This document shows, piece after piece, positions 1 to 61,738 of a stretch of 61,738 nt of DNA. Numbering within the stretch: the stretch's first letter is position 1; the number at the start of each line of letters is the position of its first letter. The notes beneath the pieces were generated by a model. The model searched no databases. It had not been told where the DNA came from and was given only the letters and a program-made list of their open reading frames with translations. A program made the position numbers and the translations under genes. Origin of the DNA: a virus; the IMG/VR virus record IMGVR_UViG_3300033144_001147, positions 1 through 61,738 of that record. One strand, 5' to 3'.

Positions 1-114
1 CTGAAACTCTTCTACCGTACCATTATATCCTGTATTAACAAAATATTTATAAGTATCATTAAAAGCCTCATTATTTTCTTGTAATAATTGCTGATAATCC
101 TCTATAGTTCCGTT
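1..114. repeat. Direct terminal repeat, left copy (114 bp)
   Basis: Bases 1-114 are identical to 61625-61738. This is either the overlap of a circular assembly or a true terminal redundancy. A long reading frame passes through the repeat without interruption in both copies, so joining the ends gives a 61,624-bp circle with an intact gene across the joint. Confidence 0.97.
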
Positions 115-168
115 ATACCCTGTTTGAACAAAGTAATTATACCCGTCTTGAATTGCTTCCTCGTTCAT
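1..168 (-). CDS. N-terminal 56 codons of the giant 3,002-aa virion protein (continues at 61624)
   Basis: An ATG at 168-166, two bases after the stop of the 616-aa gene, opens a frame that reads to base 1 and, through the 114-bp overlap, joins in frame with the frame ending at 52784. The first 60 residues hold a two-copy repeat (GYNYFVQTGYNGTIEDYQ and TYKYFVNTGYNGTVEEFQ). This start is preferred over the GTG at 61543: it adds 83 residues and gives the tight spacing usual in this operon. The rest of the protein is described under 52784-61738. Confidence 0.9.
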   Translation of the reverse strand, partial: MNEEAIQDGYNYFVQTGYNGTIEDYQQLLQENNEAFNDTYKYFVNTGYNGTVEEFQ

Positions 169-170
169 TT

Positions 171-2021
171 TTACTTATTATATTTATTACCCACTCCTCC
201 ACCACCGGTGTTTGCATCGTTCACTACTTTAGACATCAATTCTTGGACTCCCGTAACTATGTCATTAACCGAAGTGTCATTCTTATTCGGGAAACTAACT
301 GTTTCGTTACCTATAGTAAAGACAAGGTTCCCACCATCTTCTTTTACAGATTTAGGTATACCTTTCATTCCTTCTGGCCAGAAAGCTGAGTTTGTTAGCA
401 TTTGGTCAAACTTACCTAAAATAGCAGAAGTTGAGTTGTATCTCAAATTATCTCCTAAGTCTAAGAACTCATTTACGTCCGTAACCGCCATCGGAGTATA
501 CTCTATACGCTCTCCTGCTTGTTTTACATTTACACCACCTTCACCTACGTTTTCTCCAACTTCTCCTCCTGCGTTTAACCACTGGTCGTAATTAGAACCA
601 TCAACCGCGTGCTCATAAATCGACCTGTTTAATTCATCTACAGTTAAAGGAGTTTTATCTTCTGCAAAAGCGCTAATACGTTTAGCTGTCTTCCCTGGCT
701 TAGTTATAATAAATTCTTGAGTTACTCCATTAGCATCTATTACAACTTGAATATCAGCCCCTGTCTCAGCTCCTATTGCTTCAGCAGCAGCCTTTCTTTG
801 TCTTGGGTCTCCTGATGTTAAGAGGTTTACATTTTTACCCATATTAAGCATGTTTTCCTTCTCTTTACCTGCCTCAAATTCCCATTGATTTTTTGGTCTT
901 GGAGCATGGGTTGTTTTCTGCACCTTCTTAATATCTTTCTCTTGCTTCACATCTAAAGAACTCTTTATCTGATTTTGCGCATATTGTTCCGCAATCTCTT
1001 GCTGATGCTTATTAAATTTTGGGTGGTATTGATTATCCTCCCCAAACTCCATAACTAAGTATGGATTATTTTCTTCGTTATCTGGATTCTCTTCATTCCA
1101 TTTATCGTAATCTTCTTGTCCTCCTATTTGAAACGCAGTCCCATCTGAAGTAGTTAGGTTAGCGTTTACCATCATAGACTGTTGGTTGTAAGGATTAGAT
1201 ATCATTTGTTGAGTTTTTAAATCTAACCACTCCTGTCCGTCTTCAGTAGCAAAATATTCTGTCTCCGCTCGACTTCTTTGTTCTGAAGTAATCTCAGCTG
1301 TTACCCCGTCTTTAGTTATACTGGCTGTAATAATTTGTCCTAACTCATCCTTCACTCCTTGAGTTGCTTTACCTACATCAAAATTATCAATCTTTTGTTT
1401 CATTAACAAAGTCATTCTCTGCACACTCATACTGGAACCAGGTATAGGTTGACCGTTTTCATCCATCTTTAACATAACCATATTTCCAGTCTCTGGATCT
1501 GCCTCTAAACTCATATTATTCATATTAGCAAAACCTTCTAATTGTTTTGCCATCCACTCTTCTCCAGGAGCTCCCACCGATAAGTTAGACCCTTCCATCT
1601 GCTCTTGTAATCGGGTAGTATATTCTTGGAAAGTTTTATCGTATTGAGACGCGTTCTTTTTTAATAAATCAAATCCTGTTTTTGCATTATGCTGCCACAT
1701 CGTAGCGTCTGAAGGTTTCATTAAACCTCTTTGAACTAAATTTTGAACATCTAAAAGTTTATTAGAAACATCCTGACCTCCATTCATTACAAATTGTTGA
1801 ATGGTGGGATTGTCATATTCCCCTATATCCTGTAAAGCTGTTTGTTGGTCTTGAAAGGCCTTTTCAATTTCGGCTTTTTGCTTTTGCCTCTCATCTTTAA
1901 TACCAGTAAAGGTATCGGCTATTTTCTTTGCCTGAGCGCCCCAATCTATCTGCGATTCAGGATCAGCTCTTTGGTAAACATCAAAGTTTATTTTACTTTT
2001 GCTTGGGATATCCGTTGCCAT
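171..2021 (-). CDS. Putative virion protein, 616 aa
   Basis: I do not recognise a family. The protein is hydrophilic, rich in Gln, Asn, Glu and Lys, with likely helical N-terminal segments (KKIADTFTGIKDERQKQKAEIEKAF, residues 30-55) and no membrane segment or signal peptide. It lies between the T7 gp14-like small internal protein and the giant metalloprotease-bearing protein, the place where podoviruses encode internal or ejected virion proteins. That position is the main argument for its role. It could equally be a tail-associated structural protein. Confidence 0.8.
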   Translation of the reverse strand: MATDIPSKSKINFDVYQRADPESQIDWGAQAKKIADTFTGIKDERQKQKAEIEKAFQDQQTALQDIGEYDNPTIQQFVMNGGQDVSNKLLDVQNLVQRGLMKPSDATMWQHNAKTGFDLLKKNASQYDKTFQEYTTRLQEQMEGSNLSVGAPGEEWMAKQLEGFANMNNMSLEADPETGNMVMLKMDENGQPIPGSSMSVQRMTLLMKQKIDNFDVGKATQGVKDELGQIITASITKDGVTAEITSEQRSRAETEYFATEDGQEWLDLKTQQMISNPYNQQSMMVNANLTTSDGTAFQIGGQEDYDKWNEENPDNEENNPYLVMEFGEDNQYHPKFNKHQQEIAEQYAQNQIKSSLDVKQEKDIKKVQKTTHAPRPKNQWEFEAGKEKENMLNMGKNVNLLTSGDPRQRKAAAEAIGAETGADIQVVIDANGVTQEFIITKPGKTAKRISAFAEDKTPLTVDELNRSIYEHAVDGSNYDQWLNAGGEVGENVGEGGVNVKQAGERIEYTPMAVTDVNEFLDLGDNLRYNSTSAILGKFDQMLTNSAFWPEGMKGIPKSVKEDGGNLVFTIGNETVSFPNKNDTSVNDIVTGVQELMSKVVNDANTGGGGVGNKYNK

Positions 2022-2042
2022 ACTTTTTTATTTATTTATTTA

Positions 2043-2837
2043 TTAGCTCATTGTCCAGGTTCCGTCTCCAGTATAAGCTCCTGGGTCTCCCCCAAAACTT
2101 CCATACTGAAAATCTTCCCCATCCCAAAACATATTATCTGAACCTTGTTTCTTTATATTTTTATATTGCTTTCTGCTATACCCTTTCTCTCCTAATTTAG
2201 CCGCCCATTGAGCGTCAGACATTCCAGATGGTTTTTGGTCTGCAAATTGTTTAGATAATTTAGACCCTCTTCTATCTGCGCCACTTTGACTATACAAAGG
2301 AGCCATAGAAGCGAGTCCAGTTGCTACTCCTGCCACCCCTTGAACTCCTGAATTAATAGCTTGAGCTCGGGCAGCCTCAGCATCTCTTTGTCTCATGTTT
2401 TGTTCTTTAGCATAAGCCACATCCATTTCAATAAGTTGCTGGTTAATAGCTTCTTTAGAGTCCGCTTTAGTTTTATTAAGATCTGAAATTTCTTCTCCCA
2501 TAGCAATACGAGTATTTTCAGCTCCCGCTTGAGATTGAGCTCCCACTCTCCCAACTCCCGCAGCTAAAGCCCTTGCGTCTCCTTCTTGTAAAGCTTCTAC
2601 ATTTTGTTTTTGAACAGCTAAATTTTGTTCAAACTCTTGTTCGTAGGCATCCATAGGTACATTAAGACCTTCGTAGTAGTCTGTCTCGGCTTTTTTCTTA
2701 GCGTCCGTCATCGCTTTTTTAGCTGCCGCATCGGCCTTACTTGCTAATTCTTTTTGTTTAGCGGCTTCTGAAAACCCTTGATATGCTTGATATCCTGCTG
2801 CCGCTACACCTATTACTGCTGTCGTTACTACTGCCAT
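2043..2837 (-). CDS. Putative internal virion protein, 264 aa (T7 gp14-like organisation)
   Basis: The N-terminus is a hydrophobic Ala/Val/Gly stretch (residues 1-18), followed by a long Ala/Lys/Glu/Gln-rich helical region (about 20-165), a small hydrophobic patch (GVAGVATGLASMAPL, about 168-182) and a polar C-terminus. This layout matches small internal virion proteins of podoviruses that insert into the host envelope during DNA ejection. The gene directly precedes the 616-aa and 3,002-aa genes in transcription order. The assignment rests on composition and gene order; sequence identity to gp14 is not claimed. Confidence 0.6.
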   Translation of the reverse strand: MAVVTTAVIGVAAAGYQAYQGFSEAAKQKELASKADAAAKKAMTDAKKKAETDYYEGLNVPMDAYEQEFEQNLAVQKQNVEALQEGDARALAAGVGRVGAQSQAGAENTRIAMGEEISDLNKTKADSKEAINQQLIEMDVAYAKEQNMRQRDAEAARAQAINSGVQGVAGVATGLASMAPLYSQSGADRRGSKLSKQFADQKPSGMSDAQWAAKLGEKGYSRKQYKNIKKQGSDNMFWDGEDFQYGSFGGDPGAYTGDGTWTMS

Positions 2838-2838
2838 A

Positions 2839-3249
2839 TTATATTGTTTTTATTAATTCATGGGTGTAAGAAGCTCCTTCCTTAAACCCTTGTTTTTTAT
2901 AAACATTAATTAAAGGTTTATTTTTAATCAACGCGTACACATATTTATTTCCTAAACTTTCCGCTTTATCACTAATAGTTTTAATCAAAAGGTCTAAAGC
3001 TTCTTTTCTTTTTTCTCTATCTTTATAATATAAATTAGAGATAATCCAGTCACACCATACTGCCTTAGAGTTAGTTATATACATAAATCCGGCACATATT
3101 GGAGTCTCTCCTTCATACACAATAAATCCACCCGTTCCATTTTCTGGTAAAAAATCTCTCTTCGGAGGGTCCCACCTCCACTCTTTCCACCATTTACAAA
3201 GTATATCTTCGTAATCATTTTCTTTAAGCGAGAATATATTTAATTTCAT
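2839..3249 (-). CDS. GNAT-family N-acetyltransferase, 136 aa
   Basis: This small single-domain acyltransferase would move an acetyl group from acetyl-CoA to an amine. It shows the GNAT succession: a beta strand with GGFIVYEGETPICAGFMYIT (40-59), a central WIISNLYYKDREKRKEALDLLIKTI segment (69-93) at the acetyl-CoA pyrophosphate-binding position, and the C-terminal NKPLINVYKKQGFKEG motif (109-124). Similar lone GNAT genes recur in phage structural modules; substrate unknown. It has its own TATCTTTG promoter-like element just upstream. Confidence 0.8.
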   Translation of the reverse strand: MKLNIFSLKENDYEDILCKWWKEWRWDPPKRDFLPENGTGGFIVYEGETPICAGFMYITNSKAVWCDWIISNLYYKDREKRKEALDLLIKTISDKAESLGNKYVYALIKNKPLINVYKKQGFKEGASYTHELIKTI

Positions 3250-3254
3250 TTATG

Positions 3255-3262
3255 CAAAGATA
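3255..3262 (-). promoter_or_regulatory. TATCTTTG promoter element (late type)
   Basis: On the minus strand this reads TATCTTTG, a match to the Bacteroidota -7 consensus TAnnTTTG, a few bases upstream of the GNAT start. No TTG lies 19-21 bases upstream. Confidence 0.55.
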
Positions 3263-3269
3263 ATAAAAT

Positions 3270-4091
3270 CTATGGAAAACTTTTCATCACGCTACTACCT
3301 ACAGAAAATAGTTCCACCGGCCCTGTATTGTTATTAGTTAGTGTAAAATTCAAGAAATAACCACGAGCTCCGTGAGACTCCGCGACCGCGTCTTTTACAA
3401 AACAAATAAAATCCCCTACCGGAGGGATAGCTCCTGGAGGAACTACTGTATTAATAGTAATAGAAGCAGGGGTTGTTACACCTGCTACAGTAGTGGTGCT
3501 TTGTCTTACAATATTAGTTACAACACCTCCGTACGTTGGGGCTCCTGATGTTGCTGGAGGAATAGATGGAGCTACAAAATAAACCGCATCCCCTACACTT
3601 AAAATACTCCCTATATCTTGAAGTCCAAATTCAATTACTATCGCTGCCGGAGGACCAGCTATATTAGTGCATACTCCTATACCATTTGTTGATCTATCTC
3701 TAAAGTCTAATGTTCCTGCATTTTCCCTTAAAAATGTAAACCACTCTCCTTCTTTTTGTTCAAAAAACGTTTGAAGCATAGACCCTGTGCTTAAGTCAGA
3801 AAATAAAGCAGGACACTCCCATCTGTCATTACTTTCATAAGACATAGTTTTAAATAACTTAATAGTCATTGGTTCAAAATTAAATACAGAAGTAATAGTT
3901 GAATTATACTGTACTCCGTAATAATTGTTTCTTAAAGCATTAGTGTTGTGACGATATAAATTACCTCCACTCCAGGTGTAAAAAAACCCATTCATACCCA
4001 TCATAAAGTCAGGTAAAAAAGAATAAAATGAAGGCCATCCTTTTACATCTTCACTGTAAGATAATGTTCCTGGTTCGTAAGGTGTTGGCAT
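3270..4091 (-). CDS. Putative tail structural protein, 273 aa
   Basis: The N-terminal segment (YSEDVKGWPSFYSFLPDFMMGMNGFFYTW, LYRHNTNALRNNYYGV) resembles, from memory, a conserved portion of tail stabilisation-type proteins in crAss-like and marine Bacteroidota podoviruses, here on its own gene. The remainder looks beta-rich with many Thr, Val, Gly and Pro. It is encoded downstream of the 1,721-aa tail protein and the 464-aa protein in one leftward run with 11-19-base gaps. Function is inferred from context. Confidence 0.65.
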   Translation of the reverse strand: MPTPYEPGTLSYSEDVKGWPSFYSFLPDFMMGMNGFFYTWSGGNLYRHNTNALRNNYYGVQYNSTITSVFNFEPMTIKLFKTMSYESNDRWECPALFSDLSTGSMLQTFFEQKEGEWFTFLRENAGTLDFRDRSTNGIGVCTNIAGPPAAIVIEFGLQDIGSILSVGDAVYFVAPSIPPATSGAPTYGGVVTNIVRQSTTTVAGVTTPASITINTVVPPGAIPPVGDFICFVKDAVAESHGARGYFLNFTLTNNNTGPVELFSVGSSVMKSFP

Positions 4092-4102
4092 AATTAATTA
4101 TT

Positions 4103-5497
4103 TTATGGACATTTAGTTATTGATGTTACTACTCCTGGCATCCTGGTTCCTGTAGATTGGGTAGGTCCCGGGTAATTTTCTGGAGGTAATGCGTGCCCTA
4201 ATCCATCTACATCTGCATATTCTAACATTCCCACTTCTATTACCCAGTCTGATATTCCCCCTCCATCTTGAGCGTCAAACCTTACTTTATACATTCCTAC
4301 AGGTAATGGTGTTACCCCGTCTGGATCTTCGAAAACTAAATCGTGTAATCCTAAAACCCCATCTGGCTGACCGTATTGACCTGGTGTTGTTGGGTCGTAA
4401 CTTGCGGGAAATTGAGCTCCACCCACAAAGTATGATGAATTAGGATTGGTATTTCCAGAGTTATCTACCGGAACATGATAGAATGTAAATCCTAACGAAT
4501 GTGCACATATCGTACTAAATGCAGTTCCTAAAGGATATTGAAGACTTCTCTCTATCCCTGTCAATTGACGAGGACATTGAACATGAATACCCCACCAAGT
4601 GTTTATACAAGGTGCGGTTATAACCATAGTAGCAATACTATTAGTAACCCCTAAAGGAGACGGTATAACCGAAGTCCACCCTCTATACTCTCCGTTAGAT
4701 AAAGGCCATGGGGTTCCGGCTGGTGATGCTAAATTAGGAGCTAAAGGTTGAGCTCCATCCAAAGGAGACGCAGGTACGTTTAATGCACTTCCTGGGTTAC
4801 AATCGTTATTACTTGTGTTTGTACAATTCCAGTCTAAACAAGTAGATTCTAAAGACTCCACATTAGGATAAACCCCTGACGAACCACCTACATTATTAGT
4901 AATACCTGTATAAGGACCCATAGTTGCCGCTCCACTGGCAACAAAATTATTTAAACTTGCGTCCCAAATATAGTATTGAGCTCCATTTGGTTGAATACCT
5001 GAACTCCCCGTAGCTGTAGTAATAGGAGGGGTTCCTGGATTGTTATTAAAACAAGGAACAGAAAAGGTTGCTGGAGGCCCATCTGGAGCTCCTATTATAC
5101 CTCTTTGATATCCACCAACTAAAGCTGACCCTTCAGAGCTTGCCATTCCATTATAATTCCATGTAAGTCCATCTGGAATAGGTCTTAAAGTAGTGTTATT
5201 AACTCCCGAGCTAAAAGTTACTACCGCTGCTCCTGGGGCTGTTCCCATATCAAATGCAATAGTAAATAACCCTGTACTAAAACCTCCAATATTTATACCT
5301 GTACCACAAGGTATTACACATGAAGGACATGGTGTTGCAGGCCCTAACACTCCACCAACCATTTGACGGTATATACCTCCGATAGAATACCACCCATCAT
5401 TAGCTATGGTAGTTAAGTTTGGGTCGGTATAAATTGTAACAGCGGAAGCAAATGAAGCTCCCGCCCAATAATATGTATTTGTACTGCAAGTAGTCAT
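4103..5497 (-). CDS. Putative virion surface or tail protein, 464 aa
   Basis: A Gly, Pro, Thr, Asn and Cys-rich protein with no membrane segments, beginning MTTCSTNTYYWAGASFASAVTIYTDPNLT. The composition is typical of beta-structured phage fibre or appendage proteins. A central part (about 110-310) is rich in short Pro/Gly turns and scattered cysteines. No domain recognised. It lies between the 1,721-aa tail protein and the 273-aa protein, so a tail or receptor-contact role is likely but unproven. Confidence 0.7.
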   Translation of the reverse strand: MTTCSTNTYYWAGASFASAVTIYTDPNLTTIANDGWYSIGGIYRQMVGGVLGPATPCPSCVIPCGTGINIGGFSTGLFTIAFDMGTAPGAAVVTFSSGVNNTTLRPIPDGLTWNYNGMASSEGSALVGGYQRGIIGAPDGPPATFSVPCFNNNPGTPPITTATGSSGIQPNGAQYYIWDASLNNFVASGAATMGPYTGITNNVGGSSGVYPNVESLESTCLDWNCTNTSNNDCNPGSALNVPASPLDGAQPLAPNLASPAGTPWPLSNGEYRGWTSVIPSPLGVTNSIATMVITAPCINTWWGIHVQCPRQLTGIERSLQYPLGTAFSTICAHSLGFTFYHVPVDNSGNTNPNSSYFVGGAQFPASYDPTTPGQYGQPDGVLGLHDLVFEDPDGVTPLPVGMYKVRFDAQDGGGISDWVIEVGMLEYADVDGLGHALPPENYPGPTQSTGTRMPGVVTSITKCP

Positions 5498-5516
5498 AGT
5501 TTAATATATTTAATTT

Positions 5517-8500
5517 TTAACATGAGCCGGCATTTATTACCACTCCATTAGCCCCTACTTCTATCCAGTTTTTAGGGGATGCTGCGGAAGGAGAGGCGGG
5601 GTCTACCACATAAAATCCAGTTGGTAGATAATTACCTGAACTCCCTACATTACAAGAGGTGTTATCGTAAACAATATTTCCTAAAGCCGGTATAGATCCT
5701 GGTCCATTAAATCCAATTTGTTGGAATCCAGGACTATTTGTATCAGTAGCACAAGCAGTTGCCGCGCTGAAAGTTTGAGGTCCCACATAGACCTGTTGAC
5801 ATCCTACCGCACAAGTACAACATACATCATCAGCTGAAGCAACAGGAGGAGGAACACAATAACATAATTCTGAAGACCCTATTAGTCGTAAATCCCAAAT
5901 TAAATATAAATATTGATTAGCTGAAGGCATAGATAAAGCTGTCTCTGTAGCCTGATAAGTATCAACAGAAGGATTAGTAATAGGACCACCAACTACTGGA
6001 GCTGCCGCTAATAAAGTGTTTGTGTCAGCCACCGAATTAGTATAAAGGGTATTAGAAGATAATATTCTAAATTTATGTATTGATGGATCAAAATCAAAAT
6101 TGTCTGGCGGAATCTTTTGAGTACGCAAGGTGATATCCGCTCCACTGTAAGGGAAAATACCAATTGACCTAACACCTGTTTGAGCTTGATACTCTGAAGG
6201 TTGTAAGGTAACTAATTCAGCAGGAGAAAAACCAGCATAAGGACTAATTGTAGTTCCGTCTGTCCAATTGTAAGATGTAGTAATAAATTCTCCTGAATAA
6301 TTTGGAGAATTAACTACCACTTGGATTACAGTAAGCTGCTCTTCAGGAGGACACTCTACAGTTATATCAAACGCAGCCGGACCTGATAATACATCAATAC
6401 TCACTTCTGCATAATCCGGAGTATTTGTGGTTTTATTAAAAGTAAAGAATCCGTTTCCACCCACTGGTCCTGATGAAATAGTTGTTCCATTCCAAGTTAC
6501 ACTAATATTGATAGTTCCAGAGCTTATATTGTAAGGAACATTTACTAATCCAATTACTAATCCTAAGTCTACTTCATACTCTAATGTAGAGGTAGCGCTC
6601 ATTTGGGTAACTTGTTGACCACAAGGTACTTTAGGAACAGGAACAGGAACTTGTCGTAAATTAGTTCCTATAACATATTCCTTCATGTATGGGTCATAAC
6701 CTCCTAATTTTTGAGTAGTAAGTTGAGCATTAAAACAATCTCTAAACCAAGAGTTCATACCGTAAGATTGAACCGTTTGAAGTTGGTCGCTACCTTGAGA
6801 CGCTCCTCTTAAGTTTATTACTGCCCCTCTTTTGGTGTCAGTAAAAAACATATCATAACCCCAAGCCGCAAAACTTTCAGGATTAAAACTTATACCGTAC
6901 TCTTCTATTCTCGCTATTTGAGTTCCTAAAACTTCTGGAACTGAGGCGATTGCCCCTCCACCAGTAGAGTCTGTTATAACGTTTTTACTGGCTAAAACAT
7001 AAGTTATTCGATCTTCTTGCAATACTAAGATGTCTGTTTCTCTCGCATGCATTTTCATGATAGGACCAAATCGAGTTTCGCAATCTTTGTAGTTAGCAAG
7101 ACCTAAATTAAATTCATTCAAATTATTAGAGTTAGCAGGACCACTAAAAACTCCACTATAAGTCATTCCTGCAAACCTATCCGCTTCTTTAAAGTCTTGA
7201 TTAGAAACCGCTAAAGTTCTTTCTCCCAAATTAAAGCTTTTTCCAGCAGGACTATCATTTACCCTAAAACTTTCCACTCCATTTCCGAAAGTGTAACAAT
7301 TATAAAAATCTAATGTTGTAATTAAATCAAGGCCAGGTGCTTGATTTTGTTCTCCTGCCGGTAAACTGTAAGGGTCTCCCGGGAGATTAGTTTGAGTAAA
7401 GTTTGATTTAGCCATGTGATAAGCCTGCCCCCCTGGAGCTATAGGCTCTATATCTAATAAATCAGATGCGTCATAAAATAAATTAGGATCCGCATCTAAA
7501 GGAACGGTTTCCCAAACTAATAAAGACCCACCTCTTGTTACCTCAATTAAAGTAGAACAATGTCCGTTATAATATTCAAACCATTCCCAGCATCTTGGAA
7601 TACCACAGGTATTTACAAAATACATTGCCCCTGTTCCTGTAACTCTACATCTGCATACAGTTGAAAAAGGATTGTTAGTACAGCCTCCACTTGAAGTTAA
7701 TGCGGGGTCATAAGAAATACTCATCTCTGAACAGGTAGAAGCTTGAGTACAAGTCATTTGACTTTGTAAATCATCGCCTACCGTCCATGAATGGAAGTTA
7801 GGATAATCTGCGGTAGATACAAAGCTTTTGTCATACGTTAAACTTTTACTATCGCAACTTCCACCTCCACCTCCTCTCCAGTTTCTAATTTTAATTCTTA
7901 TAGTAGAACCAGCCGGAATAGTGTAAGGAACCCCAGCGTCATCATTAAGATTGTAGTTATTTATACAACCATCCGTAAAACTCCCTGTATTATCCGCGTC
8001 CTTACTTTTTGTTCCTCTAAAATAATTTTGTTGTGTTGATTCTATTGTCCATCCAGAAGGCTTTAATAACATATAAAGACCTTTTAAAGATTTATTTGTA
8101 ATACCTTCTGAAGCATAAGCTGTAACTGCTAATACAGTGCATTTTTCCTCTGTTAATACTGGCCCAGCTGTATCTACTTTTACAATTAATTCATCCCCTA
8201 CTTTTACTAAGTTCTGATTGTTTCCTTCTAATTTAAACCAAACTAAACTTGGATCGTTTTGTTTTGCTACGTCTCCACTTCCGTCTTGTTGGTAGAATAT
8301 ATTAGAAAATATTGTCTGATAAGTTCCTTCACTTGGCTTCATTACAAACTTATACTTCTTTGCCCACCAAGGAGGTAGGCTGGAAAGATTCACTGTTATT
8401 CTGTTTTTAAACACTGAAGTTGAAGGGTCAAAATAAGCTGTATTAGTATTACTTACTAAAACTGTAGACGCTCTACCATACTCATCCATATAAACAATAC

Positions 8501-10682
8501 CTGTTTCGTAGTCTCTATTAGAATGTAAACTACCTTGGTCTGCAGAGGTTAAATACCCCGCGCTACACCCATAAGCAATAAAATTAAAATATATAAAAGA
8601 CTCAGATGTAGTACCAGCTCCATCATCAGCCCAATATTGTATAGCTGGAGGTCTAAGTGAGAATCCTCCTGCTAATGGGGTAAACTGAAATCCTAATGGG
8701 TCGCAAGGAGATGCTACAGCTCCTCCTCCTGACACAACTTGATAAGTAACACCTGTTGTCTCTAAAGCAGCTAAACCTCCTGTAGAGTCTGCTATAGGTA
8801 AGGCTGTCATCGTAATAGCCCCTAAAGTTGTGTCTACTATAGCTAACAACCCAGTAGCCATATCCATAACTAAATCTCCATTCGCAACTCCATCTGAAAT
8901 AAAATCTGCTGTAGAGTCTGTTAAAAAATTAACAACAGTTCCATCGGTTACTCCTGATGAAATTACAGTGGTACTACAGAGTAGAGGCCACCCTCCTATA
9001 GGTGTAGCACACTGGTCTGCTGCAGTAAATCCTCCACTAATTAATTCCATAGTGGTTCCGGTCATCGGATCAATAGCTGCGGCATAAAATCTATCTGATA
9101 AAGTTCCTCCGCTATCTGTGTTGTTACAAGGGTACACTTGCTGCATTATTCCTGTTCCTGTATAACCTTGAGATGCGCTTCCTCCAAAACGAGCCGCAAA
9201 CTCCGGGCTTGCACACATAGTGGTTACATCTGGGTAATCCACAGGACATGTAAAAGTACAGGTTACGGTGAAAGGAGAAGACTGGACAAAAGTACTGGCA
9301 GCAACACAATCAGCGGTTCCTCCAGGGTTACATTGTAAAGCGTTTTGTTCTAATGAAAAAGAGAAGTTAAAAGTGGTTCCAGCTACAATATCTCCAGCTG
9401 CTGGATTAGCATTAGTTAAATCCCACGTTAAAAGAGAGTCTTGACCAGCGGTTCCTCCCCCAATAGTATATGCTGAATTAGCAACCTGCGGATTAGTAGT
9501 TCCTCCATCTCCTATAGCCTCCCCTGCGATTTCTTTAGAGGTTGGTGCACACCAATAATCTACATCAATATCTGCACCACCTGGAGCTACTTTTATATTA
9601 TATCCGTCTACATAATTCCCATACATTAAACGATTTCCTTGGATAGTTTGAGCCTTAGCAATTCGCGGAACATTATCGTATAGTCTTAATAACTCATCCG
9701 AACCTAAAGTGGTATATATTTCACTATTACTAAAAGCTTCAGTCTGGTAAGTATTATCAGCCCATCCTAAATCTGCCTTACGAAACCTCTTTATTACATA
9801 AATAGTATTACTGGTAGTTTGTTTGTATAGTAAATCTATTTCTTTTACTCTTTTTGAACCGGTTGAAAAAGTAACTCTACAAGCGTTAAAACGATTATAC
9901 ATCCCAGCATTTAGATAATCCTGAATACTGAATCTAAATTGCTTAGGTTGAAAGGCGGGAGTTGAAAATAAAGATGTAGCACTATATTGCCCGTCATCAT
10001 ATCTATATCTATAAGCAAAAGAAAGAAATCTCGTTTCCATGTAATTCTCTTGCCCTACCAAACGATAATTTTCTACTTCAGGAGATCCTAAAGGAGCCCA
10101 TTGACTGGCAGTGGTATCGAAGTCTTCAAACCCTGGTGGTTTTACAATTACACTTACATCTTCTTCTTCAAATATAGTATCTAATCCACCTACCGGATAA
10201 TCATAATCCGTAGTAACATTTATCATTCTTGGAGGATTCAAATCATCCGTCCAAAATAACAACCCCTCAATTTTATCGACTCCGGTAATAAGATATTTAA
10301 AGTCAAAATTTAAAACCTCTGTACTAATACAGTGGTAAATTAAAGACCCTGTATTAGTGTTATAGGATACCACTAAATCTACCACTCCGGTAATTACTGA
10401 ATTAGGGTTACCTTCATTATGTACAAACCAGTATAATGTTTCATTTATACCGTCTTCATATACTCCAATACATCGAGCGTCTCCAACTAAAGGTTGATTA
10501 TTATACTCTAACTGAGTTAACAGAGTGTTACCTCGGGAATTTTCTACCGCACCAATCTCTGTGTTTTCGGTAGACCCTAAACGCACATTCAGCGCATCAA
10601 TATATTCTCCTGGAGGAACAAGTCGTTCGTCAATAGACTTGTTCATTTTTCCTGCTACGAAATTTGTTGACGTTAACGACAT
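5517..10682 (-). CDS. Large tail protein, stabilisation/tail-hub type, 1,721 aa
   Basis: The N-terminus (FVAGKMNKSIDERLVPPGEYIDALNVRLG, about 8-36) carries the signature of the P22 gp10-like stabilisation proteins found in crAss-like and marine podoviruses. The first 400 residues look like repeated beta-propeller blades. A second recognisable segment lies around 1180-1350 (METRFGP-type loop, then FAAWGYDMFFTDTKRGAVINLRG), typical of the same family. Cys-rich inserts (about 430-560 and 950-1060) and a Cys-rich C-terminus (CYCVPPPVASADDVCCTCAVGC) are unusual extensions. It likely forms part of the tail hub below the portal. Fold assignment is by family resemblance; exact position in the virion is inferred. 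Confidence 0.75.
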   Translation of the reverse strand: MSLTSTNFVAGKMNKSIDERLVPPGEYIDALNVRLGSTENTEIGAVENSRGNTLLTQLEYNNQPLVGDARCIGVYEDGINETLYWFVHNEGNPNSVITGVVDLVVSYNTNTGSLIYHCISTEVLNFDFKYLITGVDKIEGLLFWTDDLNPPRMINVTTDYDYPVGGLDTIFEEEDVSVIVKPPGFEDFDTTASQWAPLGSPEVENYRLVGQENYMETRFLSFAYRYRYDDGQYSATSLFSTPAFQPKQFRFSIQDYLNAGMYNRFNACRVTFSTGSKRVKEIDLLYKQTTSNTIYVIKRFRKADLGWADNTYQTEAFSNSEIYTTLGSDELLRLYDNVPRIAKAQTIQGNRLMYGNYVDGYNIKVAPGGADIDVDYWCAPTSKEIAGEAIGDGGTTNPQVANSAYTIGGGTAGQDSLLTWDLTNANPAAGDIVAGTTFNFSFSLEQNALQCNPGGTADCVAASTFVQSSPFTVTCTFTCPVDYPDVTTMCASPEFAARFGGSASQGYTGTGIMQQVYPCNNTDSGGTLSDRFYAAAIDPMTGTTMELISGGFTAADQCATPIGGWPLLCSTTVISSGVTDGTVVNFLTDSTADFISDGVANGDLVMDMATGLLAIVDTTLGAITMTALPIADSTGGLAALETTGVTYQVVSGGGAVASPCDPLGFQFTPLAGGFSLRPPAIQYWADDGAGTTSESFIYFNFIAYGCSAGYLTSADQGSLHSNRDYETGIVYMDEYGRASTVLVSNTNTAYFDPSTSVFKNRITVNLSSLPPWWAKKYKFVMKPSEGTYQTIFSNIFYQQDGSGDVAKQNDPSLVWFKLEGNNQNLVKVGDELIVKVDTAGPVLTEEKCTVLAVTAYASEGITNKSLKGLYMLLKPSGWTIESTQQNYFRGTKSKDADNTGSFTDGCINNYNLNDDAGVPYTIPAGSTIRIKIRNWRGGGGGSCDSKSLTYDKSFVSTADYPNFHSWTVGDDLQSQMTCTQASTCSEMSISYDPALTSSGGCTNNPFSTVCRCRVTGTGAMYFVNTCGIPRCWEWFEYYNGHCSTLIEVTRGGSLLVWETVPLDADPNLFYDASDLLDIEPIAPGGQAYHMAKSNFTQTNLPGDPYSLPAGEQNQAPGLDLITTLDFYNCYTFGNGVESFRVNDSPAGKSFNLGERTLAVSNQDFKEADRFAGMTYSGVFSGPANSNNLNEFNLGLANYKDCETRFGPIMKMHARETDILVLQEDRITYVLASKNVITDSTGGGAIASVPEVLGTQIARIEEYGISFNPESFAAWGYDMFFTDTKRGAVINLRGASQGSDQLQTVQSYGMNSWFRDCFNAQLTTQKLGGYDPYMKEYVIGTNLRQVPVPVPKVPCGQQVTQMSATSTLEYEVDLGLVIGLVNVPYNISSGTINISVTWNGTTISSGPVGGNGFFTFNKTTNTPDYAEVSIDVLSGPAAFDITVECPPEEQLTVIQVVVNSPNYSGEFITTSYNWTDGTTISPYAGFSPAELVTLQPSEYQAQTGVRSIGIFPYSGADITLRTQKIPPDNFDFDPSIHKFRILSSNTLYTNSVADTNTLLAAAPVVGGPITNPSVDTYQATETALSMPSANQYLYLIWDLRLIGSSELCYCVPPPVASADDVCCTCAVGCQQVYVGPQTFSAATACATDTNSPGFQQIGFNGPGSIPALGNIVYDNTSCNVGSSGNYLPTGFYVVDPASPSAASPKNWIEVGANGVVINAGSC

Positions 10683-10683
10683 A

Positions 10684-11616
10684 TTATTTTAACCATTTAT
10701 CCTGGCCTCTTAAATTCATCAAGAGTCTTCCAGGGTGTATATTACTTAATCTTAATTTTGCATTACGAAGCAAGGAGGATTTATCCTTTCTTGCTCGATT
10801 AACTACATATTCCTGAACCCCGAATCTACCATTCAAAATAGCAAATTTAATATATGCGTATATAAATTCTTCAAACATTTTATTTACACTTACACTGGAG
10901 TCATCGCCATTCTCCATGCCGTCTGAAACATATTCTAATACTACCATTTGTCCCGACATAACTGAATTAAAGTTAATGACCCCTCCTTTTTTATTTATAC
11001 TAAAGGTAGGGTTTATATTTGCGGTTTCAGTGTTTAATCCAAACCTGTCACCTATTTGATAGTCAAAATACCAACAGCCATCTACACACCATCCTTGCTG
11101 ACCATTATACTGACCTTCTCCTAAATACATTGTTTTTTGATTTCCATTTAATCGTTGTGTGTCCCAAAACGAATCACTTGGCTTTAATACGTTGCCATCT
11201 ATATCGAATAAAACCCTGCAATTATGGTCTTGTAAATACGCTCCACTCCAATTAGTTTGAATGTTTTCCGTTAAAGGATATAACATTCCATCTTTTTCCC
11301 AGGAGATTCTTACCCAGTTTACATAATCTGGAGGAAGAACAAATCTAAGAGTATCACAGACTGTTAATTCTAATATCTTAATTTCTTTCATCGCATCATA
11401 GTTTAACTCCTGAATACCTCTCTTTGCATGAAACAAAACTTGATATCTATTTACATTATTAATAATTTCATTGTTTCCTTGAAACATTAACATGAAGTTG
11501 TTTACAATATCCTCTAAAGAAACATACTGATATGAACCCCAATTCGCGTCTGAAGGACTTGCGTATGGTGGTCCAATATTATTTTCGTAATAAACGTAAT
11601 CTGTAATATATGCCAT
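10684..11616 (-). CDS. Head-tail connector or tail-tube protein, 310 aa
   Basis: The stretch VSLEDIVNNFMLMFQGNNEIINNVNRYQVLFHAKRGIQELNYDAMKEIKILEL (31-83), followed by LRFVLPPDYVNWVRISWEKDGMLYPLTENIQTNW, is very like a conserved connector protein of crAss-like phages as I remember it. The role would be a dodecameric ring or tube below the portal. It is cotranscribed with the 317-aa protein before it and the 1,721-aa tail protein after it, with 1-2-base gaps. Confidence in virion role is high, in the precise ring position low. Confidence 0.75.
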   Translation of the reverse strand: MAYITDYVYYENNIGPPYASPSDANWGSYQYVSLEDIVNNFMLMFQGNNEIINNVNRYQVLFHAKRGIQELNYDAMKEIKILELTVCDTLRFVLPPDYVNWVRISWEKDGMLYPLTENIQTNWSGAYLQDHNCRVLFDIDGNVLKPSDSFWDTQRLNGNQKTMYLGEGQYNGQQGWCVDGCWYFDYQIGDRFGLNTETANINPTFSINKKGGVINFNSVMSGQMVVLEYVSDGMENGDDSSVSVNKMFEEFIYAYIKFAILNGRFGVQEYVVNRARKDKSSLLRNAKLRLSNIHPGRLLMNLRGQDKWLK

Positions 11617-11618
11617 AA

Positions 11619-12572
11619 TTAACTGCTTTCTGATATTTCGTTACCTTCTTCTGTTTTCCCAAAATTATATACGTCTGCTTCTCTAATTTCTATACCTACA
11701 TATTGACATATTTTCGCAATAAGCGTTGGCTCATCTGAGTCTGGTAATTCAAACTCTTGAAAATCTGTCTGCGTAGGGTCAAACTGCGGTTCTCCTATAA
11801 CTAAATTTGTCCACGTCCATCTTGGAGTAAGTGGGTATCTTATGTATTGAGATCTGATAGCTCCTGCCTGTAATATAGTAGTAGGATATACTGTAATAGT
11901 ATTTCCATCCAACACATACGCTGGGTAAGTTGTGGTTGGAGCTGTCAACATAGAATTTGTTAAATAAAATATTTTACTTTGATTAACTCTTTCTACCTCT
12001 CTAATTTTAGTATCTGCATAAATAACATAAGTTTCAGGAGTAGCTGTAAATATATCTGCGCTTAATGTTATTGTAGTGGTGTTAACTACTCCAGTTACAT
12101 AAGCCTCTTGAAATGTAGTGGTGTTAACCACTATACTACCAGGAAGCGGAGTAGGAGCTGACGCAGGGATAGTAGTCCATCCTACTGCTGCCGCGTCTAT
12201 TAACTGATTAGCTGCTACCGCACTATTTGTTCCTGTAAATAAAGGGGTAGAATAATAAAATAACTTATTTATTAAGTAATAATCATTAGGTAAATTATAA
12301 GTATTAGCATTATTTTGAGGTAAAAACACTTGAGTTGAAAAAGTGTCTATTACCTCTACTAACCCTTTAATTATATCTGCATAACCACTTCCAGACATTC
12401 TCGAGTTCTGCTTATTAATCCAATTATTATAAGCATAAAAATAATCTTCAAACATATCAATTTGAGCTTGTTTTGCATAAAGATTAAAATCTTGTGGAGA
12501 AATGTATCCGTAGTTATTCTTATTAGCTATCGCTAAAACGGTATTTCTTACTTCATTAATAGATGCTGCCAT
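11619..12572 (-). CDS. Head-tail connector (adaptor) protein, 317 aa
   Basis: The N-terminus (VRNTVLAIANKNNYGYISPQDFNLYAKQAQIDMFEDYFYAYN, 8-49) is helical and resembles connector or adaptor proteins of crAss-like phages. The middle (about 130-190) is Thr/Ala/Pro-rich and beta-like, matching an insertion domain. It is the first gene after a terminator and a TATCTTTG element, so it opens a new late transcription unit: connectors, tail proteins, internal proteins. Confidence 0.72.
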   Translation of the reverse strand: MAASINEVRNTVLAIANKNNYGYISPQDFNLYAKQAQIDMFEDYFYAYNNWINKQNSRMSGSGYADIIKGLVEVIDTFSTQVFLPQNNANTYNLPNDYYLINKLFYYSTPLFTGTNSAVAANQLIDAAAVGWTTIPASAPTPLPGSIVVNTTTFQEAYVTGVVNTTTITLSADIFTATPETYVIYADTKIREVERVNQSKIFYLTNSMLTAPTTTYPAYVLDGNTITVYPTTILQAGAIRSQYIRYPLTPRWTWTNLVIGEPQFDPTQTDFQEFELPDSDEPTLIAKICQYVGIEIREADVYNFGKTEEGNEISESS

Positions 12573-12590
12573 ACTCTCTAAACATTTTTA

Positions 12591-12598
12591 CAAAGATA
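12591..12598 (-). promoter_or_regulatory. TATCTTTG promoter element (late type)
   Basis: Minus-strand TATCTTTG directly follows the T-run of the terminator at 12601-12635 and precedes the 317-aa connector gene. No -33 TTG is present at normal spacing. The two signals together split the structural operon here. Confidence 0.65.
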
Positions 12599-12600
12599 GT

Positions 12601-12635
12601 AAAAAAAAAGAGGCCTACTTTTTTTGTAAGCCTCT
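12601..12635 (-). terminator. Rho-independent terminator after the 264-aa gene
   Basis: Inverted repeat AGAGGC / GCCTCT (12609-12614 with 12630-12635), extended past one mismatch by TAC / GTA, with a 7-base loop. On the minus strand it is followed by nine T residues, the standard intrinsic terminator form. Confidence 0.85.
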
Positions 12636-12657
12636 CTTTTAAAATGTCAATATCAAC

Positions 12658-13452
12658 TTATGACCAAGTAAATGATGCTGCCCATTGAACCCCTTGAGTA
12701 CCACTGGATACCGTTAAAGGCATATCTTCAGTGTTAACTTGCCATTGAGACTTCATACATTCTAATGCCACTTCTTTAAACTTAATAAAGTAAGCATCAT
12801 CACTTACAGCATCTCCCATAGCGATAACTAATTTTTGGCTGGTAGCTCCTCTTTTATAATGAACTGTTACTTCTCCATCAGCAACGTTACCTCTAATTTC
12901 AGTAGCGTTATCTAATCTCACCTGGTTCTTACCATGAGCCCCTTTATCGGATAAGATAAAAAAGTCATCTCCATTAAGAATACCAAAAGTAATTCCTGTC
13001 AAAACAAGAGTAGTATCATCTGCAACTTCAGCTATTATATAGTTTTCATTAGAAGTAACATTACAAACTAAATCCCCTACAGATACATTCTCTGTAAAAG
13101 TAGCTCCTGACAATACACATTTAGAAGCGTCTGCCGCTGCTATAATAGAATAAGCTGTTCCAGAAGCAGATAAACCTCCTGTCCCTGTAGCTGCAACTGC
13201 TGGTCCTTTAATACTTAAAACAGTATCGCTATCTACCGCTGTTACTAAAGCCCAGCTTCTTTTAGCGTAAGCTCCTACTGCGGTTGTAATAACAGCATAA
13301 TCTCCTACATTAACTGTAGTTGTAAAGTTTTGACCTGCTTCAGTTAGTTTTCCTTCTGTAGCAGCACTTGTTGTACCTGAATCCACAGCAGCTGCATTTG
13401 TTGCTGTCGATCCCGGGTACATTTGTATAGGTACATTAATATATCTCTCCAT
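12658..13452 (-). CDS. Putative minor virion protein, 264 aa
   Basis: Ala, Thr, Val and Gly-rich, with repeated short beta-like units (VGDYAVITTAVGAYAKRSWALVTAVDSDTVLSIKG; VGDLVCNVTSNENYIIAEVADDTTLVLTG). The two units share the pattern VGD....T........AxVxDxTxLxLxG, so a tandem beta domain is probable. It lies between the small virion protein at 13458 and the terminator. A head-decoration or fibre role is possible; family not identified. Confidence 0.7.
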   Translation of the reverse strand: MERYINVPIQMYPGSTATNAAAVDSGTTSAATEGKLTEAGQNFTTTVNVGDYAVITTAVGAYAKRSWALVTAVDSDTVLSIKGPAVAATGTGGLSASGTAYSIIAAADASKCVLSGATFTENVSVGDLVCNVTSNENYIIAEVADDTTLVLTGITFGILNGDDFFILSDKGAHGKNQVRLDNATEIRGNVADGEVTVHYKRGATSQKLVIAMGDAVSDDAYFIKFKEVALECMKSQWQVNTEDMPLTVSSGTQGVQWAASFTWS

Positions 13453-13457
13453 CTTAC

Positions 13458-13733
13458 TTAGGCTATTACTACTGCACTAACCGCTTTAGCTGGAACCCAT
13501 GCAAATGCAACATCAGTCCAAGAAGTTTTTAAAGCTTCTTCCATAGCGTTTTGTACATCATCTCTCATTTCATTAACGAAAGCTTCTGCAGCGTGTTCAA
13601 GTTCAGCAGTGTTACCACTATTGTAAGTGATTGTTGTTTTCGTTGTAGATGTTTTTGTAACTGCAATCACATCAGAACAACTGATGAGCATGTTTGTTTC
13701 TCCCGTTACCGGAGTGTCTAAAAATTTGTCCAT
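13458..13733 (-). CDS. Small virion-associated protein, 91 aa
   Basis: The sequence TTKTTITYNSGNTAELEHAAEAFVNEMRDDVQNAMEEALKTSWTDVAF suggests two beta strands followed by an amphipathic helix. From memory, crAss-like phages carry similar small proteins near the capsid gene, thought to be head-decoration or auxiliary capsid proteins. It follows a promoter-like TATCTTTG element and precedes the 264-aa protein by 5 bases. Confidence 0.7.
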   Translation of the reverse strand: MDKFLDTPVTGETNMLISCSDVIAVTKTSTTKTTITYNSGNTAELEHAAEAFVNEMRDDVQNAMEEALKTSWTDVAFAWVPAKAVSAVVIA

Positions 13734-13762
13734 AATTAATAATTTTAATGGTTAATAAAGCG

Positions 13763-13770
13763 CAAAGATA
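13763..13770 (-). promoter_or_regulatory. TATCTTTG promoter element (late type)
   Basis: Minus strand reads ACTTATCTTTGCGC upstream of the 91-aa gene. There is no -33 TTG 19-21 bases further upstream. Confidence 0.6.
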
Positions 13771-13791
13771 AGTAAAAAAGAAATAAGAATT

Positions 13792-14091
13792 TTAGACCCA
13801 ACCTCCTAATAGACCCCCAGAATTGCTGGTGTAAATTTCAACAGGATAAAATTGTTGTTGCTCCCCTCCTTTTATAGCCGCAACAATTGCTCGGTTAATA
13901 GTCTCCTTAAGACCTTCTTGTTCGCCTAACTGCACAGCTATAGCTAATACAGAAGAAGTTCCTTTGTAATGATAAGAAACAATAGACCCAGCGGTATTTG
14001 CTCCTATCAATCCTTTTAAAGGAATTAAAACAGGAACGGTAGCTGAAATATTAGGCTGGGTTATTTTAAGGTATATATTTTTTTGATTCAT
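13792..14091 (-). CDS. Small virion-associated protein, 99 aa
   Basis: Unrecognised small protein with the same general plan as the 91-aa neighbour: an N-terminal beta region (NIYLKITQPNISATVPVLIPLKG) and a helix with conserved-looking spacing (EQEGLKETINRAIVAAIKGGEQQQ). It may be a diverged paralogue. It has its own TATATTTG element and sits between two terminator or promoter signals, suggesting expression set separately from the capsid gene. Confidence 0.7.
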   Translation of the reverse strand: MNQKNIYLKITQPNISATVPVLIPLKGLIGANTAGSIVSYHYKGTSSVLAIAVQLGEQEGLKETINRAIVAAIKGGEQQQFYPVEIYTSNSGGLLGGWV

Positions 14092-14095
14092 ACTG

Positions 14096-14103
14096 CAAAT
14101 ATA
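14096..14103 (-). promoter_or_regulatory. TATATTTG promoter element (late type)
   Basis: Minus strand TTACTATATTTGCAG, immediately after the terminator T-run and 4 bases before the 99-aa start codon. This would give an almost leaderless transcript. Confidence 0.55.
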
Positions 14104-14104
14104 G

Positions 14105-14130
14105 TAAAAAAAAACATCCCCTTAGGGATG
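14105..14130 (-). terminator. Rho-independent terminator after the 265-aa gene
   Basis: Perfect 6-bp hairpin CATCCC / GGGATG (14115-14120 with 14125-14130) with a 4-base loop; on the minus strand it is followed by an uninterrupted run of T residues. Confidence 0.88.
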
Positions 14131-14140
14131 CTTCTTTATC

Positions 14141-14938
14141 TTACTCTTCGTCTTTCTCAGACTTCTTTTTTTGAGGTTTTTTCTTATCGCCTTTTAACAT
14201 ACGATTTAAAAGCTTATAAGTTTCAACACCCTCATCCGTTTGCATATACGAAGCGACAATATCTTCAGCGTCTTCTCCGTATGGAATAGTTAGCATTTTA
14301 GTTTTGTTGGTAGGTAAATTAAAATACACGTCTCTATTTTTATTTCGTGTAGACAATAAGCCTGCTCCAAAAAACTTAGCCACATCATCATAAACCTGTA
14401 AAGAAGGATCGTTTAGCATATCAATAAATTCTCCAGGATTTTCTCGAGAGAATATCAACATGTCTCTTCTTAATTCAGATGTGCTTCTTTTATCTGCAGC
14501 CGCCCCAAACAGAACTCTCGATAAACTTTCTAAAGTAGTTAAATCTAAATCTTTAGCTAAAATTTGAGCGTCTAAAATAATTTCCTCATATTCTAATTCT
14601 TCAGCTGCATCTTTAGCTTTATTAATTTCCTCAAATACATGCCCGTTTTGTGGGTGGTAATATAAGAACTCTTGAAGAACTTGGTTTCCTCTATCAACAT
14701 TTAAAAACCCATCTTCAAATACAATAGGTTCTAAAATAGCATTTCCATCTTGCTCGTCTTCAAAAGGGCTTTTTTGGTTTCGAGCATAACGTAAAGCTCG
14801 GTTTACACCTTTATCTTCATCAAAATAAAGTAATGGTGTTCTTTTATTGTTGTGGGAAGATAACATAAACGCTAATGGCGCTACGTTTCTTTTTAATCTA
14901 TACTGTTTAGCAACAGCAGTTGTGTTTCTTTTTTTCAT
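14141..14938 (-). CDS. Virion-associated protein next to the capsid gene, 265 aa
   Basis: Not assigned to a family. The protein is mixed-charge with a helical middle (INKAKDAAEELEYEEIILDAQILAKDLDLTTLESLSRVLFG, about 104-145) and a Lys-rich tail (KGDKKKPQKKKSEKDEE). It lies between two strong terminators directly after the major capsid gene, so it is transcribed alone or by readthrough. An assembly or minor capsid role is plausible from position. The Lys/Glu tail may be disordered. Confidence 0.72.
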   Translation of the reverse strand: MKKRNTTAVAKQYRLKRNVAPLAFMLSSHNNKRTPLLYFDEDKGVNRALRYARNQKSPFEDEQDGNAILEPIVFEDGFLNVDRGNQVLQEFLYYHPQNGHVFEEINKAKDAAEELEYEEIILDAQILAKDLDLTTLESLSRVLFGAAADKRSTSELRRDMLIFSRENPGEFIDMLNDPSLQVYDDVAKFFGAGLLSTRNKNRDVYFNLPTNKTKMLTIPYGEDAEDIVASYMQTDEGVETYKLLNRMLKGDKKKPQKKKSEKDEE

Positions 14939-14961
14939 TTTATTATAATTTAATTAAAGTT

Positions 14962-14991
14962 AAAAAAAAGGGGAGGAGGTTAATCCTCCCC
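14962..14991 (-). terminator. Rho-independent terminator after the major capsid gene
   Basis: Perfect 8-bp stem GGGGAGGA / TCCTCCCC (14970-14977 with 14984-14991), 6-base loop, followed on the minus strand by eight T residues (14969-14962). It lies 17 bases past the capsid stop codon. Confidence 0.93.
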
Positions 14992-15008
14992 TAAATTAAT
15001 GATACTTA

Positions 15009-16457
15009 TTAGTCTCTAAATAAGAAGAAGTTGTTTGCACCTAAAGTACAACAAGCTCTTTCAGATAAGAAGTTAACTTGCATCTTGTCTATATCAGACG
15101 TTCTCGCTCCACCAGCAGAACCAGTGATCCAAGTTTTGTAACGTCTATCTTCAGTTTCAGAAGCTCTATATCTAACATGTAAGAATGGTCTCTTAGCGTT
15201 CTTACCTAAGATTTGGTCATAAACTGTAGTTGAACCAGCAGGAACTAAAAGCCCGTTGATTGCACCACCTGTTAAACCACCTCTCATAGTAGGATCGTTT
15301 AAGTATTTCCAGTCCGACTTATAGAAGTCATAACCTCTACGGAATCCTGTGAATCCTAAGTTAAGAGCCATATCTTCATCATTATCAAATAAACCATACG
15401 AAGTACCACCCGCTCCATAAGAGTTTTGTGCCGCTAACATATCGTCAATGTCAAATGAGAAATCTCTATTTACGAAAATAACATTTTCTTCAATAGCTCC
15501 TTGCTTATCTAATCTTTGGATTACTGAATCAAAACCTGCAAGAGCAACTGGGTTACCACCACTCCATACATTTCCTCGCGTGTTAACTACATGGAAAACT
15601 CCTTCAGAACCTTTGTTTCCTACTGGAGCTACAGCCGCTGCTGCACCAGAACCTGCTACTGCTGGAACTGCTTCAACCATTGCTGTTTCAAGATAGTCTT
15701 CAAAACGAAGTCTTGTTTCGTGCTCAGACTTTAAGTACCAAAGGTATCCTGTACCTCCGTTTTCTGTACTTATCTCTACCCATCCAATTTGTGCCATGTC
15801 AGAACCACTTACTTCATAAGTATCCTTAATGATGATTGGAGAGTTTTCGAATATAAAGTCTTGAGACTCTAATGAACCAACCATACCTGGCTGACCTTTA
15901 GCAAATTCAGACCCATAAACAAATACACTTACAGTTGAAGCTGCTGCATAAGCTGCTTGTGTTGCTTCGTAGTAAGCTACTGTTATAGAGAATGGAGCAC
16001 CTGCTCCTGAATTAGCTGTTACAATCGCTTTATTACTTAAAGTTGAACCTGCTGTCTCATCAGATATCATAATAGTTTGACCTACTCTGATAGCTGCAAA
16101 ACCATTAGCCGGAGCTGATGATGCTGGAGGAGAAGCTGGATTAACCTGTGCTGTAGGGATTGTAATAGTTTGTGTAGTTTCCGCACCTGTGTAGGTAGCT
16201 AACGTACACGCTGTATATTTAGTGTGCAACCTTCCTTGTTCAGCCCATTTTATAAGGTCTGAGTTTGAAGGCATTTCAGCGCCTACCATTCTTAAGAATG
16301 ATGCTACTGTTCTGTTACCATAACGCTCAAATTCTTTTTCATAAGTATCAGGAAGATACTGATTCAAAAAATTAAAGTTAGTTAGGTAGTTTGAGGCTAA
16401 AGCGACTTGCTGCGCACTTGGTTGCAAATCAAAGCCTGGTGTTCCTAATACTGCCAT
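15009..16457 (-). CDS. Major capsid protein, 482 aa
   Basis: The gene lies in the order terminase, portal, scaffold-like, this protein, and is followed by a strong terminator, the usual organisation for a major head protein. The N-terminus (LTNFNFLNQYLPDTYEKEFERYGNRTVASFLRMVGAEMPSNSDLIKWAEQGRLH) is strongly reminiscent of crAss-like phage capsid proteins. A glycine/alanine-rich insertion lies at about 90-170. An HK97-type fold is expected from the family but cannot be read directly from the sequence. Confidence 0.85.
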   Translation of the reverse strand: MAVLGTPGFDLQPSAQQVALASNYLTNFNFLNQYLPDTYEKEFERYGNRTVASFLRMVGAEMPSNSDLIKWAEQGRLHTKYTACTLATYTGAETTQTITIPTAQVNPASPPASSAPANGFAAIRVGQTIMISDETAGSTLSNKAIVTANSGAGAPFSITVAYYEATQAAYAAASTVSVFVYGSEFAKGQPGMVGSLESQDFIFENSPIIIKDTYEVSGSDMAQIGWVEISTENGGTGYLWYLKSEHETRLRFEDYLETAMVEAVPAVAGSGAAAAVAPVGNKGSEGVFHVVNTRGNVWSGGNPVALAGFDSVIQRLDKQGAIEENVIFVNRDFSFDIDDMLAAQNSYGAGGTSYGLFDNDEDMALNLGFTGFRRGYDFYKSDWKYLNDPTMRGGLTGGAINGLLVPAGSTTVYDQILGKNAKRPFLHVRYRASETEDRRYKTWITGSAGGARTSDIDKMQVNFLSERACCTLGANNFFLFRD

Positions 16458-16476
16458 AATTTCTAAATTTTTTTAA

Positions 16477-17637
16477 TTATACTTTTTTTATACTTCTAAT
16501 TTTGAGTCCTTTTCCACTGCTTGAGTCGCCTACCGATCTAATCTTTAAACCATCTTTACTGAAACTTTGTGGAGTTTTACGCATATCCATATTAATGTTT
16601 TTTGACTTCTTAGTAACATCATCTACAGCTGCGGTCATTCCTTGATTGTAACAAAATTCAGCAAACTTGTCTAAATTCATCGCTACAGACATAGCTTTAT
16701 GATATCCTTGAGGGTCAGTCATTAGTCCGCTTTCTTTATCCATGAATTTACCCACGAAATTATTAACATCAGACTGTTTACTTTTTAACTCATCTCTATC
16801 ACCCGGCTTGAAGGTAAAATTTTTGTCTCCGATATTGAACTCAAAACCTTTGAACTCATCGTTAAAAACCTCGTTGGTTTTATTTACAAAATAATCGTAC
16901 CTTTTTTTCTGCGCTTCCTGTGCACTTTTCGATTCCTCTATATAACTTTTATAGCCTTCTATCTCTTTCTTCTCATCGGCTGACAATCCACCCCCGCTTG
17001 ACCCAAGAGGAGCTTTATATTTGTCTCGCTGTTCAGTTAGAAACTTTTTAGCTTTAACAAGTTCTCTTTTTTTAGCTAACTGCTTTTTCTTAATATCTTT
17101 TGGTTCGTCCAAATCTTCATCGTAAGAAAATTTATCCTCAATGATATCTTGAATATCCTCACTATCTAAACCTTCTTCAGTGGTTTTATAGTAAGCTGTT
17201 AGCACTTTGTCTCCGTCCATTTCTTCGTAGTCTTTTTGTAATTCTACAAAGTCATTGATACCTCGACCTGTTTCTTTTTTATATTTAAAATATGCCGCTA
17301 CATCTTCTGGTAAGTCTTCATTTGTTTCTTTCGCATCAAATAATTGATCTACCGATTCGATATCTTTATCATATCTTTTTTTAATATAAGAAAGAACTTC
17401 TGCATCATTTAACTCTGGTGCGGGAGTTTCTTCTTGTGCTTCTCCTTCCGATTGTACTTCTTTTTGTTCCGGAATGGTTTCGGCACTCGTAGAGCTTGTA
17501 TCCACTCGCTCCACGTTAGGGTTACTTTCTGTATCTTGGAATTTTTCTTCATGTTCCTTAAGTAATTTTTCTTCTACTTCTACTTTGGATTTTTCAGCTC
17601 CCGATACGTCTTTTACTGTAAATTTATTCTCTTCCAT
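16477..17637 (-). CDS. Putative scaffolding protein, 386 aa
   Basis: Highly charged, with an acidic, probably disordered N-terminus (residues 1-75, rich in Glu, Ser, Thr), a long Lys/Glu coiled-coil region (about 180-270) and a basic C-terminus (MDMRKTPQSFSKDGLKIRSVGDSSSGKGLKIRSIKKV) containing a repeated GLKIRS motif. It lies between portal and major capsid genes. Composition, length and position fit an internal scaffold whose basic tail contacts the shell. No catalytic motif seen. Confidence 0.75.
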   Translation of the reverse strand: MEENKFTVKDVSGAEKSKVEVEEKLLKEHEEKFQDTESNPNVERVDTSSTSAETIPEQKEVQSEGEAQEETPAPELNDAEVLSYIKKRYDKDIESVDQLFDAKETNEDLPEDVAAYFKYKKETGRGINDFVELQKDYEEMDGDKVLTAYYKTTEEGLDSEDIQDIIEDKFSYDEDLDEPKDIKKKQLAKKRELVKAKKFLTEQRDKYKAPLGSSGGGLSADEKKEIEGYKSYIEESKSAQEAQKKRYDYFVNKTNEVFNDEFKGFEFNIGDKNFTFKPGDRDELKSKQSDVNNFVGKFMDKESGLMTDPQGYHKAMSVAMNLDKFAEFCYNQGMTAAVDDVTKKSKNINMDMRKTPQSFSKDGLKIRSVGDSSSGKGLKIRSIKKV

Positions 17638-17657
17638 TTTATTTAATTTAATTTTTA

Positions 17658-17665
17658 CAAAGTTA
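17658..17665 (-). promoter_or_regulatory. TAACTTTG promoter element
   Basis: Minus-strand TAACTTTG, a TAnnTTTG match, lies about 20 bases upstream of the scaffold start. No TTG is found at 19-21 bases; the nearest is 26 away. A similar element (20171-20178), inside the terminase 3' end, precedes the portal gene. Confidence 0.45.
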
Positions 17666-17694
17666 ATACTAATTTTATTATATTTTTAAGCCAA

Positions 17695-20130
17695 TTATCT
17701 TGGATTAAATTCAGCTAAGTCAAATCCATCTAAACTGTCTTCGTTAGATTCAAAGTTCATAGCTGGTAAGTTTCTTTTACGTTGTTCAATCATTTTAGAC
17801 TGCTGAGTATTACCTTCAGCAATTCTTTGAGATTTACCTTTTTCTTTTCTTTCTTCTCGCATATCTATCTGTTGTTGCTCTTGACCTCTAAGCTGCATAT
17901 TGTAATTAAATTCAGCATCCATTAATCTACGTTTTAACTGAGCTTCATTATTTTGCTTTTCAATCTCAAAAGCAATCTCTGCTTGTTTAATTTGTATTTT
18001 AGCTTGTATCTCGGCTTGAGTTTGTTGCATTTTAGCTTGAGCCGCTTGTTGTTGCAACTGTTGTTGTTGCTGACCTTGCATAGCTTGTTTTTGTTGCTCT
18101 TGCGCTTGTTTCTCGGCAGCACTTTGTTTTCTTTTAACTTTCAGAAGTTGATTAGCTAATTTTAAATTATTAATAGTTCTAATATCAATAGCATCCTCTA
18201 AATCAATTCCTTGTTGTTGAAGAGCCATCTGAATGTTAGCTTCGAGTTGTTGTTTCTCCTCTTCATCCGGAGACATTTCTATAAATATACCAAAGTCATA
18301 TAGGTATAAATTTTTAATCTCCTCCAGTATTCCCATATTATATTTACCTATCTGCATAGCAAACTCGTCTTTAAAATCCGCATACTCTAAAATATCTGCA
18401 GTTCTTATAGATAAACATTCCGCTAATGTTTTAGTTATATATAAACTTGCATTTAATATATGTCGAGTAGCTACATTAGAATTTAAAGCAGCTAACTTTT
18501 GAATCCCCACTAAAGAATTAGGGTCCGGAGTAGAGGCATCTCGAGCTTCATTTAATCCTGTTACCTGCCTTAACATCCCTAAGTAATGATTATAATTACC
18601 TACCAACATCTGCATTTTACTTTGCCCACTACTTGATGTTAATTGACTAATAGGCTGTCTGGCATTATTAAATTCTCCATCCTGAGTATAACTTCTTCCT
18701 ACTACACTACCAGTCTGGAAATATAACCTCAACGCATCCTCTGGATTATATGCAGCTCCAGTTCCTAAATCAACTTCGCTTAATCCGTCCGCGTCAATAA
18801 ATACCCCATCTGGAACAACTTTAGAAACAACTTGTTGTATTTTTAAATGAGTTAATTGTATAAGGTCCGCAAAAGGAATCATTCTTCTTACTAAAGATTC
18901 TAACGTTCCTTTATATAACTTAGGAGCACAGGCTACATAATTAGGCATTGCAAATTGGTTGGCAGAATTAGGCCTCACCATATTCTCCATCATTTTCCAT
19001 TCTAAAATAATATTCGTACCCATAACCATTACTCCTTCATACCATACATCAATCTTTTTTTCTACTCTTTCAAACTTACCTTCTTCCATCATCTCTGGAG
19101 GAGGGTTAAACTGGTCGTCTTTTTGCACTGTCTTAAACGTACCTTCCGCCACTTGTTTTTTCTTATACACAAAAGTGTTAGTAGTTTTGTAATTAAAGTA
19201 GAGTAATGTACATGTGTCTCGAGCAAACATACTGTTCTCGTACATAGCCGCTACATTATAATAATCATACCAAGCTTGACTATACTTAGAAATTTCCTCC
19301 ATCTCTTCGTTAGTAATCTCAGGATCTATTTTTACCAACTCCCCGATAGGAACTGTTTTTATTTCTCCCCAATAAAAAGTATCTTTAAAGTATGGGTCCT
19401 CAGTATAGCTATAAACAACATTGGCTGGGTCTACATATTCTACTCTTATACCATCACCTTTCTGGAACATGTGTTTAGTAATACCTATTCCTAAAGTAGT
19501 TATATCATAATCCACACGTTTACGAGTGTCGTTATAATGGTTTTCCTCCATCATAGTATTAATAGCAATCTCATTAGCAATCTCAATTCCAGGCTTGTAG
19601 TTTAACTGCATATATAACTCCATCTCAGCGTCAGACTCTGGTAAATTTTTAGGGTCCTGAGAAAACATAGGAACCTGAAAGTCTTTTTCTATTTGTAAAA
19701 ATAAATCTTTCGCTACCACATTCTTTTCTACCTCTCGCTGAAACTCGTTTCTTTTTTCTGCCGACATAGCATCCATAGCTACACAGTTTACATCAAACAT
19801 TCTGTCAGCCATTCCATTTACAACTATATCTACAAATTTAGGGATGATAGGAACAGGAGTCCAGTCTAAATTTAAATAAGACAAGTCCCCATCTATTGAT
19901 AACTCATCTTTATATTTAGCAACAGATTGTTCTCCTCTCGCATATAAACGTAGTCTATGAAATTCTGCCCACTGATTATAGAACCTACAATTATATCCGT
20001 CTTTCCTGAACCATTCGTATTGTATAGCTTGTCCTACTTGCAGTCCAAACTCTTCTGTCTTCTTTTCGCTGTCTGAAACAAATTGGTCGGGAAAAGCAGC
20101 AGCATTGATATCTATTTTTACATTTTTCAT
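17695..20130 (-). CDS. Portal protein, 811 aa
   Basis: The portal would form the dodecameric DNA channel at one capsid vertex. Support: position directly after the large terminase (4-base overlap), size, and an N-terminal region (RFYNQWAEFHRLRLYARGEQSVAKYKDEL ... VDIVVNGMADRMFDVNCVAMD) like crAss-like phage portals. A Gln/Ala-rich coiled coil (about 670-770, QQQQQLQQQAAQAKMQQTQAE) and a polar tail fit the barrel and crown of podovirus portals. Residues 500-560 (SKMQMLVGNYNHYLGMLRQVTGLNEARDAS) include a motif typical of portal stems. The Gln repeats make long spurious frames on both strands. Confidence 0.85.
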   Translation of the reverse strand: MKNVKIDINAAAFPDQFVSDSEKKTEEFGLQVGQAIQYEWFRKDGYNCRFYNQWAEFHRLRLYARGEQSVAKYKDELSIDGDLSYLNLDWTPVPIIPKFVDIVVNGMADRMFDVNCVAMDAMSAEKRNEFQREVEKNVVAKDLFLQIEKDFQVPMFSQDPKNLPESDAEMELYMQLNYKPGIEIANEIAINTMMEENHYNDTRKRVDYDITTLGIGITKHMFQKGDGIRVEYVDPANVVYSYTEDPYFKDTFYWGEIKTVPIGELVKIDPEITNEEMEEISKYSQAWYDYYNVAAMYENSMFARDTCTLLYFNYKTTNTFVYKKKQVAEGTFKTVQKDDQFNPPPEMMEEGKFERVEKKIDVWYEGVMVMGTNIILEWKMMENMVRPNSANQFAMPNYVACAPKLYKGTLESLVRRMIPFADLIQLTHLKIQQVVSKVVPDGVFIDADGLSEVDLGTGAAYNPEDALRLYFQTGSVVGRSYTQDGEFNNARQPISQLTSSSGQSKMQMLVGNYNHYLGMLRQVTGLNEARDASTPDPNSLVGIQKLAALNSNVATRHILNASLYITKTLAECLSIRTADILEYADFKDEFAMQIGKYNMGILEEIKNLYLYDFGIFIEMSPDEEEKQQLEANIQMALQQQGIDLEDAIDIRTINNLKLANQLLKVKRKQSAAEKQAQEQQKQAMQGQQQQQLQQQAAQAKMQQTQAEIQAKIQIKQAEIAFEIEKQNNEAQLKRRLMDAEFNYNMQLRGQEQQQIDMREERKEKGKSQRIAEGNTQQSKMIEQRKRNLPAMNFESNEDSLDGFDLAEFNPR

Positions 20131-22373
20131 CGGATTATTCGGCTTTGGGTATTGGTATTGTTATATCTTGCAAAGTTAACACTTATTTTTGATTTTTGTT
20201 TAGACGGTGTGTATAAGTGCTTCTGATTAGCCATAATAGCTAATCCAGAACTAATAGCCGCATCAAACTTGGTTCTATTACTAATATCAAACTTAGCCCA
20301 GTCTTCCAATGTGCGACCAAAGTGCATTACACCCATGTCCCCTTGATCTCTATAATCTCCAGTAAAATCAATTCCTACATATTTTTCTATATAAGATTCA
20401 ATTGCTGAGGCATGAGATTGTTTTACGTCTTCCGAGGTGTTTGGGATACCTCCTAACTCCCGTTCTGTTTTAGATAATTTATTATAAGTTTTATCGGGGC
20501 GGTTTAAAGAAAAACCTCTATACCCTCTGTTTTTAAAATGATACAAAAGACGAGGTTTATTGTTCTCGCATAAAATAGGCATCCCATAAAATATACATGC
20601 CATTAACACTTCTTCAAAAAATATCTCCGCGGTTTGTGGTCGAGCTATGTATTCTAAGAAAAACTCATTACTTGGAGCTTCATCCATATTAAATTTAGTC
20701 AATCCGTGTAAAGCTCCGTTAGACCCCTTTCCTACCACTACTCCCGATATATCATAAGAGTCACATCCAAATGAACCTAAGTGTTCATTTCCTGGTTTTT
20801 TTATTCCCCTTTCTGTAATTATATTATTCTGTAATTCTTTTTTAGGAGTCCAGCTAACTAAAAATCTTCCTTTTCGATTAGGAGACCACATTACTTTAGA
20901 ATCTTTAATTCCATCTGCCCAATAAAAAGAACCTCGAGTAGTATGATGGTCCATAATTAAAGAGTCATTATAATCTATCTGTTGATAAATTTTAGTTAAA
21001 TTAAACAACGATTGTTTACTCTCATCCCTAAAAGCGTGAGACTCAGTTCGAGGAAACTGTCTATAAAATTCATTTAAAGCATCTGGGTCTTGAGATAAAG
21101 AGTCTACTTCATTTTCCCAATAATCTACAGCCCCTACTACAATATCCTCTCCGTCAATTCCTATTACTGGAGATGGTGGAGTATTTAACACGGGCATCCC
21201 ATACCTATCAATATAACCTTCAAAATTCCATTCCATAGGAACAAACAAGCAGTATAATCCGCTTTTAGTTTGACCATTAGCATTTCGATTAGAAGGAAAA
21301 GAATCTTCGTATAACTTTTTAAAATTAGAACCCCCTTTATCTAACGCATTAGAAGTAGACCCCATCATACATTTACCAATAATCTTACTACCTAATCTTA
21401 AACAAGTTTTAGTTACCCTCCAGTTATTTAATATGTTATCTGGTTTTTCCCACTTACCACTCTCATCATGCAAAAGTAGTTGTAGTTTTTCTCCGTCATA
21501 ACTATTATCTCCTGTATTCTTCCAGTCAATAGTTGTATCTAACCCCTCTAATTCCTCGTCAGATATTTTATGCATATTTTTTTTAGTAATCTTAGAAGCT
21601 GGAACTCTATACGCTAATTCTGTTTTAGGTTTATCCATACCATCTTGAATAGGTTTGAAAAAGAATGGGTAGTTATTAGAAATAGGGACCACTTTGTCGG
21701 TAAACATTTTCTTAGCGTCCGATCCGGTTTTTGATAAAATACCTATACGCGAATCTTTAGTTATAGTAGCTTGATTTACGCCCTCGCAAGAACTCATAAA
21801 AGAAAACCCAGAACGTCTAATTTTTAAATAGCACATTCCAAAACTTCGTTTATCCGCCTTGCAAGCCTCCCAAAAAATATAGAATATTCTATTAGCTTCT
21901 CTAAAATCTGGATTTCCTACATCAATTTTAGTCCACTGCAAATACATATAATGAGTACCTGTAATATAAGTAGGAACTCCTTTATTCATAAACCAATACC
22001 CTTGCTCTCTTCTATCAAACTCTTCTTCTATATATTCTACCCATTGAGATTTAAATATATCAGGAGTTTCGTGCCATTGAAAAATAGATTTAATCCTACT
22101 AAGCTCTTTAGCAATAGGAGCCGCCTCCCAATATTGCTCTTCTTTATCTGCGTGTCTTTTATATATATCTTTAGGTGGTTTAGGTAAAGCTATCCTTAAT
22201 CCATTAATATCTATAACCTTATCTATCTGTCCTGTTTTAGAAATAACAACAACATCGTATTTAGCATTATACCCATAAAGCCAGCTTCTTCCTCTATTTT
22301 TATTAGATATAACAGACTTGGATATAACTCCTTTTAATTCTGTATATAAGTTATTTTGAATTTCTTTCCGCAA
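20127..22373 (-). CDS. terL: Terminase large subunit, 748 aa
   Basis: ATPase and nuclease that packages DNA through the portal. The ATPase region has YLKIRRSGFSFMSSCEG (around residues 180-196), at the place of Walker A but with R-R-S-G-F-S in place of a classical GKT/S, and LQLLLHDESGKW for Walker B with the catalytic acidic pair. The C-terminal RNase-H-like nuclease begins near FGCDSYDISGVVVGKGSNGALHG (about 535-560), with the first metal-binding Asp. It overlaps the 92-aa gene by 23 bases and the portal gene by 4. No separate canonical small terminase gene is obvious; the 92-aa or 68-aa gene is a candidate. Confidence 0.88.
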   Translation of the reverse strand: MRKEIQNNLYTELKGVISKSVISNKNRGRSWLYGYNAKYDVVVISKTGQIDKVIDINGLRIALPKPPKDIYKRHADKEEQYWEAAPIAKELSRIKSIFQWHETPDIFKSQWVEYIEEEFDRREQGYWFMNKGVPTYITGTHYMYLQWTKIDVGNPDFREANRIFYIFWEACKADKRSFGMCYLKIRRSGFSFMSSCEGVNQATITKDSRIGILSKTGSDAKKMFTDKVVPISNNYPFFFKPIQDGMDKPKTELAYRVPASKITKKNMHKISDEELEGLDTTIDWKNTGDNSYDGEKLQLLLHDESGKWEKPDNILNNWRVTKTCLRLGSKIIGKCMMGSTSNALDKGGSNFKKLYEDSFPSNRNANGQTKSGLYCLFVPMEWNFEGYIDRYGMPVLNTPPSPVIGIDGEDIVVGAVDYWENEVDSLSQDPDALNEFYRQFPRTESHAFRDESKQSLFNLTKIYQQIDYNDSLIMDHHTTRGSFYWADGIKDSKVMWSPNRKGRFLVSWTPKKELQNNIITERGIKKPGNEHLGSFGCDSYDISGVVVGKGSNGALHGLTKFNMDEAPSNEFFLEYIARPQTAEIFFEEVLMACIFYGMPILCENNKPRLLYHFKNRGYRGFSLNRPDKTYNKLSKTERELGGIPNTSEDVKQSHASAIESYIEKYVGIDFTGDYRDQGDMGVMHFGRTLEDWAKFDISNRTKFDAAISSGLAIMANQKHLYTPSKQKSKISVNFARYNNTNTQSRIIR

Positions 22374-22629
22374 ATCCTTTTACTGTATTAGTTTTATTTT
22401 TTACTATACCTCCCTCCAGCATAGTTTTTTCTTCTTCAATACGTTTTAGTATTTCAAACGCATCCATAATACAAAGCTTTTTAGTGGCCGCTGCATTTTT
22501 AAGTCTGTCAGCCGCTAAAGGATCTTCCGCTTCATATTTAATAATATCCTCTTTAGCTACCTTAATTAATTGCTTAACCGCTTTTTCGCCAGCCTGTATG
22601 ATGCTTAATTTAATTTCCTTTATGTCCAT
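22351..22629 (-). CDS. Small helical protein upstream of terL, 92 aa
   Basis: Mostly helical, Lys/Glu/Ala-rich (MDIKEIKLSIIQAGEKAVKQLIKVAKEDIIKYEAEDPLAADRLKNAAATKKLCIMDAFEILKRIEEEK). It overlaps both the 68-aa gene and terL. Position and size make it a candidate small terminase or packaging accessory protein; no sequence signature proves this. Confidence 0.7.
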   Translation of the reverse strand: MDIKEIKLSIIQAGEKAVKQLIKVAKEDIIKYEAEDPLAADRLKNAAATKKLCIMDAFEILKRIEEEKTMLEGGIVKNKTNTVKGFAERNSK

Positions 22630-22816
22630 CTTCTTCTTTAAATTTTTCCTGTAATTTTCCTAAAGCCTTTTCGTGACCTGGCATTTCTTTTAAAATTTGC
22701 AGCGCTCCTAACACCATATCTCTGGTTTGTTTTTCTTCAAGAATTAACTTTTGAAGATTAGAGGTTAACGCTTCTACTTTTGCTTTTAAAATTCCAATGT
22801 TTTTTTGTACTCCCAT
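22610..22816 (-). CDS. Small coiled-coil protein, 68 aa
   Basis: Predicted coiled coil (NIGILKAKVEALTSNLQKLILEEKQTRDMVLGALQILKEM, 6-45) with a charged tail. It overlaps the following 92-aa gene by 20 bases, indicating translational coupling. Function unknown; could partner the packaging machinery. Confidence 0.68.
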   Translation of the reverse strand: MGVQKNIGILKAKVEALTSNLQKLILEEKQTRDMVLGALQILKEMPGHEKALGKLQEKFKEEDGHKGN

Positions 22817-22819
22817 GAT

Positions 22820-23143
22820 TTAATTTTTTTTAAATTTATATATACTATATTTTAAAGTTAACTCTCTGCCTTCTTTTATCTTACGAAGAGTCTTTAATTT
22901 TTTATAATTATAATCTCCTTCGTCTTCTATTAGCTCACAATTAGGGTTTTCGCTATGATTTATAAATCCTCCTAACGGAGTCCGAATAAAATCATGCTGA
23001 AACTCTGGATCGTAAATATGAGTAATACCAATAATAATATCTTTCGGAACATCCTCGGTTGCAAAAATACCAGCCCCGTGTATTGGCGAGGGGCCGATAG
23101 AAAGATATTCAGGCAACGGTTTATAGTTTTCTTCACTTTTCAT
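22820..23143 (-). CDS. SET-domain protein (putative protein-lysine methyltransferase), 107 aa
   Basis: A minimal SET domain. It shows the N-terminal SIGPSPIHGAGIFATEDVPKDIIIG block (16-40, matching the family GxGxxA pattern), the pseudoknot motif FINHSENPNC (60-69; NHS contacts S-adenosylmethionine) and the terminal LRKIKEGRELTLKYSIY (85-101, the usual ELTxxY). SET proteins methylate lysine side chains using SAM. At 107 residues it is close to the smallest known single-domain forms; the post-SET cysteines are absent. It overlaps the 2OG-oxygenase gene by 11 bases. Target unknown; virion or ribosomal protein are guesses. Confidence 0.85.
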   Translation of the reverse strand: MKSEENYKPLPEYLSIGPSPIHGAGIFATEDVPKDIIIGITHIYDPEFQHDFIRTPLGGFINHSENPNCELIEDEGDYNYKKLKTLRKIKEGRELTLKYSIYKFKKN

Positions 23144-23717
23144 TTTTTTTATATTTATAAAATATTACAAAAACATTTCTCCCCTCCTTCCATGATTGGT
23201 TTGGATATTTACTATGAAAGTAATTTGCAGGATAAGATATAAGCCTATTTTCCTCATATCCAGCTACCGAAACTAATCTCCATTTTTCTAATTCATTTGC
23301 ATCAACCCTTATCATTTCATTATATTCTTTATCCTCGACATGTTCAGGTAAAAACTGTCCGTAGATTATATGCTCCCAAAATGCTGTTCCGTGCAACTCT
23401 TCTTTCTCCCGAGGGGACATATATAAGACTGCCGCTCTATCTGGCTGCTCTCCTTTTATTTTTAAATCTGAATGTATCCTCCAATCCGTATCCTCACTAT
23501 CTGTAGATGTTCTAAAAAAACTTAATATATTTTCTACAGGCCTACCCTCTACCAATCCTAACTTATTTGTCATATAGTTAGTAAAAGTCTCGGGCGATGA
23601 TTGAGTATAAAAATCTTTTTCCCCTACTGTATGTTTTAAAAATTCTCCCTTTTTTAAATAATTAGTTGCTAAGTCAAATAAATCTTTATCCACGAAATTA
23701 TCTATAATTCGTATCAT
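23133..23717 (-). CDS. 2-oxoglutarate/Fe(II)-dependent oxygenase (prolyl-hydroxylase-like), 194 aa
   Basis: The double-stranded beta-helix iron site is complete: HxD at His82/Asp84 (DWRIHSDLK), distal His168 (YPANYFHSKYP) and the 2-oxoglutarate-binding Arg180 (WKEGRNVFVIFY). The enzyme would hydroxylate a protein or small-molecule substrate using O2 and 2-oxoglutarate. Such genes are frequent in marine phages. It is translationally coupled to the SET gene (11-base overlap) and follows the GroES-like gene (4-base overlap), so the three products are made together. Confidence 0.88.
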   Translation of the reverse strand: MIRIIDNFVDKDLFDLATNYLKKGEFLKHTVGEKDFYTQSSPETFTNYMTNKLGLVEGRPVENILSFFRTSTDSEDTDWRIHSDLKIKGEQPDRAAVLYMSPREKEELHGTAFWEHIIYGQFLPEHVEDKEYNEMIRVDANELEKWRLVSVAGYEENRLISYPANYFHSKYPNQSWKEGRNVFVIFYKYKKNEK

Positions 23718-24277
23718 ATTATCATTGTTATATTTTTAGTAAACATGCGGTATAGTTTTTCTCCTTCTACCTTAAACTCATATTCGCTGTCTGGAGCAAA
23801 AGAAATTTTATCTCCTTCTTTTACTCCTAATTTAATTAATTCATTATTGATATATTTTACTTCTCCCATTAAAGGCTCCTCATTACCTCCTTTATACATA
23901 AATGAATCTTGAAGTGTTAGAGGTTTTATAAAACAATATTTTCCGTGAGCCTTCCATTTATTATTATTTTTATATAAGAAAAACTGATCGTTTTCTACTA
24001 AGAAGTGGTCGTCTTTTAAATAACTTCTTCCGCTTTTTTGACGACCGTACATGTCATAGTAAAATTTAAAAACATTATGATGAACCAATAGAGTGTCTCC
24101 TTTTTGTATTTCGCCTTGATAACCAATAGGTGTAGAAATAACGGTAGCTAAACGATTAGCGGAAGTATGGTCTTCTTGAGATACGCTGGTTATAAAGTCT
24201 ACCTCCCCGATTTGAGTACTATTATCGTATCTTTTATTTTTTACAGGAGTGACTATAAAATTATATGGAGATCTCAT
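23714..24277 (-). CDS. GroES-like double-domain protein, 187 aa
   Basis: Start chosen at the ATG overlapping the stop of the 72-aa gene (TAATG), which begins MRSPYNFIVTPV; an upstream in-frame start would add 19 residues and overlap more. Two segments look like GroES barrels: IGEVDFITSV...GEIQKGDTLLVHHNVFKFYYD (about 20-75) and GEVKYINNELIKLGVKEGDKISFAPDSEYEFKVEGEKLYRM (about 138-178), each ending with the GDxxxf pattern. It may be a tandem GroES-fold protein, perhaps a cochaperonin variant or a fold used otherwise. A true GroES is also encoded at 33635-33892. Confidence 0.6.
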   Translation of the reverse strand: MRSPYNFIVTPVKNKRYDNSTQIGEVDFITSVSQEDHTSANRLATVISTPIGYQGEIQKGDTLLVHHNVFKFYYDMYGRQKSGRSYLKDDHFLVENDQFFLYKNNNKWKAHGKYCFIKPLTLQDSFMYKGGNEEPLMGEVKYINNELIKLGVKEGDKISFAPDSEYEFKVEGEKLYRMFTKNITMII

Positions 24278-24495
24278 TAAAAGTTTATATTGTATTCTAA
24301 GGATATAGGAAGGGTAACAAGGAACTCTTTCCACACATAAATTTCGTTATTTTTCTGTATCCAAATTTTATATGAACCTTCGAGCGCTTGTATTAAATGA
24401 ATGGTATGACTACCTCCTAATACGTCTTGCCCAACAATATAATGCATAGCGCCTGACTTGTAGTCAGCGCCAATTGATATTTTTCTAATGTCCAT
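24277..24495 (-). CDS. Small conserved-type protein, 72 aa
   Basis: MDIRKISIGADYKSGAMHYIVGQDVLGGSHTIHLIQ...YKIWIQKNNEIYVWKEF looks like a compact alpha/beta protein. I recall similar short proteins in marine phage genomes but no function. It is the first gene of the GroES-like / oxygenase / SET group and shares its stop with the next start. Confidence 0.72.
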   Translation of the reverse strand: MDIRKISIGADYKSGAMHYIVGQDVLGGSHTIHLIQALEGSYKIWIQKNNEIYVWKEFLVTLPISLEYNINF

Positions 24496-24516
24496 TTCAT
24501 TTAATTTAATTATTTT

Positions 24517-26790
24517 TTATTTCGTTCCACTTGTGTGCTCCGCTCTCAGTGAAACACTCCCCGCAACAGTTGGTGTTCCTAATCCACCTAACGTTCGCAT
24601 AGTAAGAATTAAACCGTGGCCGGGCGCAAGTACATTACTACTAAGCGAGTCTGCACTACAACATGCTACTTCTGGTTCTGTTGGAGTAGGTGCTCCTCCA
24701 ATTAACATCTCGCATGCTCCAATTAGATAGACAGGTGTTGCGGTGCTACAAGGGTCAAAGCCATATACAGCTAAACCATAAGTGTCGGCAACATCAGCTG
24801 TAATCTGAAAACTCAAAGAACAAAATGTTAAACCTGATATATCCGCATCACATCCGTTTATTTCCGCTAATCTATAAAACATACCCCCGTTTAATTCTCC
24901 TTGATTCCAATGAGCATGGTCTGGAGCGTTAGCGTTGTTGTATAGTAATTGATTTATATCCTTATTACCCACAGTAATATCAGCTAATGATGGGAAGGTC
25001 CAGTAGTCAGCGCCTGGAACTGTTTTAGTCATATAGAACCTTTGGTGTATGTTTTCCCATGATTTGCTACCACCTCCACCTGCTGGAACTGTCCAGTTTC
25101 CTGTACCATCTAAATATTTAGTAGCATCATTTCCTGAACCTCTTGGAACACATCCTTCATTCAAATCTCCTGTATATCTTGCTTGATTAATAGTTACTGA
25201 TCCTGTTGCTGGAGAGACTGGGCTAATTAAAAGTGGCAATCCTGTTGAAGCGCTAATTGCCCCTACACTTAGGTCACTTACTCCTGCGGTAGCACTTGGT
25301 GTAACCCATGTTCCATCTCCTCTTAAGAATGTTGTAGCACTACCTCCTGTTGGTACATGTCCAACGTTAGTAGTTCCAGCATAAGCGTTAGACTGAATTA
25401 TTACTGCTCCTGTTGTTGGAGCTATTGTTAATGGGGCTCCTGCTGAAGAACCTAATGATGAGTTTACGGACGTTACTCCACCTCCACCACCTCCAGCTAC
25501 CCATTCTATTGCGGTTCCTAATGCATTTAATCCTAAAACTTGCCCAATGGCTCCAGTAGATCCTGTCGCATCTTCAATTTGAGTTGGAATCATAAGAGGA
25601 GCTGTAACGTTAGTACCTGCTCCTGATAAAATTATACTGGTGATAGCTGTATTTCCCGCTGTTAAAGTGTCTTGTAAATCACAACAAGCAGCATTAATCC
25701 ATGTTAAACCTGTTCCTGTAGATGATAATATTTGTCCCGCTAATCCGACTGAGGATGTAGAATCTGTTATAGTCCCAGCATCTAATGTTCCTGAAATAGT
25801 TATATCGGCATTTGCTCCTGACGCTGAGTTTCCTGTATCTAAAACAGATTGTAAATCTTGTGTTCCTCCGCTGGCCGCAGCCCATAACACCCCTGTTCCT
25901 GTAGATGTTAATACCTGTCCTGCAGTCCCTACAGAAGTTCCGTCCCATAAACTTCCTAATAAAGATATTGCTGAGGTGGAACCTGTTACTCCAGTATTAG
26001 TATATTGATTATTTCCTGCCCAACTATTATTTCCTTCTGAATTAATAGAAACGTTAGGCTCGTATGTCCAGACACCGGTTCCTGATAAGGTAACATTTTG
26101 ACTGGTAGACGTGTTTCCTGAAGCAATCGTGCTTTGTAATCCGCAACAAGAAGCTGGAGGTAATGAGCTTGACCATGCTACTCCCGTACCTGTGGATGTT
26201 AAAAATTGTCCCGGAGTTCCTACCGAACCAGCACCATCATTCAATAAAGCTGTTGAATTAAAATTTAACGTAGTGCTATTAATATTTACTTGTCCAGAAA
26301 ATGCTGAAGTTCCGGTGTTAACTAAAGCAGCCGGACTTAATATCTCTAACTGACCTCCCGCATTTATAATTTGAAAGGTAGCTCCGTCCACTATAGCTTT
26401 TTGAACAGCTGTATTGTTTATAGTTAAAGTATCATTCCAACTACAACAAGAAGTAGCAGGAGAATTAATCCACTGAATACCTGTTCCTGTAGATGATAGT
26501 ATCTGACCTGCCGCACCAACGGATCCTCCAGCGGTAATTGTAGTAGGATAAATTGTACCGACTACGGTTATACCTCCACCTGGTCCTACACCTGTGAGGG
26601 TCATGTTTTGAGTAGCGGTATTACCTGTGTCTAAAACAGATTGAAGTCCTTGAAGAGGACCACCGCCTGCAATTGCTCCAACTAAAAACGTAACCGTCTT
26701 ATTATCGTCACTCGTGTCTGTTGCTATTAGTAAGTCGTCTGCGGATGGTGTAACCGTAGGATATGCGACTGTATTTTCAATTTTTGCCAT
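24517..26790 (-). CDS. Repetitive tail fibre/adhesin, 757 aa
   Basis: N-terminal about 45 residues (MAKIENTVAYPTVTPSADDLLIATDTSDDNKTVTFLVGAI) are nearly shared with the 196-aa protein next door and look like a virion-attachment module. Residues about 50-560 consist of irregular repeats built on GQILSSTGTGIQWIN and LQSVLDTGNTA, with paired cysteines (SCCSW, SCCGLQ, ACCDLQ). The C-terminus (about 575-757; IHQRFYMTKTVPGADYWTFPS onward) is non-repetitive and probably the receptor-binding head. The layout of attachment, repetitive shaft, unique tip is classical for phage fibres. Confidence 0.8.
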   Translation of the reverse strand: MAKIENTVAYPTVTPSADDLLIATDTSDDNKTVTFLVGAIAGGGPLQGLQSVLDTGNTATQNMTLTGVGPGGGITVVGTIYPTTITAGGSVGAAGQILSSTGTGIQWINSPATSCCSWNDTLTINNTAVQKAIVDGATFQIINAGGQLEILSPAALVNTGTSAFSGQVNINSTTLNFNSTALLNDGAGSVGTPGQFLTSTGTGVAWSSSLPPASCCGLQSTIASGNTSTSQNVTLSGTGVWTYEPNVSINSEGNNSWAGNNQYTNTGVTGSTSAISLLGSLWDGTSVGTAGQVLTSTGTGVLWAAASGGTQDLQSVLDTGNSASGANADITISGTLDAGTITDSTSSVGLAGQILSSTGTGLTWINAACCDLQDTLTAGNTAITSIILSGAGTNVTAPLMIPTQIEDATGSTGAIGQVLGLNALGTAIEWVAGGGGGGVTSVNSSLGSSAGAPLTIAPTTGAVIIQSNAYAGTTNVGHVPTGGSATTFLRGDGTWVTPSATAGVSDLSVGAISASTGLPLLISPVSPATGSVTINQARYTGDLNEGCVPRGSGNDATKYLDGTGNWTVPAGGGGSKSWENIHQRFYMTKTVPGADYWTFPSLADITVGNKDINQLLYNNANAPDHAHWNQGELNGGMFYRLAEINGCDADISGLTFCSLSFQITADVADTYGLAVYGFDPCSTATPVYLIGACEMLIGGAPTPTEPEVACCSADSLSSNVLAPGHGLILTMRTLGGLGTPTVAGSVSLRAEHTSGTK

Positions 26791-26792
26791 TT

Positions 26793-27383
26793 CTATAAAT
26801 TAAATCCTGAAAGTATTCTATATCTAAAAGTAATCCTTATTGACCCATTTCCGTTTGTTGGTCCATCACCAGCATCAAATGTAAAAACAATCGGTTCGTT
26901 TACCATACCAGTCATATCGTTTCCATATTGATTATCCCCTGTCTGAGCACGACTTCCATAAACAAGATTTGTTGTAAGCGGCCAAGGAAATCCTGATTGG
27001 TTTATATTGTTTTCGTCCATAGCATATATGTTACAAGTACTAATAGAACTGGCTGACCTTATCCACGCTTGATTAGTGCAATCAAAGTTGTCGGGAGGAA
27101 CTGAGGTATTGGTTATTGTCTGAGCGACCAATTCTCCTATCTCAGGCATAACTATTACTCCTGCTCCTTGAGCTGGTATTAAAATAACCGGCATAGCTTC
27201 TGCGCCTAAAACCTCTGCAGCTGTTAAAGTTCTATCAAAATATTTCCAACCATAAAAAGCCCACAAGTCGCCAACTAAACAGGTTTTAGTTTCATTATTA
27301 TCACTAACATCTGTTAGCACCACATAGTCGTTAGCTTGAGGCTTGACTAAGGGGTATGCGACTGTGTTTTCAATTTTTGCCAT
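26793..27383 (-). CDS. Short fibre protein sharing the fibre N-terminus, 196 aa
   Basis: The first 45 residues (MAKIENTVAYPLVKPQANDYVVLTDVSDNNETKTCLVGDL) match the N-terminus of the 757-aa fibre, and the DNA around the start is almost identical (30 of 32 bases). The rest is a compact beta-rich domain. It lies 2 bases upstream of the long fibre gene. Most likely an alternative or accessory fibre that docks at the same site, made by duplication of the attachment module. Confidence 0.75.
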   Translation of the reverse strand: MAKIENTVAYPLVKPQANDYVVLTDVSDNNETKTCLVGDLWAFYGWKYFDRTLTAAEVLGAEAMPVILIPAQGAGVIVMPEIGELVAQTITNTSVPPDNFDCTNQAWIRSASSISTCNIYAMDENNINQSGFPWPLTTNLVYGSRAQTGDNQYGNDMTGMVNEPIVFTFDAGDGPTNGNGSIRITFRYRILSGFNL

Positions 27384-27384
27384 T

Positions 27385-27630
27385 TTACTCTTTTTCTTTC
27401 GGTTCCTCTTTTTCTTTTATTTCTCCTGTCTCTAAATTTATTACTGCATCTTTCCCGTACTTAGTCATTAAGTCTCTCTCTAAATGTGAGAACTCTGTTT
27501 TTAACTCTTCTACTCTTAAACAAATTCCGTGCTTTTGTAAAGCTAAATCTCCAAGATTAGTTTTAAGTTTGTTAAATTCCACATTTAAAGTCTGTAAAGA
27601 TTGTAATTCTTTTTCTTCAATTTTTTTCAT
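27385..27630 (-). CDS. Small coiled-coil protein, 81 aa
   Basis: Strong heptad-like pattern (EKELQSLQTLNVEFNKLKTNLGDLALQKHGICLRVEELKTEFSHLERDLMTKYG, 5-58) with a highly charged tail (EIKEKEEPKEKE). No known family. First gene of the fibre unit, with a TATCTTTG element about 35 bases upstream. Could be a fibre chaperone or assembly factor, judged only from position. Confidence 0.7.
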   Translation of the reverse strand: MKKIEEKELQSLQTLNVEFNKLKTNLGDLALQKHGICLRVEELKTEFSHLERDLMTKYGKDAVINLETGEIKEKEEPKEKE

Positions 27631-27664
27631 TTTAATTAAATTTTAGTGATGATTAATATTTCTA

Positions 27665-27672
27665 CAAAGATA
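27665..27672 (-). promoter_or_regulatory. TATCTTTG promoter element (late type)
   Basis: Minus strand TTATTATCTTTGTAG upstream of the 81-aa gene and the fibre cluster. No -33 TTG at 19-21 bases. Confidence 0.6.
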
Positions 27673-27693
27673 ATAAAAGTTATGGAATGTATT

Positions 27694-27828
27694 TTACTTT
27701 CCTTGACCTCTATATTTCTTAAGATAATGCTTGCTGGATTTTAAAGAACTACTCTTAGATTTAGAGTGTACTCCTGGTCTTTTCTTCTGACGGTTTCCAC
27801 GAAATATAAATGCAGGTGACTTAGCCAT
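27694..27828 (-). CDS. Very small basic protein, 44 aa
   Basis: A short ORF: starts MAKSPAFIFRGN and ends KKYRGQGK, strongly basic with Ser/Lys repeats (SKSKSSSLKSSK). Its ATG overlaps the stop of the holin gene (TAATG), which supports translation. It resembles in composition the other small basic proteins of this region; function unknown. Confidence 0.65.
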   Translation of the reverse strand: MAKSPAFIFRGNRQKKRPGVHSKSKSSSLKSSKHYLKKYRGQGK

Positions 27829-28220
27829 TACTTTTTAATTTTTTCAAACGACCTTCCTCCAAAATAAGCCCCAATAACAGTTATTAAAACAATCTCTAAT
27901 AAAGATGTCCATTTTTCTTCTACTACAAAATTAATAGACCCCGCGTCTATAAATATCATTAACACTGTGCATACAACTAAAAATATAAGAACCAGAGGTC
28001 TCACATTTTTACTTAACCAGGAATCGCTGGTCATATCATGCCTCCATCTTTCTGTTACGTTTTTTTGAATTGCCTCTTCGGCTGAAATAAAAAGCTTTTC
28101 CATTTCCATTTCAAACTTAGCCTTTTCATCTTTAGTTTGAATAAATTGATCTGCAATTCCTGCTACTTTATCAGCAACATCTCCCGCAGCTCCTCCGAAT
28201 ATTTTTGTAAGCCAATTCAT
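27828..28220 (-). CDS. Holin, 3-TM superfamily type, 130 aa
   Basis: An amphipathic N-terminus, a charged helix (EKAKFEMEMEKLFISAEEAIQKNVTERWRHDM) and two to three hydrophobic segments: NVRPLVLIFLVVCTVLMIFIDAG (72-94) and LLEIVLITVIGAYFGGRSFEK (107-127). The SKNVRPL...GAYFGGRS signature is that of the Holin_3TM family. It would permeabilise the inner membrane at lysis. It is close to the M15 peptidase gene, forming a lysis cassette. Confidence 0.8.
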   Translation of the reverse strand: MNWLTKIFGGAAGDVADKVAGIADQFIQTKDEKAKFEMEMEKLFISAEEAIQKNVTERWRHDMTSDSWLSKNVRPLVLIFLVVCTVLMIFIDAGSINFVVEEKWTSLLEIVLITVIGAYFGGRSFEKIKK

Positions 28221-28230
28221 ATTTTTTTTA

Positions 28231-28521
28231 TTAATATTTACCCCTCCTATTAGATGGTGAACTTTTAGTTGAACCCCCTTTGCCTGCCCATAATTTTTTA
28301 CACGACCAGTATCTTGCTGTTAGTTTTGATTTTGCTGTTCCACATTTATGTCTTGCTTTAAAAGACTTTCTTGCAGCAGTAGAATAGTTATGACCATAAC
28401 CTTTAGCCCCAAAGTGAATTAACTTCTCTTTACCTCCCTCACACGCTTTAACCATCTTCTTCTTACCCGGTCGGTCAGAAGCTACAACTCGGTTACATTT
28501 CATTTTACTCTTCTCTGCCAT
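28231..28521 (-). CDS. Small basic Cys-containing protein, 96 aa
   Basis: Start chosen at MAEKSKMKCN because its ATG overlaps the stop of the peptidase gene (TAATG); a longer form would add 5 residues. It contains KCN...KKKMVKACEGGKEKLIHFGAKGYGHNYSTAARKSFKARHKCG, a sequence type I remember as common among marine phages, often near lysis or structural genes, without known function. Lys/Arg-rich with four cysteines; it may bind nucleic acid or metal. Confidence 0.75.
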   Translation of the reverse strand: MAEKSKMKCNRVVASDRPGKKKMVKACEGGKEKLIHFGAKGYGHNYSTAARKSFKARHKCGTAKSKLTARYWSCKKLWAGKGGSTKSSPSNRRGKY

Positions 28522-28895
28522 TATGCGTATAGCCAAATTGCGTCAGGTTTACCAGGGTCATTGTCAACATGTATGAAGGATTTTGCAATCCCCAATCTGG
28601 TATATCCGACATTGATTAAAGCTCTAACTATTGTACTTCTTTTTACAGAATCCGTACACACAATATCTGCGGCACACCCTTTAAGATGTGAGCTGGTTTT
28701 AGAGGCTTGGTATCCTCTTTTTAATAAGTCTTTATTATAGTCCTGTGTACGAAATCCAGAAGATATTTTAAAAGGAACTCCTGCTTCTTCTCGAGCAAAA
28801 TCTAAAAGCTCTAAAAAGTCATGATTCATATTTTCGCCCGAACCAGGAACATCTGGAGAGTCAAATTCTTTTAAGGTAAAATATTTATAACTCAT
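28521..28895 (-). CDS. M15-family peptidase, putative endolysin, 124 aa
   Basis: VanY/M15 zinc peptidase signature: SSHLKGCAADIV with His70 and Asp77 and a second zinc His109 (FIHVDND), plus an upstream SSGFRT (45-50). The enzyme would cut peptidoglycan cross-bridges (L-Ala-D-Glu or D-Ala bonds). At 124 residues it is a bare catalytic domain without a cell-wall-binding domain. It overlaps the preceding small membrane-protein gene by 4 bases and is followed by a holin gene, forming a lysis cassette. Confidence 0.88.
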   Translation of the reverse strand: MSYKYFTLKEFDSPDVPGSGENMNHDFLELLDFAREEAGVPFKISSGFRTQDYNKDLLKRGYQASKTSSHLKGCAADIVCTDSVKRSTIVRALINVGYTRLGIAKSFIHVDNDPGKPDAIWLYA

Positions 28896-29050
28896 TTCTT
28901 CTTTGCTTTAGCAAACTTATAAACCGTGAAGGCTATCGCTAAGCTTAAAGAAACAAATTGTAAAATTTCATTACATTGAGTAAGGGTTAATCCCAAGGCT
29001 CCCCCATTGGCTGCTACTACTTCGATGGTGTCTTTCACTTCTTTAGTCAT
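28892..29050 (-). CDS. Small single-TM protein, possible second holin, 52 aa
   Basis: A short ORF: MTKEVKDTIEVVAANGGALG, then one hydrophobic segment (ILQFVSLSLAIAFTVYKFAK, 29-48) and a Lys-rich end. Its stop overlaps the peptidase ATG (ATGA). A short N-terminus, one transmembrane helix and a positive tail fit small phage holins or pinholins. Located directly before the endolysin. Confidence 0.7.
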   Translation of the reverse strand: MTKEVKDTIEVVAANGGALGLTLTQCNEILQFVSLSLAIAFTVYKFAKAKKK

Positions 29051-29123
29051 TTTTTAAAGGATAAGTTGCGGTTTGTACCCACGTTATTTTTCCGTTCCCC
29101 GTTGCTGTTTGTGTCCAATTCAT
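29043..29123 (-). CDS. Micro-ORF, 26 aa
   Basis: Starts MNWTQTATGNGKITWVQTAT. It has an internal repeat, W(T/V)QTAT twice at 13-residue spacing. It lies 5 bases downstream of a TATATTTG element, and its stop overlaps the start of the 52-aa gene by 8 bases. The promoter and the coupling make translation plausible, but the size keeps confidence low; it may be a leader peptide of the lysis genes. Confidence 0.45.
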   Translation of the reverse strand: MNWTQTATGNGKITWVQTATYPLKND

Positions 29124-29128
29124 AATTG

Positions 29129-29136
29129 CAAATATA
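29129..29136 (-). promoter_or_regulatory. TATATTTG promoter element (late type)
   Basis: Minus strand TTATTATATTTGCAATT precedes the micro-ORF and lysis cassette by a few bases. No -33 TTG. Confidence 0.55.
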
Positions 29137-29143
29137 ATAAATT

Positions 29144-29449
29144 TTATGGCTTCTTCTTTTTGAAGGATTTTACTGTATCCGAGATACCTGTACCTAAAGC
29201 AATAAGAGAATTACTTTTCTTTAATTTATTTATTCTGGCTTTAACAGGGTCATATACTTTACCAGGCTTTGGAGCGTTCTTACCAGGATTATATGTTTCC
29301 TTTTTCTTTTTCTCAATTACCACCGGCTTTACAACATTACCTCTATTTGCTGAATCTGATACAGAAGGCTGTGTATTATAATTTAATCCGTCACTCTTTC
29401 TTTTCTCATTCTTCTTTTTGGTACGATGTTTTTTTTCTGTTTTAGGCAT
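29144..29449 (-). CDS. Lys-rich small protein, 101 aa
   Basis: Extremely basic (MPKTEKKHRTKKKNEKRKSDGL at the N-terminus; KSFKKKKP at the end), low complexity in its first third, no membrane segment. It belongs to the cluster of basic proteins between 27.7 and 33.1 kb. A nucleic-acid binding or virion DNA-neutralising role would fit the charge; not demonstrated. Confidence 0.65.
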   Translation of the reverse strand: MPKTEKKHRTKKKNEKRKSDGLNYNTQPSVSDSANRGNVVKPVVIEKKKKETYNPGKNAPKPGKVYDPVKARINKLKKSNSLIALGTGISDTVKSFKKKKP

Positions 29450-29461
29450 AATTGTTTATTT

Positions 29462-29683
29462 TTATTCAACCCAACCGTTATCCGGGTTAGTAGTTAGTTC
29501 GTAAATTTCTGTCCAAGTGTAATGCGTCTCTCCTTCTGCAATCGGTGGAATATTATCATTAGGAAATGATATGATAAATAAAGTACTGTCGTTATTTTGT
29601 CTTACCGTAGCGGCTGAACCTTGTATAACAGTAGTATAATTAACGTCATTTATAAGCGATATGTCTAAGGTAGAATATAACAT
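29462..29683 (-). CDS. Small acidic protein, 73 aa
   Basis: MLYSTLDISLINDVNYTTVIQGSAATVRQNNDSTLFIISFPNDNIPPIAEGETHYTWTEIYELTTNPDNGWVE: beta-rich, with a C-terminal W/Y/E segment. It touches the end of the lectin-like gene (shared base at 29683) and so is coupled to it. Possibly a small tail-appendage protein; not identified. Confidence 0.65.
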   Translation of the reverse strand: MLYSTLDISLINDVNYTTVIQGSAATVRQNNDSTLFIISFPNDNIPPIAEGETHYTWTEIYELTTNPDNGWVE

Positions 29684-30438
29684 TATGGTACATCTGTTGT
29701 AATATCAGAACTTACTTGATTAACCATTGATAAATCTAAACTTCCTTTAGCGTCAACAATAGTAGCGTAAGAAGCTGTTCCATCCGGATCCCCCATTCTC
29801 CACCAGTGTTGTAGATTCCCCGAAGCAGCTACTGTATTTAAATCTACACCTGCGCCCCCATTATATATTTCTAAACACTCGGCATCAGTTAAATATTTAT
29901 TCCAGACAGCAAACTCATCTATCCATCCTTCAAATCCATAAGACCCTGAATTTCTTCCTATATAGGTAGCTCCTGTTTCGTCAAAAGTAGTTGTAATAGT
30001 CTGGTTTTTATTATTAATAGTAGAACCGTCAAGTACATACCCTACATTTTGGGTTGTTCCTGCTGTGTCTGCTCTATATATAACGTGGTACCAAGTTCCT
30101 GCGCTGGCTCCCCAAGCAAATCCGTCAGACCATGGGCCTCCGAATTGTAGGTTCCCCGAAGAAGTTATGTACATTTGAGTCTGAAGAGTTCCTCCAGCTC
30201 CAAAACTAAAAAGTCTTTGATTTGCAAAAGTAACCATAGTATCAACTTTTATCCAAAAAGAAACACTCCAATTACCTGTACCCAGGGTTCCCAACAAAGG
30301 AGCTTTAATTGTGTTTTGAAGTCTTTGGTCAACCCCGTTAAATTTTACTGAATAAAGATTAGAAAATGGACGTGGTGTGTAGGGTGTGCTATTGTCTAAC
30401 CATAGATTTGCATTTCCGTTTCCGTTAACAATTGCCAT
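29683..30438 (-). CDS. LamG/concanavalin-A-like lectin domain protein, 251 aa
   Basis: A single jelly-roll lectin domain: YSVKFNGVDQRLQN (28-41), GNWSVSFWIKVD (56-67), a central GTWYHVIYRAD...NVGYVLDGSTINN, and the hallmark GFEGWIDEFAVWNKYLTDAECLEIYNGG (about 176-203). This LamG-type domain is common in phage receptor-binding proteins and would bind a host surface glycan. It is followed by a 73-aa protein and preceded by a 181-aa beta-rich protein with a 1-base gap. Confidence 0.82.
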   Translation of the reverse strand: MAIVNGNGNANLWLDNSTPYTPRPFSNLYSVKFNGVDQRLQNTIKAPLLGTLGTGNWSVSFWIKVDTMVTFANQRLFSFGAGGTLQTQMYITSSGNLQFGGPWSDGFAWGASAGTWYHVIYRADTAGTTQNVGYVLDGSTINNKNQTITTTFDETGATYIGRNSGSYGFEGWIDEFAVWNKYLTDAECLEIYNGGAGVDLNTVAASGNLQHWWRMGDPDGTASYATIVDAKGSLDLSMVNQVSSDITTDVP

Positions 30439-30439
30439 A

Positions 30440-30985
30440 TTACCACATTGCTATAATATCCGTAGCTGTAGTATCCCCCACATATACTTGAATTACTTGA
30501 ATAGGCATAAATGACCCATTCGCTATATTTTTATAAATCTGTGTTGTATTAGCAGGAGTATTAGCGGCATTTACATTTCCTCCTTGTTCTGCCATTTTTA
30601 CATGTATATCTCCACCAGTACCTACAAACAAAGTACATCCTATTGTTGGTTTTTCGTATATAGTAATAAAATCTGAAACACCACCACCTACAGCTGCAGA
30701 AACAGTAATTTGAGTGTCGCTATCTACCGAAACTACATAATAACATTCTGAAGCTGTTCCATTATAAACAATCATACCTTGCTTTATATTCATTTCAGTG
30801 AACTTAGTGTTAGTTCCTGTTAAAACACTTGCTGCATTTGCCGCTACTTGAAACATGGTTACTCCATCTGTTGCTTCTACTGTAGTGCTAATTAAGTTAA
30901 TTGCTGAAGTTGGATCAGGTATTCTTACCGTATTACTTGGTATAATTTTTAACGCTTCTCTTGATTGTAATTTTTGATATGCCAT
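30440..30985 (-). CDS. Putative virion protein, 181 aa
   Basis: Beta-rich protein (NLISTTVEATDGVTMFQVAANAASVLTGTNTKFTEMNIKQGMIVYNGTASECYYVVSVDSDTQITVSAAVGGG). The segment VxSVDSDTQITVSAA resembles the repeated VTAVDSDTVLSIKG unit of the 264-aa protein at 12658, hinting at a shared small beta fold. Encoded right before the lectin-like protein. Probably part of the same appendage. Confidence 0.65.
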   Translation of the reverse strand: MAYQKLQSREALKIIPSNTVRIPDPTSAINLISTTVEATDGVTMFQVAANAASVLTGTNTKFTEMNIKQGMIVYNGTASECYYVVSVDSDTQITVSAAVGGGVSDFITIYEKPTIGCTLFVGTGGDIHVKMAEQGGNVNAANTPANTTQIYKNIANGSFMPIQVIQVYVGDTTATDIIAMW

Positions 30986-30996
30986 TTTTTTTCTTT

Positions 30997-31188
30997 TTAT
31001 TTATTGTAAGGAAAAGCTCGGTTTAAAGCATCTCGTCTTTTTCCGCAACCACAATCCTTACCTGTTTTTTTTGCTACTGTGTCTACTACTTTTTTTATTC
31101 CCGTTGCCTGTGTAAATTTTTGTATAGTATCTCCAAAGCCTCGAGATTTTTTCATATTTGGAATATCTTCAATTTTAGTTCTGCGCAT
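30997..31188 (-). CDS. Small basic protein, 63 aa
   Basis: MRRTKIEDIPNMKKSRGFGDTIQKFTQATGIKKVVDTVAKKTGKDCGCGKRRDALNRAFPYNK: basic, with a CGCGKRR motif near the end. I remember similar proteins with KDCGCGKRRxxLNxxFPY endings in crAss-like and marine phages, of unknown function. Could bind metal or nucleic acid. Confidence 0.75.
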   Translation of the reverse strand: MRRTKIEDIPNMKKSRGFGDTIQKFTQATGIKKVVDTVAKKTGKDCGCGKRRDALNRAFPYNK

Positions 31189-31190
31189 AC

Positions 31191-31331
31191 TTATTTCTTA
31201 CAAGTACAGAGCTTGTTAGGACAAGACTCTACATTAAACATTATTTTTGAAATTAACCAATTCCATTTACACTGGAATTTACACCACAGGTTAGAGATTG
31301 ACTCTCCTAACCAAATTAATAATTTACCCAT
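31191..31331 (-). CDS. Cys/Trp-rich micro-protein, 46 aa
   Basis: A short ORF: MGKLLIWLGESISNLWCKFQCKWNWLISKI then a tail with CPNKLCTCKK. Five cysteines and four tryptophans in 46 residues. It is placed 2 bases before the 63-aa gene and 2 bases after the 68-aa gene, a spacing that argues it is a real gene. A metal site or membrane-surface amphipathic peptide is possible. Confidence 0.6.
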   Translation of the reverse strand: MGKLLIWLGESISNLWCKFQCKWNWLISKIMFNVESCPNKLCTCKK

Positions 31332-31333
31332 CT

Positions 31334-31540
31334 TTATTTATTTTTACACCCAAAGTTGTTAGCGTAGTTAGCCATTTTTACTACTTTTTCAGAATACTTG
31401 TCAGTCTTCTTCATTACAGCAGTAGCGGCACTACACGCATCTTTGAATCCGTTATTTTTAGCCCACTTAGTAAAAGCTCCCTGACGAGATTCTTTTATTT
31501 CTGGAAAGGCTCCTTTTTTAGTTCTTCCCTTAGTAGCCAT
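31334..31540 (-). CDS. Small basic protein, 68 aa
   Basis: MATKGRTKKGAFPEIKESRQGAFTKWAKNNGFKDACSAATAVMKKTDKYSEKVVKMANYANNFGCKNK. The pattern REGAFTKWAKxxGF...AxxVMxNKxKYSPxxVKxANFAxNFxG is frequent in marine phages as I recall it, function unknown. Basic, helical. Confidence 0.72.
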   Translation of the reverse strand: MATKGRTKKGAFPEIKESRQGAFTKWAKNNGFKDACSAATAVMKKTDKYSEKVVKMANYANNFGCKNK

Positions 31541-31542
31541 AA

Positions 31543-31752
31543 TTATTTTCTAATTGCTGATCCGATTTTTTTCTTCACATTATTAATACACTCATAAGAC
31601 ATATTGTGATCTCCACCATACGCATGACCGTAATCTTTTTTAGACATAGCTTTTGACTCGTCTCTTCTTGATTTCATAGATTGTGAATGTTTTCCTTTAT
31701 GCTTTGCGCCTAAAGACTCATCTAATCTTGAATTGTAACCTTGCTTTTTCAT
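31543..31752 (-). CDS. Small basic protein, 69 aa
   Basis: MKKQGYNSRLDESLGAKHKGKHSQSMKSRRDESKAMSKKDYGHAYGGDHNMSYECINNVKKKIGSAIRK. A short internal duplication (SRLDESLGAKH / SRRDESKAMSKK). Same type of small basic phage protein as its neighbours; family not recalled with certainty. Confidence 0.68.
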   Translation of the reverse strand: MKKQGYNSRLDESLGAKHKGKHSQSMKSRRDESKAMSKKDYGHAYGGDHNMSYECINNVKKKIGSAIRK

Positions 31753-31775
31753 AATTTATAATTTTTAATATTTTA

Positions 31776-31783
31776 CAAAGATA
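31776..31783 (-). promoter_or_regulatory. TATCTTTG promoter element (late type)
   Basis: Minus strand TTACTATCTTTGTAA upstream of the 69-aa gene, identical in 15 bases to the core seen at 12591. No -33 TTG. Confidence 0.62.
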
Positions 31784-31804
31784 GTAATATTTATTTATAT
31801 CTGT

Positions 31805-32533
31805 TTAGTACGATTTATCCTTCTGCCAAGAACTATCCCATCTTTTGATACCCGTTAAAGCTTGAGAACGTTTTTTTCTTCCTGCTCTTTTTTTAGCTCT
31901 CCTAATGTCTTTATTCATTTTAGTTTTACCAGTAGCTCTATCCTCTCGCTTTTTCCCACGAGTATTTTCTCTTTCTATACGATTAGACGTTCTCTTCTTT
32001 CTTGTTTCGTTTTGTCTGGTCTCCCTGTCTTTTCTTTTAGCCTCTTTAGTTTTTAATCGAGATTTAGTTTTGGTTTCTTTATTCTTTATCTTATCTAACT
32101 TAGATTTTAATCTCGCCAGTTTTTTATCTCTCTTTTCCTTAGTAAGCTCAGTATTAGCCTGTACTTCTTTTATTTTTGCTTTAGTCTCTCGAGTACTCTC
32201 TATAGACTTAGTGCTGGCTTTCTGTCTTTTAGAAGCAAGGTCTCCTTGTTTTTTTATAGACCTTTTATCCGCATCAATATTTTTTTGCAGAGATTTCTTA
32301 CGAATCTTCTCTTTCTTCTCTTTTTGCTTTTCCTTACTTCTTCTTACTTTGTCTTTAGCAGTGTGAGTAGATGCTTTTTGTTTCTGCTTTAATTTAGCCT
32401 CTTCAATCTTACGGTCTCTTCTTTCGTCCGCTTCTTTTCTTTTCTTAGCGTCAGCCTCTTTTTTAATAGTAGACTTAGATTTTACCGTACTCTTTTTAGA
32501 AACATTAGCTCTATGAAATGGTTTATGTGGCAT
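31805..32533 (-). CDS. Extremely Lys/Arg-rich protein, 242 aa
   Basis: Almost the entire length is Lys, Arg, Glu, Thr, Asp and Ala (for example KSTIKKEADAKKRKEADERRDRKIEEAKLKQKQK), giving a long charged-helix or coiled-coil signature with strong net positive charge and few hydrophobic residues. Long open frames also appear on the opposite strand because of the biased composition; these are shadows. It may be a histone-like DNA-condensing or internal virion protein. I know of no direct homologue. Confidence 0.7.
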   Translation of the reverse strand: MPHKPFHRANVSKKSTVKSKSTIKKEADAKKRKEADERRDRKIEEAKLKQKQKASTHTAKDKVRRSKEKQKEKKEKIRKKSLQKNIDADKRSIKKQGDLASKRQKASTKSIESTRETKAKIKEVQANTELTKEKRDKKLARLKSKLDKIKNKETKTKSRLKTKEAKRKDRETRQNETRKKRTSNRIERENTRGKKREDRATGKTKMNKDIRRAKKRAGRKKRSQALTGIKRWDSSWQKDKSY

Positions 32534-32538
32534 AGTCT

Positions 32539-33123
32539 TTATGGTTTGTCAAAAATAGAAGGAGACATTGGATTGCTCAAATCTCTTTTTAAACGTTTTG
32601 TTACTTTCTTCATCATCTTCTTCACTCCTTCAGAATCTTTCTTTTTACGCGGTGGTCTTGGAGGAAGTCCTGGATTTATTTTTTTTGTAACCTTTTTCTT
32701 CTTAGTCCCGTCTGGACCAACGTTCTTTCTCTTTATGTCAAAATGCTTCTTAAGCCTCTTCTCAATATCCTTTTTCCTATCTTCAGTTTTTGGTTTTGTT
32801 GGTCTTTTTGGTTTTGTTGGTTTTTTTGTTTCTTTTTTCTTTCTTATTACCTTATTTAACCTTTCCATATCTTCTCTATACTTATTTCTTCTCTCCTTAT
32901 CCTTACCTCTCTTTCTATCCTCTTGAGCTTTAGGATTGGCATTAATTTTTTTCTGGATTCTTTTCTTCTTTTTCTCCTGAATCTTTGTTCTTAACTTTCT
33001 TAAAGGCTTTATCTTGCCATCTGTATCTTTTAGCTTTTTAAGTCTTTCATTAGTCTTAGTTCTTTTCTTAACTAATTTGTTAAGCTTTTCTCTGTCTGTT
33101 TTTTTCTTTTTAGGATCTGGCAT
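32539..33123 (-). CDS. Extremely Lys-rich protein with PTKP repeats, 194 aa
   Basis: Strong Lys content with stretches such as KKKKTDREKLNKLVKKRTKTNERLKKLKD and a short tandem repeat (KKPTKPKRPTKPKTEDRKKD, about 100-120). The C-terminus includes NPGLPPRPPRKKKDSEG. First gene of the leftward unit that starts at the divergent promoter near 33175. The KPTKPKRPTK repeats resemble, in style only, histone H1-like tails. Function unknown. Confidence 0.68.
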   Translation of the reverse strand: MPDPKKKKTDREKLNKLVKKRTKTNERLKKLKDTDGKIKPLRKLRTKIQEKKKKRIQKKINANPKAQEDRKRGKDKERRNKYREDMERLNKVIRKKKETKKPTKPKRPTKPKTEDRKKDIEKRLKKHFDIKRKNVGPDGTKKKKVTKKINPGLPPRPPRKKKDSEGVKKMMKKVTKRLKRDLSNPMSPSIFDKP

Positions 33124-33160
33124 GATTTTATGATTTTATAATTTATCGTTATTATTTTAA

Positions 33161-33168
33161 TACCTTTG
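33161..33168 (+). promoter_or_regulatory. TACCTTTG promoter element for the winged-helix gene
   Basis: Plus-strand TACCTTTG (TAnnTTTG) 27 bases before the ATG at 33196. No TTG at 19-21 bases upstream. Confidence 0.5.
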
Positions 33169-33174
33169 TGACTG

Positions 33175-33182
33175 CAAAGATA
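33175..33182 (-). promoter_or_regulatory. TATCTTTG promoter element (late type), divergent
   Basis: Minus-strand TATCTTTG for the Lys-rich 194-aa gene. A TTTGACA lies 17 bases upstream (33197-33203), closer than the usual 19-21. It overlaps the region of the opposite promoter at 33161, so the two directions could compete. Confidence 0.55.
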
Positions 33183-33195
33183 CAAATTTAATTTA

Positions 33196-33666
33196 ATGTC
33201 AAATATAATAAGAAAGAACTACGATAGAGTTCAGCCCTCACACGATTACATGAAGTATTGGAGGGTGATAAGGTATTGGGCTAAAGCCAAATACAAAGTC
33301 GGAACTCCCGATATAGATATGCTATTTTTCCTTTATAGCGAACAAATATTTAACAAAACAAAGTTTAAAGACTTCGAAGAGTGTATGTCTTGGGACGAAC
33401 CGAGGTTCTATAGACTACTTAAACAGGGATGGATTCATGTTTGGAGAAAAAGACAAGGTAAAGAAACAACGCTTTATGAGTTATCTTATAAAGGTAAACG
33501 TATGATTAACACTCTATATAAGAAATTAAATGGAGAAGAAATAGGGGAAAGCCCTCAAGCCAATCCTTTATTTAGACACGATGCCTCTTATATGGATAAG
33601 ATTTATCGTAATATGATTATAGAAATGAATAACTTTATAAAACAACAACGACATCTCTCTCAGTAA
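33196..33666 (+). CDS. Putative winged-helix DNA-binding protein, 156 aa
   Basis: The only rightward gene inside the leftward block. The segment MLFFLYSEQIFNKTKFKDFEECMSWDEPRFYRLLKQGWIHVWRKRQGKETTLYELSYKGKRMINTLYKKLNG (44-114) has the helix-turn-helix then wing (LLKQGWI..WRKRQGKETTLYELSYKGKRMI) pattern of MarR/PadR-like winged helices. It likely binds DNA; a role as the phage regulator of late or divergent promoters would fit its isolated position and its divergent promoter. Its 3' end overlaps the GroES gene end by 32 bases tail to tail. Confidence 0.65.
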   Translation: MSNIIRKNYDRVQPSHDYMKYWRVIRYWAKAKYKVGTPDIDMLFFLYSEQIFNKTKFKDFEECMSWDEPRFYRLLKQGWIHVWRKRQGKETTLYELSYKGKRMINTLYKKLNGEEIGESPQANPLFRHDASYMDKIYRNMIIEMNNFIKQQRHLSQ

Positions 33667-33892
33667 TAATCGTATATGGATTATCTTCAATAAGCATTTG
33701 ATGTCCAGCCGCTCCGTCATAATAAACTATGTCTCCTTTCTTTATGACATTAACATCAGTTCCTTCTTTTATTACTTCTCCTTTTTTGTATCTAAAGTCA
33801 GACGCATCTTGAGCAGAAAGTAAAAGTCCTGATTCTGTTTTTAATTCTTCTTTTATCGATTTAATTATAATATACTTACCTATTGGTTTCAT
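33635..33892 (-). CDS. groES: Co-chaperonin GroES, 85 aa
   Basis: KPIGKYIIIKSIKEELKTESGLLLSAQD (2-29) corresponds to the strand plus mobile loop of GroES; KKGDIVYYDGAAGHQMLIEDNPYTIITERDVVVVL gives the closing strands (GDxVxY, then ERDVVxVL). Slightly shorter than bacterial GroES (about 95). It lies downstream of groEL and the ParB-like gene, so a phage-own chaperonin pair is encoded. Expected to cap the GroEL-like ring and help fold capsid or other phage proteins. Confidence 0.88.
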   Translation of the reverse strand: MKPIGKYIIIKSIKEELKTESGLLLSAQDASDFRYKKGEVIKEGTDVNVIKKGDIVYYDGAAGHQMLIEDNPYTIITERDVVVVL

Positions 33893-34175
33893 ATCTTTTT
33901 ATTTTAAATTTTAATACATTACATTTCGGGTACAAATACTGAAGAATCTTAAGTCTATGATTTCCTTGAACCACCCAATACTTTCCTTCTTTCTTAGTAA
34001 CCTCTATTAATTCTTTTAATCCGTTATTATCTATATCGTGCAAAAGCCCAGTCCAATCATAACCTCTATCATTAGTTATTAACTGATGTATAGTGTAATT
34101 AGTAAAGTCTCCATTAATATCACAAAGTCTAATATACTCTGTAGTATACTGACTTTTATAATATTTTTTACTCAT
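33876..34175 (-). CDS. ParB/sulfiredoxin-like domain protein, 99 aa
   Basis: The core DWTGLLHDIDNNGLKELIEVTKKEGKYWVVQGNHRLKILQYL (40-80) matches the ParB N-terminal-type fold: GLxxPIxV..., then the nucleotide-binding GNHR motif in place of GxxR. No HTH domain, so it is not a complete ParB. Lone domains like this occur in phages with unproven CTPase or DNA-nicking roles. It sits between groEL and groES and overlaps both (8 and 17 bases), an odd insertion in the chaperonin operon. Confidence 0.75.
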   Translation of the reverse strand: MSKKYYKSQYTTEYIRLCDINGDFTNYTIHQLITNDRGYDWTGLLHDIDNNGLKELIEVTKKEGKYWVVQGNHRLKILQYLYPKCNVLKFKIKRYETNR

Positions 34176-35790
34176 CCTTATTTATTCTCGCGTGAGTAAT
34201 TATAGCGTTAGTAGTTAATATGGTAGTAGCTACACTAATAGCGTTAGACAATGCTTGAGTGGTTACTCTTGCTGGATCAATAACCCCCATATCAAACATA
34301 TTTCCATACTCTCCTGTTACCACGTTATATCCTATATTCTTTTTTTGTTTAGTAGTAAGGCCTCCTTCTGGAAGATTAGGAATAAACCCTGGCTTATCAT
34401 ATATATCTTTTTTATCTAATCCTGCATTTTTTAGAATTTGACGTAAAGGAGCTTCTAAAGCTTCTTTTAATATTTTATGAGAAGTCTTTTTGCCATTATA
34501 AGTTTGAGCTATATTGTATAATAACAACCCTCCTCCTGGCACAATTCCTTCTTGAAGGGCACTGCGCACCGCGCATACCGAGTCATCGACTCGGTCAAAT
34601 TTTTCTTTTTGTTCTATGTCAGATGTAGCACCTACATGTATACATCCTATCCCTCCAACTAAAGAAGCTATTCTTTCATTAATAAAATCCTTCTCATGTT
34701 TAGCTGTTAATCTTTCTTGTTGGTCTCTTAATTCTTCTACTCTATCAATAGTCTCATTAGTAATCTCTCCGTCTTTAATAATGATAGTAGAGTCTTTACC
34801 TACTATAATCTTATCTGCATGCCCTAAGTCTTCCATTCTAATTAGAGATAAATCATCTCCTGTTTTTTCAGAAAAGTATTTAGCTCCTACAGAAAATGCT
34901 ATGTCTTGCATTAACTCGTGAGTTTTATATCCAAATGACGGAGGTTGTATATTACAAAACTTTAATCCATTTCTTTGAACATTGGCTGCCATTGTATTAA
35001 TAACATTCTGTCCGCAATCTCCAATAATTAAAAGCTTGTCTCCCGCATTAATAATAGGTTTTAATATATTCTCAATTTGTAATATGTTACTAATCTCTGA
35101 ATCACATATAAGAATCTTCACTCCTTCATATACACACTCGTCTTTTCTTTGGTCATTAATAAACATAGGAGAAGTCCATCCTCTATCTACTTTAATACCA
35201 TTAGTTACTTCAGCAAAAGTCTTATCTGTTTGAGATCGCTCTACAGTTACTATCCCATCTTTACCAACTTCTTTATATGCTTTAGCTATAATCTCACCAA
35301 TCTCTTTATCATTATTCGCAGAGATGGTTGCTATATCTTCTAACATATTCTCAGTAACCTCAACAGCCTCTGTCTTTATTTTATTATCTATTATCTCTCC
35401 TTGAACTCTGAGCTCTCTAATTATTTTAATTTTATTATCTCCTTCTTTTATATGTTTCTGACCAGCCTTCACTAAAGCTTCAGTTAATACAATAGCAGTA
35501 GTTGTTCCATCACCAGCGGTATTAGCTGTTTTTTCAGAAGCTTGTTTCATCATTCTAACCGCAAGGTTTTCGATTGGGTCAATAAGAGATATTGATTTAG
35601 CTACAGTTACTCCATCTTTAGTAACGGTTAATCCTTGAGTATGTTCTGTTGATTCTATCAATACAGTTTGCCCTTGAGGGCCAAGAGTTGATTTAACTGC
35701 ATTAGATATTTTAGAGATTCCCGAGGTAAGCTTTGTTCTTGCGTCTTCATTAAACGCTAAGTCTTTTGGAATGTATCCAGAGTCTTTCAT
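34168..35790 (-). CDS. groEL: Phage chaperonin GroEL, 540 aa
   Basis: Full-length group I chaperonin: SNAVKSTLGPQGQTVLIE (29-46), TKDGVTVAKSI, and the ATP-binding GDGTTTAIVLTEALVKAG with the DGTTT motif (about 92-109); GIVPGGGLLLYNIA and the C-terminal equatorial domain (VVTGEYGNMFDMGVIDPARVTTQALSNAISVA) follow. The flexible GGM-repeat tail is absent; the protein ends ITHARINKDE. Codon use looks like its neighbours, so transfer is not recent. A TATCTTTG element lies 32-39 bases upstream, and the duplicated TGTCGA element adjoins it. It likely folds phage proteins. Confidence 0.95.
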   Translation of the reverse strand: MKDSGYIPKDLAFNEDARTKLTSGISKISNAVKSTLGPQGQTVLIESTEHTQGLTVTKDGVTVAKSISLIDPIENLAVRMMKQASEKTANTAGDGTTTAIVLTEALVKAGQKHIKEGDNKIKIIRELRVQGEIIDNKIKTEAVEVTENMLEDIATISANNDKEIGEIIAKAYKEVGKDGIVTVERSQTDKTFAEVTNGIKVDRGWTSPMFINDQRKDECVYEGVKILICDSEISNILQIENILKPIINAGDKLLIIGDCGQNVINTMAANVQRNGLKFCNIQPPSFGYKTHELMQDIAFSVGAKYFSEKTGDDLSLIRMEDLGHADKIIVGKDSTIIIKDGEITNETIDRVEELRDQQERLTAKHEKDFINERIASLVGGIGCIHVGATSDIEQKEKFDRVDDSVCAVRSALQEGIVPGGGLLLYNIAQTYNGKKTSHKILKEALEAPLRQILKNAGLDKKDIYDKPGFIPNLPEGGLTTKQKKNIGYNVVTGEYGNMFDMGVIDPARVTTQALSNAISVATTILTTNAIITHARINKDE

Positions 35791-35821
35791 TGTGTTGTGA
35801 TTTAATTAAATTTAATTTGTG

Positions 35822-35829
35822 CAAAGATA
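35822..35829 (-). promoter_or_regulatory. TATCTTTG promoter element of groEL
   Basis: Minus-strand TATATCTTTGCA, 32 bases before the groEL ATG. A TTG lies 15 bases upstream (35845-35847), too close for a normal -33 box. The first TGTCGA-type site (35851-35864) is just upstream, in operator-like distance. Confidence 0.6.
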
Positions 35830-35850
35830 TAAAAATAATAATTACAATTG

Positions 35851-36029
35851 TGACGGTATGTCGAAATAAATTTTCTATATTGTATATATATATAACTCTC
35901 CTATCTCTATATATATTTTTATATATTTTGTATTTCAAATCGACATATCGACATAAATAAATATAATAGATTGAAAATCAATAAGTTAGTTTGTGTCGTT
36001 TTTTTTTACAAAGTGGAATCTTGTGTCGA
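35851..36029. repeat. Origin-like repeat locus A (TGTCGA sites flanking AT-rich core)
   Basis: Copy A of an element also present at 46457-46627. Parts: a first site TGACGGTATGTCGAAATA (35851-35868); an AT-rich core to 35939 containing (TA)n; an inverted double site TCGACATATCGACA (35940-35953); the string TCAATAAGTTA (35978-35988); further sites at 35994 (imperfect) and 36024. Spacing from first to second site is 90 bases (93 in copy B), and from second site to TCAATAAGTTA 37-38 in both. It lies upstream of groEL and beyond the terminator of the 72-aa gene. A replication origin with an unwinding element or an operator array are the two main options. Confidence 0.75.
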
Positions 36030-36045
36030 TGTTTGACATAGATAT

Positions 36046-36077
36046 AAAAAAAAGAGGCAGACTGAATGTCTTACCTC
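36046..36077 (-). terminator. Rho-independent terminator after the 72-aa gene
   Basis: Hairpin GAGG-CAGAC / GTCT-TA-CCTC (36054-36077, small internal asymmetry) followed on the minus strand by eight T residues. It separates the 72-aa gene from groEL. Confidence 0.75.
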
Positions 36078-36106
36078 CTTTTCACAACAGAACAAATGGG
36101 ATTCTT

Positions 36107-36325
36107 TTAGAACTCTAACTCTCTCCAGTTCTTTTTATCTTCAGCTAATTCTATACCTTCAGCTATTCTATTTATTTTTCTATCGTTTGTTACTGCTCTT
36201 TTGATACGCGCGGCTTTTGCTATACCGGTTTCTCCATCTCTTCTTTCGTTCATTAGTCTTCCGTCTTTAACATAAAGTCCGTCAACGTTGTCAGATCCAA
36301 TAAAAGGGTTTGTCATTTTTTTCAT
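36107..36325 (-). CDS. Small charged protein, 72 aa
   Basis: MKKMTNPFIGSDNVDGLYVKDGRLMNERRDGETGIAKAARIKRAVTNDRKINRIAEGIELAEDKKNWRELEF: Arg/Lys/Glu-rich helix after a short N-terminus. Not recognised. It is the first leftward gene next to the divergent intergenic region, with its own TATCTTTG element and terminator, so it is a single-gene transcription unit. A small regulator is possible. Confidence 0.7.
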   Translation of the reverse strand: MKKMTNPFIGSDNVDGLYVKDGRLMNERRDGETGIAKAARIKRAVTNDRKINRIAEGIELAEDKKNWRELEF

Positions 36326-36340
36326 AGTTCTAATTTTTTA

Positions 36341-36348
36341 CAAAGATA
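36341..36348 (-). promoter_or_regulatory. TATCTTTG promoter element (late type)
   Basis: Minus-strand TATATCTTTGTAA, 16 bases upstream of the 72-aa start. No -33 TTG at 19-21 bases. Confidence 0.6.
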
Positions 36349-36349
36349 T

Positions 36350-36840
36350 AAAATTTTTTTAGATGTCTGGGGGTTGAGGGTTATTATAGGTGATACGATG
36401 GAAGTCCGGTATAGAAAAGTGATTTGTTTTTTGGGGGTGGGGGTGTTGTTTTCAAAATTTCCAGTCCGATTTTTTGGGGTTTTTCTGGTGGTGGTTGGTT
36501 GTGTGTGTGTGTGTCTGGTTGTGGTGGTGGTTGTGGTGGTGGTTGTTCCTCTGTCTGTCTGTCTGTCTGTCTGTTTCTCTGTCCGTCCGTCCTCCTTCCC
36601 TCGTTCCGTTCGAAGATCTTAAATAATATGTATATAAATACATTAAATTGTTAAACCTTCCCCCAATTAATCGACTAAATAAAACATTTAGACACTGAAA
36701 GAAAGGGAATAATACCCCCACGAACACACCGAAACACAAACAAAACACCAAGAAAACACAAATTTTTTTTCTCTCTAACTACCTGAACATCAACAACTTA
36801 AAAATTATTTTCACACTGGGACAAAAATAAAACAAAAATT
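36350..36840. other. Noncoding divergent region with G/T-only low complexity
   Basis: About 490 bases without a convincing gene between the leftmost leftward promoter and the first early promoter. From about 36420 to 36600 the plus strand is almost only G and T, then C and T: runs of G (36369-36373, 36435-36445, 36475-36478), TG/GGT repeats (36485-36545), six tandem CTGT units (36551-36574) and GTCC triples (36581-36592). The remainder (36620-36840) is A-rich with long A/C stretches. Candidates: replication origin, G-quadruplex or triplex-forming element, or packaging signal. Open frames here are composition artefacts. Confidence 0.7.
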
Positions 36841-36841
36841 G

Positions 36842-36874
36842 TTTGTTTATATTAAAATAAATATACTATCTTTG
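36842..36874 (+). promoter_or_regulatory. Early promoter PE1 (TTTG-N21-TATCTTTG)
   Basis: TTTG at 36842-36845, 21 bases, then TATCTTTG at 36867-36874: a complete Bacteroidota housekeeping-type promoter. The first early gene starts at 36922, leaving a leader of about 40 bases. Confidence 0.85.
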
Positions 36875-36921
36875 AACAATAATTAAACAAATAATAATAA
36901 TAAATTAAAAAGTTTACAACT

Positions 36922-37227
36922 ATGAAAAATTCAGTAAGACAAGAACTAACCGAACACATTAACGATTTCCAAAGAGATGAACAAAATCATTTTACAATGT
37001 TTAACGAGGACTATTATATAATAGGATATTACCAGTCTGAACAATGGTTAAAACTTCATAACATTGGAGAACTGGAAGGAGTTAATATATGTAATGAGTA
37101 TGAGATGGAACATTTCGGAGAGATACAAACAACATTCGACAACACCGAAAAACTGGTAAATCATCTTGTTTACTGGTTCGGACAAGATCTTTGTAATGAG
37201 TTAAACATTCCATTTGATAGAGAATAA
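36922..37227 (+). CDS. First early protein, acidic, 101 aa
   Basis: Not recognised. Acidic with several aromatic residues (DYYIIGYYQSEQWLKLHNIGELEGVNICNEYEMEHF). Being the first gene after the strongest promoter and before a ribozyme, it is probably made earliest and most. A small acidic early phage protein often binds a host protein, but nothing here identifies a target. Confidence 0.75.
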   Translation: MKNSVRQELTEHINDFQRDEQNHFTMFNEDYYIIGYYQSEQWLKLHNIGELEGVNICNEYEMEHFGEIQTTFDNTEKLVNHLVYWFGQDLCNELNIPFDRE

Positions 37228-37229
37228 AA

Positions 37230-37283
37230 GTTAATCTGATGAGGACTAAATGTCCGAAACTGGAAGAAATTCCAGTCATTAAC
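37230..37283 (+). ncRNA. Hammerhead ribozyme HHR-1 (type I)
   Basis: All conserved core bases are present. Stem I GTTAAT / ATTAAC (37230-37235 with 37278-37283); core CTGATGA (37236-37242); stem II GGAC-TAAAT-GTCC (37243-37255); GAAA (37256-37259); stem III CTGGAA-GAAA-TTCCAG (37260-37275); then TC with cleavage predicted after C37277. Ends open at stem I, so type I. It lies between the 101-aa gene (stop 37225-37227) and the lipoprotein gene (ATG 37309), so cleavage leaves a 31-base 5' leader for the latter. Confidence 0.95.
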
Positions 37284-37308
37284 AAATAATTAAATAAATA
37301 AAAAAGTT

Positions 37309-37563
37309 ATGAAAAAATGTATTTTTATAGGTAGTCTTGTTTTCTTCTCTTCTTGTGGGATAGGACACCTAACAACCGAACAACGAGGGGAGATAAACAA
37401 GATAGACAAACAAATGGATGAGTTATGGATTAATTACTCTTACTCAATCGATAGTTTGTATATTAAAAGGGATAGTATCATAGAGAACAACGGAAAATTC
37501 AAAGAATGTTGTATAAAAACCTCTAATGATGTGTATAAACATGAAGGACTAACAATAGAATAA
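37309..37563 (+). CDS. Small lipoprotein, 84 aa
   Basis: MKKCIFIGSLVFFSSCGIG is a lipoprotein signal peptide: two Lys, hydrophobic stretch, lipobox FSSC with Cys16 as lipidated residue. The mature part is a short charged helix (EQRGEINKIDKQMDELWINYSYSIDSLYIKRDSI). Expected in the host membrane facing the periplasm. Early phage lipoproteins of this size are often superinfection-exclusion factors; this is inference. The mRNA segment is bounded by the two ribozymes. Confidence 0.8.
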   Translation: MKKCIFIGSLVFFSSCGIGHLTTEQRGEINKIDKQMDELWINYSYSIDSLYIKRDSIIENNGKFKECCIKTSNDVYKHEGLTIE

Positions 37564-37565
37564 TT

Positions 37566-37841
37566 ATGAACTTACCTAAAATATCAAACATAATCGGACA
37601 CGGAGGAAACGAGGTAAAAAATCAGTTTATCATCCGAACTAAAGGAACAACAATTTTTCAGTCTTACGATAGTATTATTTGTATGATTAATCATAACACC
37701 GGAATAACTACACTGGACAAAAATTACTGGGACTACTCAACAACAACCGGAAAATATAGAAATATATTTTTAGGAGAGAGTAAACAAGATACGGAAAAGA
37801 AAATAAAATCAAAAGAGTATAAACTAAAAAACCTTAATTAA
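37566..37841 (+). CDS. Early protein, 91 aa
   Basis: MNLPKISNIIGHGGNEVKNQFIIRTKGTTIFQSYDSIICMINHNTGITTLDKNYWDYSTTTGKYRNIFLGE: the pattern FxSYxSxI...T.LDxxYWdYSxTTxKYRxxFL is a compact beta-type domain found, as I recall, in several phage early regions without function. It begins 2 bases after the lipoprotein gene. Confidence 0.72.
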   Translation: MNLPKISNIIGHGGNEVKNQFIIRTKGTTIFQSYDSIICMINHNTGITTLDKNYWDYSTTTGKYRNIFLGESKQDTEKKIKSKEYKLKNLN

Positions 37842-37842
37842 G

Positions 37843-37971
37843 ATGAACTACCAAGAAAATGAAATATCGTATTGTGTAAACTATAAAGGACAAAAAATAA
37901 AACCTTATAGGAGTTTACCGACATTACCTAAACCGAGTTTAATTAGAAGAATAATAAACTTTTTTAAGTAA
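37843..37971 (+). CDS. Micro-protein, 42 aa
   Basis: A short ORF: MNYQENEISYCVNYKGQKIKPYRSLPTLPKPSLIRRIINFFK. Basic, with a possible amphipathic C-terminal helix (SLIRRIINFFK). It starts 1 base after the stop of the 91-aa gene, and its stop codon is part of stem I of ribozyme HHR-2, so a ribosome terminating here would melt the ribozyme. Confidence 0.6.
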   Translation: MNYQENEISYCVNYKGQKIKPYRSLPTLPKPSLIRRIINFFK

Positions 37972-38021
37972 TACTGATGAGTGTTTAATACACGAAACTG
38001 GTAGAAATACCAGTCTATTAC
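37968..38021 (+). ncRNA. Hammerhead ribozyme HHR-2 (type I)
   Basis: Stem I GTAATA / TATTAC (37968-37973 with 38016-38021); core CTGATGA (37974-37980); stem II GTGT-TTAAT-ACAC (37981-37993); GAAA (37994-37997); stem III CTGGTA-GAAA-TACCAG (37998-38013); TC with cleavage predicted after C38015. Same 54-base size as HHR-1; every difference within the stems is compensated on the other strand. Stem I contains the TAA of the 42-aa ORF; the next gene starts 25 bases after the cleavage site. Confidence 0.95.
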
Positions 38022-38039
38022 AATAAAAAATATATAAAA

Positions 38040-38357
38040 ATGAAGACAAAAGAAGATATTAAATCTGAAATGATGAGGGACTCTGACTTTAGACAAGAGT
38101 TAAAAAGTGTTTTACTTATAGACTCAAATGTAAAATCAGTTAGACAAAGAATGGAAACAACCCTATCAAATATACAATATCAAAAGGGAGTTATGATGTG
38201 GGATGATGAGGAGAAAATTGAACATTGTATTGAGATACTTAAAATACTGGAGTATGAAACAACACCAGTATATGAGGATCAATGTTGGGATTGTAGAGAG
38301 GATATACAATACACGGACTTACATCCCTTTTGTCCGGAATGTAATCAACACCAATAA
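38040..38357 (+). CDS. Early protein with C-terminal zinc ribbon, 105 aa
   Basis: The N-terminal 75 residues are helical and charged. The C-terminus EDQCWDCREDIQYTDLHPFCPECNQHQ (79-105) carries CxxC-x(12)-CxxC, a zinc ribbon or zinc knuckle. Such an arrangement would suit binding to nucleic acid or to host RNA polymerase. Specific function not recognised. Confidence 0.75.
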   Translation: MKTKEDIKSEMMRDSDFRQELKSVLLIDSNVKSVRQRMETTLSNIQYQKGVMMWDDEEKIEHCIEILKILEYETTPVYEDQCWDCREDIQYTDLHPFCPECNQHQ

Positions 38358-38369
38358 AATTAAATAGAT

Positions 38370-38534
38370 ATGGAAAATAAAGAGTATAAATATATATATC
38401 TACCTAATGGAGATTATATAGTAATTAAATTTGATATAGAGGGAGTTGTTTATGATAGATTTAATAAAGATGATGAACATAAAGAATCTTATGGATATGA
38501 TTTGTATGAGGAATTAAAATTAACTAAAATATAA
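38370..38534 (+). CDS. Micro-protein, 54 aa
   Basis: A short ORF beginning MENKEYKYIYLPNGDYIVIKFD. Acidic and Tyr-rich, beta-like. It is separated by 12 bases from the previous gene and by 4 from the next, matching the dense packing of the early region. Not recognised. Confidence 0.62.
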   Translation: MENKEYKYIYLPNGDYIVIKFDIEGVVYDRFNKDDEHKESYGYDLYEELKLTKI

Positions 38535-38538
38535 TAAA

Positions 38539-38718
38539 ATGAAAGAGAAATTTTTATCAATGAGGATGGGAGAACATTTAGAAATGAAAAGGTTCGGACT
38601 ATCAACAAAAGAAATAATAAGACTTAATACAAATGAATGGGAAGTAAATTGTTTTGTAGATGGATGGGAAACTTATTATATGAACATAAAAGAACTAATA
38701 AATTATTTTACTAACTAA
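38539..38718 (+). CDS. Micro-protein, 59 aa
   Basis: A short ORF beginning MKEKFLSMRMGEHLEMKRFG and ending NYFTN. Mixed charge, with a helix (STKEIIRLNTNEW). Follows the 54-aa gene by 4 bases and precedes the 95-aa gene by 15. Not recognised. Confidence 0.62.
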   Translation: MKEKFLSMRMGEHLEMKRFGLSTKEIIRLNTNEWEVNCFVDGWETYYMNIKELINYFTN

Positions 38719-38733
38719 TTAAATATAAAAATT

Positions 38734-39021
38734 ATGAAAATTGAAATTGAATTAAACGAGTTTACTAAATCAGTTGGAACATATATAGATCCTATGTTAA
38801 ATATAGGATATATTCGTTCAGATGAAAGAACAAAAATACAAGTAGTGTATTTTAACGATATAGAGGAGATAACCGAGTTATATGATAGATATAAATATGA
38901 TATACAAAACGACTGGGACACGGAAGAAACACCAACACTGGAAGAATTTTTACACTCTGAACACATTTACATTCTACTGGGTTGTTATAACGGAGAAGGA
39001 CACGAGGTTCTATACTCTTAA
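38734..39021 (+). CDS. Acidic early protein, 95 aa
   Basis: MKIEIELNEFTKSVGTYIDPMLNIGYIRSDERTKIQVVYFNDIEEITELYDRYKYDIQNDWDTEETPTLEEFLHSEHIY: alternating beta and helix with many Asp/Glu. No known family recalled. Strong negative charge is shared with most early neighbours. Confidence 0.72.
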   Translation: MKIEIELNEFTKSVGTYIDPMLNIGYIRSDERTKIQVVYFNDIEEITELYDRYKYDIQNDWDTEETPTLEEFLHSEHIYILLGCYNGEGHEVLYS

Positions 39022-39043
39022 ATTAAATTAAATAAATAAAATT

Positions 39044-39496
39044 ATGGAAAACTGGAAAACACAATATGATGAAGGACAATTTTTAATGGATGAAATTGAC
39101 TTTTTTAAGAATGATAAACAAGAGTTTCTTGTTAGTATACTATGGGATGAAGATAGAGAGGTTGAAAGTGTAACGGATAAAGAAATTGAGGATCATTTTT
39201 ATAGTGATTGTTATTTGTATGAAATACATAGAGAACAATTTTTGAATGATATGAACGAGGAGTTTATGGACTATATAGATGATGAGGTTTATGTTGAGGG
39301 TAAAAATATGGGATGGAGAAATAGGACTGGATATAAAGAGTTTACACTGGAGAGAGGAGAGGACATCTTCTATAAAATTATACCTGAATGTGATTTAACT
39401 TATTATATAGAAAAAGTAAAAGAAAAAGAATATCAAGTAAAAATATCTCACCACGACTCACCAATGGGAGAACATTATACAATTAAAATTAAATAA
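39044..39496 (+). CDS. Acidic early protein, 150 aa
   Basis: Very acidic (for example EDREVESVTDKEIEDHFYSDCYLYEIHREQFLNDMNEEFMDYIDDEVYVEG) with a more basic C-terminal beta section (YYIEKVKEKEYQVKISHHDSPMGEHYTIKIK). No domain recognised. A DNA-mimic type charge distribution is possible but not testable by eye. Confidence 0.72.
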   Translation: MENWKTQYDEGQFLMDEIDFFKNDKQEFLVSILWDEDREVESVTDKEIEDHFYSDCYLYEIHREQFLNDMNEEFMDYIDDEVYVEGKNMGWRNRTGYKEFTLERGEDIFYKIIPECDLTYYIEKVKEKEYQVKISHHDSPMGEHYTIKIK

Positions 39497-39497
39497 A

Positions 39498-39734
39498 ATG
39501 AAAAGAATAGAGAAACTAAACAAATGGAGTAAATTATCCGACAAAGACAAGTCAGATAAAATTGTAAACGAAATGGACTGGACTGAAAAAGACACAAAAG
39601 AATGGAACGAATTTAAGAAAAATCTACCAAATTTAATAAGAGAAGGGTTGCTTTTTGGGTTCGGAATGAGTGTTTTTCTATTAATTTTAGGGTTCTTTTT
39701 ATATCAATTTCTTCAAGTAATATACAAAATATAA
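39498..39734 (+). CDS. Single-pass membrane protein, 78 aa
   Basis: Charged helical N-terminal half (RIEKLNKWSKLSDKDKSDKIVNEMDWTEKDTKEWNEFKKN) and one C-terminal transmembrane helix (LLFGFGMSVFLLILGFFLYQFLQVIYKI, 49-76). A tail-anchored inner-membrane early protein; target unknown. It begins 1 base after the previous gene's stop. Confidence 0.75.
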   Translation: MKRIEKLNKWSKLSDKDKSDKIVNEMDWTEKDTKEWNEFKKNLPNLIREGLLFGFGMSVFLLILGFFLYQFLQVIYKI

Positions 39735-39753
39735 AAAATAATTAAACAAAAAC

Positions 39754-39785
39754 TTGACTTGTATTATTATTTTATTATACATTTG
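39754..39785 (+). promoter_or_regulatory. Early promoter PE2 (TTG-N21-TACATTTG)
   Basis: TTG at 39754-39756, 21 bases, TACATTTG at 39778-39785; the ATG of the next gene is 33 bases downstream. The spacing equals that of PE1. Confidence 0.82.
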
Positions 39786-39817
39786 TCAAAAATTATTAAT
39801 CTATTAAAATTAAAAAA

Positions 39818-40237
39818 ATGGGAACAAGAAGTTTAACAAAGGTTATAGAAACCTACACGGACAAAGAAAACAAGAAACACAAAACAAACCTTATATGTAT
39901 GTATAGACAATATGATGGTTATCCAAGTGGACACGGACAAGAGTTATCAGAATTTTTGTTCGGTAGACAAATTGTAAACGGATTTAGTTGTAGACACGAA
40001 AACGAAAAATATAACAACGGAATGGGATGTTTCGGAGCAGAATTAATATCCTACTTTAAGACTGGAATAGGAAACATATATGTCCAAGATCCAAATAGTG
40101 AAATGGATTATGAGGACTTTGAATATATAATAGAAGGAAATGATGAGGATGGGTTAAACATAAAAGTAAACAATTATGATGGAGTTGAAGTGTTTAATGG
40201 TAGTGTAGGTTCATTTAGAGATTTTTGTAATGAATAA
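39818..40237 (+). CDS. Conserved phage early protein (MGTRSLT family), 139 aa
   Basis: The start MGTRSLTKVIETY and the segment MYRQYDGYPSGHGQELSEFLFGR (28-50) are the hallmark of a widely distributed phage and bacterial protein family of unknown function. The C-terminal half contains a beta section (GNIYVQDPNSEMDYEDFEYIIEG). It has its own early promoter PE2, suggesting strong independent expression. Function remains unknown despite the conservation. Confidence 0.85.
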   Translation: MGTRSLTKVIETYTDKENKKHKTNLICMYRQYDGYPSGHGQELSEFLFGRQIVNGFSCRHENEKYNNGMGCFGAELISYFKTGIGNIYVQDPNSEMDYEDFEYIIEGNDEDGLNIKVNNYDGVEVFNGSVGSFRDFCNE

Positions 40238-40247
40238 AATAAAACCT

Positions 40248-40352
40248 ATGAGAGTTAAGAAGGTTGGTAAAAATACCAACAAGAGTTATACCGAATGGAT
40301 GAAATACATCCATAAGGAAGTAAGTAAAATAAATAAAAAGAAAATAAAATGA
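40248..40352 (+). CDS. Basic micro-protein, 34 aa
   Basis: A short ORF: MRVKKVGKNTNKSYTEWMKY... ending INKKKIK. Its stop overlaps the next ATG (ATGA at 40349). Very basic, unlike its acidic neighbours. The DNA also has two perfect hairpins (GTTGGTA/TACCAAC at 40263-40280 and TGGATG/CATCCA at 40297-40313) that may affect the mRNA. Confidence 0.6.
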   Translation: MRVKKVGKNTNKSYTEWMKYIHKEVSKINKKKIK

Positions 40353-40645
40353 GTTTATACCATAAATTAAGATTAGATCCACCTTTACTAAAAATAGAGG
40401 GAAAACCGAGAGAAATTAAAATTGATGTAGTATCAGTTATGTGTGATAACAAGTATAGATGGAGTGTATATAAAAACGATAATGGGGATTACAAAATTTC
40501 TACATCCCCTCAAGCGTTCTCTAATTTTCAAACGAAATATAAGAAAGATGATATTGAGTGGGAAATGGATGGAGGAGACTGGGAGGAAGTATGGGAGATG
40601 ATTAATAGTGGAACAATTAAAATAGAAAAAATAAAATATAGATAA
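40349..40645 (+). CDS. Early protein, 98 aa
   Basis: MSLYHKLRLDPPLLKIEGKPREIKIDVVSVMCDNKYRWSVYKNDNGDYKISTSPQAFSNFQTKYKKDDIEWEMDGGDWEEVWEMINSGTIKIEKIKYR: a small alpha/beta protein with an acidic Trp-rich section (WEMDGGDWEEVWEM, 71-84). Coupled to the 34-aa gene through ATGA. Not recognised. Confidence 0.72.
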   Translation: MSLYHKLRLDPPLLKIEGKPREIKIDVVSVMCDNKYRWSVYKNDNGDYKISTSPQAFSNFQTKYKKDDIEWEMDGGDWEEVWEMINSGTIKIEKIKYR

Positions 40646-40646
40646 T

Positions 40647-40901
40647 ATGAAAAATTATAGTAAAGAAAAAGTAGAGAAATACTGGACTGAATTAATATCA
40701 GAACATTTAGTTGGTAAAACAATAACAAAAGTAGAATATATTGGGGATGAAGAAATGGAAAAAAATATGTGGTATAAAAAACCCATAGCCATTCAGTTAG
40801 ATAATAAAGATTGGTTAGTGCCTATGATGGATGATGAAGGGAATGATGGGGGAGCAATATCAACCTCATTCAAAGAACTACAAACAATACCAGTAATATG
40901 A
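40647..40901 (+). CDS. Acidic early protein, 84 aa
   Basis: KYWTELISEHLVGKTITKVEYIGDEEMEKNMWYKKPIAIQLDNKDWLVPMMDDEGNDGGAISTSFKELQTIPVI. The pattern LVGKTIxKVxYxxxEEMxxxxWxxxPIxIxLDNGxxLxPMxDxExNDGGAIxT is a recurring phage protein type in my memory, probably a small beta domain; function not known. Overlaps the next gene by 4 bases. Confidence 0.75.
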   Translation: MKNYSKEKVEKYWTELISEHLVGKTITKVEYIGDEEMEKNMWYKKPIAIQLDNKDWLVPMMDDEGNDGGAISTSFKELQTIPVI

Positions 40902-41023
40902 AAAAAGATACTAACTTTTATATAGAGTGTTTGAAAAGAGAATTAAGAAAGCCATTAAATAAACAAGATTTTATGTATATGAGATGGTTAGATGAAATGA
41001 TAAACGATAAATCAAATAAATAA
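40898..41023 (+). CDS. Basic micro-protein, 41 aa
   Basis: A short ORF: MKKDTNFYIECLKRELRKPLNKQDFMYMRWLDEMINDKSNK. Start overlaps the previous stop (ATGA). Helical, mildly basic. Not recognised. Confidence 0.6.
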   Translation: MKKDTNFYIECLKRELRKPLNKQDFMYMRWLDEMINDKSNK

Positions 41024-41045
41024 ATAACTAAACTTAAATTAAATT

Positions 41046-41747
41046 ATGCCAAACTGGGTTTATAGTGGGATAACAATATCTACCCCACTTACAAAAAAAC
41101 AAGAAAAGATATTACAAAAAATAGAAAAGACTGGATCAATATGTGAGTATTATGTTCCAAGAAACAAAGAGATTTTAGAGACAAGAAGTCCAGCCAGTAT
41201 TGTTTCTCAAAAAGAATATGATGAGATACAAATTAAAAACAAAAAGAAAGTAGAAAATCATAAGGAGGGAGAACACTTACATTTAGATCGTTCAATTACA
41301 CAAAAGACAAGTGATAACCTTATCAAAAAGTATGGAACAAATAATTGGTATGACTGGAGTAACGAAAACTGGGGAACAAAATGGGGAGATTGTGATTTAG
41401 AGATAGATGTTGAAGAGGGAGATATAAGATTTGAGAGTGCGTGGAGTCCTATTTCTAATAAAATAATGGATATGTTTATACAAGACTTTCCTACTATATA
41501 TTATCATTTTGAAGAAGAACAAGGATGGGGAGCAGAATATGATTTTGAAGATGGAGAAATGACACGAAGTTTAGATTATGATTATCCTAATTGGGAGGAT
41601 GGTGTAGAGTATAAGGATTGTTTTATAACAAAACTAATTGATGATCATCCACATTTTGAGGAGGGTGCCGGATATTATTTAGAGTGGGGACAAGAGTATT
41701 GTGGAAAAACATTAGAGGAAGCCAAAGAATATATTAATCAATTTTAA
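41046..41747 (+). CDS. api92/YubB-like protein (DUF1281 type), 233 aa
   Basis: The start MPNWVYSGITIS and the block NWYDWSNENWGTKWGDCDLEIDVEEGDIRFESAWSPISNKIMDMFIQDFPTIYYHFEEEQGWGAEYDFEDGEM (105-178) are characteristic of the ferredoxin-like api92/YubB domain family of phages and conjugative plasmids. Its function is unknown; it is often linked with early takeover or anti-restriction regions. Confidence 0.82.
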   Translation: MPNWVYSGITISTPLTKKQEKILQKIEKTGSICEYYVPRNKEILETRSPASIVSQKEYDEIQIKNKKKVENHKEGEHLHLDRSITQKTSDNLIKKYGTNNWYDWSNENWGTKWGDCDLEIDVEEGDIRFESAWSPISNKIMDMFIQDFPTIYYHFEEEQGWGAEYDFEDGEMTRSLDYDYPNWEDGVEYKDCFITKLIDDHPHFEEGAGYYLEWGQEYCGKTLEEAKEYINQF

Positions 41748-41758
41748 AAATAATTAAT

Positions 41759-41956
41759 ATGATACTTGATGATAAGATAGATAACTATATAAAATGGTAT
41801 AGGGAAGAATGTAACGATCCTTATGGGGAGTTAAGATGGTTGATTGAATGTGTATTAGAGGATGAGAATAATAAAAAGTTTATGATGGAGATACTTAATG
41901 ATACTGCCGAAATATATAGGTTACGAGACAAAATAGAAATAACAAAACATAAATAA
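41759..41956 (+). CDS. Acidic small protein, 65 aa
   Basis: MILDDKIDNYIKWYREECNDPYGELRWLIECVLEDENNKKFMMEILNDTAEIYRLRDKIEITKHK: helical and acidic, no domain recalled. Ends 1 base before the next start. Confidence 0.68.
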   Translation: MILDDKIDNYIKWYREECNDPYGELRWLIECVLEDENNKKFMMEILNDTAEIYRLRDKIEITKHK

Positions 41957-41957
41957 T

Positions 41958-42188
41958 ATGAAATATAAATTAGAAACATATAAGTTTATAGACTATATGT
42001 TCCAAGATAAAGATGATTATCTTTACTGGGGAAAACGAGTAGCAGAAGAAGTGCAAGATGGAGAAGTAACTATTACCTTACAAGGATTGTTAGATGGTTG
42101 TGGAGAAATACCTATATGGTATTTTGATGTAGAGGATGAGAATGAACACCCTGAATATATAGACTCTTCAAATATAAAACTAATATGA
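41958..42188 (+). CDS. Acidic small protein, 76 aa
   Basis: MKYKLETYKFIDYMFQDKDDYLYWGKRVAEEVQDGEVTITLQGLLDGCGEIPIWYFDVEDENEHPEYIDSSNIKLI. Small alpha/beta protein, acidic. Not recognised. Overlaps the next gene by 4 bases. Confidence 0.7.
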   Translation: MKYKLETYKFIDYMFQDKDDYLYWGKRVAEEVQDGEVTITLQGLLDGCGEIPIWYFDVEDENEHPEYIDSSNIKLI

Positions 42189-42313
42189 GTGAGAGAGAAG
42201 ATATATTAGAGTGGTATGATAATTTTGTAGACTATATTGAAGAAATGGATATAAACTTATATAACGAAGCGTGTGAACATGCCGATAAAAAAGAAGAAGA
42301 TGAACTACGATAA
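42185..42313 (+). CDS. Acidic micro-protein, 42 aa
   Basis: A short ORF: MSEREDILEWYDNFVDYIEEM then NLYNEACEHADKKEEDELR. Extremely acidic helix. Start overlaps the preceding stop (ATGA), and the end overlaps the next start by 14 bases. Not recognised. Confidence 0.62.
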   Translation: MSEREDILEWYDNFVDYIEEMDINLYNEACEHADKKEEDELR

Positions 42314-42512
42314 CTGGAAATTAGCAACACCCGATTATACCGAGATGGTTAGTAGATGTTGTGGAGGAGAATATGAGGAAGTGTATAGCGAGATGTATGA
42401 TGAGGATAAATTATTATGTAGTGAATGTAATGAGTATTGTGAGTCAATAGAGGATTATGAATATAAAGAAATACAAAGAGAAAATTATTTAGAAGATATG
42501 AGAGATGAATAA
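42300..42512 (+). CDS. Acidic protein with CxxC pair, 70 aa
   Basis: Start chosen at ATG 42300 (MNYDNWKLATPDYTEMV); a GTG nine codons upstream is in frame but overlaps the previous gene more. Contains CCGGEYEEVYSEMYDEDKLLCSECNEYC, a four-cysteine zinc-ribbon-like cluster (CC near residue 20, CxxC near 45), and an acidic tail. A small metal-binding early protein is likely. Confidence 0.7.
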   Translation: MNYDNWKLATPDYTEMVSRCCGGEYEEVYSEMYDEDKLLCSECNEYCESIEDYEYKEIQRENYLEDMRDE

Positions 42513-42517
42513 ATAAA

Positions 42518-42625
42518 GAATAAAGGTAGGAGAACAGAGGTGATAGCTGAAATACGTGGAATGAAAAGATCCTAATGTAGCCATCCTTGAGTGCACTCTT
42601 AACGAACTACTACCTTTATTTTTTA
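42518..42625 (+). ncRNA. Structured RNA candidate 1 with terminal stem and T-run
   Basis: A noncoding 236-base gap contains two structured segments. In this one an 11-bp outer stem (about 42518-42529 pairing with 42610-42621; core TAAAGGTAG / CTACCTTTA) closes about 80 bases and is followed by six T residues. Inside lies a palindrome GAGTGCACTC (42590-42599) and GGAATGAAAA (42558-42567), also found in candidate 2. No tRNA arms, hammerhead core or ORF fit. Could be a small RNA, a ribozyme of another class or an attenuated leader. Confidence 0.5.
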
Positions 42626-42635
42626 ATAATTAAAT

Positions 42636-42735
42636 ATCAATAGGTGTTGAATGATGTAAGTCCCGATATGGCAGAAACAACTTAATAGGAATGAAAACAT
42701 TTGCGTTATCAATAACCTGCCTTATGATATTTTTA
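42636..42735 (+). ncRNA. Structured RNA candidate 2 (related to candidate 1)
   Basis: GGCAG (42670-42674) pairs with CTGCC (42717-42721), flanked by ATAT / ATAT and a T-run; a small AATG-AAAA-CATT hairpin lies within. It shares GGAATGAAAA (42688-42697) and a GCxGAAAxA string upstream of it with candidate 1. A 17-codon frame beginning MKTFALSITCLMIFL starts at 42691 inside it, so a hydrophobic leader peptide is an alternative reading. Confidence 0.45.
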
Positions 42736-42748
42736 ATAAAATAAAAAA

Positions 42749-43051
42749 ATGAAAGAAATACAAGAGTTAATACTAAAAGAAAAACAAAAGGATAGTCCTA
42801 ATAAAGAATATATCCAGTTTTTACAACAACTATCGGATCAGAAAGAGTTAAGTGAAAATTTAGTTAATGAAGTTAAGCAAAGAAACTTTTTAGAAAAACA
42901 ATATAAACAAAACACTATTGAGCTTGATGATTACTTTAAGTATAGTGGAGAAGTGGAGCAATACAAAAATATAGTAGATCGTTTAGTTTGGAAAAACAAT
43001 ATGGTAGACCGGCTAAAAGAATATATGAAAGATAAAAAATTAAATAAATAA
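42749..43051 (+). CDS. Coiled-coil early protein, 100 aa
   Basis: MKEIQELILKEKQKDSPNKEYIQFLQQLSDQKELSENLVNEVKQRNFLEKQYKQNTIELDDYFKYSGEVEQYKNIVDRLVWKNNMVDRLKEYMKDKKLNK: nearly all helix, charged, probably a coiled-coil oligomer. No function known. Confidence 0.72.
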   Translation: MKEIQELILKEKQKDSPNKEYIQFLQQLSDQKELSENLVNEVKQRNFLEKQYKQNTIELDDYFKYSGEVEQYKNIVDRLVWKNNMVDRLKEYMKDKKLNK

Positions 43052-43069
43052 CTAATTAAAATTAAAAAA

Positions 43070-43258
43070 ATGAGTGAATACAAAGAACAACAACCGATTA
43101 AAACAATAGAACTTGAAACATGTTGGTATGAAATGGATGATGGAACAATATATTATGATACCGATACAATTAGAGAGGAGTTTGAACGGATAATAGAATG
43201 TCTTGAGAGTGGAGAGGCAGTAGAAAAATCTGCAATTGATATGATTTTTGGGAATTAA
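43070..43258 (+). CDS. Acidic small protein, 62 aa
   Basis: MSEYKEQQPIKTIELETCWYEMDDGTIYYDTDTIREEFERIIECLESGEAVEKSAIDMIFGN: acidic; a short beta hairpin (WYEMDDGTIYYD) and a helix. Not recognised. Confidence 0.7.
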   Translation: MSEYKEQQPIKTIELETCWYEMDDGTIYYDTDTIREEFERIIECLESGEAVEKSAIDMIFGN

Positions 43259-43282
43259 TAACAATTAAAAATAAAAAGAAAT

Positions 43283-43549
43283 ATGAAAACATCAGACTTA
43301 ATTAAAGAAGTAGGAAGAGAAGTAGTTATGTTGCTACTTGAAAAAAATAAAGCATACGGAGATACTGCAAATAAACCTCCTAAAATTTTTTCTAAATTAT
43401 CAGCAAAAGAAGGGATACTGGCGAGAATAGATGATAAGTTAAGTAGAATAAAACAAGTAGGTATAAACGATAAGACTGAAGATACCTTATTAGACTTAAT
43501 TGGATACTTAATTTTATATAGAGTTCAGTGTAAAAAGGAAGAGAAATAA
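43283..43549 (+). CDS. Nmad1/DUF1599-like protein, 88 aa
   Basis: VVMLLLEKNKAYGDTANKPPKIFSKLSAKEGILARIDDKLSRIKQVGINDKTEDTLLDLIGYLILYR (14-80) matches the nucleotide-modification-associated domain 1 pattern (LxxKNxxYGxS, iFs, RidDKlxRi, eDtlxDLigYliL). The family is related to MazG-like all-alpha NTP pyrophosphatases and linked to phage DNA base modification or nucleotide-pool control. It is the last gene before promoter PE3. Function inferred from family. Confidence 0.8.
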   Translation: MKTSDLIKEVGREVVMLLLEKNKAYGDTANKPPKIFSKLSAKEGILARIDDKLSRIKQVGINDKTEDTLLDLIGYLILYRVQCKKEEK

Positions 43550-43566
43550 AAAAAAGTTAAACATTA

Positions 43567-43598
43567 TTTGGTAAAGTATTGAAAAAGAATTATCTTTA
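43567..43598 (+). promoter_or_regulatory. Early promoter PE3 (TTTG-N20-TATCTTTA)
   Basis: TTTG at 43567-43570, 20 bases, then TATCTTTA (one mismatch to TAnnTTTG) at 43591-43598. The ATG of the DnaA-like gene is 34 bases downstream. It starts the replication and recombination unit. Confidence 0.75.
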
Positions 43599-43631
43599 CC
43601 GACAATTAAATCTAATTAAATTAAACTTTAT

Positions 43632-43925
43632 ATGAAGAAACGTATTTTTGATCTTTACGCAACGGAAATAGCCAAGCAATTCCATCTGACACTCGATCAG
43701 ATGTTTACTAAAACAAAGAAAAGAGAGATAGTAGATGCAAGACAAATCTTGTATTACTTATGTATGGAGCGTCCTATTAGAATATCTTATATTCAAAGGT
43801 TTATGGAAGAAAACGGACATCATATTTCTCACTCTACTATTATACACGGATATAAAAAAGCAAAACAACTTATTGATGATGATAAGGATTTTGAAGAAGT
43901 AGTTAATAAAATTCAGAATGTATAG
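43632..43925 (+). CDS. DnaA domain-IV-like DNA-binding protein, 97 aa
   Basis: The sequence KKREIVDARQILYYLCMERPIRISYIQRFMEENGHHISHSTIIHGYKKAKQLI (28-80) follows DnaA domain IV: R-x-x-x-x-A-R-Q-x-x-x-Y-L, then HxTIIHxxxK in place of the family D-H-S-T-V. This is the HTH domain that reads DnaA boxes. The AAA+ ATPase is missing, so it cannot act as a full initiator; it may bind an origin or regulate transcription. First gene after PE3. A second such protein lies at 50983-51411. Confidence 0.8.
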   Translation: MKKRIFDLYATEIAKQFHLTLDQMFTKTKKREIVDARQILYYLCMERPIRISYIQRFMEENGHHISHSTIIHGYKKAKQLIDDDKDFEEVVNKIQNV

Positions 43926-44325
43926 TATAGAAGATGTGTTTGAACAATCTCAAAAAGATCATCACGCAATTATCACGGACAAAGGAGCAATCAACAATGG
44001 AGTAAAAATACAAAAGTTCCCCTCCAAAACCGAGATCTTAAATTGTGGGAGGAGTGGAGATTATTTTCAAGAGTGTAATAAAGAAGAGTATAAAATTTTT
44101 TTTAAGTATGGATGGAAGGAAGGAGGGTTAAGACTATCAATGTTGAATTGCAAAAGAAAGTTAGACATTGTGGAGCATAAAATAAAGGCTGAAGTAAATA
44201 CAAGAAAGAATGATAAACATATACAAAGATTAAAAAATACAAGAGAGTCTTTATTAATAAAATATTCAAATAGAAATCAACAATTAAATAAATTAACAAA
44301 TGGAAAAAAAGAAAAACATTTTTAA
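43918..44325 (+). CDS. Early protein, 135 aa
   Basis: A mixed N-terminal half (MYSIEDVFEQSQKDHHAIITDKGAINNGVKIQKFPSKTEILNCG) and a basic helical C-terminal half (RKLDIVEHKIKAEVNTRKNDKHIQRLKNTRESLLIKYSNRNQQLNKLTNGKKEKHF). It overlaps the DnaA-like gene by 8 bases and the annealing-protein gene by 26. Possibly an accessory of the replication or recombination proteins. No family recognised. Confidence 0.72.
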   Translation: MYSIEDVFEQSQKDHHAIITDKGAINNGVKIQKFPSKTEILNCGRSGDYFQECNKEEYKIFFKYGWKEGGLRLSMLNCKRKLDIVEHKIKAEVNTRKNDKHIQRLKNTRESLLIKYSNRNQQLNKLTNGKKEKHF

Positions 44326-44911
44326 GGAATTATCATCCATATCTATAAAAGGTAAAACCGATAAGAAAGGAAAGTTTGATTATTTATCATGGGCTTCAGC
44401 GTGGAGTATGATTAAATCAGAACACCCTGAAGCACAAAGAAAAGTATATGAGTCTCAAGAAACTGGACTTAACTTTTTTACTGATGGTAAAACTGCTTAT
44501 GTAAAAGTAGGTATAACTATAAATAATTTAGAGCATATAGATTATTTACCAGTAATGGATTACCGAAACAACTCAATATCTATGGATAAGATTAATTCTA
44601 TGGATGTTAATACAGCCATTCAACGATCTACTGCCAAGGCAATTGCGATGCACGGATTAGGATTAAGTTTATGGATAGGAGAAGATACTATAATAACAAC
44701 TAAACCGGTTTCAACTCCATCCAGTAAAACTCCTACACCAACAAAAGATGCTAAAATAACTTTAGATATAGGAGATAACAACTGGGGTAAGGTATTAAAA
44801 TATATAGCTTCTAATAAAGAATTAGGATTACCTAAAATAGTAAAGAATTTAGAGACTAAATATAATATAAAGGCGGTAGTAAAAAAAGAACTCTCAAAAC
44901 AAATTAAATAA
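44300..44911 (+). CDS. Single-strand annealing protein (DUF1071/Sak-like), 203 aa
   Basis: KGKFDYLSWASAWSMIKSEHPEAQRKVYESQ (24-54), VKVGITINN...YLPVMDYRNNSI and NTAIQRSTAKAIAMHGLGLSLWIGED (about 105-130) are hallmarks of the DUF1071 phage recombination proteins, which anneal complementary single strands in Red-like recombination. Residues 139-150 form a Pro/Thr-rich linker; a small C-terminal helical domain follows. It sits upstream of a PD-(D/E)XK nuclease and an SSB-like gene, the usual set. Confidence 0.88.
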   Translation: MEKKKNIFKELSSISIKGKTDKKGKFDYLSWASAWSMIKSEHPEAQRKVYESQETGLNFFTDGKTAYVKVGITINNLEHIDYLPVMDYRNNSISMDKINSMDVNTAIQRSTAKAIAMHGLGLSLWIGEDTIITTKPVSTPSSKTPTPTKDAKITLDIGDNNWGKVLKYIASNKELGLPKIVKNLETKYNIKAVVKKELSKQIK

Positions 44912-45246
44912 TGGAAAAAATACCGGGGATAAAAGCTTTAATTAAAGATAAATTAGATAAACTTAACTGGGTTCAATGGGATGGATCAGGGATTACCAGT
45001 GAAGAGGGTTTTGTAGTTTGGGTAGACTATATGGAAAATATAGGGGTAGATAAAGATACTAATCAACTCTTAATTAATATAAAGTATAAAGGTCAGCCAG
45101 TATACACAACCGCAACTACTGATAAAGATACTATGGATTATTTTGGTGTATGGTATATGCAGTTAGGAGATATAATAAACGAGAGAAATGAAAAGAGAGA
45201 TAAGGAGGCGGAGGAAGAGGGTAAAATAAAATTTGAAAAACTATAA
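44911..45246 (+). CDS. Recombination-module accessory protein, 111 aa
   Basis: MEKIPGIKALIKDKLDKLNWVQWDGSGITSEEGFVVWVDYMENIGVDKDTNQLLINIKYKGQPVYTTATTDKDTMDYFGVWYMQLGDIINERNEKRDKEAEEEGK. Alpha/beta with an acidic C-terminus. No family recalled. One-base overlap with the annealing-protein gene and 2 bases before the nuclease start, so it may be part of the recombination complex. Confidence 0.72.
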   Translation: MEKIPGIKALIKDKLDKLNWVQWDGSGITSEEGFVVWVDYMENIGVDKDTNQLLINIKYKGQPVYTTATTDKDTMDYFGVWYMQLGDIINERNEKRDKEAEEEGKIKFEKL

Positions 45247-45247
45247 T

Positions 45248-45985
45248 ATGGATAAAGACTTACAATTATTAAAAGAGGATGAACATTATTACGGAAAGTT
45301 TGGAAAACAATTTTTATCTAATTCCGATATAATCACTTTACTAAACGATCCTAAAAGTTTTGGAACTGAAAAGGTTATGACAAAGGCTATGTTGATTGGA
45401 AGATATTTTCATACAGCAATGTTGGAGCCGGAGAAAATTGATAGTGTAGAATATTGGACTATTGATGCTTCCAGTAGAAATACTAAAAAATACAAAGAAG
45501 AACTACTCCATTACAAAAGGCCTTTAATGATGTTGTCTAAAGAAAAGATTGAGATTGATAAAGCTATCAGTACTATGAAAAACAATTTGGAATTTTATGA
45601 GTCAATATATGATGAAGAAAATGAGTTCGAAGTTCCTGCAATACACGAGGTAATGGGAATGAAATGGAAGGGAAAGGCGGATATAGTGGGAAAAGATTTT
45701 TTAATTGATCTAAAAACTACATCTAACATAAAAGACTTTAAGTATAGTGCGAGAAAATATAACTATGATAGTCAAGCGTATTTATACCAACAATTCTTTA
45801 ATAGACCTCTTGTTTTTTATGTGGTAGACAAACTAACGTTTGAGTTAGGGATATATCATCCCTCTGAAACTTTTTTAAGTTATGGAAAAGATAAAGTTGA
45901 ACGAGCAATAGAAGTATATAAAAAATTTTTTAGCAATGAATCTACGGAAGATATTGAAACTTATATTATTAAAGAAATACTTTAA
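45248..45985 (+). CDS. PD-(D/E)XK exonuclease (RecB/RecE-like), 245 aa
   Basis: Start at ATG 45248 (MDKDLQLLKEDEHYYG), rather than the TTG five codons upstream, which overlaps the previous gene. The N-terminal FLSNSDIITLLNDPKSFG is the QxxxY-like entry of phage RecE-type nucleases. The core EVMGMKWKGKADIVGKDFLIDLKTTSNIKDF (about 132-162) gives the acid GKAD, then ID-LKTT, and YDSQAYLYQQFF follows as the QAxxY motif. It degrades DNA ends to single strands for the annealing protein. Confidence 0.88.
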   Translation: MDKDLQLLKEDEHYYGKFGKQFLSNSDIITLLNDPKSFGTEKVMTKAMLIGRYFHTAMLEPEKIDSVEYWTIDASSRNTKKYKEELLHYKRPLMMLSKEKIEIDKAISTMKNNLEFYESIYDEENEFEVPAIHEVMGMKWKGKADIVGKDFLIDLKTTSNIKDFKYSARKYNYDSQAYLYQQFFNRPLVFYVVDKLTFELGIYHPSETFLSYGKDKVERAIEVYKKFFSNESTEDIETYIIKEIL

Positions 45986-46106
45986 TAAAAAAAATGATGA
46001 AGTGTGGTTGAAAGTTCCGACCAATTACACTTCACAAGCTGATCGTGATAAAGTCATGGAAGCTACAATGGACAAGTTGGAGCAAATAATTTATAAAAAT
46101 TTTTAA
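45936..46106 (+). CDS. Small protein overlapping the nuclease end, 56 aa
   Basis: A short ORF, ATG at 45936, in another frame than the nuclease end (50-base overlap): MNLRKILKLILLKKYFNKKN then DEVWLKVPTNYTSQADRDKV. The 121 bases between nuclease and SSB-like gene are otherwise unused, and the frame runs to 3 bases before the next ATG. Whether translation begins at 45936 or a later GTG (46002) is uncertain. Confidence 0.5.
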   Translation: MNLRKILKLILLKKYFNKKNDEVWLKVPTNYTSQADRDKVMEATMDKLEQIIYKNF

Positions 46107-46108
46107 TT

Positions 46109-46372
46109 ATGGCAGAAGAAAAAATCTATGTCGGAAGTGGAACTTCCAAGTTTGATGGGAACTTAATCTCATGTAGTGTTTGTTTAACTGATTTACCTCA
46201 AGAACACATGTTCGAGTATAATGGTAAAAAGTATATCAAACTAAATGTATCAGCTAAAAAAGATGGGGCTGATGAGTATGGTAAAACTCATTATTTAGCT
46301 GTAGATACTTATAAGCCTGAACCGAAAAAAGAGCCGGTTGCAACAAAAGAAGAGGAAGACTTACCATTTTAA
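46109..46372 (+). CDS. SSB-like single-stranded DNA-binding protein, 87 aa
   Basis: A short beta-rich domain (ISCSVCLTDLPQEHMFEYNGKKYIKLNVSAKKDGADEYGKTHYLAVDTYKPE) and an acidic tail ending EEEDLPF. A terminal D-(I/L)-P-F is the protein-interaction tip of bacterial SSB. The core is shorter than a usual OB fold (about 60 vs 110), so this is SSB-like in function rather than a proven homologue. Last gene before the terminator and locus B. Confidence 0.72.
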   Translation: MAEEKIYVGSGTSKFDGNLISCSVCLTDLPQEHMFEYNGKKYIKLNVSAKKDGADEYGKTHYLAVDTYKPEPKKEPVATKEEEDLPF

Positions 46373-46378
46373 TCTTTA

Positions 46379-46447
46379 CTCCTTGACAAAGGATAGGGGG
46401 CTTTAGACTGGGCAGTAACGAAGAACAGGTATCCCCCTATTTTTTTG
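46379..46447 (+). terminator. Intrinsic terminator with a long structured loop
   Basis: CCTT-GACA-AAGG hairpin (46381-46392), then an 8-bp stem ATAGGGGG / CCCCCTAT (46393-46400 with 46433-46440) enclosing 32 bases, followed by six or seven T residues. It ends the recombination unit. The long loop and the extra hairpin suggest a more complex RNA than a plain terminator. Confidence 0.8.
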
Positions 46448-46456
46448 TCTTTTTTG

Positions 46457-46627
46457 TGTCGATATGTCGAAATAGGTAGGCAATTATATAGTAATTATGT
46501 TTTTTTATTTTATTTATATAGTTTATTTTATTTATTTTTTACTTATTATTGACATATCAACATAAGAAATATATAAAGTAGTAGTAGTCAATAAGTTAAA
46601 TAAAAATAAGTCGACATAAAATCGACA
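46457..46627. repeat. Origin-like repeat locus B (TGTCGA sites flanking AT-rich core)
   Basis: Copy B of the element at 35851-36029. Parts: TGTCGATATGTCGA (46457-46470, two direct TGTCGA 8 bases apart), an AT-rich stretch to 46549, an inverted, slightly degenerate site TGACATATCAACATA (46550-46564), TCAATAAGTTA (46588-46598), then TCGACA at 46611 and 46622. Order, orientation and spacing equal copy A within 3 bases. It lies between the recombination terminator and the primase-helicase gene, a natural place for an origin or a regulatory operator; no TAnnTTTG promoter was found there. Confidence 0.75.
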
Positions 46628-46646
46628 CAATACCAACACTTAACAA

Positions 46647-49058
46647 ATGGAAATAACAATATTTAAGGATATTAAGGACACTTCTCAGCCTTTTTATAGA
46701 GATGTAAGTATAATAATAGAAAGAATACAAGAGGGAGCATCACAAGAGATAGTAAGAGCAATACGATTAGAAAAAGATAAAGAAAAAAGAAATCTATTAA
46801 AGCAGTCATTACCGGCTATTTGTTTTAGTGGTAAATTTACAAAAAGAAATGATGCTTCTTTAGTAGAACATAGTGGGATAATATGTTTAGACTTTGATGG
46901 CTATGAGTCAGACAAACTTTTACTGGAAGAGAAGGAGAGAATAACAAAAGATCGCTATACTTATTCGGTTTTTATTTCTCCAAGTGGGTTAGGATTAAAA
47001 GTGTTAGTCAAGATACCTGCCGAGCCTGATAATCATAAAAACTTTTTCAACTCTCTTGAAAAACATTACGACTCTCCTTACTTTGATAAGACTTGTAAAA
47101 ATGTTTCAAGAGTTTGTTATGAGTCATACGATCCATTAGTGTTTCTTAATGAGCAGTCCAGTGTATTTAATCAAATTACTGAACAAGAATACCAAGAGGT
47201 AGTTAAACATAAAGGGGTTCAAACTATTCCTATTACGGATGAGAATAAAATAGTAGAAATATTATTTAAATGGTGGGAGAGAAAATATGGATTAAAAAAT
47301 GGAGAAAGAAATAATAACGTATATATACTGGCTTCAGCCTTTAACGATTTTGGAGTAAATAAAACATTAGCTGAATACATAATGAATGATTTTGCTACTA
47401 ATGATTTTCCTTTATTAGAGGTTAAAAGAACTATTAATTCTGCTTACGCACAATCTCAAAACTTCGGAACAAAATATTATGAAGATGAAGATAAGGTTAA
47501 TAAGGTAAAACAACAACTTCGAAGAGGAATAACGAAGACTAAAATAAAACAAGAGTTAGAGGAGAATACTGATGTAGATGATTCAGTAGTGGTATCAGTT
47601 ATTGAGAGATTAGAAGAAGAACAATCTCAACAAAAATTTTGGAGTAAGAGTGAGAAGGGAGTAATAAACATCGTCCACATTTCTTTTAAGAAATTTTTAG
47701 AAGAGAATGGATTTTACAAATTCAACCCTGAAGGAAGTAAAAACTATGTATTTGTAAAGGTTACTAATAACTTAATAGACCATACTTCAGAAAAAGAAAT
47801 AAAGGATTTTGTTCTTACTTACCTTTTAGACGTGGAGGATATCAGTGTATATAATTATTTTGCAGAAAAAGTTAAATACTTTAGAGAGGAATTTTTAACC
47901 CTTCTTTCTTCTATTAATGTTTATTTTATAGCCGACAACAAAGACACAGCGTATTTGTATTATAATAACTGCGCGGTAAAAGTAACAAAAGAGGATGTAA
48001 CTCCTATAGATTATTTAGATTTAGGAGGGTATGTATGGAAAGACCATGTTATAGATAGAGTCTTTGATATATGTGAGATTACCGATTGTAACTACAAAAC
48101 ATTTGTAGGAAATATTGCAGGAGGAACCGAAAAAAGAATAAGGTCTATGGAATCCACTATAGGTTTTTTACTTCACGGATGGAAGAACCTTTCTTATTGT
48201 CCGGCTACTATTCTTAATGATGAACTAATTTCAGACAACCCTGAAGGAGGAACTGGAAAGGGGTTGTTTATGACTGGATTAGGTCAAATGAAAAAACTTG
48301 TAGTGATTGATGGTAAATCTTTTAATTTTGAAAGATCATTTGCATATCAATTAGTTTCAGCCGACACGCAGATACTTTGTTTTGATGATGTAAAAAAACA
48401 CTTTGATTTTGAAAGATTGTTTAGTGTAGTAACGGAAGGCCTCACTCTTGAAAAGAAAAATAAGGACGCTATTAAAATTCCCTTTCATAAATCTCCTAAG
48501 ATTGCCATAACTACTAATTATGCTATTAAGGGATCCGGTAGTTCGTTCGAAAGAAGAAAGTGGGAATTAGAACTTACTCAATATTATACTAAAGAGTTTA
48601 CACCTCTTGTAGAGTTTGGTAAATTAATGTTTGGAGAATGGGGAGACCACGATTGGTGCCAGTTTGACAACTATATGATAGGATGCCTCCAATTATATTT
48701 AGACAAAGGATTATTAAAAAGTGATTTTGTTAATCTTAAAACGCGTAAGTTCTCTGCAGAAACCTGTCACGAATTTGCAGAATGGTGTGGGGCTATAGGA
48801 GGACAAAAAACCGATAAGCTTGTCCGTAATAAAAAGATATATAAAAACGATTTATATTTAGATTTCATTGATGAGAATCCTGATTTTGCTCCTAAATCTA
48901 AAATGACAGTAAGTAGAAATAGATTCAACAAATGGCTTCAGTCTTATTCTGATTTTAAATACGACTGCAAGGCAACCGAAGGTCGCGATGGAGTAGGAAG
49001 ATGGATAGAGTTTGTTCATAAATCTCATTACGATACACAAAGTGAGATGGGTCTATGA
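46647..49058 (+). CDS. Primase-helicase with BT4734/VirE-N domain and SF3-type ATPase, 803 aa
   Basis: Residues about 1-180 (MEITIFKDIKDTSQPFYRDVSI...GIICLDFDGYES...YSVFISPSGLGLKVLVKI...RVCYESYDPLVFLN) form the BT4734/VirE-N domain of Bacteroidota mobile elements and phages, thought to be primase-related; the LDFDGY acids and SPSGxGxK motif are visible. A helical PriCT-like link follows (about 205-275). The C-terminal ATPase has Walker A EGGTGKG (about 532-538), Walker B ILCFDDV (about 575) and sensor KIAITTNYAIKGSGSS. It would prime and unwind phage DNA. It stands next to locus B and overlaps the next helicase gene by 4 bases. Confidence 0.87.
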   Translation: MEITIFKDIKDTSQPFYRDVSIIIERIQEGASQEIVRAIRLEKDKEKRNLLKQSLPAICFSGKFTKRNDASLVEHSGIICLDFDGYESDKLLLEEKERITKDRYTYSVFISPSGLGLKVLVKIPAEPDNHKNFFNSLEKHYDSPYFDKTCKNVSRVCYESYDPLVFLNEQSSVFNQITEQEYQEVVKHKGVQTIPITDENKIVEILFKWWERKYGLKNGERNNNVYILASAFNDFGVNKTLAEYIMNDFATNDFPLLEVKRTINSAYAQSQNFGTKYYEDEDKVNKVKQQLRRGITKTKIKQELEENTDVDDSVVVSVIERLEEEQSQQKFWSKSEKGVINIVHISFKKFLEENGFYKFNPEGSKNYVFVKVTNNLIDHTSEKEIKDFVLTYLLDVEDISVYNYFAEKVKYFREEFLTLLSSINVYFIADNKDTAYLYYNNCAVKVTKEDVTPIDYLDLGGYVWKDHVIDRVFDICEITDCNYKTFVGNIAGGTEKRIRSMESTIGFLLHGWKNLSYCPATILNDELISDNPEGGTGKGLFMTGLGQMKKLVVIDGKSFNFERSFAYQLVSADTQILCFDDVKKHFDFERLFSVVTEGLTLEKKNKDAIKIPFHKSPKIAITTNYAIKGSGSSFERRKWELELTQYYTKEFTPLVEFGKLMFGEWGDHDWCQFDNYMIGCLQLYLDKGLLKSDFVNLKTRKFSAETCHEFAEWCGAIGGQKTDKLVRNKKIYKNDLYLDFIDENPDFAPKSKMTVSRNRFNKWLQSYSDFKYDCKATEGRDGVGRWIEFVHKSHYDTQSEMGL

Positions 49059-50287
49059 TAAAATTTAGAGAGTATCAATCTAAAATAATAAAAGAAGGAA
49101 CGTCTATTATAAACCAACACCGGTTTTTATATTTAGCTATGGAAGTTCGGACAGGAAAGACATTAACCAGCTTAGGTATATGTTCTAACTTAAAAGCTAA
49201 CAATGTCTTGTTTATTACTAAGAAAAAAGCTATATCAAGTATTGAACAGGATTACATTGTCTTAGAACCAGATTATAATCTAACCGTAATAAATTACGAA
49301 TCCTTACATAAAATTAAACAAACCGGATGGGATGTAGTGGTATGTGATGAGGCTCATGGAATGGGGGCTTTCCCTAAACCAAGTGGAAGAGCTAAAAAGG
49401 TATCAAGATTAATATTTAGATCTAATCCTTATGTAATACTCTTAAGCGGAACTCCAACTCCCGAGTCTTACTCTCAAATGTTCCATCAAGTTTCTTTTAT
49501 TCCAAACAATCCCTTTATAGAGTTTAGGAACTTCTACTCGTTTGCCAGTAGATATGTGGGTGTTGTTAGAAAAAAGATAGGAGGAATGTATATTAATGAT
49601 TATTCTAAAGGCAGTAAGGAAATTTTAGATAAAATGAAACCTTACACTATTAGATTTAGTCAAAAAGACGCAGGATTTAAAGTTGAAACCAATGAACATA
49701 TATTAGAGGTAGATATCAAACCCTCTACGATTGACCTTATAAAGAAACTTAAAAAAGATTTAGTTGTGGAGGGTGAGAGTGAGGTGATTTTAGCCGATAC
49801 TTCCGTTAAATTAATGACTAAGGTTCATCAGTTATGTAGCGGAACTATTAAGTTTGAAAGCGGTAACTCTATGGTGCTTGACTTAAGTAAAGCTAAGTTT
49901 ATAAAGAAACAATTTAAAGGAAAAAAGATAGGTATTTTTTATAAGTTTAAAGAAGAACTTAATGCTTTAAAGGAAGTTTTTAAAGAAGATCTTTGTATTA
50001 CTTTAGATGAGTTTGATAATACCGATAAACATATTGCCCTTCAAATAGTTAGTGGAAGAGAAGGTATATCTTTACGCAAGGCAAATTGTTTAGTATATTA
50101 CAATATTGATTTTAGTGCCACCTCTTACTGGCAAAGTAGAGACCGGATGACAACTAAAGATCGGCTAAAGAATGAAGTGTACTGGATATTCAGTAAAAAC
50201 GGAATCGAAAAAGATATTTACAAGGCGGTTGTTAAGAAGAAAGATTATACCCTAAATCATTTCAAGAGAGATTTTGTAAATTTGTAG
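49055..50287 (+). CDS. SNF2/DEAH-type SF2 helicase, 410 aa
   Basis: Domain 1: FREYQSKIIKEGT (Q-like motif), Walker A VRTGKT (31-36), DEAH box VVCDEAHGMG (about 94-103), SGTPTPESY (motif III). Domain 2: KIGIFYKFKEELNALKEVF, then IVSGREGISLRKANCLVYYNIDFSATSYWQSRDRMTT, the SNF2 motifs V and VI with the QSRDR arginine finger. No nuclease domain is attached. Small phage SNF2-like helicases accompany replication modules, for example in origin remodelling or recombination. 4-base overlap with the primase-helicase gene. Confidence 0.9.
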   Translation: MIKFREYQSKIIKEGTSIINQHRFLYLAMEVRTGKTLTSLGICSNLKANNVLFITKKKAISSIEQDYIVLEPDYNLTVINYESLHKIKQTGWDVVVCDEAHGMGAFPKPSGRAKKVSRLIFRSNPYVILLSGTPTPESYSQMFHQVSFIPNNPFIEFRNFYSFASRYVGVVRKKIGGMYINDYSKGSKEILDKMKPYTIRFSQKDAGFKVETNEHILEVDIKPSTIDLIKKLKKDLVVEGESEVILADTSVKLMTKVHQLCSGTIKFESGNSMVLDLSKAKFIKKQFKGKKIGIFYKFKEELNALKEVFKEDLCITLDEFDNTDKHIALQIVSGREGISLRKANCLVYYNIDFSATSYWQSRDRMTTKDRLKNEVYWIFSKNGIEKDIYKAVVKKKDYTLNHFKRDFVNL

Positions 50288-50289
50288 CA

Positions 50290-50490
50290 GTGAAAAGGTT
50301 TATTATATTTACGTTGATATGGATTAGCCAGAATTTAGCTATCCCTTTTTGGGTTGTAGGACACATTCATTTATCTATCCATAGTTTCCATGACGCAGTA
50401 GAAATACTTTCCTCAATAGGGATGAATATAATAGTAGGTGTAGGATTTTATTTAGACTATAAGTATGACCGAACAACAAATACAAAGTAA
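50290..50490 (+). CDS. Small membrane protein, 66 aa
   Basis: GTG start 2 bases after the helicase stop. Two hydrophobic stretches: RFIIFTLIWISQNLAIPFWVVGHI (3-26) and AVEILSSIGMNIIVGVGFYLDY (36-57). An inner-membrane early protein of unknown job, overlapping the VRR-NUC gene by 26 bases. Confidence 0.65.
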   Translation: MKRFIIFTLIWISQNLAIPFWVVGHIHLSIHSFHDAVEILSSIGMNIIVGVGFYLDYKYDRTTNTK

Positions 50491-50713
50491 AAGGATTAAG
50501 CAATTGGAGGCGGAAGGATACTATGTTCTTAAGCTAATCAAGACTAATAAGAATGGTATACCCGACCTCCTTGCTATTCCTCCAGATTGTAAAGTATTAT
50601 TTTCGGAAGTTAAAAAGCCTAACGGAAAGCTATCTAAATTACAAGAGTATAGATTAAAAGAATTAAAAAACCATGGATGTGAAACGGAAGTATATAAAGG
50701 AGGCGGGTTATGA
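50465..50713 (+). CDS. VRR-NUC domain nuclease, 82 aa
   Basis: The stand-alone VRR-NUC fold: GYYVLKLIKTNKNGIPDLLAIPPDCKVLFSEVKKPNGKLSKLQEYRLKELKNHGCETEVYKG. Catalytic set by analogy: Asp34 (GIPDLL), Glu48 and Lys50 (FSEVKK). These minimal nucleases, common in phages, cut branched DNA such as Holliday junctions. It fits the replication and recombination neighbours. Confidence 0.88.
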   Translation: MTEQQIQSKRIKQLEAEGYYVLKLIKTNKNGIPDLLAIPPDCKVLFSEVKKPNGKLSKLQEYRLKELKNHGCETEVYKGGGL

Positions 50714-51023
50714 TGTAGCCGAAGACTTTATAGAGACTCTTCAGCAACTTGATATTCGTACCGGAATTAAAATAGCTAAGTTTATTGAGAAAAACGTAGA
50801 TCAAGTTCCGGTCAGCCTACTAACCTCTACAATATTAGGCGGGGTAATTATTGATGATAACAAAAATCCTGTTACCTTTGCTTTAGAAATGCTTAAAATA
50901 AATAAAGTTATCATTCTGTCTGATATAAAGATGGTAGAGATGGACGAATATTTAGATTTACTCAACTTAAATTCAGACTTAAATGGTATCCGAAAAAGTA
51001 AAGGCAATAAAAAAACTAATTAG
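50673..51023 (+). CDS. Early protein, 116 aa
   Basis: Helical protein (EAGYDVAEDFIETLQQLDIRTGIKIAKFIEKNVDQVPVSLLTSTILGGVIIDDNKNPVTFALEMLKINKVIIL). No family recognised. Overlaps the nuclease and the following DnaA-like gene by 41 bases each, so translation is probably coupled. The start may lie later. Confidence 0.65.
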   Translation: MDVKRKYIKEAGYDVAEDFIETLQQLDIRTGIKIAKFIEKNVDQVPVSLLTSTILGGVIIDDNKNPVTFALEMLKINKVIILSDIKMVEMDEYLDLLNLNSDLNGIRKSKGNKKTN

Positions 51024-51411
51024 TTCTCATTACGAAATTGATATTGAGGCTAAAACTAAAGCCTATAATTATGTAAAAGCCAGAGCCATGGCCTACACAT
51101 TAATGAGAGAAAAATGCCTGATGTCTTATACAAGTATCGGATTAGCCTTTAAAAAAAATCACGCAACTATACTTCATGCGGTAAAAGAATTTCCTTTTAT
51201 GAGGAAATGGGATAAAGAATTAAACAGAGATTATAATGATATCCTGGTGTTATGGGAAGGAGAATCGGGAGAGTATGAAGATGTAAAGCCTCTTCAATTA
51301 AAAAAACAATTAAAATATTTGGACGAACAAAATAAATTGTTAAATTTGTCATTAAATAATGTTCAAGAAGAGTTGGAAGAAATCAAAAGAATAATTAAAA
51401 ATGGGAAATAA
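50983..51411 (+). CDS. Second DnaA domain-IV-like protein, 142 aa
   Basis: EAKTKAYNYVKARAMAYTLMREKCLMSYTSIGLAFKKNHATILHAVKEF (22-70) has the domain-IV plan: an R-A-x-A-Y-x-L helix, then S-Y-x-x-I-G..F.KNHATILHA in place of DHSTVxHA. A C-terminal coiled coil follows (QLKKQLKYLDEQNKLLNLSLNNVQEELEEIKRIIKNGK, about 105-142). Again no ATPase. With the 97-aa protein this gives two origin-box-reading domains in one phage. It may dimerise through the coil. Confidence 0.75.
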   Translation: MVSEKVKAIKKLISSHYEIDIEAKTKAYNYVKARAMAYTLMREKCLMSYTSIGLAFKKNHATILHAVKEFPFMRKWDKELNRDYNDILVLWEGESGEYEDVKPLQLKKQLKYLDEQNKLLNLSLNNVQEELEEIKRIIKNGK

Positions 51412-51429
51412 GTTTATTATGCAAAACTG

Positions 51430-51621
51430 ATGCCAAGAGTAGCTCCGGAAGATACAAAGTTTCTTACCCACGTTGAATATCTATGTGGGCGGATTCACGA
51501 CTTTGGAGATGAAATTTACGAAGACTTAATGGAGAGGGAACATGAGGAGGTTAAAGTAAAAGCTCAAGAATTAATTAAAGAGCTGGCTGAACTAATACAA
51601 TCTTTATCTGATGATGTGTAA
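51430..51621 (+). CDS. Acidic helical small protein, 63 aa
   Basis: MPRVAPEDTKFLTHVEYLCGRIHDFGDEIYEDLMEREHEEVKVKAQELIKELAELIQSLSDDV: one amphipathic helical hairpin, acidic. Not recognised. An 18-codon frame (51614-51670) bridges it and the next gene. Confidence 0.68.
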   Translation: MPRVAPEDTKFLTHVEYLCGRIHDFGDEIYEDLMEREHEEVKVKAQELIKELAELIQSLSDDV

Positions 51622-51659
51622 ATCTGATCCAGATATAGTGGTTATATGGCCCTCTAAAA

Positions 51660-52007
51660 TTGGCTTATAAGAATAAAAAAGATCAGGCTGCGGCCAGTAA
51701 ACGTCATTATGAAAAGAATAAAGACACAATTAAAGCACGCAGTAAGGTACGAAACAAAAGTCAGAAACAGAAAAACCGGAGGTTTGTGGCTTGGGTAAAG
51801 AGTCGGAGTTGTTGTGTTGATTGTGGAGAAGATAACCCAGTGGTTTTAGATTTTGACCATGTAGTAGGAGAGAAGGTTATGAATATTTCAGATATGGCTC
51901 GAACATGTTATAGTAGAGATACTTTAATGGATGAAATAGATAAGTGCGAGGTTAGGTGTTCCAATTGCCACAGAATAGTTACAGCAAAAAGAAGGGAAAA
52001 TGAATAA
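51660..52007 (+). CDS. HNH endonuclease-like protein, 115 aa
   Basis: TTG start (MAYKNKKDQAAASKRHYEKNKDTIKARSKVRN, basic N-terminus), then SCCVDCGEDNPVVLDFDHVVGEKVMNISDM with CxxC and the DFDHV metal/catalytic His, and CEVRCSNCHRIVTAKRR with the second CxxC and final His. These are the zinc-finger HNH elements. It may be a homing-type or packaging-associated nuclease; since it sits amid early genes, a host- or DNA-processing role is more likely. Overlaps the next gene by 8 bases. Confidence 0.83.
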   Translation: MAYKNKKDQAAASKRHYEKNKDTIKARSKVRNKSQKQKNRRFVAWVKSRSCCVDCGEDNPVVLDFDHVVGEKVMNISDMARTCYSRDTLMDEIDKCEVRCSNCHRIVTAKRRENE

Positions 52008-52383
52008 ACAAACAGCTAAAGAGTTAAGTGAGTTTAGTAAAGTTATTGCTAAACGATTCTCTTATAACGACAGAGAGGGTAATCAAAACAAAGAAACCTT
52101 TGTTGTTGATGAGGTAATACCTACATCAGACCATACAGCGGTTATTAATTTCAAAAAGAGCAGTGGTAAGATAGGTGTTGCTTTTTGTTATTATATAAAC
52201 AGAGGGGCCTCTAAGGGGTGGAAATACTTTTTTCCTACCGATTCACACGTCAATGGATTTCAAGCTTTTCTCTATTATAAATTAGAAGCCGAAAGAAAAA
52301 ATTTTTCTAAAAACTTTTTGGTAGACCAGTATAATAGAAACCGAGAACACAAAGACCATATAAATTTTGAAAATGAAATATAA
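52000..52383 (+). CDS. Early protein, 127 aa
   Basis: MNKQTAKELSEFSKVIAKRFSYNDREGNQNKETFVVDEVIPTSDHTAVINFKKSSGKIGVAFCYYINRGASKGWKYFFPTDSHVNGFQAFLYYKLEAERKNFSKNF. A compact alpha/beta domain with conserved-looking WKYFFPTDSHVxGF; family not recalled. Basic C-terminal helix. Confidence 0.7.
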   Translation: MNKQTAKELSEFSKVIAKRFSYNDREGNQNKETFVVDEVIPTSDHTAVINFKKSSGKIGVAFCYYINRGASKGWKYFFPTDSHVNGFQAFLYYKLEAERKNFSKNFLVDQYNRNREHKDHINFENEI

Positions 52384-52567
52384 TACTATTAGATGGGTAT
52401 TAAGGGATAACATTAAAAAAAATGTAAACGCTTTATGGACGTGGGATAAGGAGGGAAAGAATTTTACTATGATTTACAACAACTACAACGATGACCTTCC
52501 TATATATACCGCCTCTCAATTATTAGAGGAAATAGAAAAAGAACTTAAGAAGAAGCCTGTTTCTTAG
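52373..52567 (+). CDS. Last early gene, 64 aa
   Basis: ATG 52373 is preferred over the TTG two codons upstream. MKYNTIRWVLRDNIKKNVNALWTWDKEGKNFTMIYNNYNDDLPIYTASQLLEEIEKELKKKPVS: small, charged, beta then helix. It ends 23 bases inside the 3' end of the opposite-strand 79-aa gene, where early and late transcription collide. No terminator found between them. Confidence 0.68.
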   Translation: MKYNTIRWVLRDNIKKNVNALWTWDKEGKNFTMIYNNYNDDLPIYTASQLLEEIEKELKKKPVS

Positions 52568-52784
52568 CTCTAACTAATTCCGCACACTTCTCATACTCTT
52601 CCGTGTAAGTAAAGTATTCAATCAGGGTGTCATAAATATCACACTCCATAGCTACATGCTTCCGTTTAGGATTAAACATTAAATATAATATAGCTGTTTC
52701 TTGGATTAATTGATCTAATGTTTTTTTACCTAACAATAAATTGTAGGTATGTCGCATGCAGATATCTTCATTAAACCCATCCAT
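52545..52784 (-). CDS. Last late gene, 79 aa
   Basis: MDGFNEDICMRHTYNLLLGKKTLDQLIQETAILYLMFNPKRKHVAMECDIYDTLIEYFTYTEEYEKCAELVRAKKQASS: helical, not recognised. Its ATG overlaps the stop of the giant gene (TAATG), so it is the distal end of the leftward late operon that passes through the circle joint. Perhaps an assembly partner of the giant protein. Confidence 0.72.
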   Translation of the reverse strand: MDGFNEDICMRHTYNLLLGKKTLDQLIQETAILYLMFNPKRKHVAMECDIYDTLIEYFTYTEEYEKCAELVRAKKQASS

Positions 52785-55700
52785 TAGTCAAGCATAGGAT
52801 TATCTGAACTCATAGGGTTGCTATTCGACATAGGATTCTCGCTATGCATAGGATTTACCCTCTCCATTGGATTATCTGATTTAAGTTTAGTATTTTTTGA
52901 TTTCTTTTTAGTTGTTCCGTGACGCTCCCTGGTTCTTTTATTAACCCCCTTCATCATCTCTTTTCTTTGTTCAGCCCTTTCTTCTTCACTATTTATCTGG
53001 TACTCGCTATAATTAAAAAGCCTCATCATTATTTTAGCCGGATCGCTTTCTCCGTCCGCTAACGCTTCTAAATTTTTAAATATCTTATGAAGATTATTAA
53101 CAGGCAAACCGGTTATTTGAGATATCTCTCTTAGAGCTTTATAAAATTTCTCTTGTTTTTTTACAGGATCTTTAGCGTCTCTATATGCTGCCAGCTTGCT
53201 TAATATCTCTTCTCCTTGAGTTAATATGGGTAAGTTTTTAAATTCTAAAAACCCTTTAGGTTTATCTTGTAAGTAGTACGCAAATTTTTCTACAAACTCT
53301 CCATAAATAAACAAGGCATTTATATTTCCTAATATACCAGCTCTCATTAAATCACTCCCATCTTCTTCATCCCAATCAGCTAACAATCCTGGGAATCCAT
53401 TAGCTACATATTGGAAGAACATTGGCATCACAACATGATAAGTAATAAACGTTCTCATATTCTCCCCTACGGTTCCCTTCCCTTGTTTTCCTCCAGACGC
53501 AGCCAACCTGTAAAGGTTTCTTATAGCATACACTTCTTTCCTTAAATATTGTTTTGGAGTAGTTAAGAACATGTTAAGAGCTCTGTTAATTGCATCTTTA
53601 TTTTGGCGGTAATCTCTGTCTTGTAAATCAGTAGACTGCTGAGTTCTTTTAGTATCCCTCTCAAACTTTCTAATAGCTATCTCAATTGCTTGTTTTTCCG
53701 TTTTACCCGCTTTTAAAGCCTGCTCCTTGTAGAATACATAGTTAGGTACTCCCCCTAAATAGATAGCACCTATATCCCCTAAACGCGTGGTATACATTAA
53801 TATATTAATTAGTGACTCTCTGGTGTTGCCAGACATTCCAAACCTTTCTGGCATTACCTCTATCATTCTCTCATCCGTATAAGCCTCTATCGCTTTGGTA
53901 ATACTTTGTTTTTGTCGGTCTTGAAGGTATACAGAATTTTCAGCTATTTCTTTCCATACCGCCTTTACACTCTGTCCTTTTCCAAACCTACTTAATGCAG
54001 CGTTCTTCATCCAATTAACAAAACCTATATCATTTCCATAAGTAACAAAAGAAGTAAGCTGTTTAAGGGTTACTACTGGATTTATTCCTAATCGAGACAA
54101 GATAAATATATCCTGCATTACATTAACCGCTTGATCCATTTTACCGTCTGACTGCGACATACCTTTGTTGGCTATTTTATCTATAGCCGCATGAATCATA
54201 TCATTAGTTTCCTGACCATACAATCTTTTAATGGTGTCATAAATAATTGGGTTGGTAAAAATTTTATTTATATCACTTACCGGTCGAGCATAAGCGGCAA
54301 AATACTCCATATCTCTAATGTATGTAAACAAAGCATTAGTACCGTCCACATCTTTTCGGATAGCTCTCTTGTTATCTTGCCTCATTTTAGTAGAGTTAGA
54401 AGATACTGTATTGTGGTATTGAGGAGTTCCAGACAGTAGGTCTATTCCAGCATCTTGCTGGTCTCCCTTTCCTAACTCTCTATATACCATACCCGCATAA
54501 TTAACATTGTAAGGCATATCAATTCTATATATATCTTTATACGCTTGATTGTAGTGTTGATATAACATAGGGAACAAGATGTCTACTTGCCAGTCGGCAA
54601 ATTCTTTCAGCTCCGCATACTCATTAGTTAATAAGTCAGTCATCTCTTGCATAACTCTTTGATAATCACTTCCAAATTGTTTTTCAAATCCAGGGTGATT
54701 TCGAGGGTCTTTATATTGATTATATAAATAATACATCTGATTAGGAGATAACTCTTGTTCATTCTGAGCTATAGCGTCTTCCAATTTTTTCTGATTAACA
54801 GGAGTTGGATTATTGTTATAAGCATCTTGAGCTTTCTGCACAGCATCAGCGTCTTTGTATATTCCGGTTGATACGCTTCTTGTAAATTTAGCTACCTTCT
54901 TTTTATACTTTTTTCCAAACAACTCTTGCCATTTAAATATAATAAAAGCTTCGTTCATTAACATTCTCTCTTTAAACAAACGACTCGCTCTATCTATTTT
55001 TTCAGTAACTTCTTTCTGAGTAACCCCTTCAAATAAGGCGGCTGGAAGTTTAGAGATTTTATCCATTAAAGAGAACATGTCTGAGTTTTGACCCATTATA
55101 TTTCCTAAAGTTCTAACAATACTATTGACTAAATTTTGAGCTCTCTTTTTAAGAGCTACTCCTGTCGGTCTGTTTTTCTTGTTAGAAGCGTCATTTAAAT
55201 CTCCTTGTTTTTGCTTAATCCCCTCTATAATATCTGTAATTTTATCTTGAATTAATTCAGGGGTAGGGTTTTCAATACCATCTTCTTTTAGTTCTCTAAT
55301 AGCTTGCTTTTTAAAACTTTCAGTTCTACCCGTGATGTCTTTATACACCTCTTCAAATTGTCTACGATATTCTAAGTGAGCTTTTTTTAATTCTTCTTTA
55401 AACAATGTTTTCCCTGTAACTATTATATCTTTTAACATTGATTCTACCTTAGAGAGAGTGGCTACCTTACTGATATCTTTATTATCCATCAGGTTTTGAG
55501 CGTTAATTAAACTCATTATAATTTGGAGGTCAGCTAAGGCTTCGTAGTCCGCTTCTTTTTTAGCAGGATTTTCGTTGATATCATTATACTCTTTCTGAAG
55601 CTCCGCTAAATACTCTAACACTTTATCTTCGGTCTTCAATCCTCCTTTAGGATTAAGTCTCTTTCTTATTCTCTCTATTCTTTTACGCGTAGCATCATCT

Positions 55701-58700
55701 ATTTTAACTCCCTTCAGAATATTATTAATCTTTATTCTATCTTTAGGATTTAAAAGTTTTTCGATTGACTCTTCTAATCTAACATTATTCTTTTCAGCAG
55801 CAAATTCTAAAATTTCATCCTGTATATTTTGTATATTTTCAGGGGTTGCTTGTGAGATCTTACGAATTAAAGTGGTCACTTCTGATTTAGTATAAATATC
55901 TTTAGGAAGAACTCTTCTTAAAAAGTTTCTTAATTCTCTTTGAGCTTCCCTTAATTCTTTCATTCCTATCTTTTTGGAATTTAATATAAGTCGAGAATTT
56001 TTAATAGACGCTGATAAATCAGTGCTTTGTTTTCCTCCTAAAGCTCGCGCCATATCTATTTCTAAAACTCGTTGCTGAGTGGATGCAATATTAGTTCCTG
56101 TAGTGTTTAATTTTTTAAAGGCCGGTTGAGATCGTAAAAAATCCATAGTCTCGTCCATTATCTCTTGTTGACTCTTTTTTATTTTAGACTTTATATTAGC
56201 TCTTTGCAGTTGGTAATATTTTTTAAATACTGTATTATAAAGTTTAAGGCCACTGTTCATTCCCCCCTCTATATTACCTAAAGATTTAGGGATGGTTTTA
56301 AGAACCTCATCATGTACTTTTAATAATTTATCTATTTCTCTTTTAGGAAATTTACGGACTCGAGTTAAATAATCTCTGATTGCTGCATCTGTAAAATTCT
56401 GATCTCTTGCGGTATTAATAATATCTATAGGGCTATCTTCTTTATTAAAAGTTTTTTGGTTCTTTTCGGTTATTACCTTTTGGTTTTTCTCCTTACTTCT
56501 TGGATTAAACATTCTACCATTCTTTGTTAAGTAATATCCTGTCAACCTCCCATAGTCATACGCATTTTTATCTCTAACTCTCGCCTTACCAATACCAAAA
56601 CCTAACCTGCCCGCCCACGTTTCTAAGTCGGTTAAAGAATAAACGTTAGGACCAATAAAACCTTTAGGGTTCATTTGATACATTTGTATTAATTTATCTA
56701 AGCCGGCTTTTTGATTTTTCTCTTTAAGCTGAGTATATTTACCTGGATTATTTACTCTATCCATCATGTAGTCAATAAAGTCTTGCTCCGTAATCTCAAC
56801 TCCAGCTAACTCGCTTAACTCTTGAGCTTGACCGTCTAAAGGAGATGCGTTTCTTCTTAAAAGGAAATTTAAAGCCGCATTACCCTTTCTCCAATTAGGA
56901 TCTCCATATTTATCAAAATCTTGTTTGGTTATACCATGGAAATACTCATGAATTTTTTGAGCTATATAACTAATATCTAACCCAGCTAATCCTGATTCTT
57001 GTCGTTCTAAAGCCTGCTGTTCAGCATCTTGCTCTGCATAAGCCCCTGCAATCTCCTCTTCTGTATAGACATCTCGACTTATTTGATAATCTTTAAGGGC
57101 CTTTAGTAATGGGTCGGTAATAACATCTATGTTCGTAGTAGACGCATAAGTCTTAAAAGGTAGTTTGGATAATTTTTCTAAAGCTTCCTCGTAAGTTTCA
57201 CTCTCCTTCATTAGTTTAGTTATAAGCTTATCTAAAACTCTTCCTTCTTTAGTTTTCCTCAAGTCAGTGTGTTCTCGCGCATCCGTATACATACCTGCGT
57301 TGTTCGTTGGAGGATATCCCGCTAATTTTAGAAGAGCATTAAATAACATTGAATGATGACCTGGTACGATTGGAGTCTTTTTCTTTTGTGGAGCAGACTT
57401 TTCTTTCGGTGATTCTTTTTTAGATTTTTTCTTTGGTTTTGCTTTTGGTTTTCTGGTTATAACCTCCACATCAGACTCTTCTACCTCTTCTCCTGTTCTC
57501 ACCTTACCAGCTACCGTATTAAAAAAGTCTATAATATCATTGTCTGTTTTAGTAAATTTAACTATATCTGTAGGTAATCCTAATTTAGAAGCCACAATTT
57601 GTAGCCATCTTTTTACCGTTCCTTTAGCTGACTTATCTAACTTAGTATAGTTATTAGCTAACATAGCAAATAACTCGGCCACCTGTTCTTCACTTTGGTC
57701 TTGAGTTTCATAAGCCTTAGCAAACTCTTGTAATTCTTTTTTTACTTTAGGGTCTTTCACTCCCTTAATAGCGGCAGCCAACATACGCTGAGTAACCTCT
57801 TGTATCTCACTATCAATACCTAAAGTTTTTAATAGTACCGCATGCATAACTTCATGAGGAACCGTTCTACTGGTAGCGATGGTAGAGTTAATATGAATTG
57901 TATTAGTAGCTGGAGCAAACGTTCCTCTTGTCCCTCTACTCTTTTGACTTACCGCTTGATTATACGCATCCTCTGTAGCGTGTAATACTATATTAACATT
58001 AGGTAATAGTTTCTTAACTGCTTTCCCAGCCTTAATAGCTTGATTTAATAAACGTTGAGGGATAGTGGTTTTACCCTTACCATCAGTTGAGGTATATTGA
58101 ACGTTGTCTGAAACCCTGCCTCCTGGAAGAGAAACTGTAGACCCTTCACTGGTTGTTACATTAACCGTATTAGTTTCAGTATTTACATCTACCCCTGTAG
58201 TAGTGGTAGTAGTTTCCGCAACAGGAGTGTCTTCTGTAGTTTCTTCTGTAGTCTGCTCTACCACTGGAACGCCCGTGTCTTCAGCCACAGCTGCTTCTAA
58301 ATCACTAACCTCCTCATCTAATTGGGTTTCAGGTTCTACTTTCGTCTTCTTCTTCGACTTAGTATCTGTTTTACTTTCGACTTTACTTTTTGAGGTAGAC
58401 GTACCCGAGGTGTTTCCCGTTCCCACCGGGCCGCCATCTTGGGCTTGTACTTGTACATCCACTTTCGTTGAGCTTGACTTTTGAATGGCATCTGTTTTTT
58501 CTTTTTTAATTAATTCTTTAGTATTATCAAATTCTTCTTGAGTCCAGACATAATCCTTTCCCTTATCCTTTTTTATTCTATCCCTAACCTCTTGGTCTTG
58601 AATATCCATCTGCTCTATCTGCTCTCTACCTTTTTTTAATAGTTCAGCTTGTTTAGCATCGATCTGCTCTTGAGTAGGATTTTCTATTCCGTCTTTTTGT

Positions 58701-61700
58701 AGTTCTTTTTTAGCGTGATCTTCAGTAACCTCTACTGTATAAGTTGATGTTGTATTTCCGTCTACAGTAGTAAAGGTATGAGTTCCTTTAGCCAGCTCGG
58801 CTTTCTTTTTATTAACCTCTTCAGGGGTAGGGTTTTCTACACCGCTATTTATAAGCTCGTGCATTGCTCGTTCGGTTAAATGCTTATCTTTTGCTTCTTC
58901 GGAGAGATTACTTTCCCCTTCTCTTATTATACTCTCTACGTCATTTTCTAACTGAGCTAATTCAGCTTGCTGTTTCTTAGTAAGTTGTTTATTATATTTT
59001 TCAATATAATCTCTTAACTCTTGTTGTCGTAATAGATTCCCTAATAACTTCTTTTTTTGCTGTAATGGAAGGTCGGCAGGTATCTGATCCATAACCCCGC
59101 TTATCTGGTCGTAACTCTGAATCTGCTTGTCTCCTTCAGATTTAGTCATCTCACCTGATAATATTTTTTCTTTTATCTTTGTTACAAATGCGTCTTTGAC
59201 TGTTTGTTGCTTATGGACTTGCTCAAACACTTTAAACGTGTCGTCAGTTACTTGCGTGAAATCTTGATCTTTAGCTGCGTACACCATAGCCATTGGAGTT
59301 CCTATTACAAAACCTCCTATCATTTCTGAAGTAGCCCCTACCATTAGTTGATTAAAAAACTCCTCGGTACTTTGAGGGGTAGCAAAAGCATCAGCATCTT
59401 TTACTTCATTGTAAACACTTTTAAAAGTTATATCTGCTAATTCTTGAGCAAACCCAGTTTCAAACTCAGCAACCCCCGCGTTTCCTACTCTTATCAATCC
59501 TTGAGCTAACATACTGTTTACCTCAGCTTTCACTACCTCTTTGAAGGTTCTGCCTGAAACCTCTTTAGCTCCCTTCCCTAATACATTCATTAAAATTTTA
59601 GAAGATAGACTGTTCATTTGTTTCATGTTTCTGAAACCTAAATTCTCCAACACCCCTACTACAGCCGCTAAAGGAATAGAAAATAGTTTCTTTTCTCCTT
59701 CAGATATACTGTCAAAATATTCATCACCCGCCATTTCTTTTTGTAGGTGGGTATATACTTGTCCCCCCATATTTAGAAGTCTAATTTTTCCTGGGCCAAG
59801 CATTGCTGGAATACTTCTTGCAGCACCGTAAAACCCTAAATTACCTACCCAGTCCCACCATCCTTTATCCTCTCCTTTGTGGTCTATCTCGGAAAACGGA
59901 TGGTCTTCTACATATATATTTTCACGAGACATTTTTTGATTAATATACTCTCTACTATCATAACCAAAAGCCCAATCAAAACCAGCCTCAACACCGGTTG
60001 TCATTCCTTTTTCTTGCTGCACCCGGTCAGTTACTTTGTTAGCGAAATTAGAGAACGGAGATTTCTCTTGTCTTTCCCAATCTTCTCCTTGACCTAATTT
60101 TATTTGCTTTTTAAGATTATCAGCGTCTTCCCGCGACATGTCATCGTCAAACATTTTATTTATTTCTACTCCAGCATCTATTACCATATCCATTCCAAAA
60201 GCCCCTATATCAGAAAACCCTCCTGCTGTCATATTTTGAAAAAATCCTCCTGAAGCACTTCCTTGTTGCCCTCTCATCATATACCACAGACCTACATCGC
60301 GGTCTAATTGTTGACCTATATCTATTAAGTTATTTCTCTCTACCTTAAGTTGCTTGTGTAGATACTTTAATTCTATAAGTAAAGCGTCCGGAGTGGTAGC
60401 TACTTCCTCTCCATCCTCCCCGGTTATATATATAGGTTGGTCTCGAGGCAGGTGTTTTATATTATTATAATCTTGAACTTGACGGAAGTATTCTTTAATA
60501 TCATCTCTTAACTTATTTTCTTTTTCGGTTACTTTTTTAACCGTTCTATCCACCTGTCCTTGGTCGTGAAACTTAAACTCTTTTTCTACAGACTCTCCTT
60601 TCTCAGCTTCGTTATAATAATTAGTGTCATGTCTATTGTCTATTAAAAACTTTTTAAGGTTTTTTGCCTCTAACCCCTTGTCATATAGTCGGTCTAAATT
60701 AACATAATGTCGTTTTTTATACCATTGCCCATCATCACCTTCTTCATATCCGTACACATACATTCCGTCCCCCGCAACGTCAGTTCTCTCAAACACAAAA
60801 CCATAGTCCCCAAAATGATATTCCAGTAAAGGTATTACTCCCTCTTCCGTGTCTGCTACAAGGTCTTCATCAATATGTTGAAGAGATTGCTCGAAAGGAT
60901 CTTTACTTTTAATATACCCCGCTGTTTCATCGTCAATTCTTTTCCCTGAAGTTTCAGTTTCATGATAATACTTTCTTTTATAAGCCCTGTCTCCAGAAGA
61001 GTCTGTGCCCTTAAATATATTTTTAATGGTGTTCATTAAAGCTTTAGCCCCTCCCCAGCTTTCTGATCTTGCTACTATTTTTTGAGGCTCCATAATCTCG
61101 GTCTCAATAAGGTCTTCATTTACTGCGTCAAAACCTTGAGCAGAATAAAAGTCATCTATCTCCGCGTCACTCATTTTATTTAACTCCCCCATAGTCATGG
61201 TGGTTAAAAGGATGGCTTTCTGTTCATCGCCTCGTGCTTTATCTAAATACCACTTACGGGACTCATCATCCCAGCGCGCCCATCGGTCTAAAACTTCTTG
61301 GTCTATTTTTTGTTGAGTGGCAGGCTCCTCTTGAGATTGGTCTATAGCTTCTTCACTAACACTAACGTCCCCTTCGGCAGGCTGTTCATTCTGATCTATA
61401 TCTTGTTCGGATTGAGGCTGAGGGTCTCCTTCAGCGGGTTGTTCATTTTGGTCTATCGCTTGTTCCGTTGATATGTTTGAAGATTCCAATTTGCCAGGTA
61501 CTCCCTCCACTTGTGGTATACCTGATACCAACATTTCCTCCACATGGTCTCCAGTAAGCTCGAAATTTTTTTTTTCAGGAGATTCTCCTGTAGACTCTTC
61601 ACCTGCAGTAGTTCCTACTAAAACCTGAAACTCTTCTACCGTACCATTATATCCTGTATTAACAAAATATTTATAAGTATCATTAAAAGCCTCATTATTT

Positions 61701-61738
61701 TCTTGTAATAATTGCTGATAATCCTCTATAGTTCCGTT
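52784..61738 (-). CDS. Giant virion/ejection-type protein with metalloprotease motif (rest of 3,002 aa)
   Basis: Read together with bases 168-1 this is 3,002 residues; numbering from the true ATG. After the N-terminal repeats (1-60) comes an acidic low-complexity part with two near-identical units (IDQNEQPAEGD). Then long helical and charged stretches, two hydrophobic patches (about 640-760) and a Thr/Glu-rich linker near 1130-1220. SRTVPHEVMHAVLLKTLG (about 1305-1325) has the zinc HExxH pattern, and YIAQKIHEYFHGI (about 1615-1630) a second HExxH-like motif. The long C-terminal half is helical. The tail has five NPM units every six residues. Position after the internal protein genes suggests an ejected or internal virion protein. 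No RNA polymerase DxDGD motif seen. Confidence 0.88.
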   Translation of the reverse strand, partial: NGTIEDYQQLLQENNEAFNDTYKYFVNTGYNGTVEEFQVLVGTTAGEESTGESPEKKNFELTGDHVEEMLVSGIPQVEGVPGKLESSNISTEQAIDQNEQPAEGDPQPQSEQDIDQNEQPAEGDVSVSEEAIDQSQEEPATQQKIDQEVLDRWARWDDESRKWYLDKARGDEQKAILLTTMTMGELNKMSDAEIDDFYSAQGFDAVNEDLIETEIMEPQKIVARSESWGGAKALMNTIKNIFKGTDSSGDRAYKRKYYHETETSGKRIDDETAGYIKSKDPFEQSLQHIDEDLVADTEEGVIPLLEYHFGDYGFVFERTDVAGDGMYVYGYEEGDDGQWYKKRHYVNLDRLYDKGLEAKNLKKFLIDNRHDTNYYNEAEKGESVEKEFKFHDQGQVDRTVKKVTEKENKLRDDIKEYFRQVQDYNNIKHLPRDQPIYITGEDGEEVATTPDALLIELKYLHKQLKVERNNLIDIGQQLDRDVGLWYMMRGQQGSASGGFFQNMTAGGFSDIGAFGMDMVIDAGVEINKMFDDDMSREDADNLKKQIKLGQGEDWERQEKSPFSNFANKVTDRVQQEKGMTTGVEAGFDWAFGYDSREYINQKMSRENIYVEDHPFSEIDHKGEDKGWWDWVGNLGFYGAARSIPAMLGPGKIRLLNMGGQVYTHLQKEMAGDEYFDSISEGEKKLFSIPLAAVVGVLENLGFRNMKQMNSLSSKILMNVLGKGAKEVSGRTFKEVVKAEVNSMLAQGLIRVGNAGVAEFETGFAQELADITFKSVYNEVKDADAFATPQSTEEFFNQLMVGATSEMIGGFVIGTPMAMVYAAKDQDFTQVTDDTFKVFEQVHKQQTVKDAFVTKIKEKILSGEMTKSEGDKQIQSYDQISGVMDQIPADLPLQQKKKLLGNLLRQQELRDYIEKYNKQLTKKQQAELAQLENDVESIIREGESNLSEEAKDKHLTERAMHELINSGVENPTPEEVNKKKAELAKGTHTFTTVDGNTTSTYTVEVTEDHAKKELQKDGIENPTQEQIDAKQAELLKKGREQIEQMDIQDQEVRDRIKKDKGKDYVWTQEEFDNTKELIKKEKTDAIQKSSSTKVDVQVQAQDGGPVGTGNTSGTSTSKSKVESKTDTKSKKKTKVEPETQLDEEVSDLEAAVAEDTGVPVVEQTTEETTEDTPVAETTTTTTGVDVNTETNTVNVTTSEGSTVSLPGGRVSDNVQYTSTDGKGKTTIPQRLLNQAIKAGKAVKKLLPNVNIVLHATEDAYNQAVSQKSRGTRGTFAPATNTIHINSTIATSRTVPHEVMHAVLLKTLGIDSEIQEVTQRMLAAAIKGVKDPKVKKELQEFAKAYETQDQSEEQVAELFAMLANNYTKLDKSAKGTVKRWLQIVASKLGLPTDIVKFTKTDNDIIDFFNTVAGKVRTGEEVEESDVEVITRKPKAKPKKKSKKESPKEKSAPQKKKTPIVPGHHSMLFNALLKLAGYPPTNNAGMYTDAREHTDLRKTKEGRVLDKLITKLMKESETYEEALEKLSKLPFKTYASTTNIDVITDPLLKALKDYQISRDVYTEEEIAGAYAEQDAEQQALERQESGLAGLDISYIAQKIHEYFHGITKQDFDKYGDPNWRKGNAALNFLLRRNASPLDGQAQELSELAGVEITEQDFIDYMMDRVNNPGKYTQLKEKNQKAGLDKLIQMYQMNPKGFIGPNVYSLTDLETWAGRLGFGIGKARVRDKNAYDYGRLTGYYLTKNGRMFNPRSKEKNQKVITEKNQKTFNKEDSPIDIINTARDQNFTDAAIRDYLTRVRKFPKREIDKLLKVHDEVLKTIPKSLGNIEGGMNSGLKLYNTVFKKYYQLQRANIKSKIKKSQQEIMDETMDFLRSQPAFKKLNTTGTNIASTQQRVLEIDMARALGGKQSTDLSASIKNSRLILNSKKIGMKELREAQRELRNFLRRVLPKDIYTKSEVTTLIRKISQATPENIQNIQDEILEFAAEKNNVRLEESIEKLLNPKDRIKINNILKGVKIDDATRKRIERIRKRLNPKGGLKTEDKVLEYLAELQKEYNDINENPAKKEADYEALADLQIIMSLINAQNLMDNKDISKVATLSKVESMLKDIIVTGKTLFKEELKKAHLEYRRQFEEVYKDITGRTESFKKQAIRELKEDGIENPTPELIQDKITDIIEGIKQKQGDLNDASNKKNRPTGVALKKRAQNLVNSIVRTLGNIMGQNSDMFSLMDKISKLPAALFEGVTQKEVTEKIDRASRLFKERMLMNEAFIIFKWQELFGKKYKKKVAKFTRSVSTGIYKDADAVQKAQDAYNNNPTPVNQKKLEDAIAQNEQELSPNQMYYLYNQYKDPRNHPGFEKQFGSDYQRVMQEMTDLLTNEYAELKEFADWQVDILFPMLYQHYNQAYKDIYRIDMPYNVNYAGMVYRELGKGDQQDAGIDLLSGTPQYHNTVSSNSTKMRQDNKRAIRKDVDGTNALFTYIRDMEYFAAYARPVSDINKIFTNPIIYDTIKRLYGQETNDMIHAAIDKIANKGMSQSDGKMDQAVNVMQDIFILSRLGINPVVTLKQLTSFVTYGNDIGFVNWMKNAALSRFGKGQSVKAVWKEIAENSVYLQDRQKQSITKAIEAYTDERMIEVMPERFGMSGNTRESLINILMYTTRLGDIGAIYLGGVPNYVFYKEQALKAGKTEKQAIEIAIRKFERDTKRTQQSTDLQDRDYRQNKDAINRALNMFLTTPKQYLRKEVYAIRNLYRLAASGGKQGKGTVGENMRTFITYHVVMPMFFQYVANGFPGLLADWDEEDGSDLMRAGILGNINALFIYGEFVEKFAYYLQDKPKGFLEFKNLPILTQGEEILSKLAAYRDAKDPVKKQEKFYKALREISQITGLPVNNLHKIFKNLEALADGESDPAKIMMRLFNYSEYQINSEEERAEQRKEMMKGVNKRTRERHGTTKKKSKNTKLKSDNPMERVNPMHSENPMSNSNPMSSDNPMLD
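61625..61738. repeat. Direct terminal repeat, right copy (114 bp)
   Basis: Identical to bases 1-114. The giant reading frame passes through it in the same phase as through the left copy (114 = 38 codons). Confidence 0.97.

What the first reader, a model, noticed from the sequence alone, without database searches (positions are those of the whole stretch)
37230..38021. Two hammerhead ribozymes bracketing a 738-nt early mRNA cassette
Both elements have the full hammerhead core (CTGATGA, GAAA, GTC cleavage triplet) and three perfect stems of 6, 4 and 6 bp. Their stems differ in sequence, and every difference is compensated (stem I GTTAAT/ATTAAC vs GTAATA/TATTAC; stem II GGAC/GTCC vs GTGT/ACAC; stem III GGAA/TTCC vs GGTA/TACC), which is strong evidence of function. 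Cleavage after 37277 and 38015 would release an RNA that encodes a lipoprotein, a 91-aa and a 42-aa protein. Tandem hammerheads of the same orientation are the arrangement that in other systems yields RNAs with 5'-OH and 2',3'-cyclic phosphate ends that RtcB-type ligases can circularise. A phage messenger made as a discrete, perhaps circular, RNA would be unusual.
Basis: partly seen in the sequence, partly recalled or inferred. Interest (0 to 1): 0.88.

Follow-up and report, generated by a model that had tools for sequence, protein, structure and literature searches.

The report
Self-cutting RNA punctuation in phage operon
This virus of bacteria carries two tiny RNA motifs that should cut its own messenger RNA between genes; other phages carry the same compact motif, in one case more than a dozen times, and one group with a known laboratory host would allow a direct test.

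Summary
Two complete type I hammerhead ribozymes lie at 37230-37283 and 37968-38021 (+), with predicted cuts 37277|37278 and 38015|38016, 738 nt apart. They are the only two found in the window; 300 simulated windows gave no match as good. They belong to a compact phage class that Rfam's gathering cut-offs mostly miss. In 112 phage copies found by a query that left stem I and its flanks free, stem I is 6 bp in 111 and capped by A on both sides in 111; both window copies obey this.

The circular-cassette reading is not supported: the bracket is not kept in relatives, RtcB and RNA_ligase gave no match in 29 phage records, and the ends of the 738-nt RNA mismatch at 3 of 6 stem I positions.

Placement supports intercistronic processing: the ribozyme starts at the upstream stop codon, cuts a median 25 nt before the next start, and is on one strand in 44 of 44 multi-copy records. 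Perreault et al. 2011 already proposed such processing for prophages, so this is a new variant of a known kind. Flavobacterium elemo phages offer compensated and naturally broken versions. Nothing was tested experimentally.

The parts
36842..36874 (+). Bacteroidota-type promoter match TTTG-N21-TATCTTTG, 47 nt before the first gene of the rightward block
   Evidence: only exact match on the + strand between 36.6 and 51 kb; 10 in the window on both strands against 3.0 expected. Consensus recalled, not from a call.
36922..37227 (+). 101-aa ORF upstream of hammerhead 1; its stop TAA 37225-37227 begins 5 nt before stem I
   Evidence: phrog_10208, unknown function; 14 relatives in viral contigs
37230..37283 (+). 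Hammerhead ribozyme 1 (type I); predicted cut 37277|37278; A caps at 37229 and 37284; L2 loop TAAAT
   Evidence: (73.0 bits)
37278..37308 (+). 31-nt A/U-rich leader that the cut would leave in front of the 84-aa ORF
   Evidence: fold of 37278-37330 no better than shuffles
37309..37563 (+). 84-aa ORF with lipoprotein-like N terminus (by eye)
   Evidence: homologues in L053, L054, L022, L107; no Pfam family
37566..37841 (+). 91-aa ORF
   Evidence: phrog_21575, unknown function; homologues in L053, L054, L057
37843..37971 (+). 42-aa ORF; its stop TAA 37969-37971 lies inside stem I of hammerhead 2
37968..38021 (+). Hammerhead ribozyme 2 (type I); predicted cut 38015|38016; A caps at 37967 and 38022; L2 loop TTAAT
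   Evidence: (69.9 bits)
38016..38039 (+). 24-nt leader left in front of the 105-aa ORF, predicted unstructured
38040..38357 (+). 105-aa ORF downstream of hammerhead 2

Best explanation
The two motifs are self-cleaving type I hammerheads that punctuate a long rightward phage transcript. Each folds once transcribed and cuts between the stop codon of one gene and the start codon of the next. The upstream messenger then ends in the ribozyme's own hairpins with a 2',3'-cyclic phosphate; the downstream messenger starts with a 5'-hydroxyl and a short unstructured leader (31 and 24 nt here). The polycistron is thereby segmented into mono- or oligocistronic mRNAs without a host nuclease, as RNase III sites do in T7 (recalled). 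Shown here: motif, predicted fold, conservation, tertiary-contact signature, placement, orientation. Inferred: cleavage in the cell, end chemistry, effect on mRNA stability or translation. The gene content between the two cuts is probably incidental.
For: Structure: the two stem sets differ with full compensation. Set B, a viral-contig query fixing only core, stem II and L2, gave 113 distinct evaluable matches; 112 form complete hammerheads, stem I 6 bp in 111 of 112, 5' neighbour A in 112 of 112, 3' neighbour A in 111 of 112 (the A.A cap is also what stops stem I at 6). Tertiary code, among copies with 6-bp stem I: L2 TNAAT has A after stem I in 142 of 142, L2 GNAA has U in 12 of 12. Placement: of 102 set B copies evaluable on both sides, 57 have both an upstream ORF stop within 8 nt of stem I start and an ATG ORF 9-45 nt after the cut, against 1.06% of 19,680 random same-strand positions and 0 of 102 on the opposite strand. 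Orientation: in 44 of 44 records with two or more model matches (17, 27) every match is on one strand. Arrays: 15 model matches in G021 (14 of them also found by my scan; the fifteenth is weak, 23.2 bits) and 13 in G054. Named kin: the hammerhead region is in 68 Flavobacterium elemo records, and elemoA_1-9C and elemoC_14-1A differ from elemoA_7-9A by two compensated stem II pairs. In vivo precedent: a halovirus HF2 transcript 5' end mapped within three nt of a hammerhead cut (passage of PMC3088659).
Against: No cleavage was measured. 9 of 14 records that keep the 101-aa gene show no hammerhead (several are fragments), and 6 of 8 named related phage records show none, so it is dispensable. elemoF carries a broken stem II yet was recovered as a phage. 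The elemo copies also have a mismatch in stem III, and their folds do not stand out from shuffles. 9 of 102 copies fit neither boundary criterion and 36 only one. ORF calls are mechanical.
Confidence: 0.77

Rival explanations
1. The pair excises a 738-nt messenger that is circularised by a host RtcB-type ligase or by the ribozyme itself.
For: Two same-strand hammerheads would give a 5'-OH and a 2',3'-cyclic phosphate end on the same RNA (chemistry from established knowledge). Host unknown, so its ligases were not tested.
Against: RtcB and RNA_ligase 0 of 29 phage records each. Ends mismatch at 3 of 6 stem I positions. Bracket and gene order differ in relatives. Perreault et al. report that they could not detect spliced or circular products (passage).
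Confidence: 0.06
2. The hammerheads are conditional switches: a terminating ribosome on the stop codon in or next to stem I keeps the ribozyme unfolded, so cleavage reports the end of translation of the upstream gene.
For: The upstream stop lies within 8 nt of stem I start in 76 of 95 set B copies that have an upstream ORF of 50 aa or more (108 evaluable), including 14 where it is the TGA inside the catalytic core.
Against: The overlap may only reflect tight packing. No ribosome or ligand dependence was shown; cleavage during transcription may precede translation.
Confidence: 0.12
3. The motifs are selfish or neutral passengers spread by recombination at gene junctions, with cleavage tolerated but of no use to the phage.
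For: Patchy presence (5 of 14 relatives), unrelated phages sharing the class (T7-like G021; kin of Flavobacterium podoviruses), elemoF recovered with a broken stem II.
Against: Compensated pairs between near-identical elemo phages and near-invariant caps and stem I length imply selection for activity.
Confidence: 0.12
4. Chance structures that only resemble hammerheads.
For: The bare pattern CTGANGA-N6-30-GAAA is at chance level (5 found, 4.4 expected).
Against: 0 strict matches in 300 simulated windows; 112 of 113 set B matches complete their two free stems; both copies lie at ORF junctions.
Confidence: 0.01

Closest known systems
Clustered hammerheads of prophages and phages (Perreault et al. 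2011, PMC3088659, passages seen)
   Same: Hammerheads flanking single genes or short gene blocks; same proposal of processing long phage RNAs into operon- or gene-length mRNAs; three tandem arrangements gave the expected cleavage products in vitro, one also in E. coli.
   Different: Here: kin of Flavobacterium podoviruses and a T7-like phage; 13-15 model matches in two contigs; one compact type I class with 6-bp A-capped stem I; stop-ribozyme-start spacing measured.
Halovirus HF1/HF2 hammerhead variant HHphage (same paper, passage)
   Same: Hammerhead 13 nt upstream of an early phage gene, with a mapped transcript 5' end near the cut.
   Different: Variant core, archaeal host; clustering not described in the passage seen.
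Rfam RF00163 Hammerhead_1 and RF03152 RAGATH-1-hammerhead
   Same: Type I open stem I; same core.
   Different: In ten phage loci (105 kb) in which my scan lists 38 hammerheads, one reached a gathering cut-off; the window copies do not.
RNase III processing of T7 early mRNA (recalled)
   Same: Intercistronic cuts making gene-length mRNAs with hairpin 3' ends.
   Different: Protein enzyme of the host against cis-acting ribozyme; different end chemistry. G021 is T7-like and has 14-15 hammerheads.

Membership tests
Type I hammerhead ribozyme | Three-stem junction with CUGANGA, GAA and a cleavable NUH triplet, stem I open | tested here: met
Type I hammerhead ribozyme | Helices supported by covariation across relatives | tested here: met
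   13 of 15 pairs with changes on both sides, 44 sequences; rows were chosen by a pairing scan, so 100% pairing is by construction. Set B (112 of 113) is the less biased test
Type I hammerhead ribozyme | Stem I-stem II tertiary contact | tested here: inconclusive
   Indirect support: L2 type covaries with the base after stem I, 142 of 142 and 12 of 12. No structure or mutant was tested
Type I hammerhead ribozyme | Self-cleavage | not testable with these tools
   Needs in vitro transcription
Rfam RF00163 / RF03152 | Score at or above curated gathering cut-off | tested here: not met
   Lowers the claim of filing under these models, not of being a hammerhead
Circular-RNA hammerhead systems (viroid-like, retrozymes) | Ends that can be religated by the same ribozyme | tested here: not met
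   3 of 6 mismatches in hybrid stem I
RtcB-type circularisation | Ligase available in the infected cell | tested here: inconclusive
   PF01139 and PF09414 0 of 29 phage records each, many of them fragments; PF09511 uninformative because its controls were silent; host unknown and not tested

The most novel reading that the evidence does not exclude
Some lytic phages replace host nuclease processing wholesale by self-cleaving RNA: a dedicated compact hammerhead class, tuned by an L2/stem I-cap tertiary code, is placed at the stop codon of gene after gene so that one transcript matures into a set of 5'-OH mRNAs, protected from 5'-monophosphate-dependent decay and ending in ribozyme hairpins.
Probability: 0.45. 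Interest if true: 0.82.

Novelty: new variant of a known kind. Interest (0 to 1): 0.62.

Why it matters
The role of prokaryotic hammerheads is called an open question in a review (PMC6155905, passage). Here the position of about a hundred copies relative to stop and start codons points to one job, intercistronic mRNA maturation. The class mostly escapes Rfam's gathering thresholds, so it is probably under-annotated. Flavobacterium elemo phages, all recorded on one host, offer intact, compensated and naturally broken versions, which makes the question directly testable.

Tried and rejected
Rfam gathering scans of the window and of 23 related loci gave one hammerhead hit and no other ribozyme. 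Pfam found no family for the cassette ORFs; PHROGs gave only families of unknown function for two of the three and none for the 42-aa ORF. Sigma-70 promoter and terminator scans were at chance. Search for T4 Rnl1-type ligase (PF09511) rang in no control, so it is uninformative. The 150-aa neighbour had no match in the phages collection. The genome contigs pattern scan gave five hits that were not followed up.

Results against or limiting: set A (stem III fixed) gave 32 of 39 distinct evaluable matches complete by my contiguous-helix rule; several of the 7 failures look like hammerheads with an extra base or interrupted helix but were counted as failures. Duplicates and matches near contig ends were dropped before those counts. 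Records were picked because they hold the motif, so their 26 of 26 and 50 of 50 are by construction. Some records look like near-duplicates: G021 and G054, G046 and G079 share scores or spacings. In G021 my scan finds 14 of the 15 model matches, and several lie over a mechanically called ORF rather than cleanly between two. Spacing used all 27 multi-copy records but only 6 of 17, plus the window. G003 ends just after its 91-aa homologue, so a second hammerhead there cannot be excluded. The Fisher figure (5e-18) was run on 140 and 12 copies listed, ignores kinship, and is not leaned on. The stop chosen for window hammerhead 2 belongs to a longer overlapping frame; the 42-aa ORF stop inside stem I is read. 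Only 4 of the 68 elemo records were aligned.

Recalled, from no call: T7 RNase III sites, the Bacteroidota promoter consensus, base contacts of compact hammerheads, 5'-OH protection from decay.

Full report
What is there. Two type I hammerheads sit on the + strand at 37230-37283 and 37968-38021, with predicted cuts after 37277 and 38015. They are the only two in the window by a structural scan of both strands. Simulation of 300 windows gave 16 lenient and no strict matches. Both fold into the hammerhead as minimum free energy structure. Rfam finds nothing at gathering cut-off, only a weak RAGATH-1-hammerhead match for the first.

Who carries it. The window is an IMG/VR virus record. Its portal protein is 67% identical to that of a podovirus record from Manatee Spring, 46% to Flavobacterium elemo phages and 34% to Cellulophaga phi38:1, so a Bacteroidota host is likely (inference). 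The hammerheads lie near the head of a rightward gene block; the only exact Bacteroidota-type promoter match on that strand between 36.6 and 51 kb is at 36842-36874 (the pattern as a whole was found 10 times against 3.0 expected).

A class, not a pair. A pattern fixing stem III and the core hit 49 viral contig stretches. Of 113 distinct evaluable matches of the second, 112 have both free stems, and stem I is 6 bp in 111. The base before stem I is A in 112 of 112, the base after it A in 111 of 112. Over the copies with 6-bp stem I in the viral loci then held, TNAAT loops have A after stem I in 142 of 142 and GNAA tetraloops have U in 12 of 12. I read this as a swapped base contact between L2 and the end of stem I (inference). 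Both window copies have TNAAT loops, a G-C sixth pair and A caps. In ten phage loci with 38 hammerheads by my scan one reached an Rfam gathering score.

Where it sits. Upstream ORF stops fall within 8 nt of the start of stem I in 76 of the 95 set B copies with an upstream ORF of at least 50 aa (108 evaluable), 14 of them being the TGA of the catalytic CTGATGA itself; in the 96 of 106 evaluable copies with a downstream ORF of at least 45 aa starting within 100 nt, the start lies a median of 25 nt after the cut. Both conditions, with an ATG required 9-45 nt after the cut, hold in 57 of 102 copies (15 stop only, 21 start only, 9 neither), against 1.06% of random positions and 0 of 102 on the opposite strand. 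In the window the stops begin 5 nt before, and 1 nt inside, stem I, and the leaders are 31 and 24 nt. In 44 of 44 records with two or more model matches all matches lie on one strand. G021 holds 15 model matches on one strand, 14 of them also found by my scan, most at ORF boundaries and some over a mechanically called ORF; it is T7-like: single-subunit RNA polymerase, DNA polymerase, primase/helicase, DNA ligase. Spacing between neighbours has a median of 690 nt in the 34 records used, so the window's 738 nt is ordinary.

Why not a circular cassette. The bracket is not kept: of 14 relatives with the 101-aa gene, 5 have any hammerhead (G001 is near-identical to the window, and G011 and G012 look like one phage), and G002 has one hammerhead with the neighbouring genes reordered. 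RtcB and RNA_ligase gave no match in 29 records each, many of them fragments. The two ends mismatch at 3 of 6 stem I positions. Perreault et al. say they could not detect circular or spliced products in their cases (passage).

A testable system. A covariance search of eight named phage records (seven of isolates, plus the Manatee Spring assembly) found the motif in elemoA_7-9A and, weaker, in elemoF; six had none. The 201-bp region around it matches 68 Flavobacterium records, all on host BAL314, the same number as matched with the portal. Of four aligned, elemoA_1-9C and elemoC_14-1A differ from elemoA_7-9A by two compensated stem II pairs, while elemoF has one strand of each and so a broken stem II; its best fold is no longer a hammerhead. 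Points of caution: stem III of the elemo copies has a mismatch, the MFE fold of elemoA_1-9C adds competing pairs, and none of the three elemo folds stands out from shuffles. Public annotation places a small CDS on the opposite strand across the ribozyme.

Prior art. Perreault et al. [quoted passage not shown] One review calls the prokaryotic role open and notes the link to phages (passage of PMC6155905); another notes all three types in phage genomes (passage of PMC7761336); a 2023 paper says ribozymes are enriched near genes of Mu-like phages for reasons unknown (passage of PMC10085705). My searches (listings only) showed no title or abstract on arrays of this size or on this stem I cap; the library lacks most subscription journals, and Weinberg et al. 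2015 is not held. Hence new variant of a known kind.

Noticed in passing
G021 (IMGVR_UViG_3300042884_000166), L104 and L105; G054 (IMGVR_UViG_3300044732_000574): T7-like phage contig with 15 same-strand hammerhead matches (14 by both methods); a second contig of nearly the same length, probably a close relative, has 13.
   Followed up: partly
L240 4276-4383; L242-L245 37-144: Flavobacterium elemo records annotate a small CDS on the strand opposite to, and over, the hammerhead: probably a gene-caller artefact.
   Followed up: partly
window 34168-35790 (-): Phage-encoded GroEL-like chaperonin (540 aa), 58% identical to one in MW202828.
   Followed up: no
window 36486-36591: Low-complexity TGG and TCTG repeat tract upstream of the rightward gene block and its promoter match.
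   Followed up: no
L007, six hammerheads on the - strand: A shared element, roughly GTCAGGTGCAGACTATAACAGGC, follows each ribozyme 4 nt after stem I and by eye resembles the extra hairpin of the RAGATH-1-hammerhead model, there placed upstream.
   Followed up: no
G056 1254-2959: Five hammerhead matches within 1.7 kb.
   Followed up: no

Follow-up and report, generated by a model that had tools for sequence, protein, structure and literature searches.

The window analyzed here, a 61,738-base virus record (IMGVR_UViG_3300033144_001147), contains an element of repeated half-sites around an AT-rich middle, which lies directly before a primase-helicase gene and is duplicated upstream. This raises the question of what such a pair does in the phage. 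The original prediction offered paired origins, paired silencers, or recombination sites able to excise or invert the early block between them, and suggested that transcription of the replication genes may depend on a factor bound at the copy beside the primase-helicase gene (copy B). The first and last 114 bases of the record are identical; thus, it is probably a complete, circularly mapped phage genome. A megablast of its 36-52 kb region against phage records gave no match. Relatives of the primase-helicase are spread over hundreds of viral contigs (469 confirmed stretches). The genome collection yielded only three contigs with such a relative, all from metagenome-assembled genomes; this distribution gives no sign of integration, and in at least two of the three the element precedes the gene.

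Organization of the two copies

Copy B (46457-46638) sits between the terminator of an SSB-like gene and the start codon of the primase-helicase gene, and copy A (35851-36038) has the leftward groEL gene on one side and a small gene, also leftward, on the other (Table 1). Each copy is built on a box-to-box module of 103-106 bp. The TCAATAAGTTA motif follows the right box at the same spacing in both copies, as it does in the A copies of most relatives, and the extra half-sites of copy B keep an 11-bp period up to the primase-helicase start codon. A search of the phage's own genome with 46441-46646 matched a single further stretch, 35848-35988, on the same strand (68% identity, E 1.1e-8), which bears out the duplication in one orientation that had been claimed; the longest run of identical bases shared by the two copies is 12 bp. 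The 14-mer tandem pair TGTCGATATGTCGA occurs twice in the whole genome, once per copy, against 0.07 expected. When 33-50 kb was scanned for the geometry without a motif (inverted 14-15-mers separated by 98-110 bp, with an AT-rich middle), copy B ranked first and copy A second.

The surroundings of copy B are also as originally described: the element sits directly before the primase-helicase gene, a strong terminator precedes it (RNA fold -23.8 kcal/mol, z -2.3, then a U tract), and no TAnnTTTG promoter is found on the + strand of 46376-46646. The copies had been said to flank exactly the early block. They do enclose the block, but the leftward gene and a GT-rich tract are enclosed as well. This low-complexity tract (36425-36600; GGTGGTGG..., TGTCTGTCTG...) separates the leftward from the rightward transcription units. 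The sign of the GC skew switches near copy A, but the skew also tracks gene direction and transcription and is thus uninformative on the origin.

Table 1 Positions of the two copies, their parts and the neighboring genes in the window
Feature	Position	Strand	Remarks
Phage-encoded GroEL	34168-35790	leftward	PF00118; adjoins copy A in most relatives examined
Copy A left box, TGACGG-TA-TGTCGA	35851-35864	+	
Copy A AT-rich middle	35865-35939	.	75 bp, 87% A+T
Copy A right box, TCGACATATCGACA	35940-35953	-	
Copy A TCAATAAGTTA motif	35978-35988	+	
Copy A extra half-sites	35994-36038		TGTCGT 35994-35999 (+), TGTCGA 36024-36029 (+), TTGACA 36033-36038 (-)
Small leftward gene	36107-36325	-	Lies between copies A and B
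Orphan DnaA domain-IV protein D1	43632-43925	+	PF08299 E 5.9e-10; kept in relatives
Sak-type single-strand annealing protein	44300-44911	+	PF06378 E 6e-31
Recombination exonuclease (exonuclease VIII-like)	45233-45985	+	phrog_412 E 1.6e-24, PF12684
Small putative SSB-like protein, acidic DLPF tail	46109-46372	+	5' of copy B; from translation
Intrinsic terminator of the SSB-like gene	46376-46452	+	Directly 5' of copy B
Copy B left box, tandem half-sites TGTCGA-TA-TGTCGA	46457-46470	+	
Copy B AT-rich middle, proposed unwinding element	46471-46548	.	78 bp, 88% A+T
Copy B right box, inverted tandem half-sites TTGACATATCAACA	46549-46562	-	
Copy B conserved TCAATAAGTTA motif	46588-46598	+	25 bp past right box
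Copy B three extra half-sites	46611-46638	-	TCGACA 46611-46616, TCGACA 46622-46627, CCAACA 46633-46638
Primase-helicase, proposed initiator	46647-49058	+	803 aa; phrog_28855 E 2e-289, PF08800 E 2.6e-21
C-terminal winged helix, proposed origin-binding domain	48843-49013	+	Residues about 733-789; AF2 fragment pLDDT 87.7
Wing residues 780-785	48984-49001	+	
Orphan DnaA domain-IV protein D2	50983-51411	+	PF08299 E 8.1e-12; kept in relatives

Conservation and loss among relatives

For 25 further genomes and the annotated Manatee Spring phage MW202828, we read the groEL side and the sequence upstream of the primase gene; most of these carry the module at both places. Overall, the duplicated plan is present in most of roughly 37 genomes read, out of hundreds of initiator-encoding contigs. 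The outer length of the module hardly changes (A, 104.3 ± 1.5 bp, n=22; B, 104.05 ± 1.9 bp, n=20) around middles of 73-96% A+T that diverge in sequence, while anything from 22 to 89 nt separates the module from the start codon; in G029 its length is still 104 bp although the half-sites have become TTCCA-like. An inserted gene displaces copy A in G005 and copy B in G014, and G026 is without copy B at the primase gene. Upstream of the primase in the elemo, Panino and phi46:1 phages, no similar element was seen by eye.

Copy B is wholly missing in lineages such as L049, L075, L175, L204 and L299. These lineages keep the terminator, and the primase-helicase start codon stands 11-16 nt past its T tract; therefore, transcription must read through the terminator there. 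This speaks against the suggestion that the replication genes depend on a factor bound at copy B, and, together with the missing TAnnTTTG sequence, it rules out copy B as a promoter. Copy A is kept in all B-less genomes with the groEL side read (L075, G031, G033, G034, G035, G037, G039, G041), with half-site letters of its own, such as TGTCGT, TCTGCCA or TTTGGAATA. Because the B-less lineages keep A, we regard copy A as the constant element and copy B as optional. L052 and L054 hold at B only the TCAATNAGTTA motif and half-sites, without the 104-bp module; since this part is kept alone, the second part of copy B may have a separate, possibly autoregulatory role.

Two of the relatives without copy B, L154 and L066, have a tRNA-like sequence in the gap between the SSB-like and primase genes, ending in GGTTCGATTCCTCTTTTGGCGCCA in L154; ARAGORN did not call these stretches as tRNA.

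Half-sites match within a genome

The half-site letters differ between genomes (for example, TGTCGA becomes TGACGA, TGTTCA or TTGGAA), yet the two copies of one genome match each other. Within a genome, the A and B boxes show 82% identity, compared with 57-59% for A-B, A-A and B-B pairs across genomes (Mantel r 0.82). Copies A and B share 13.0 7-mers within a genome and 5.4 between genomes (p<=5e-5). The boxes behind module length, box identity and the residue-785 counts given below were chosen by eye; the k-mer test and the geometry scan use no such boxes and agree with these results. The spacers behave in the opposite way and follow ordinary descent, with higher alignment scores for A-A of different genomes (19.6) than for A-B of one genome (15.3). 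Because gene conversion would take the spacers with it, whole-copy conversion is rejected as the source of the A-B likeness. Only the binding sites change together, and this points to one DNA-binding protein that co-evolves with both copies.

The wing of the primase-helicase covaries with the half-sites

A scan of 2,759 columns of the conserved early proteins for association with half-site bases placed residue 785 of the primase-helicase first for base 4, which is T or C (adjusted eta-squared 0.672, two residue types). When 35 relatives were added, the association of residue 785 was 0.75, against 0.48 for the next primase column. Among 86 relatives, 39 combine R785 with C and 33 combine K785 with T, 10 have mixed sites, 3 (L007, L011 and L017) are discordant and 1 is unreadable; thus, 72/75 clear-cut relatives are concordant. 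For base 3, residue 783 ranks third and residue 780 seventh among the scanned columns; an early two-class comparison for this base had given scattered columns and was replaced by the full scan.

On a tree that omitted the C-terminal part of the primase-helicase, only 3-4 phylogenetically independent pairs carry the K/R-T/C switch in the same direction, and 0 in the opposite one, in nearly all pairings; a sign test on so few pairs cannot reach 0.05. In a windowed partial Mantel scan, linkage to neighboring genes dominates, and the peak inside the primase falls on residues 781-795. Column 51 of D2 tracks base 4 nearly as well as residue 785 (0.657 vs 0.672; 35 sequences, 8 residue types), and D2 may contribute to half-site recognition. 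On this comparison of sequences, the primase-helicase is the best candidate for the co-evolving half-site binder.

The protein comprises an N-terminal BT4734-like domain, a helicase core and a C-terminal winged helix, and AlphaFold2 places residues 780, 783 and 785 in the wing of the last; the helicase core of the model is of low confidence (pLDDT below 50). Searches with the model gave weak Foldseek matches to AsfvPrimPol (E 2.6e-5), RepB' (2.8e-3) and the SaPI5 primase-helicase (0.035), and a weak match to poxvirus D5/E5. Placing the protein among the D5-like AEP/SF3 primase-helicases (PrimPol-helicases), with an AEP-type primase domain and an SF3-type helicase, is tentative. The winged helix matches the P4 origin-binding domain 1ka8 at Z 5.0, level with unrelated winged helices, and a sequence search of the primase against the PDB returned chance matches only.

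Comparison with known replication systems

In satellite phage P4, the alpha protein is a primase-helicase with a C-terminal winged-helix origin-binding domain, and two distant sites, ori1 and crr, bear its iterons. The present phage is alike in having a primase-helicase with a predicted C-terminal winged helix and two distant iteron-bearing sites; this is a likeness of plan, and the fold match is generic. P4 alpha and its ori site are named in PMC6092414, according to which PICI origins always consist of two iteron sets flanking an AT-rich region; in SaPI Rep proteins, the C-terminal domain binds the origin iterons (PMC7581432). The element shares with these systems the two iteron sets around an AT-rich region and an initiator helicase, sometimes primase-fused, encoded alongside (PMC6092414; PMC7581432), and the covariation of the wing lends indirect support to iteron binding by a C-terminal domain. 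However, the single PICI origin lies immediately 3' of rep, a position that neither copy has: copy B is 5' of the primase-helicase gene and copy A about 10.6 kb away beside groEL. Also unlike PICI, the element is duplicated, in a 62-kb phage, and its iterons are paired and inverted within a module of fixed 104-bp length.

The oriL and oriR of SPP1 are about 13 kb apart and both bound by one phage protein; they are thought to act as a start site and a fork barrier, the latter triggering concatemer synthesis with help from an annealing protein, an exonuclease and SSB (PMC6316719). Here too, one phage genome has two similarly organized copies (direct repeats and an AT-rich DUE in SPP1; the DUE is putative here), and annealing-protein, exonuclease and SSB-like genes are present, in this case between the copies. 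In contrast to SPP1, in which gp38 is a separate binder working with the loader gp39 and the DnaB-type helicase gp40, binder, helicase and primase appear to be fused, the covarying protein being the primase-helicase itself. Whereas oriL lies inside gene 38, the proposed origin here is intergenic.

A model of paired origins and its alternatives

We propose that copies A and B are probably two replication origins recognized by the phage's own primase-helicase. Among the options of the original prediction, this one is best supported, because of the fixed 104-bp iteron/AT-rich architecture, the within-genome co-evolution of A and B, and the wing covariation. The C-terminal winged helix would bind the half-sites at both ends of the AT-rich stretch, so that two helicase assemblies would face each other across about ten helical turns; the stretch would then melt, and the fused helicase and primase would start a fork, assisted by the SSB-like neighbor and perhaps by a host polymerase. 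The Sak and exonuclease genes between the copies could aid a switch to concatemer synthesis, as proposed for SPP1. Judged from retention alone, copy A is probably the main origin, since all lineages examined keep it, and copy B, lost in several lineages, probably serves either as a further origin or, next to the initiator gene, as a bound barrier and autoregulatory site.

Could the copies instead be operators, through which a phage transcription regulator controls the groEL/late promoter at A and the primase-helicase gene at B, the sites co-evolving with that regulator? Copy A does touch the leftward groEL promoter (TATCTTTG near 35829) on its upstream side, the extra half-sites of B extend to the primase start codon, the remnants in L052 and L054 dispense with the module, and D2 column 51 also tracks base 4. 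Yet what is fixed is the box-to-box length, whereas the distances from box to promoter and from box to start codon vary; copy B contains no TAnnTTTG promoter, the B-less relatives express the primase gene from just behind the terminator, and the top covarying column belongs to a replication enzyme, not to a regulator. We therefore consider operators as the whole explanation unlikely; a silencer or operator role may exist beside the origin role, notably at copy A. It is less probable still that the half-sites are DnaA-box-like and bound by D1/D2, which would recruit the primase-helicase. Both proteins lack an AAA+ domain and are encoded around the replication genes, with positions conserved in nearly all relatives, and we take TGTCGATA to be like the DnaA box TGTGGATAA at most positions; but D1 hardly varies in its recognition helix (HSTIIHGYKKAK) while the half-sites change, and L007 and L012 differ in their half-sites despite near-identical D1 and D2, so D1/D2 are not supported as the specificity protein. 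The two proteins may instead recognize TCAATAAGTTA, which is invariant, or DnaA boxes of the host.

Paired inverted sites at a fixed distance would suit any bridging complex, including a partition, packaging or other non-replicative complex bound by a phage protein; given the location at the primase-helicase gene and the covariation with that very protein, such a site is very improbable. Least probable of all is excision or inversion of the block by recombination, site-specific or homologous, between the two copies. Two copies in one orientation with Sak and exonuclease genes between them would be a suitable setting, but at 68% identity they share no exact match beyond 12 bp, their spacers are not homogenized, and block and copies keep the same order in every one of about 25 relatives, which speaks against this part of the original prediction.

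Beyond the single phage, the proposed paired origins suggest a wider picture that we offer tentatively and hold to be somewhat doubtful as a whole. In a widespread group of Bacteroidota-type phages, replication may start from a PICI-like origin in duplicate, with a small number of wing residues in the primase-helicase fixing the iteron address (785 K/R for base 4 T/C). Each lineage would then have a private, mutually incompatible pair, with A obligatory and B evolutionarily optional, tuning or switching replication. As the iteron letters track an identified protein segment, the putative recognition code is open to direct testing by simple swaps. The replication origins of many uncultured phages would thus become predictable from sequence.

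Other features of the early region

The product of 46109-46372 had no family match in profile searches, and its SSB-like nature is suggested by its translation. The loop of the terminator behind this gene (46390-46447) is long and contains GACYGGGCAGTAAMGAAGAACRGGTATCC, which L004, L005 and L014 share; in other relatives the loop is short. The long-loop form may be a regulated terminator.

Two hammerhead-ribozyme-like RNAs, 37228-37290 and 37966-38025 (+), lie between small early genes, each with the pattern CUGAUGA...CGAAAC, a third stem, and GUC ahead of the closing stem I. The first scores 29.1 bits against the Rfam family RAGATH-1-hammerhead, below the threshold of 56.3. The two RNAs may cleave the early transcript into mRNAs of one gene each, in line with a proposal made for prophages (PMC3088659). 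A run of N (withheld or masked bases) breaks one such element around 6044 (-) of L111. A pattern scan found one to several candidates per genome in many relatives (early blocks L083-L112), and up to about 9 in G027 (loci L111 and L112).
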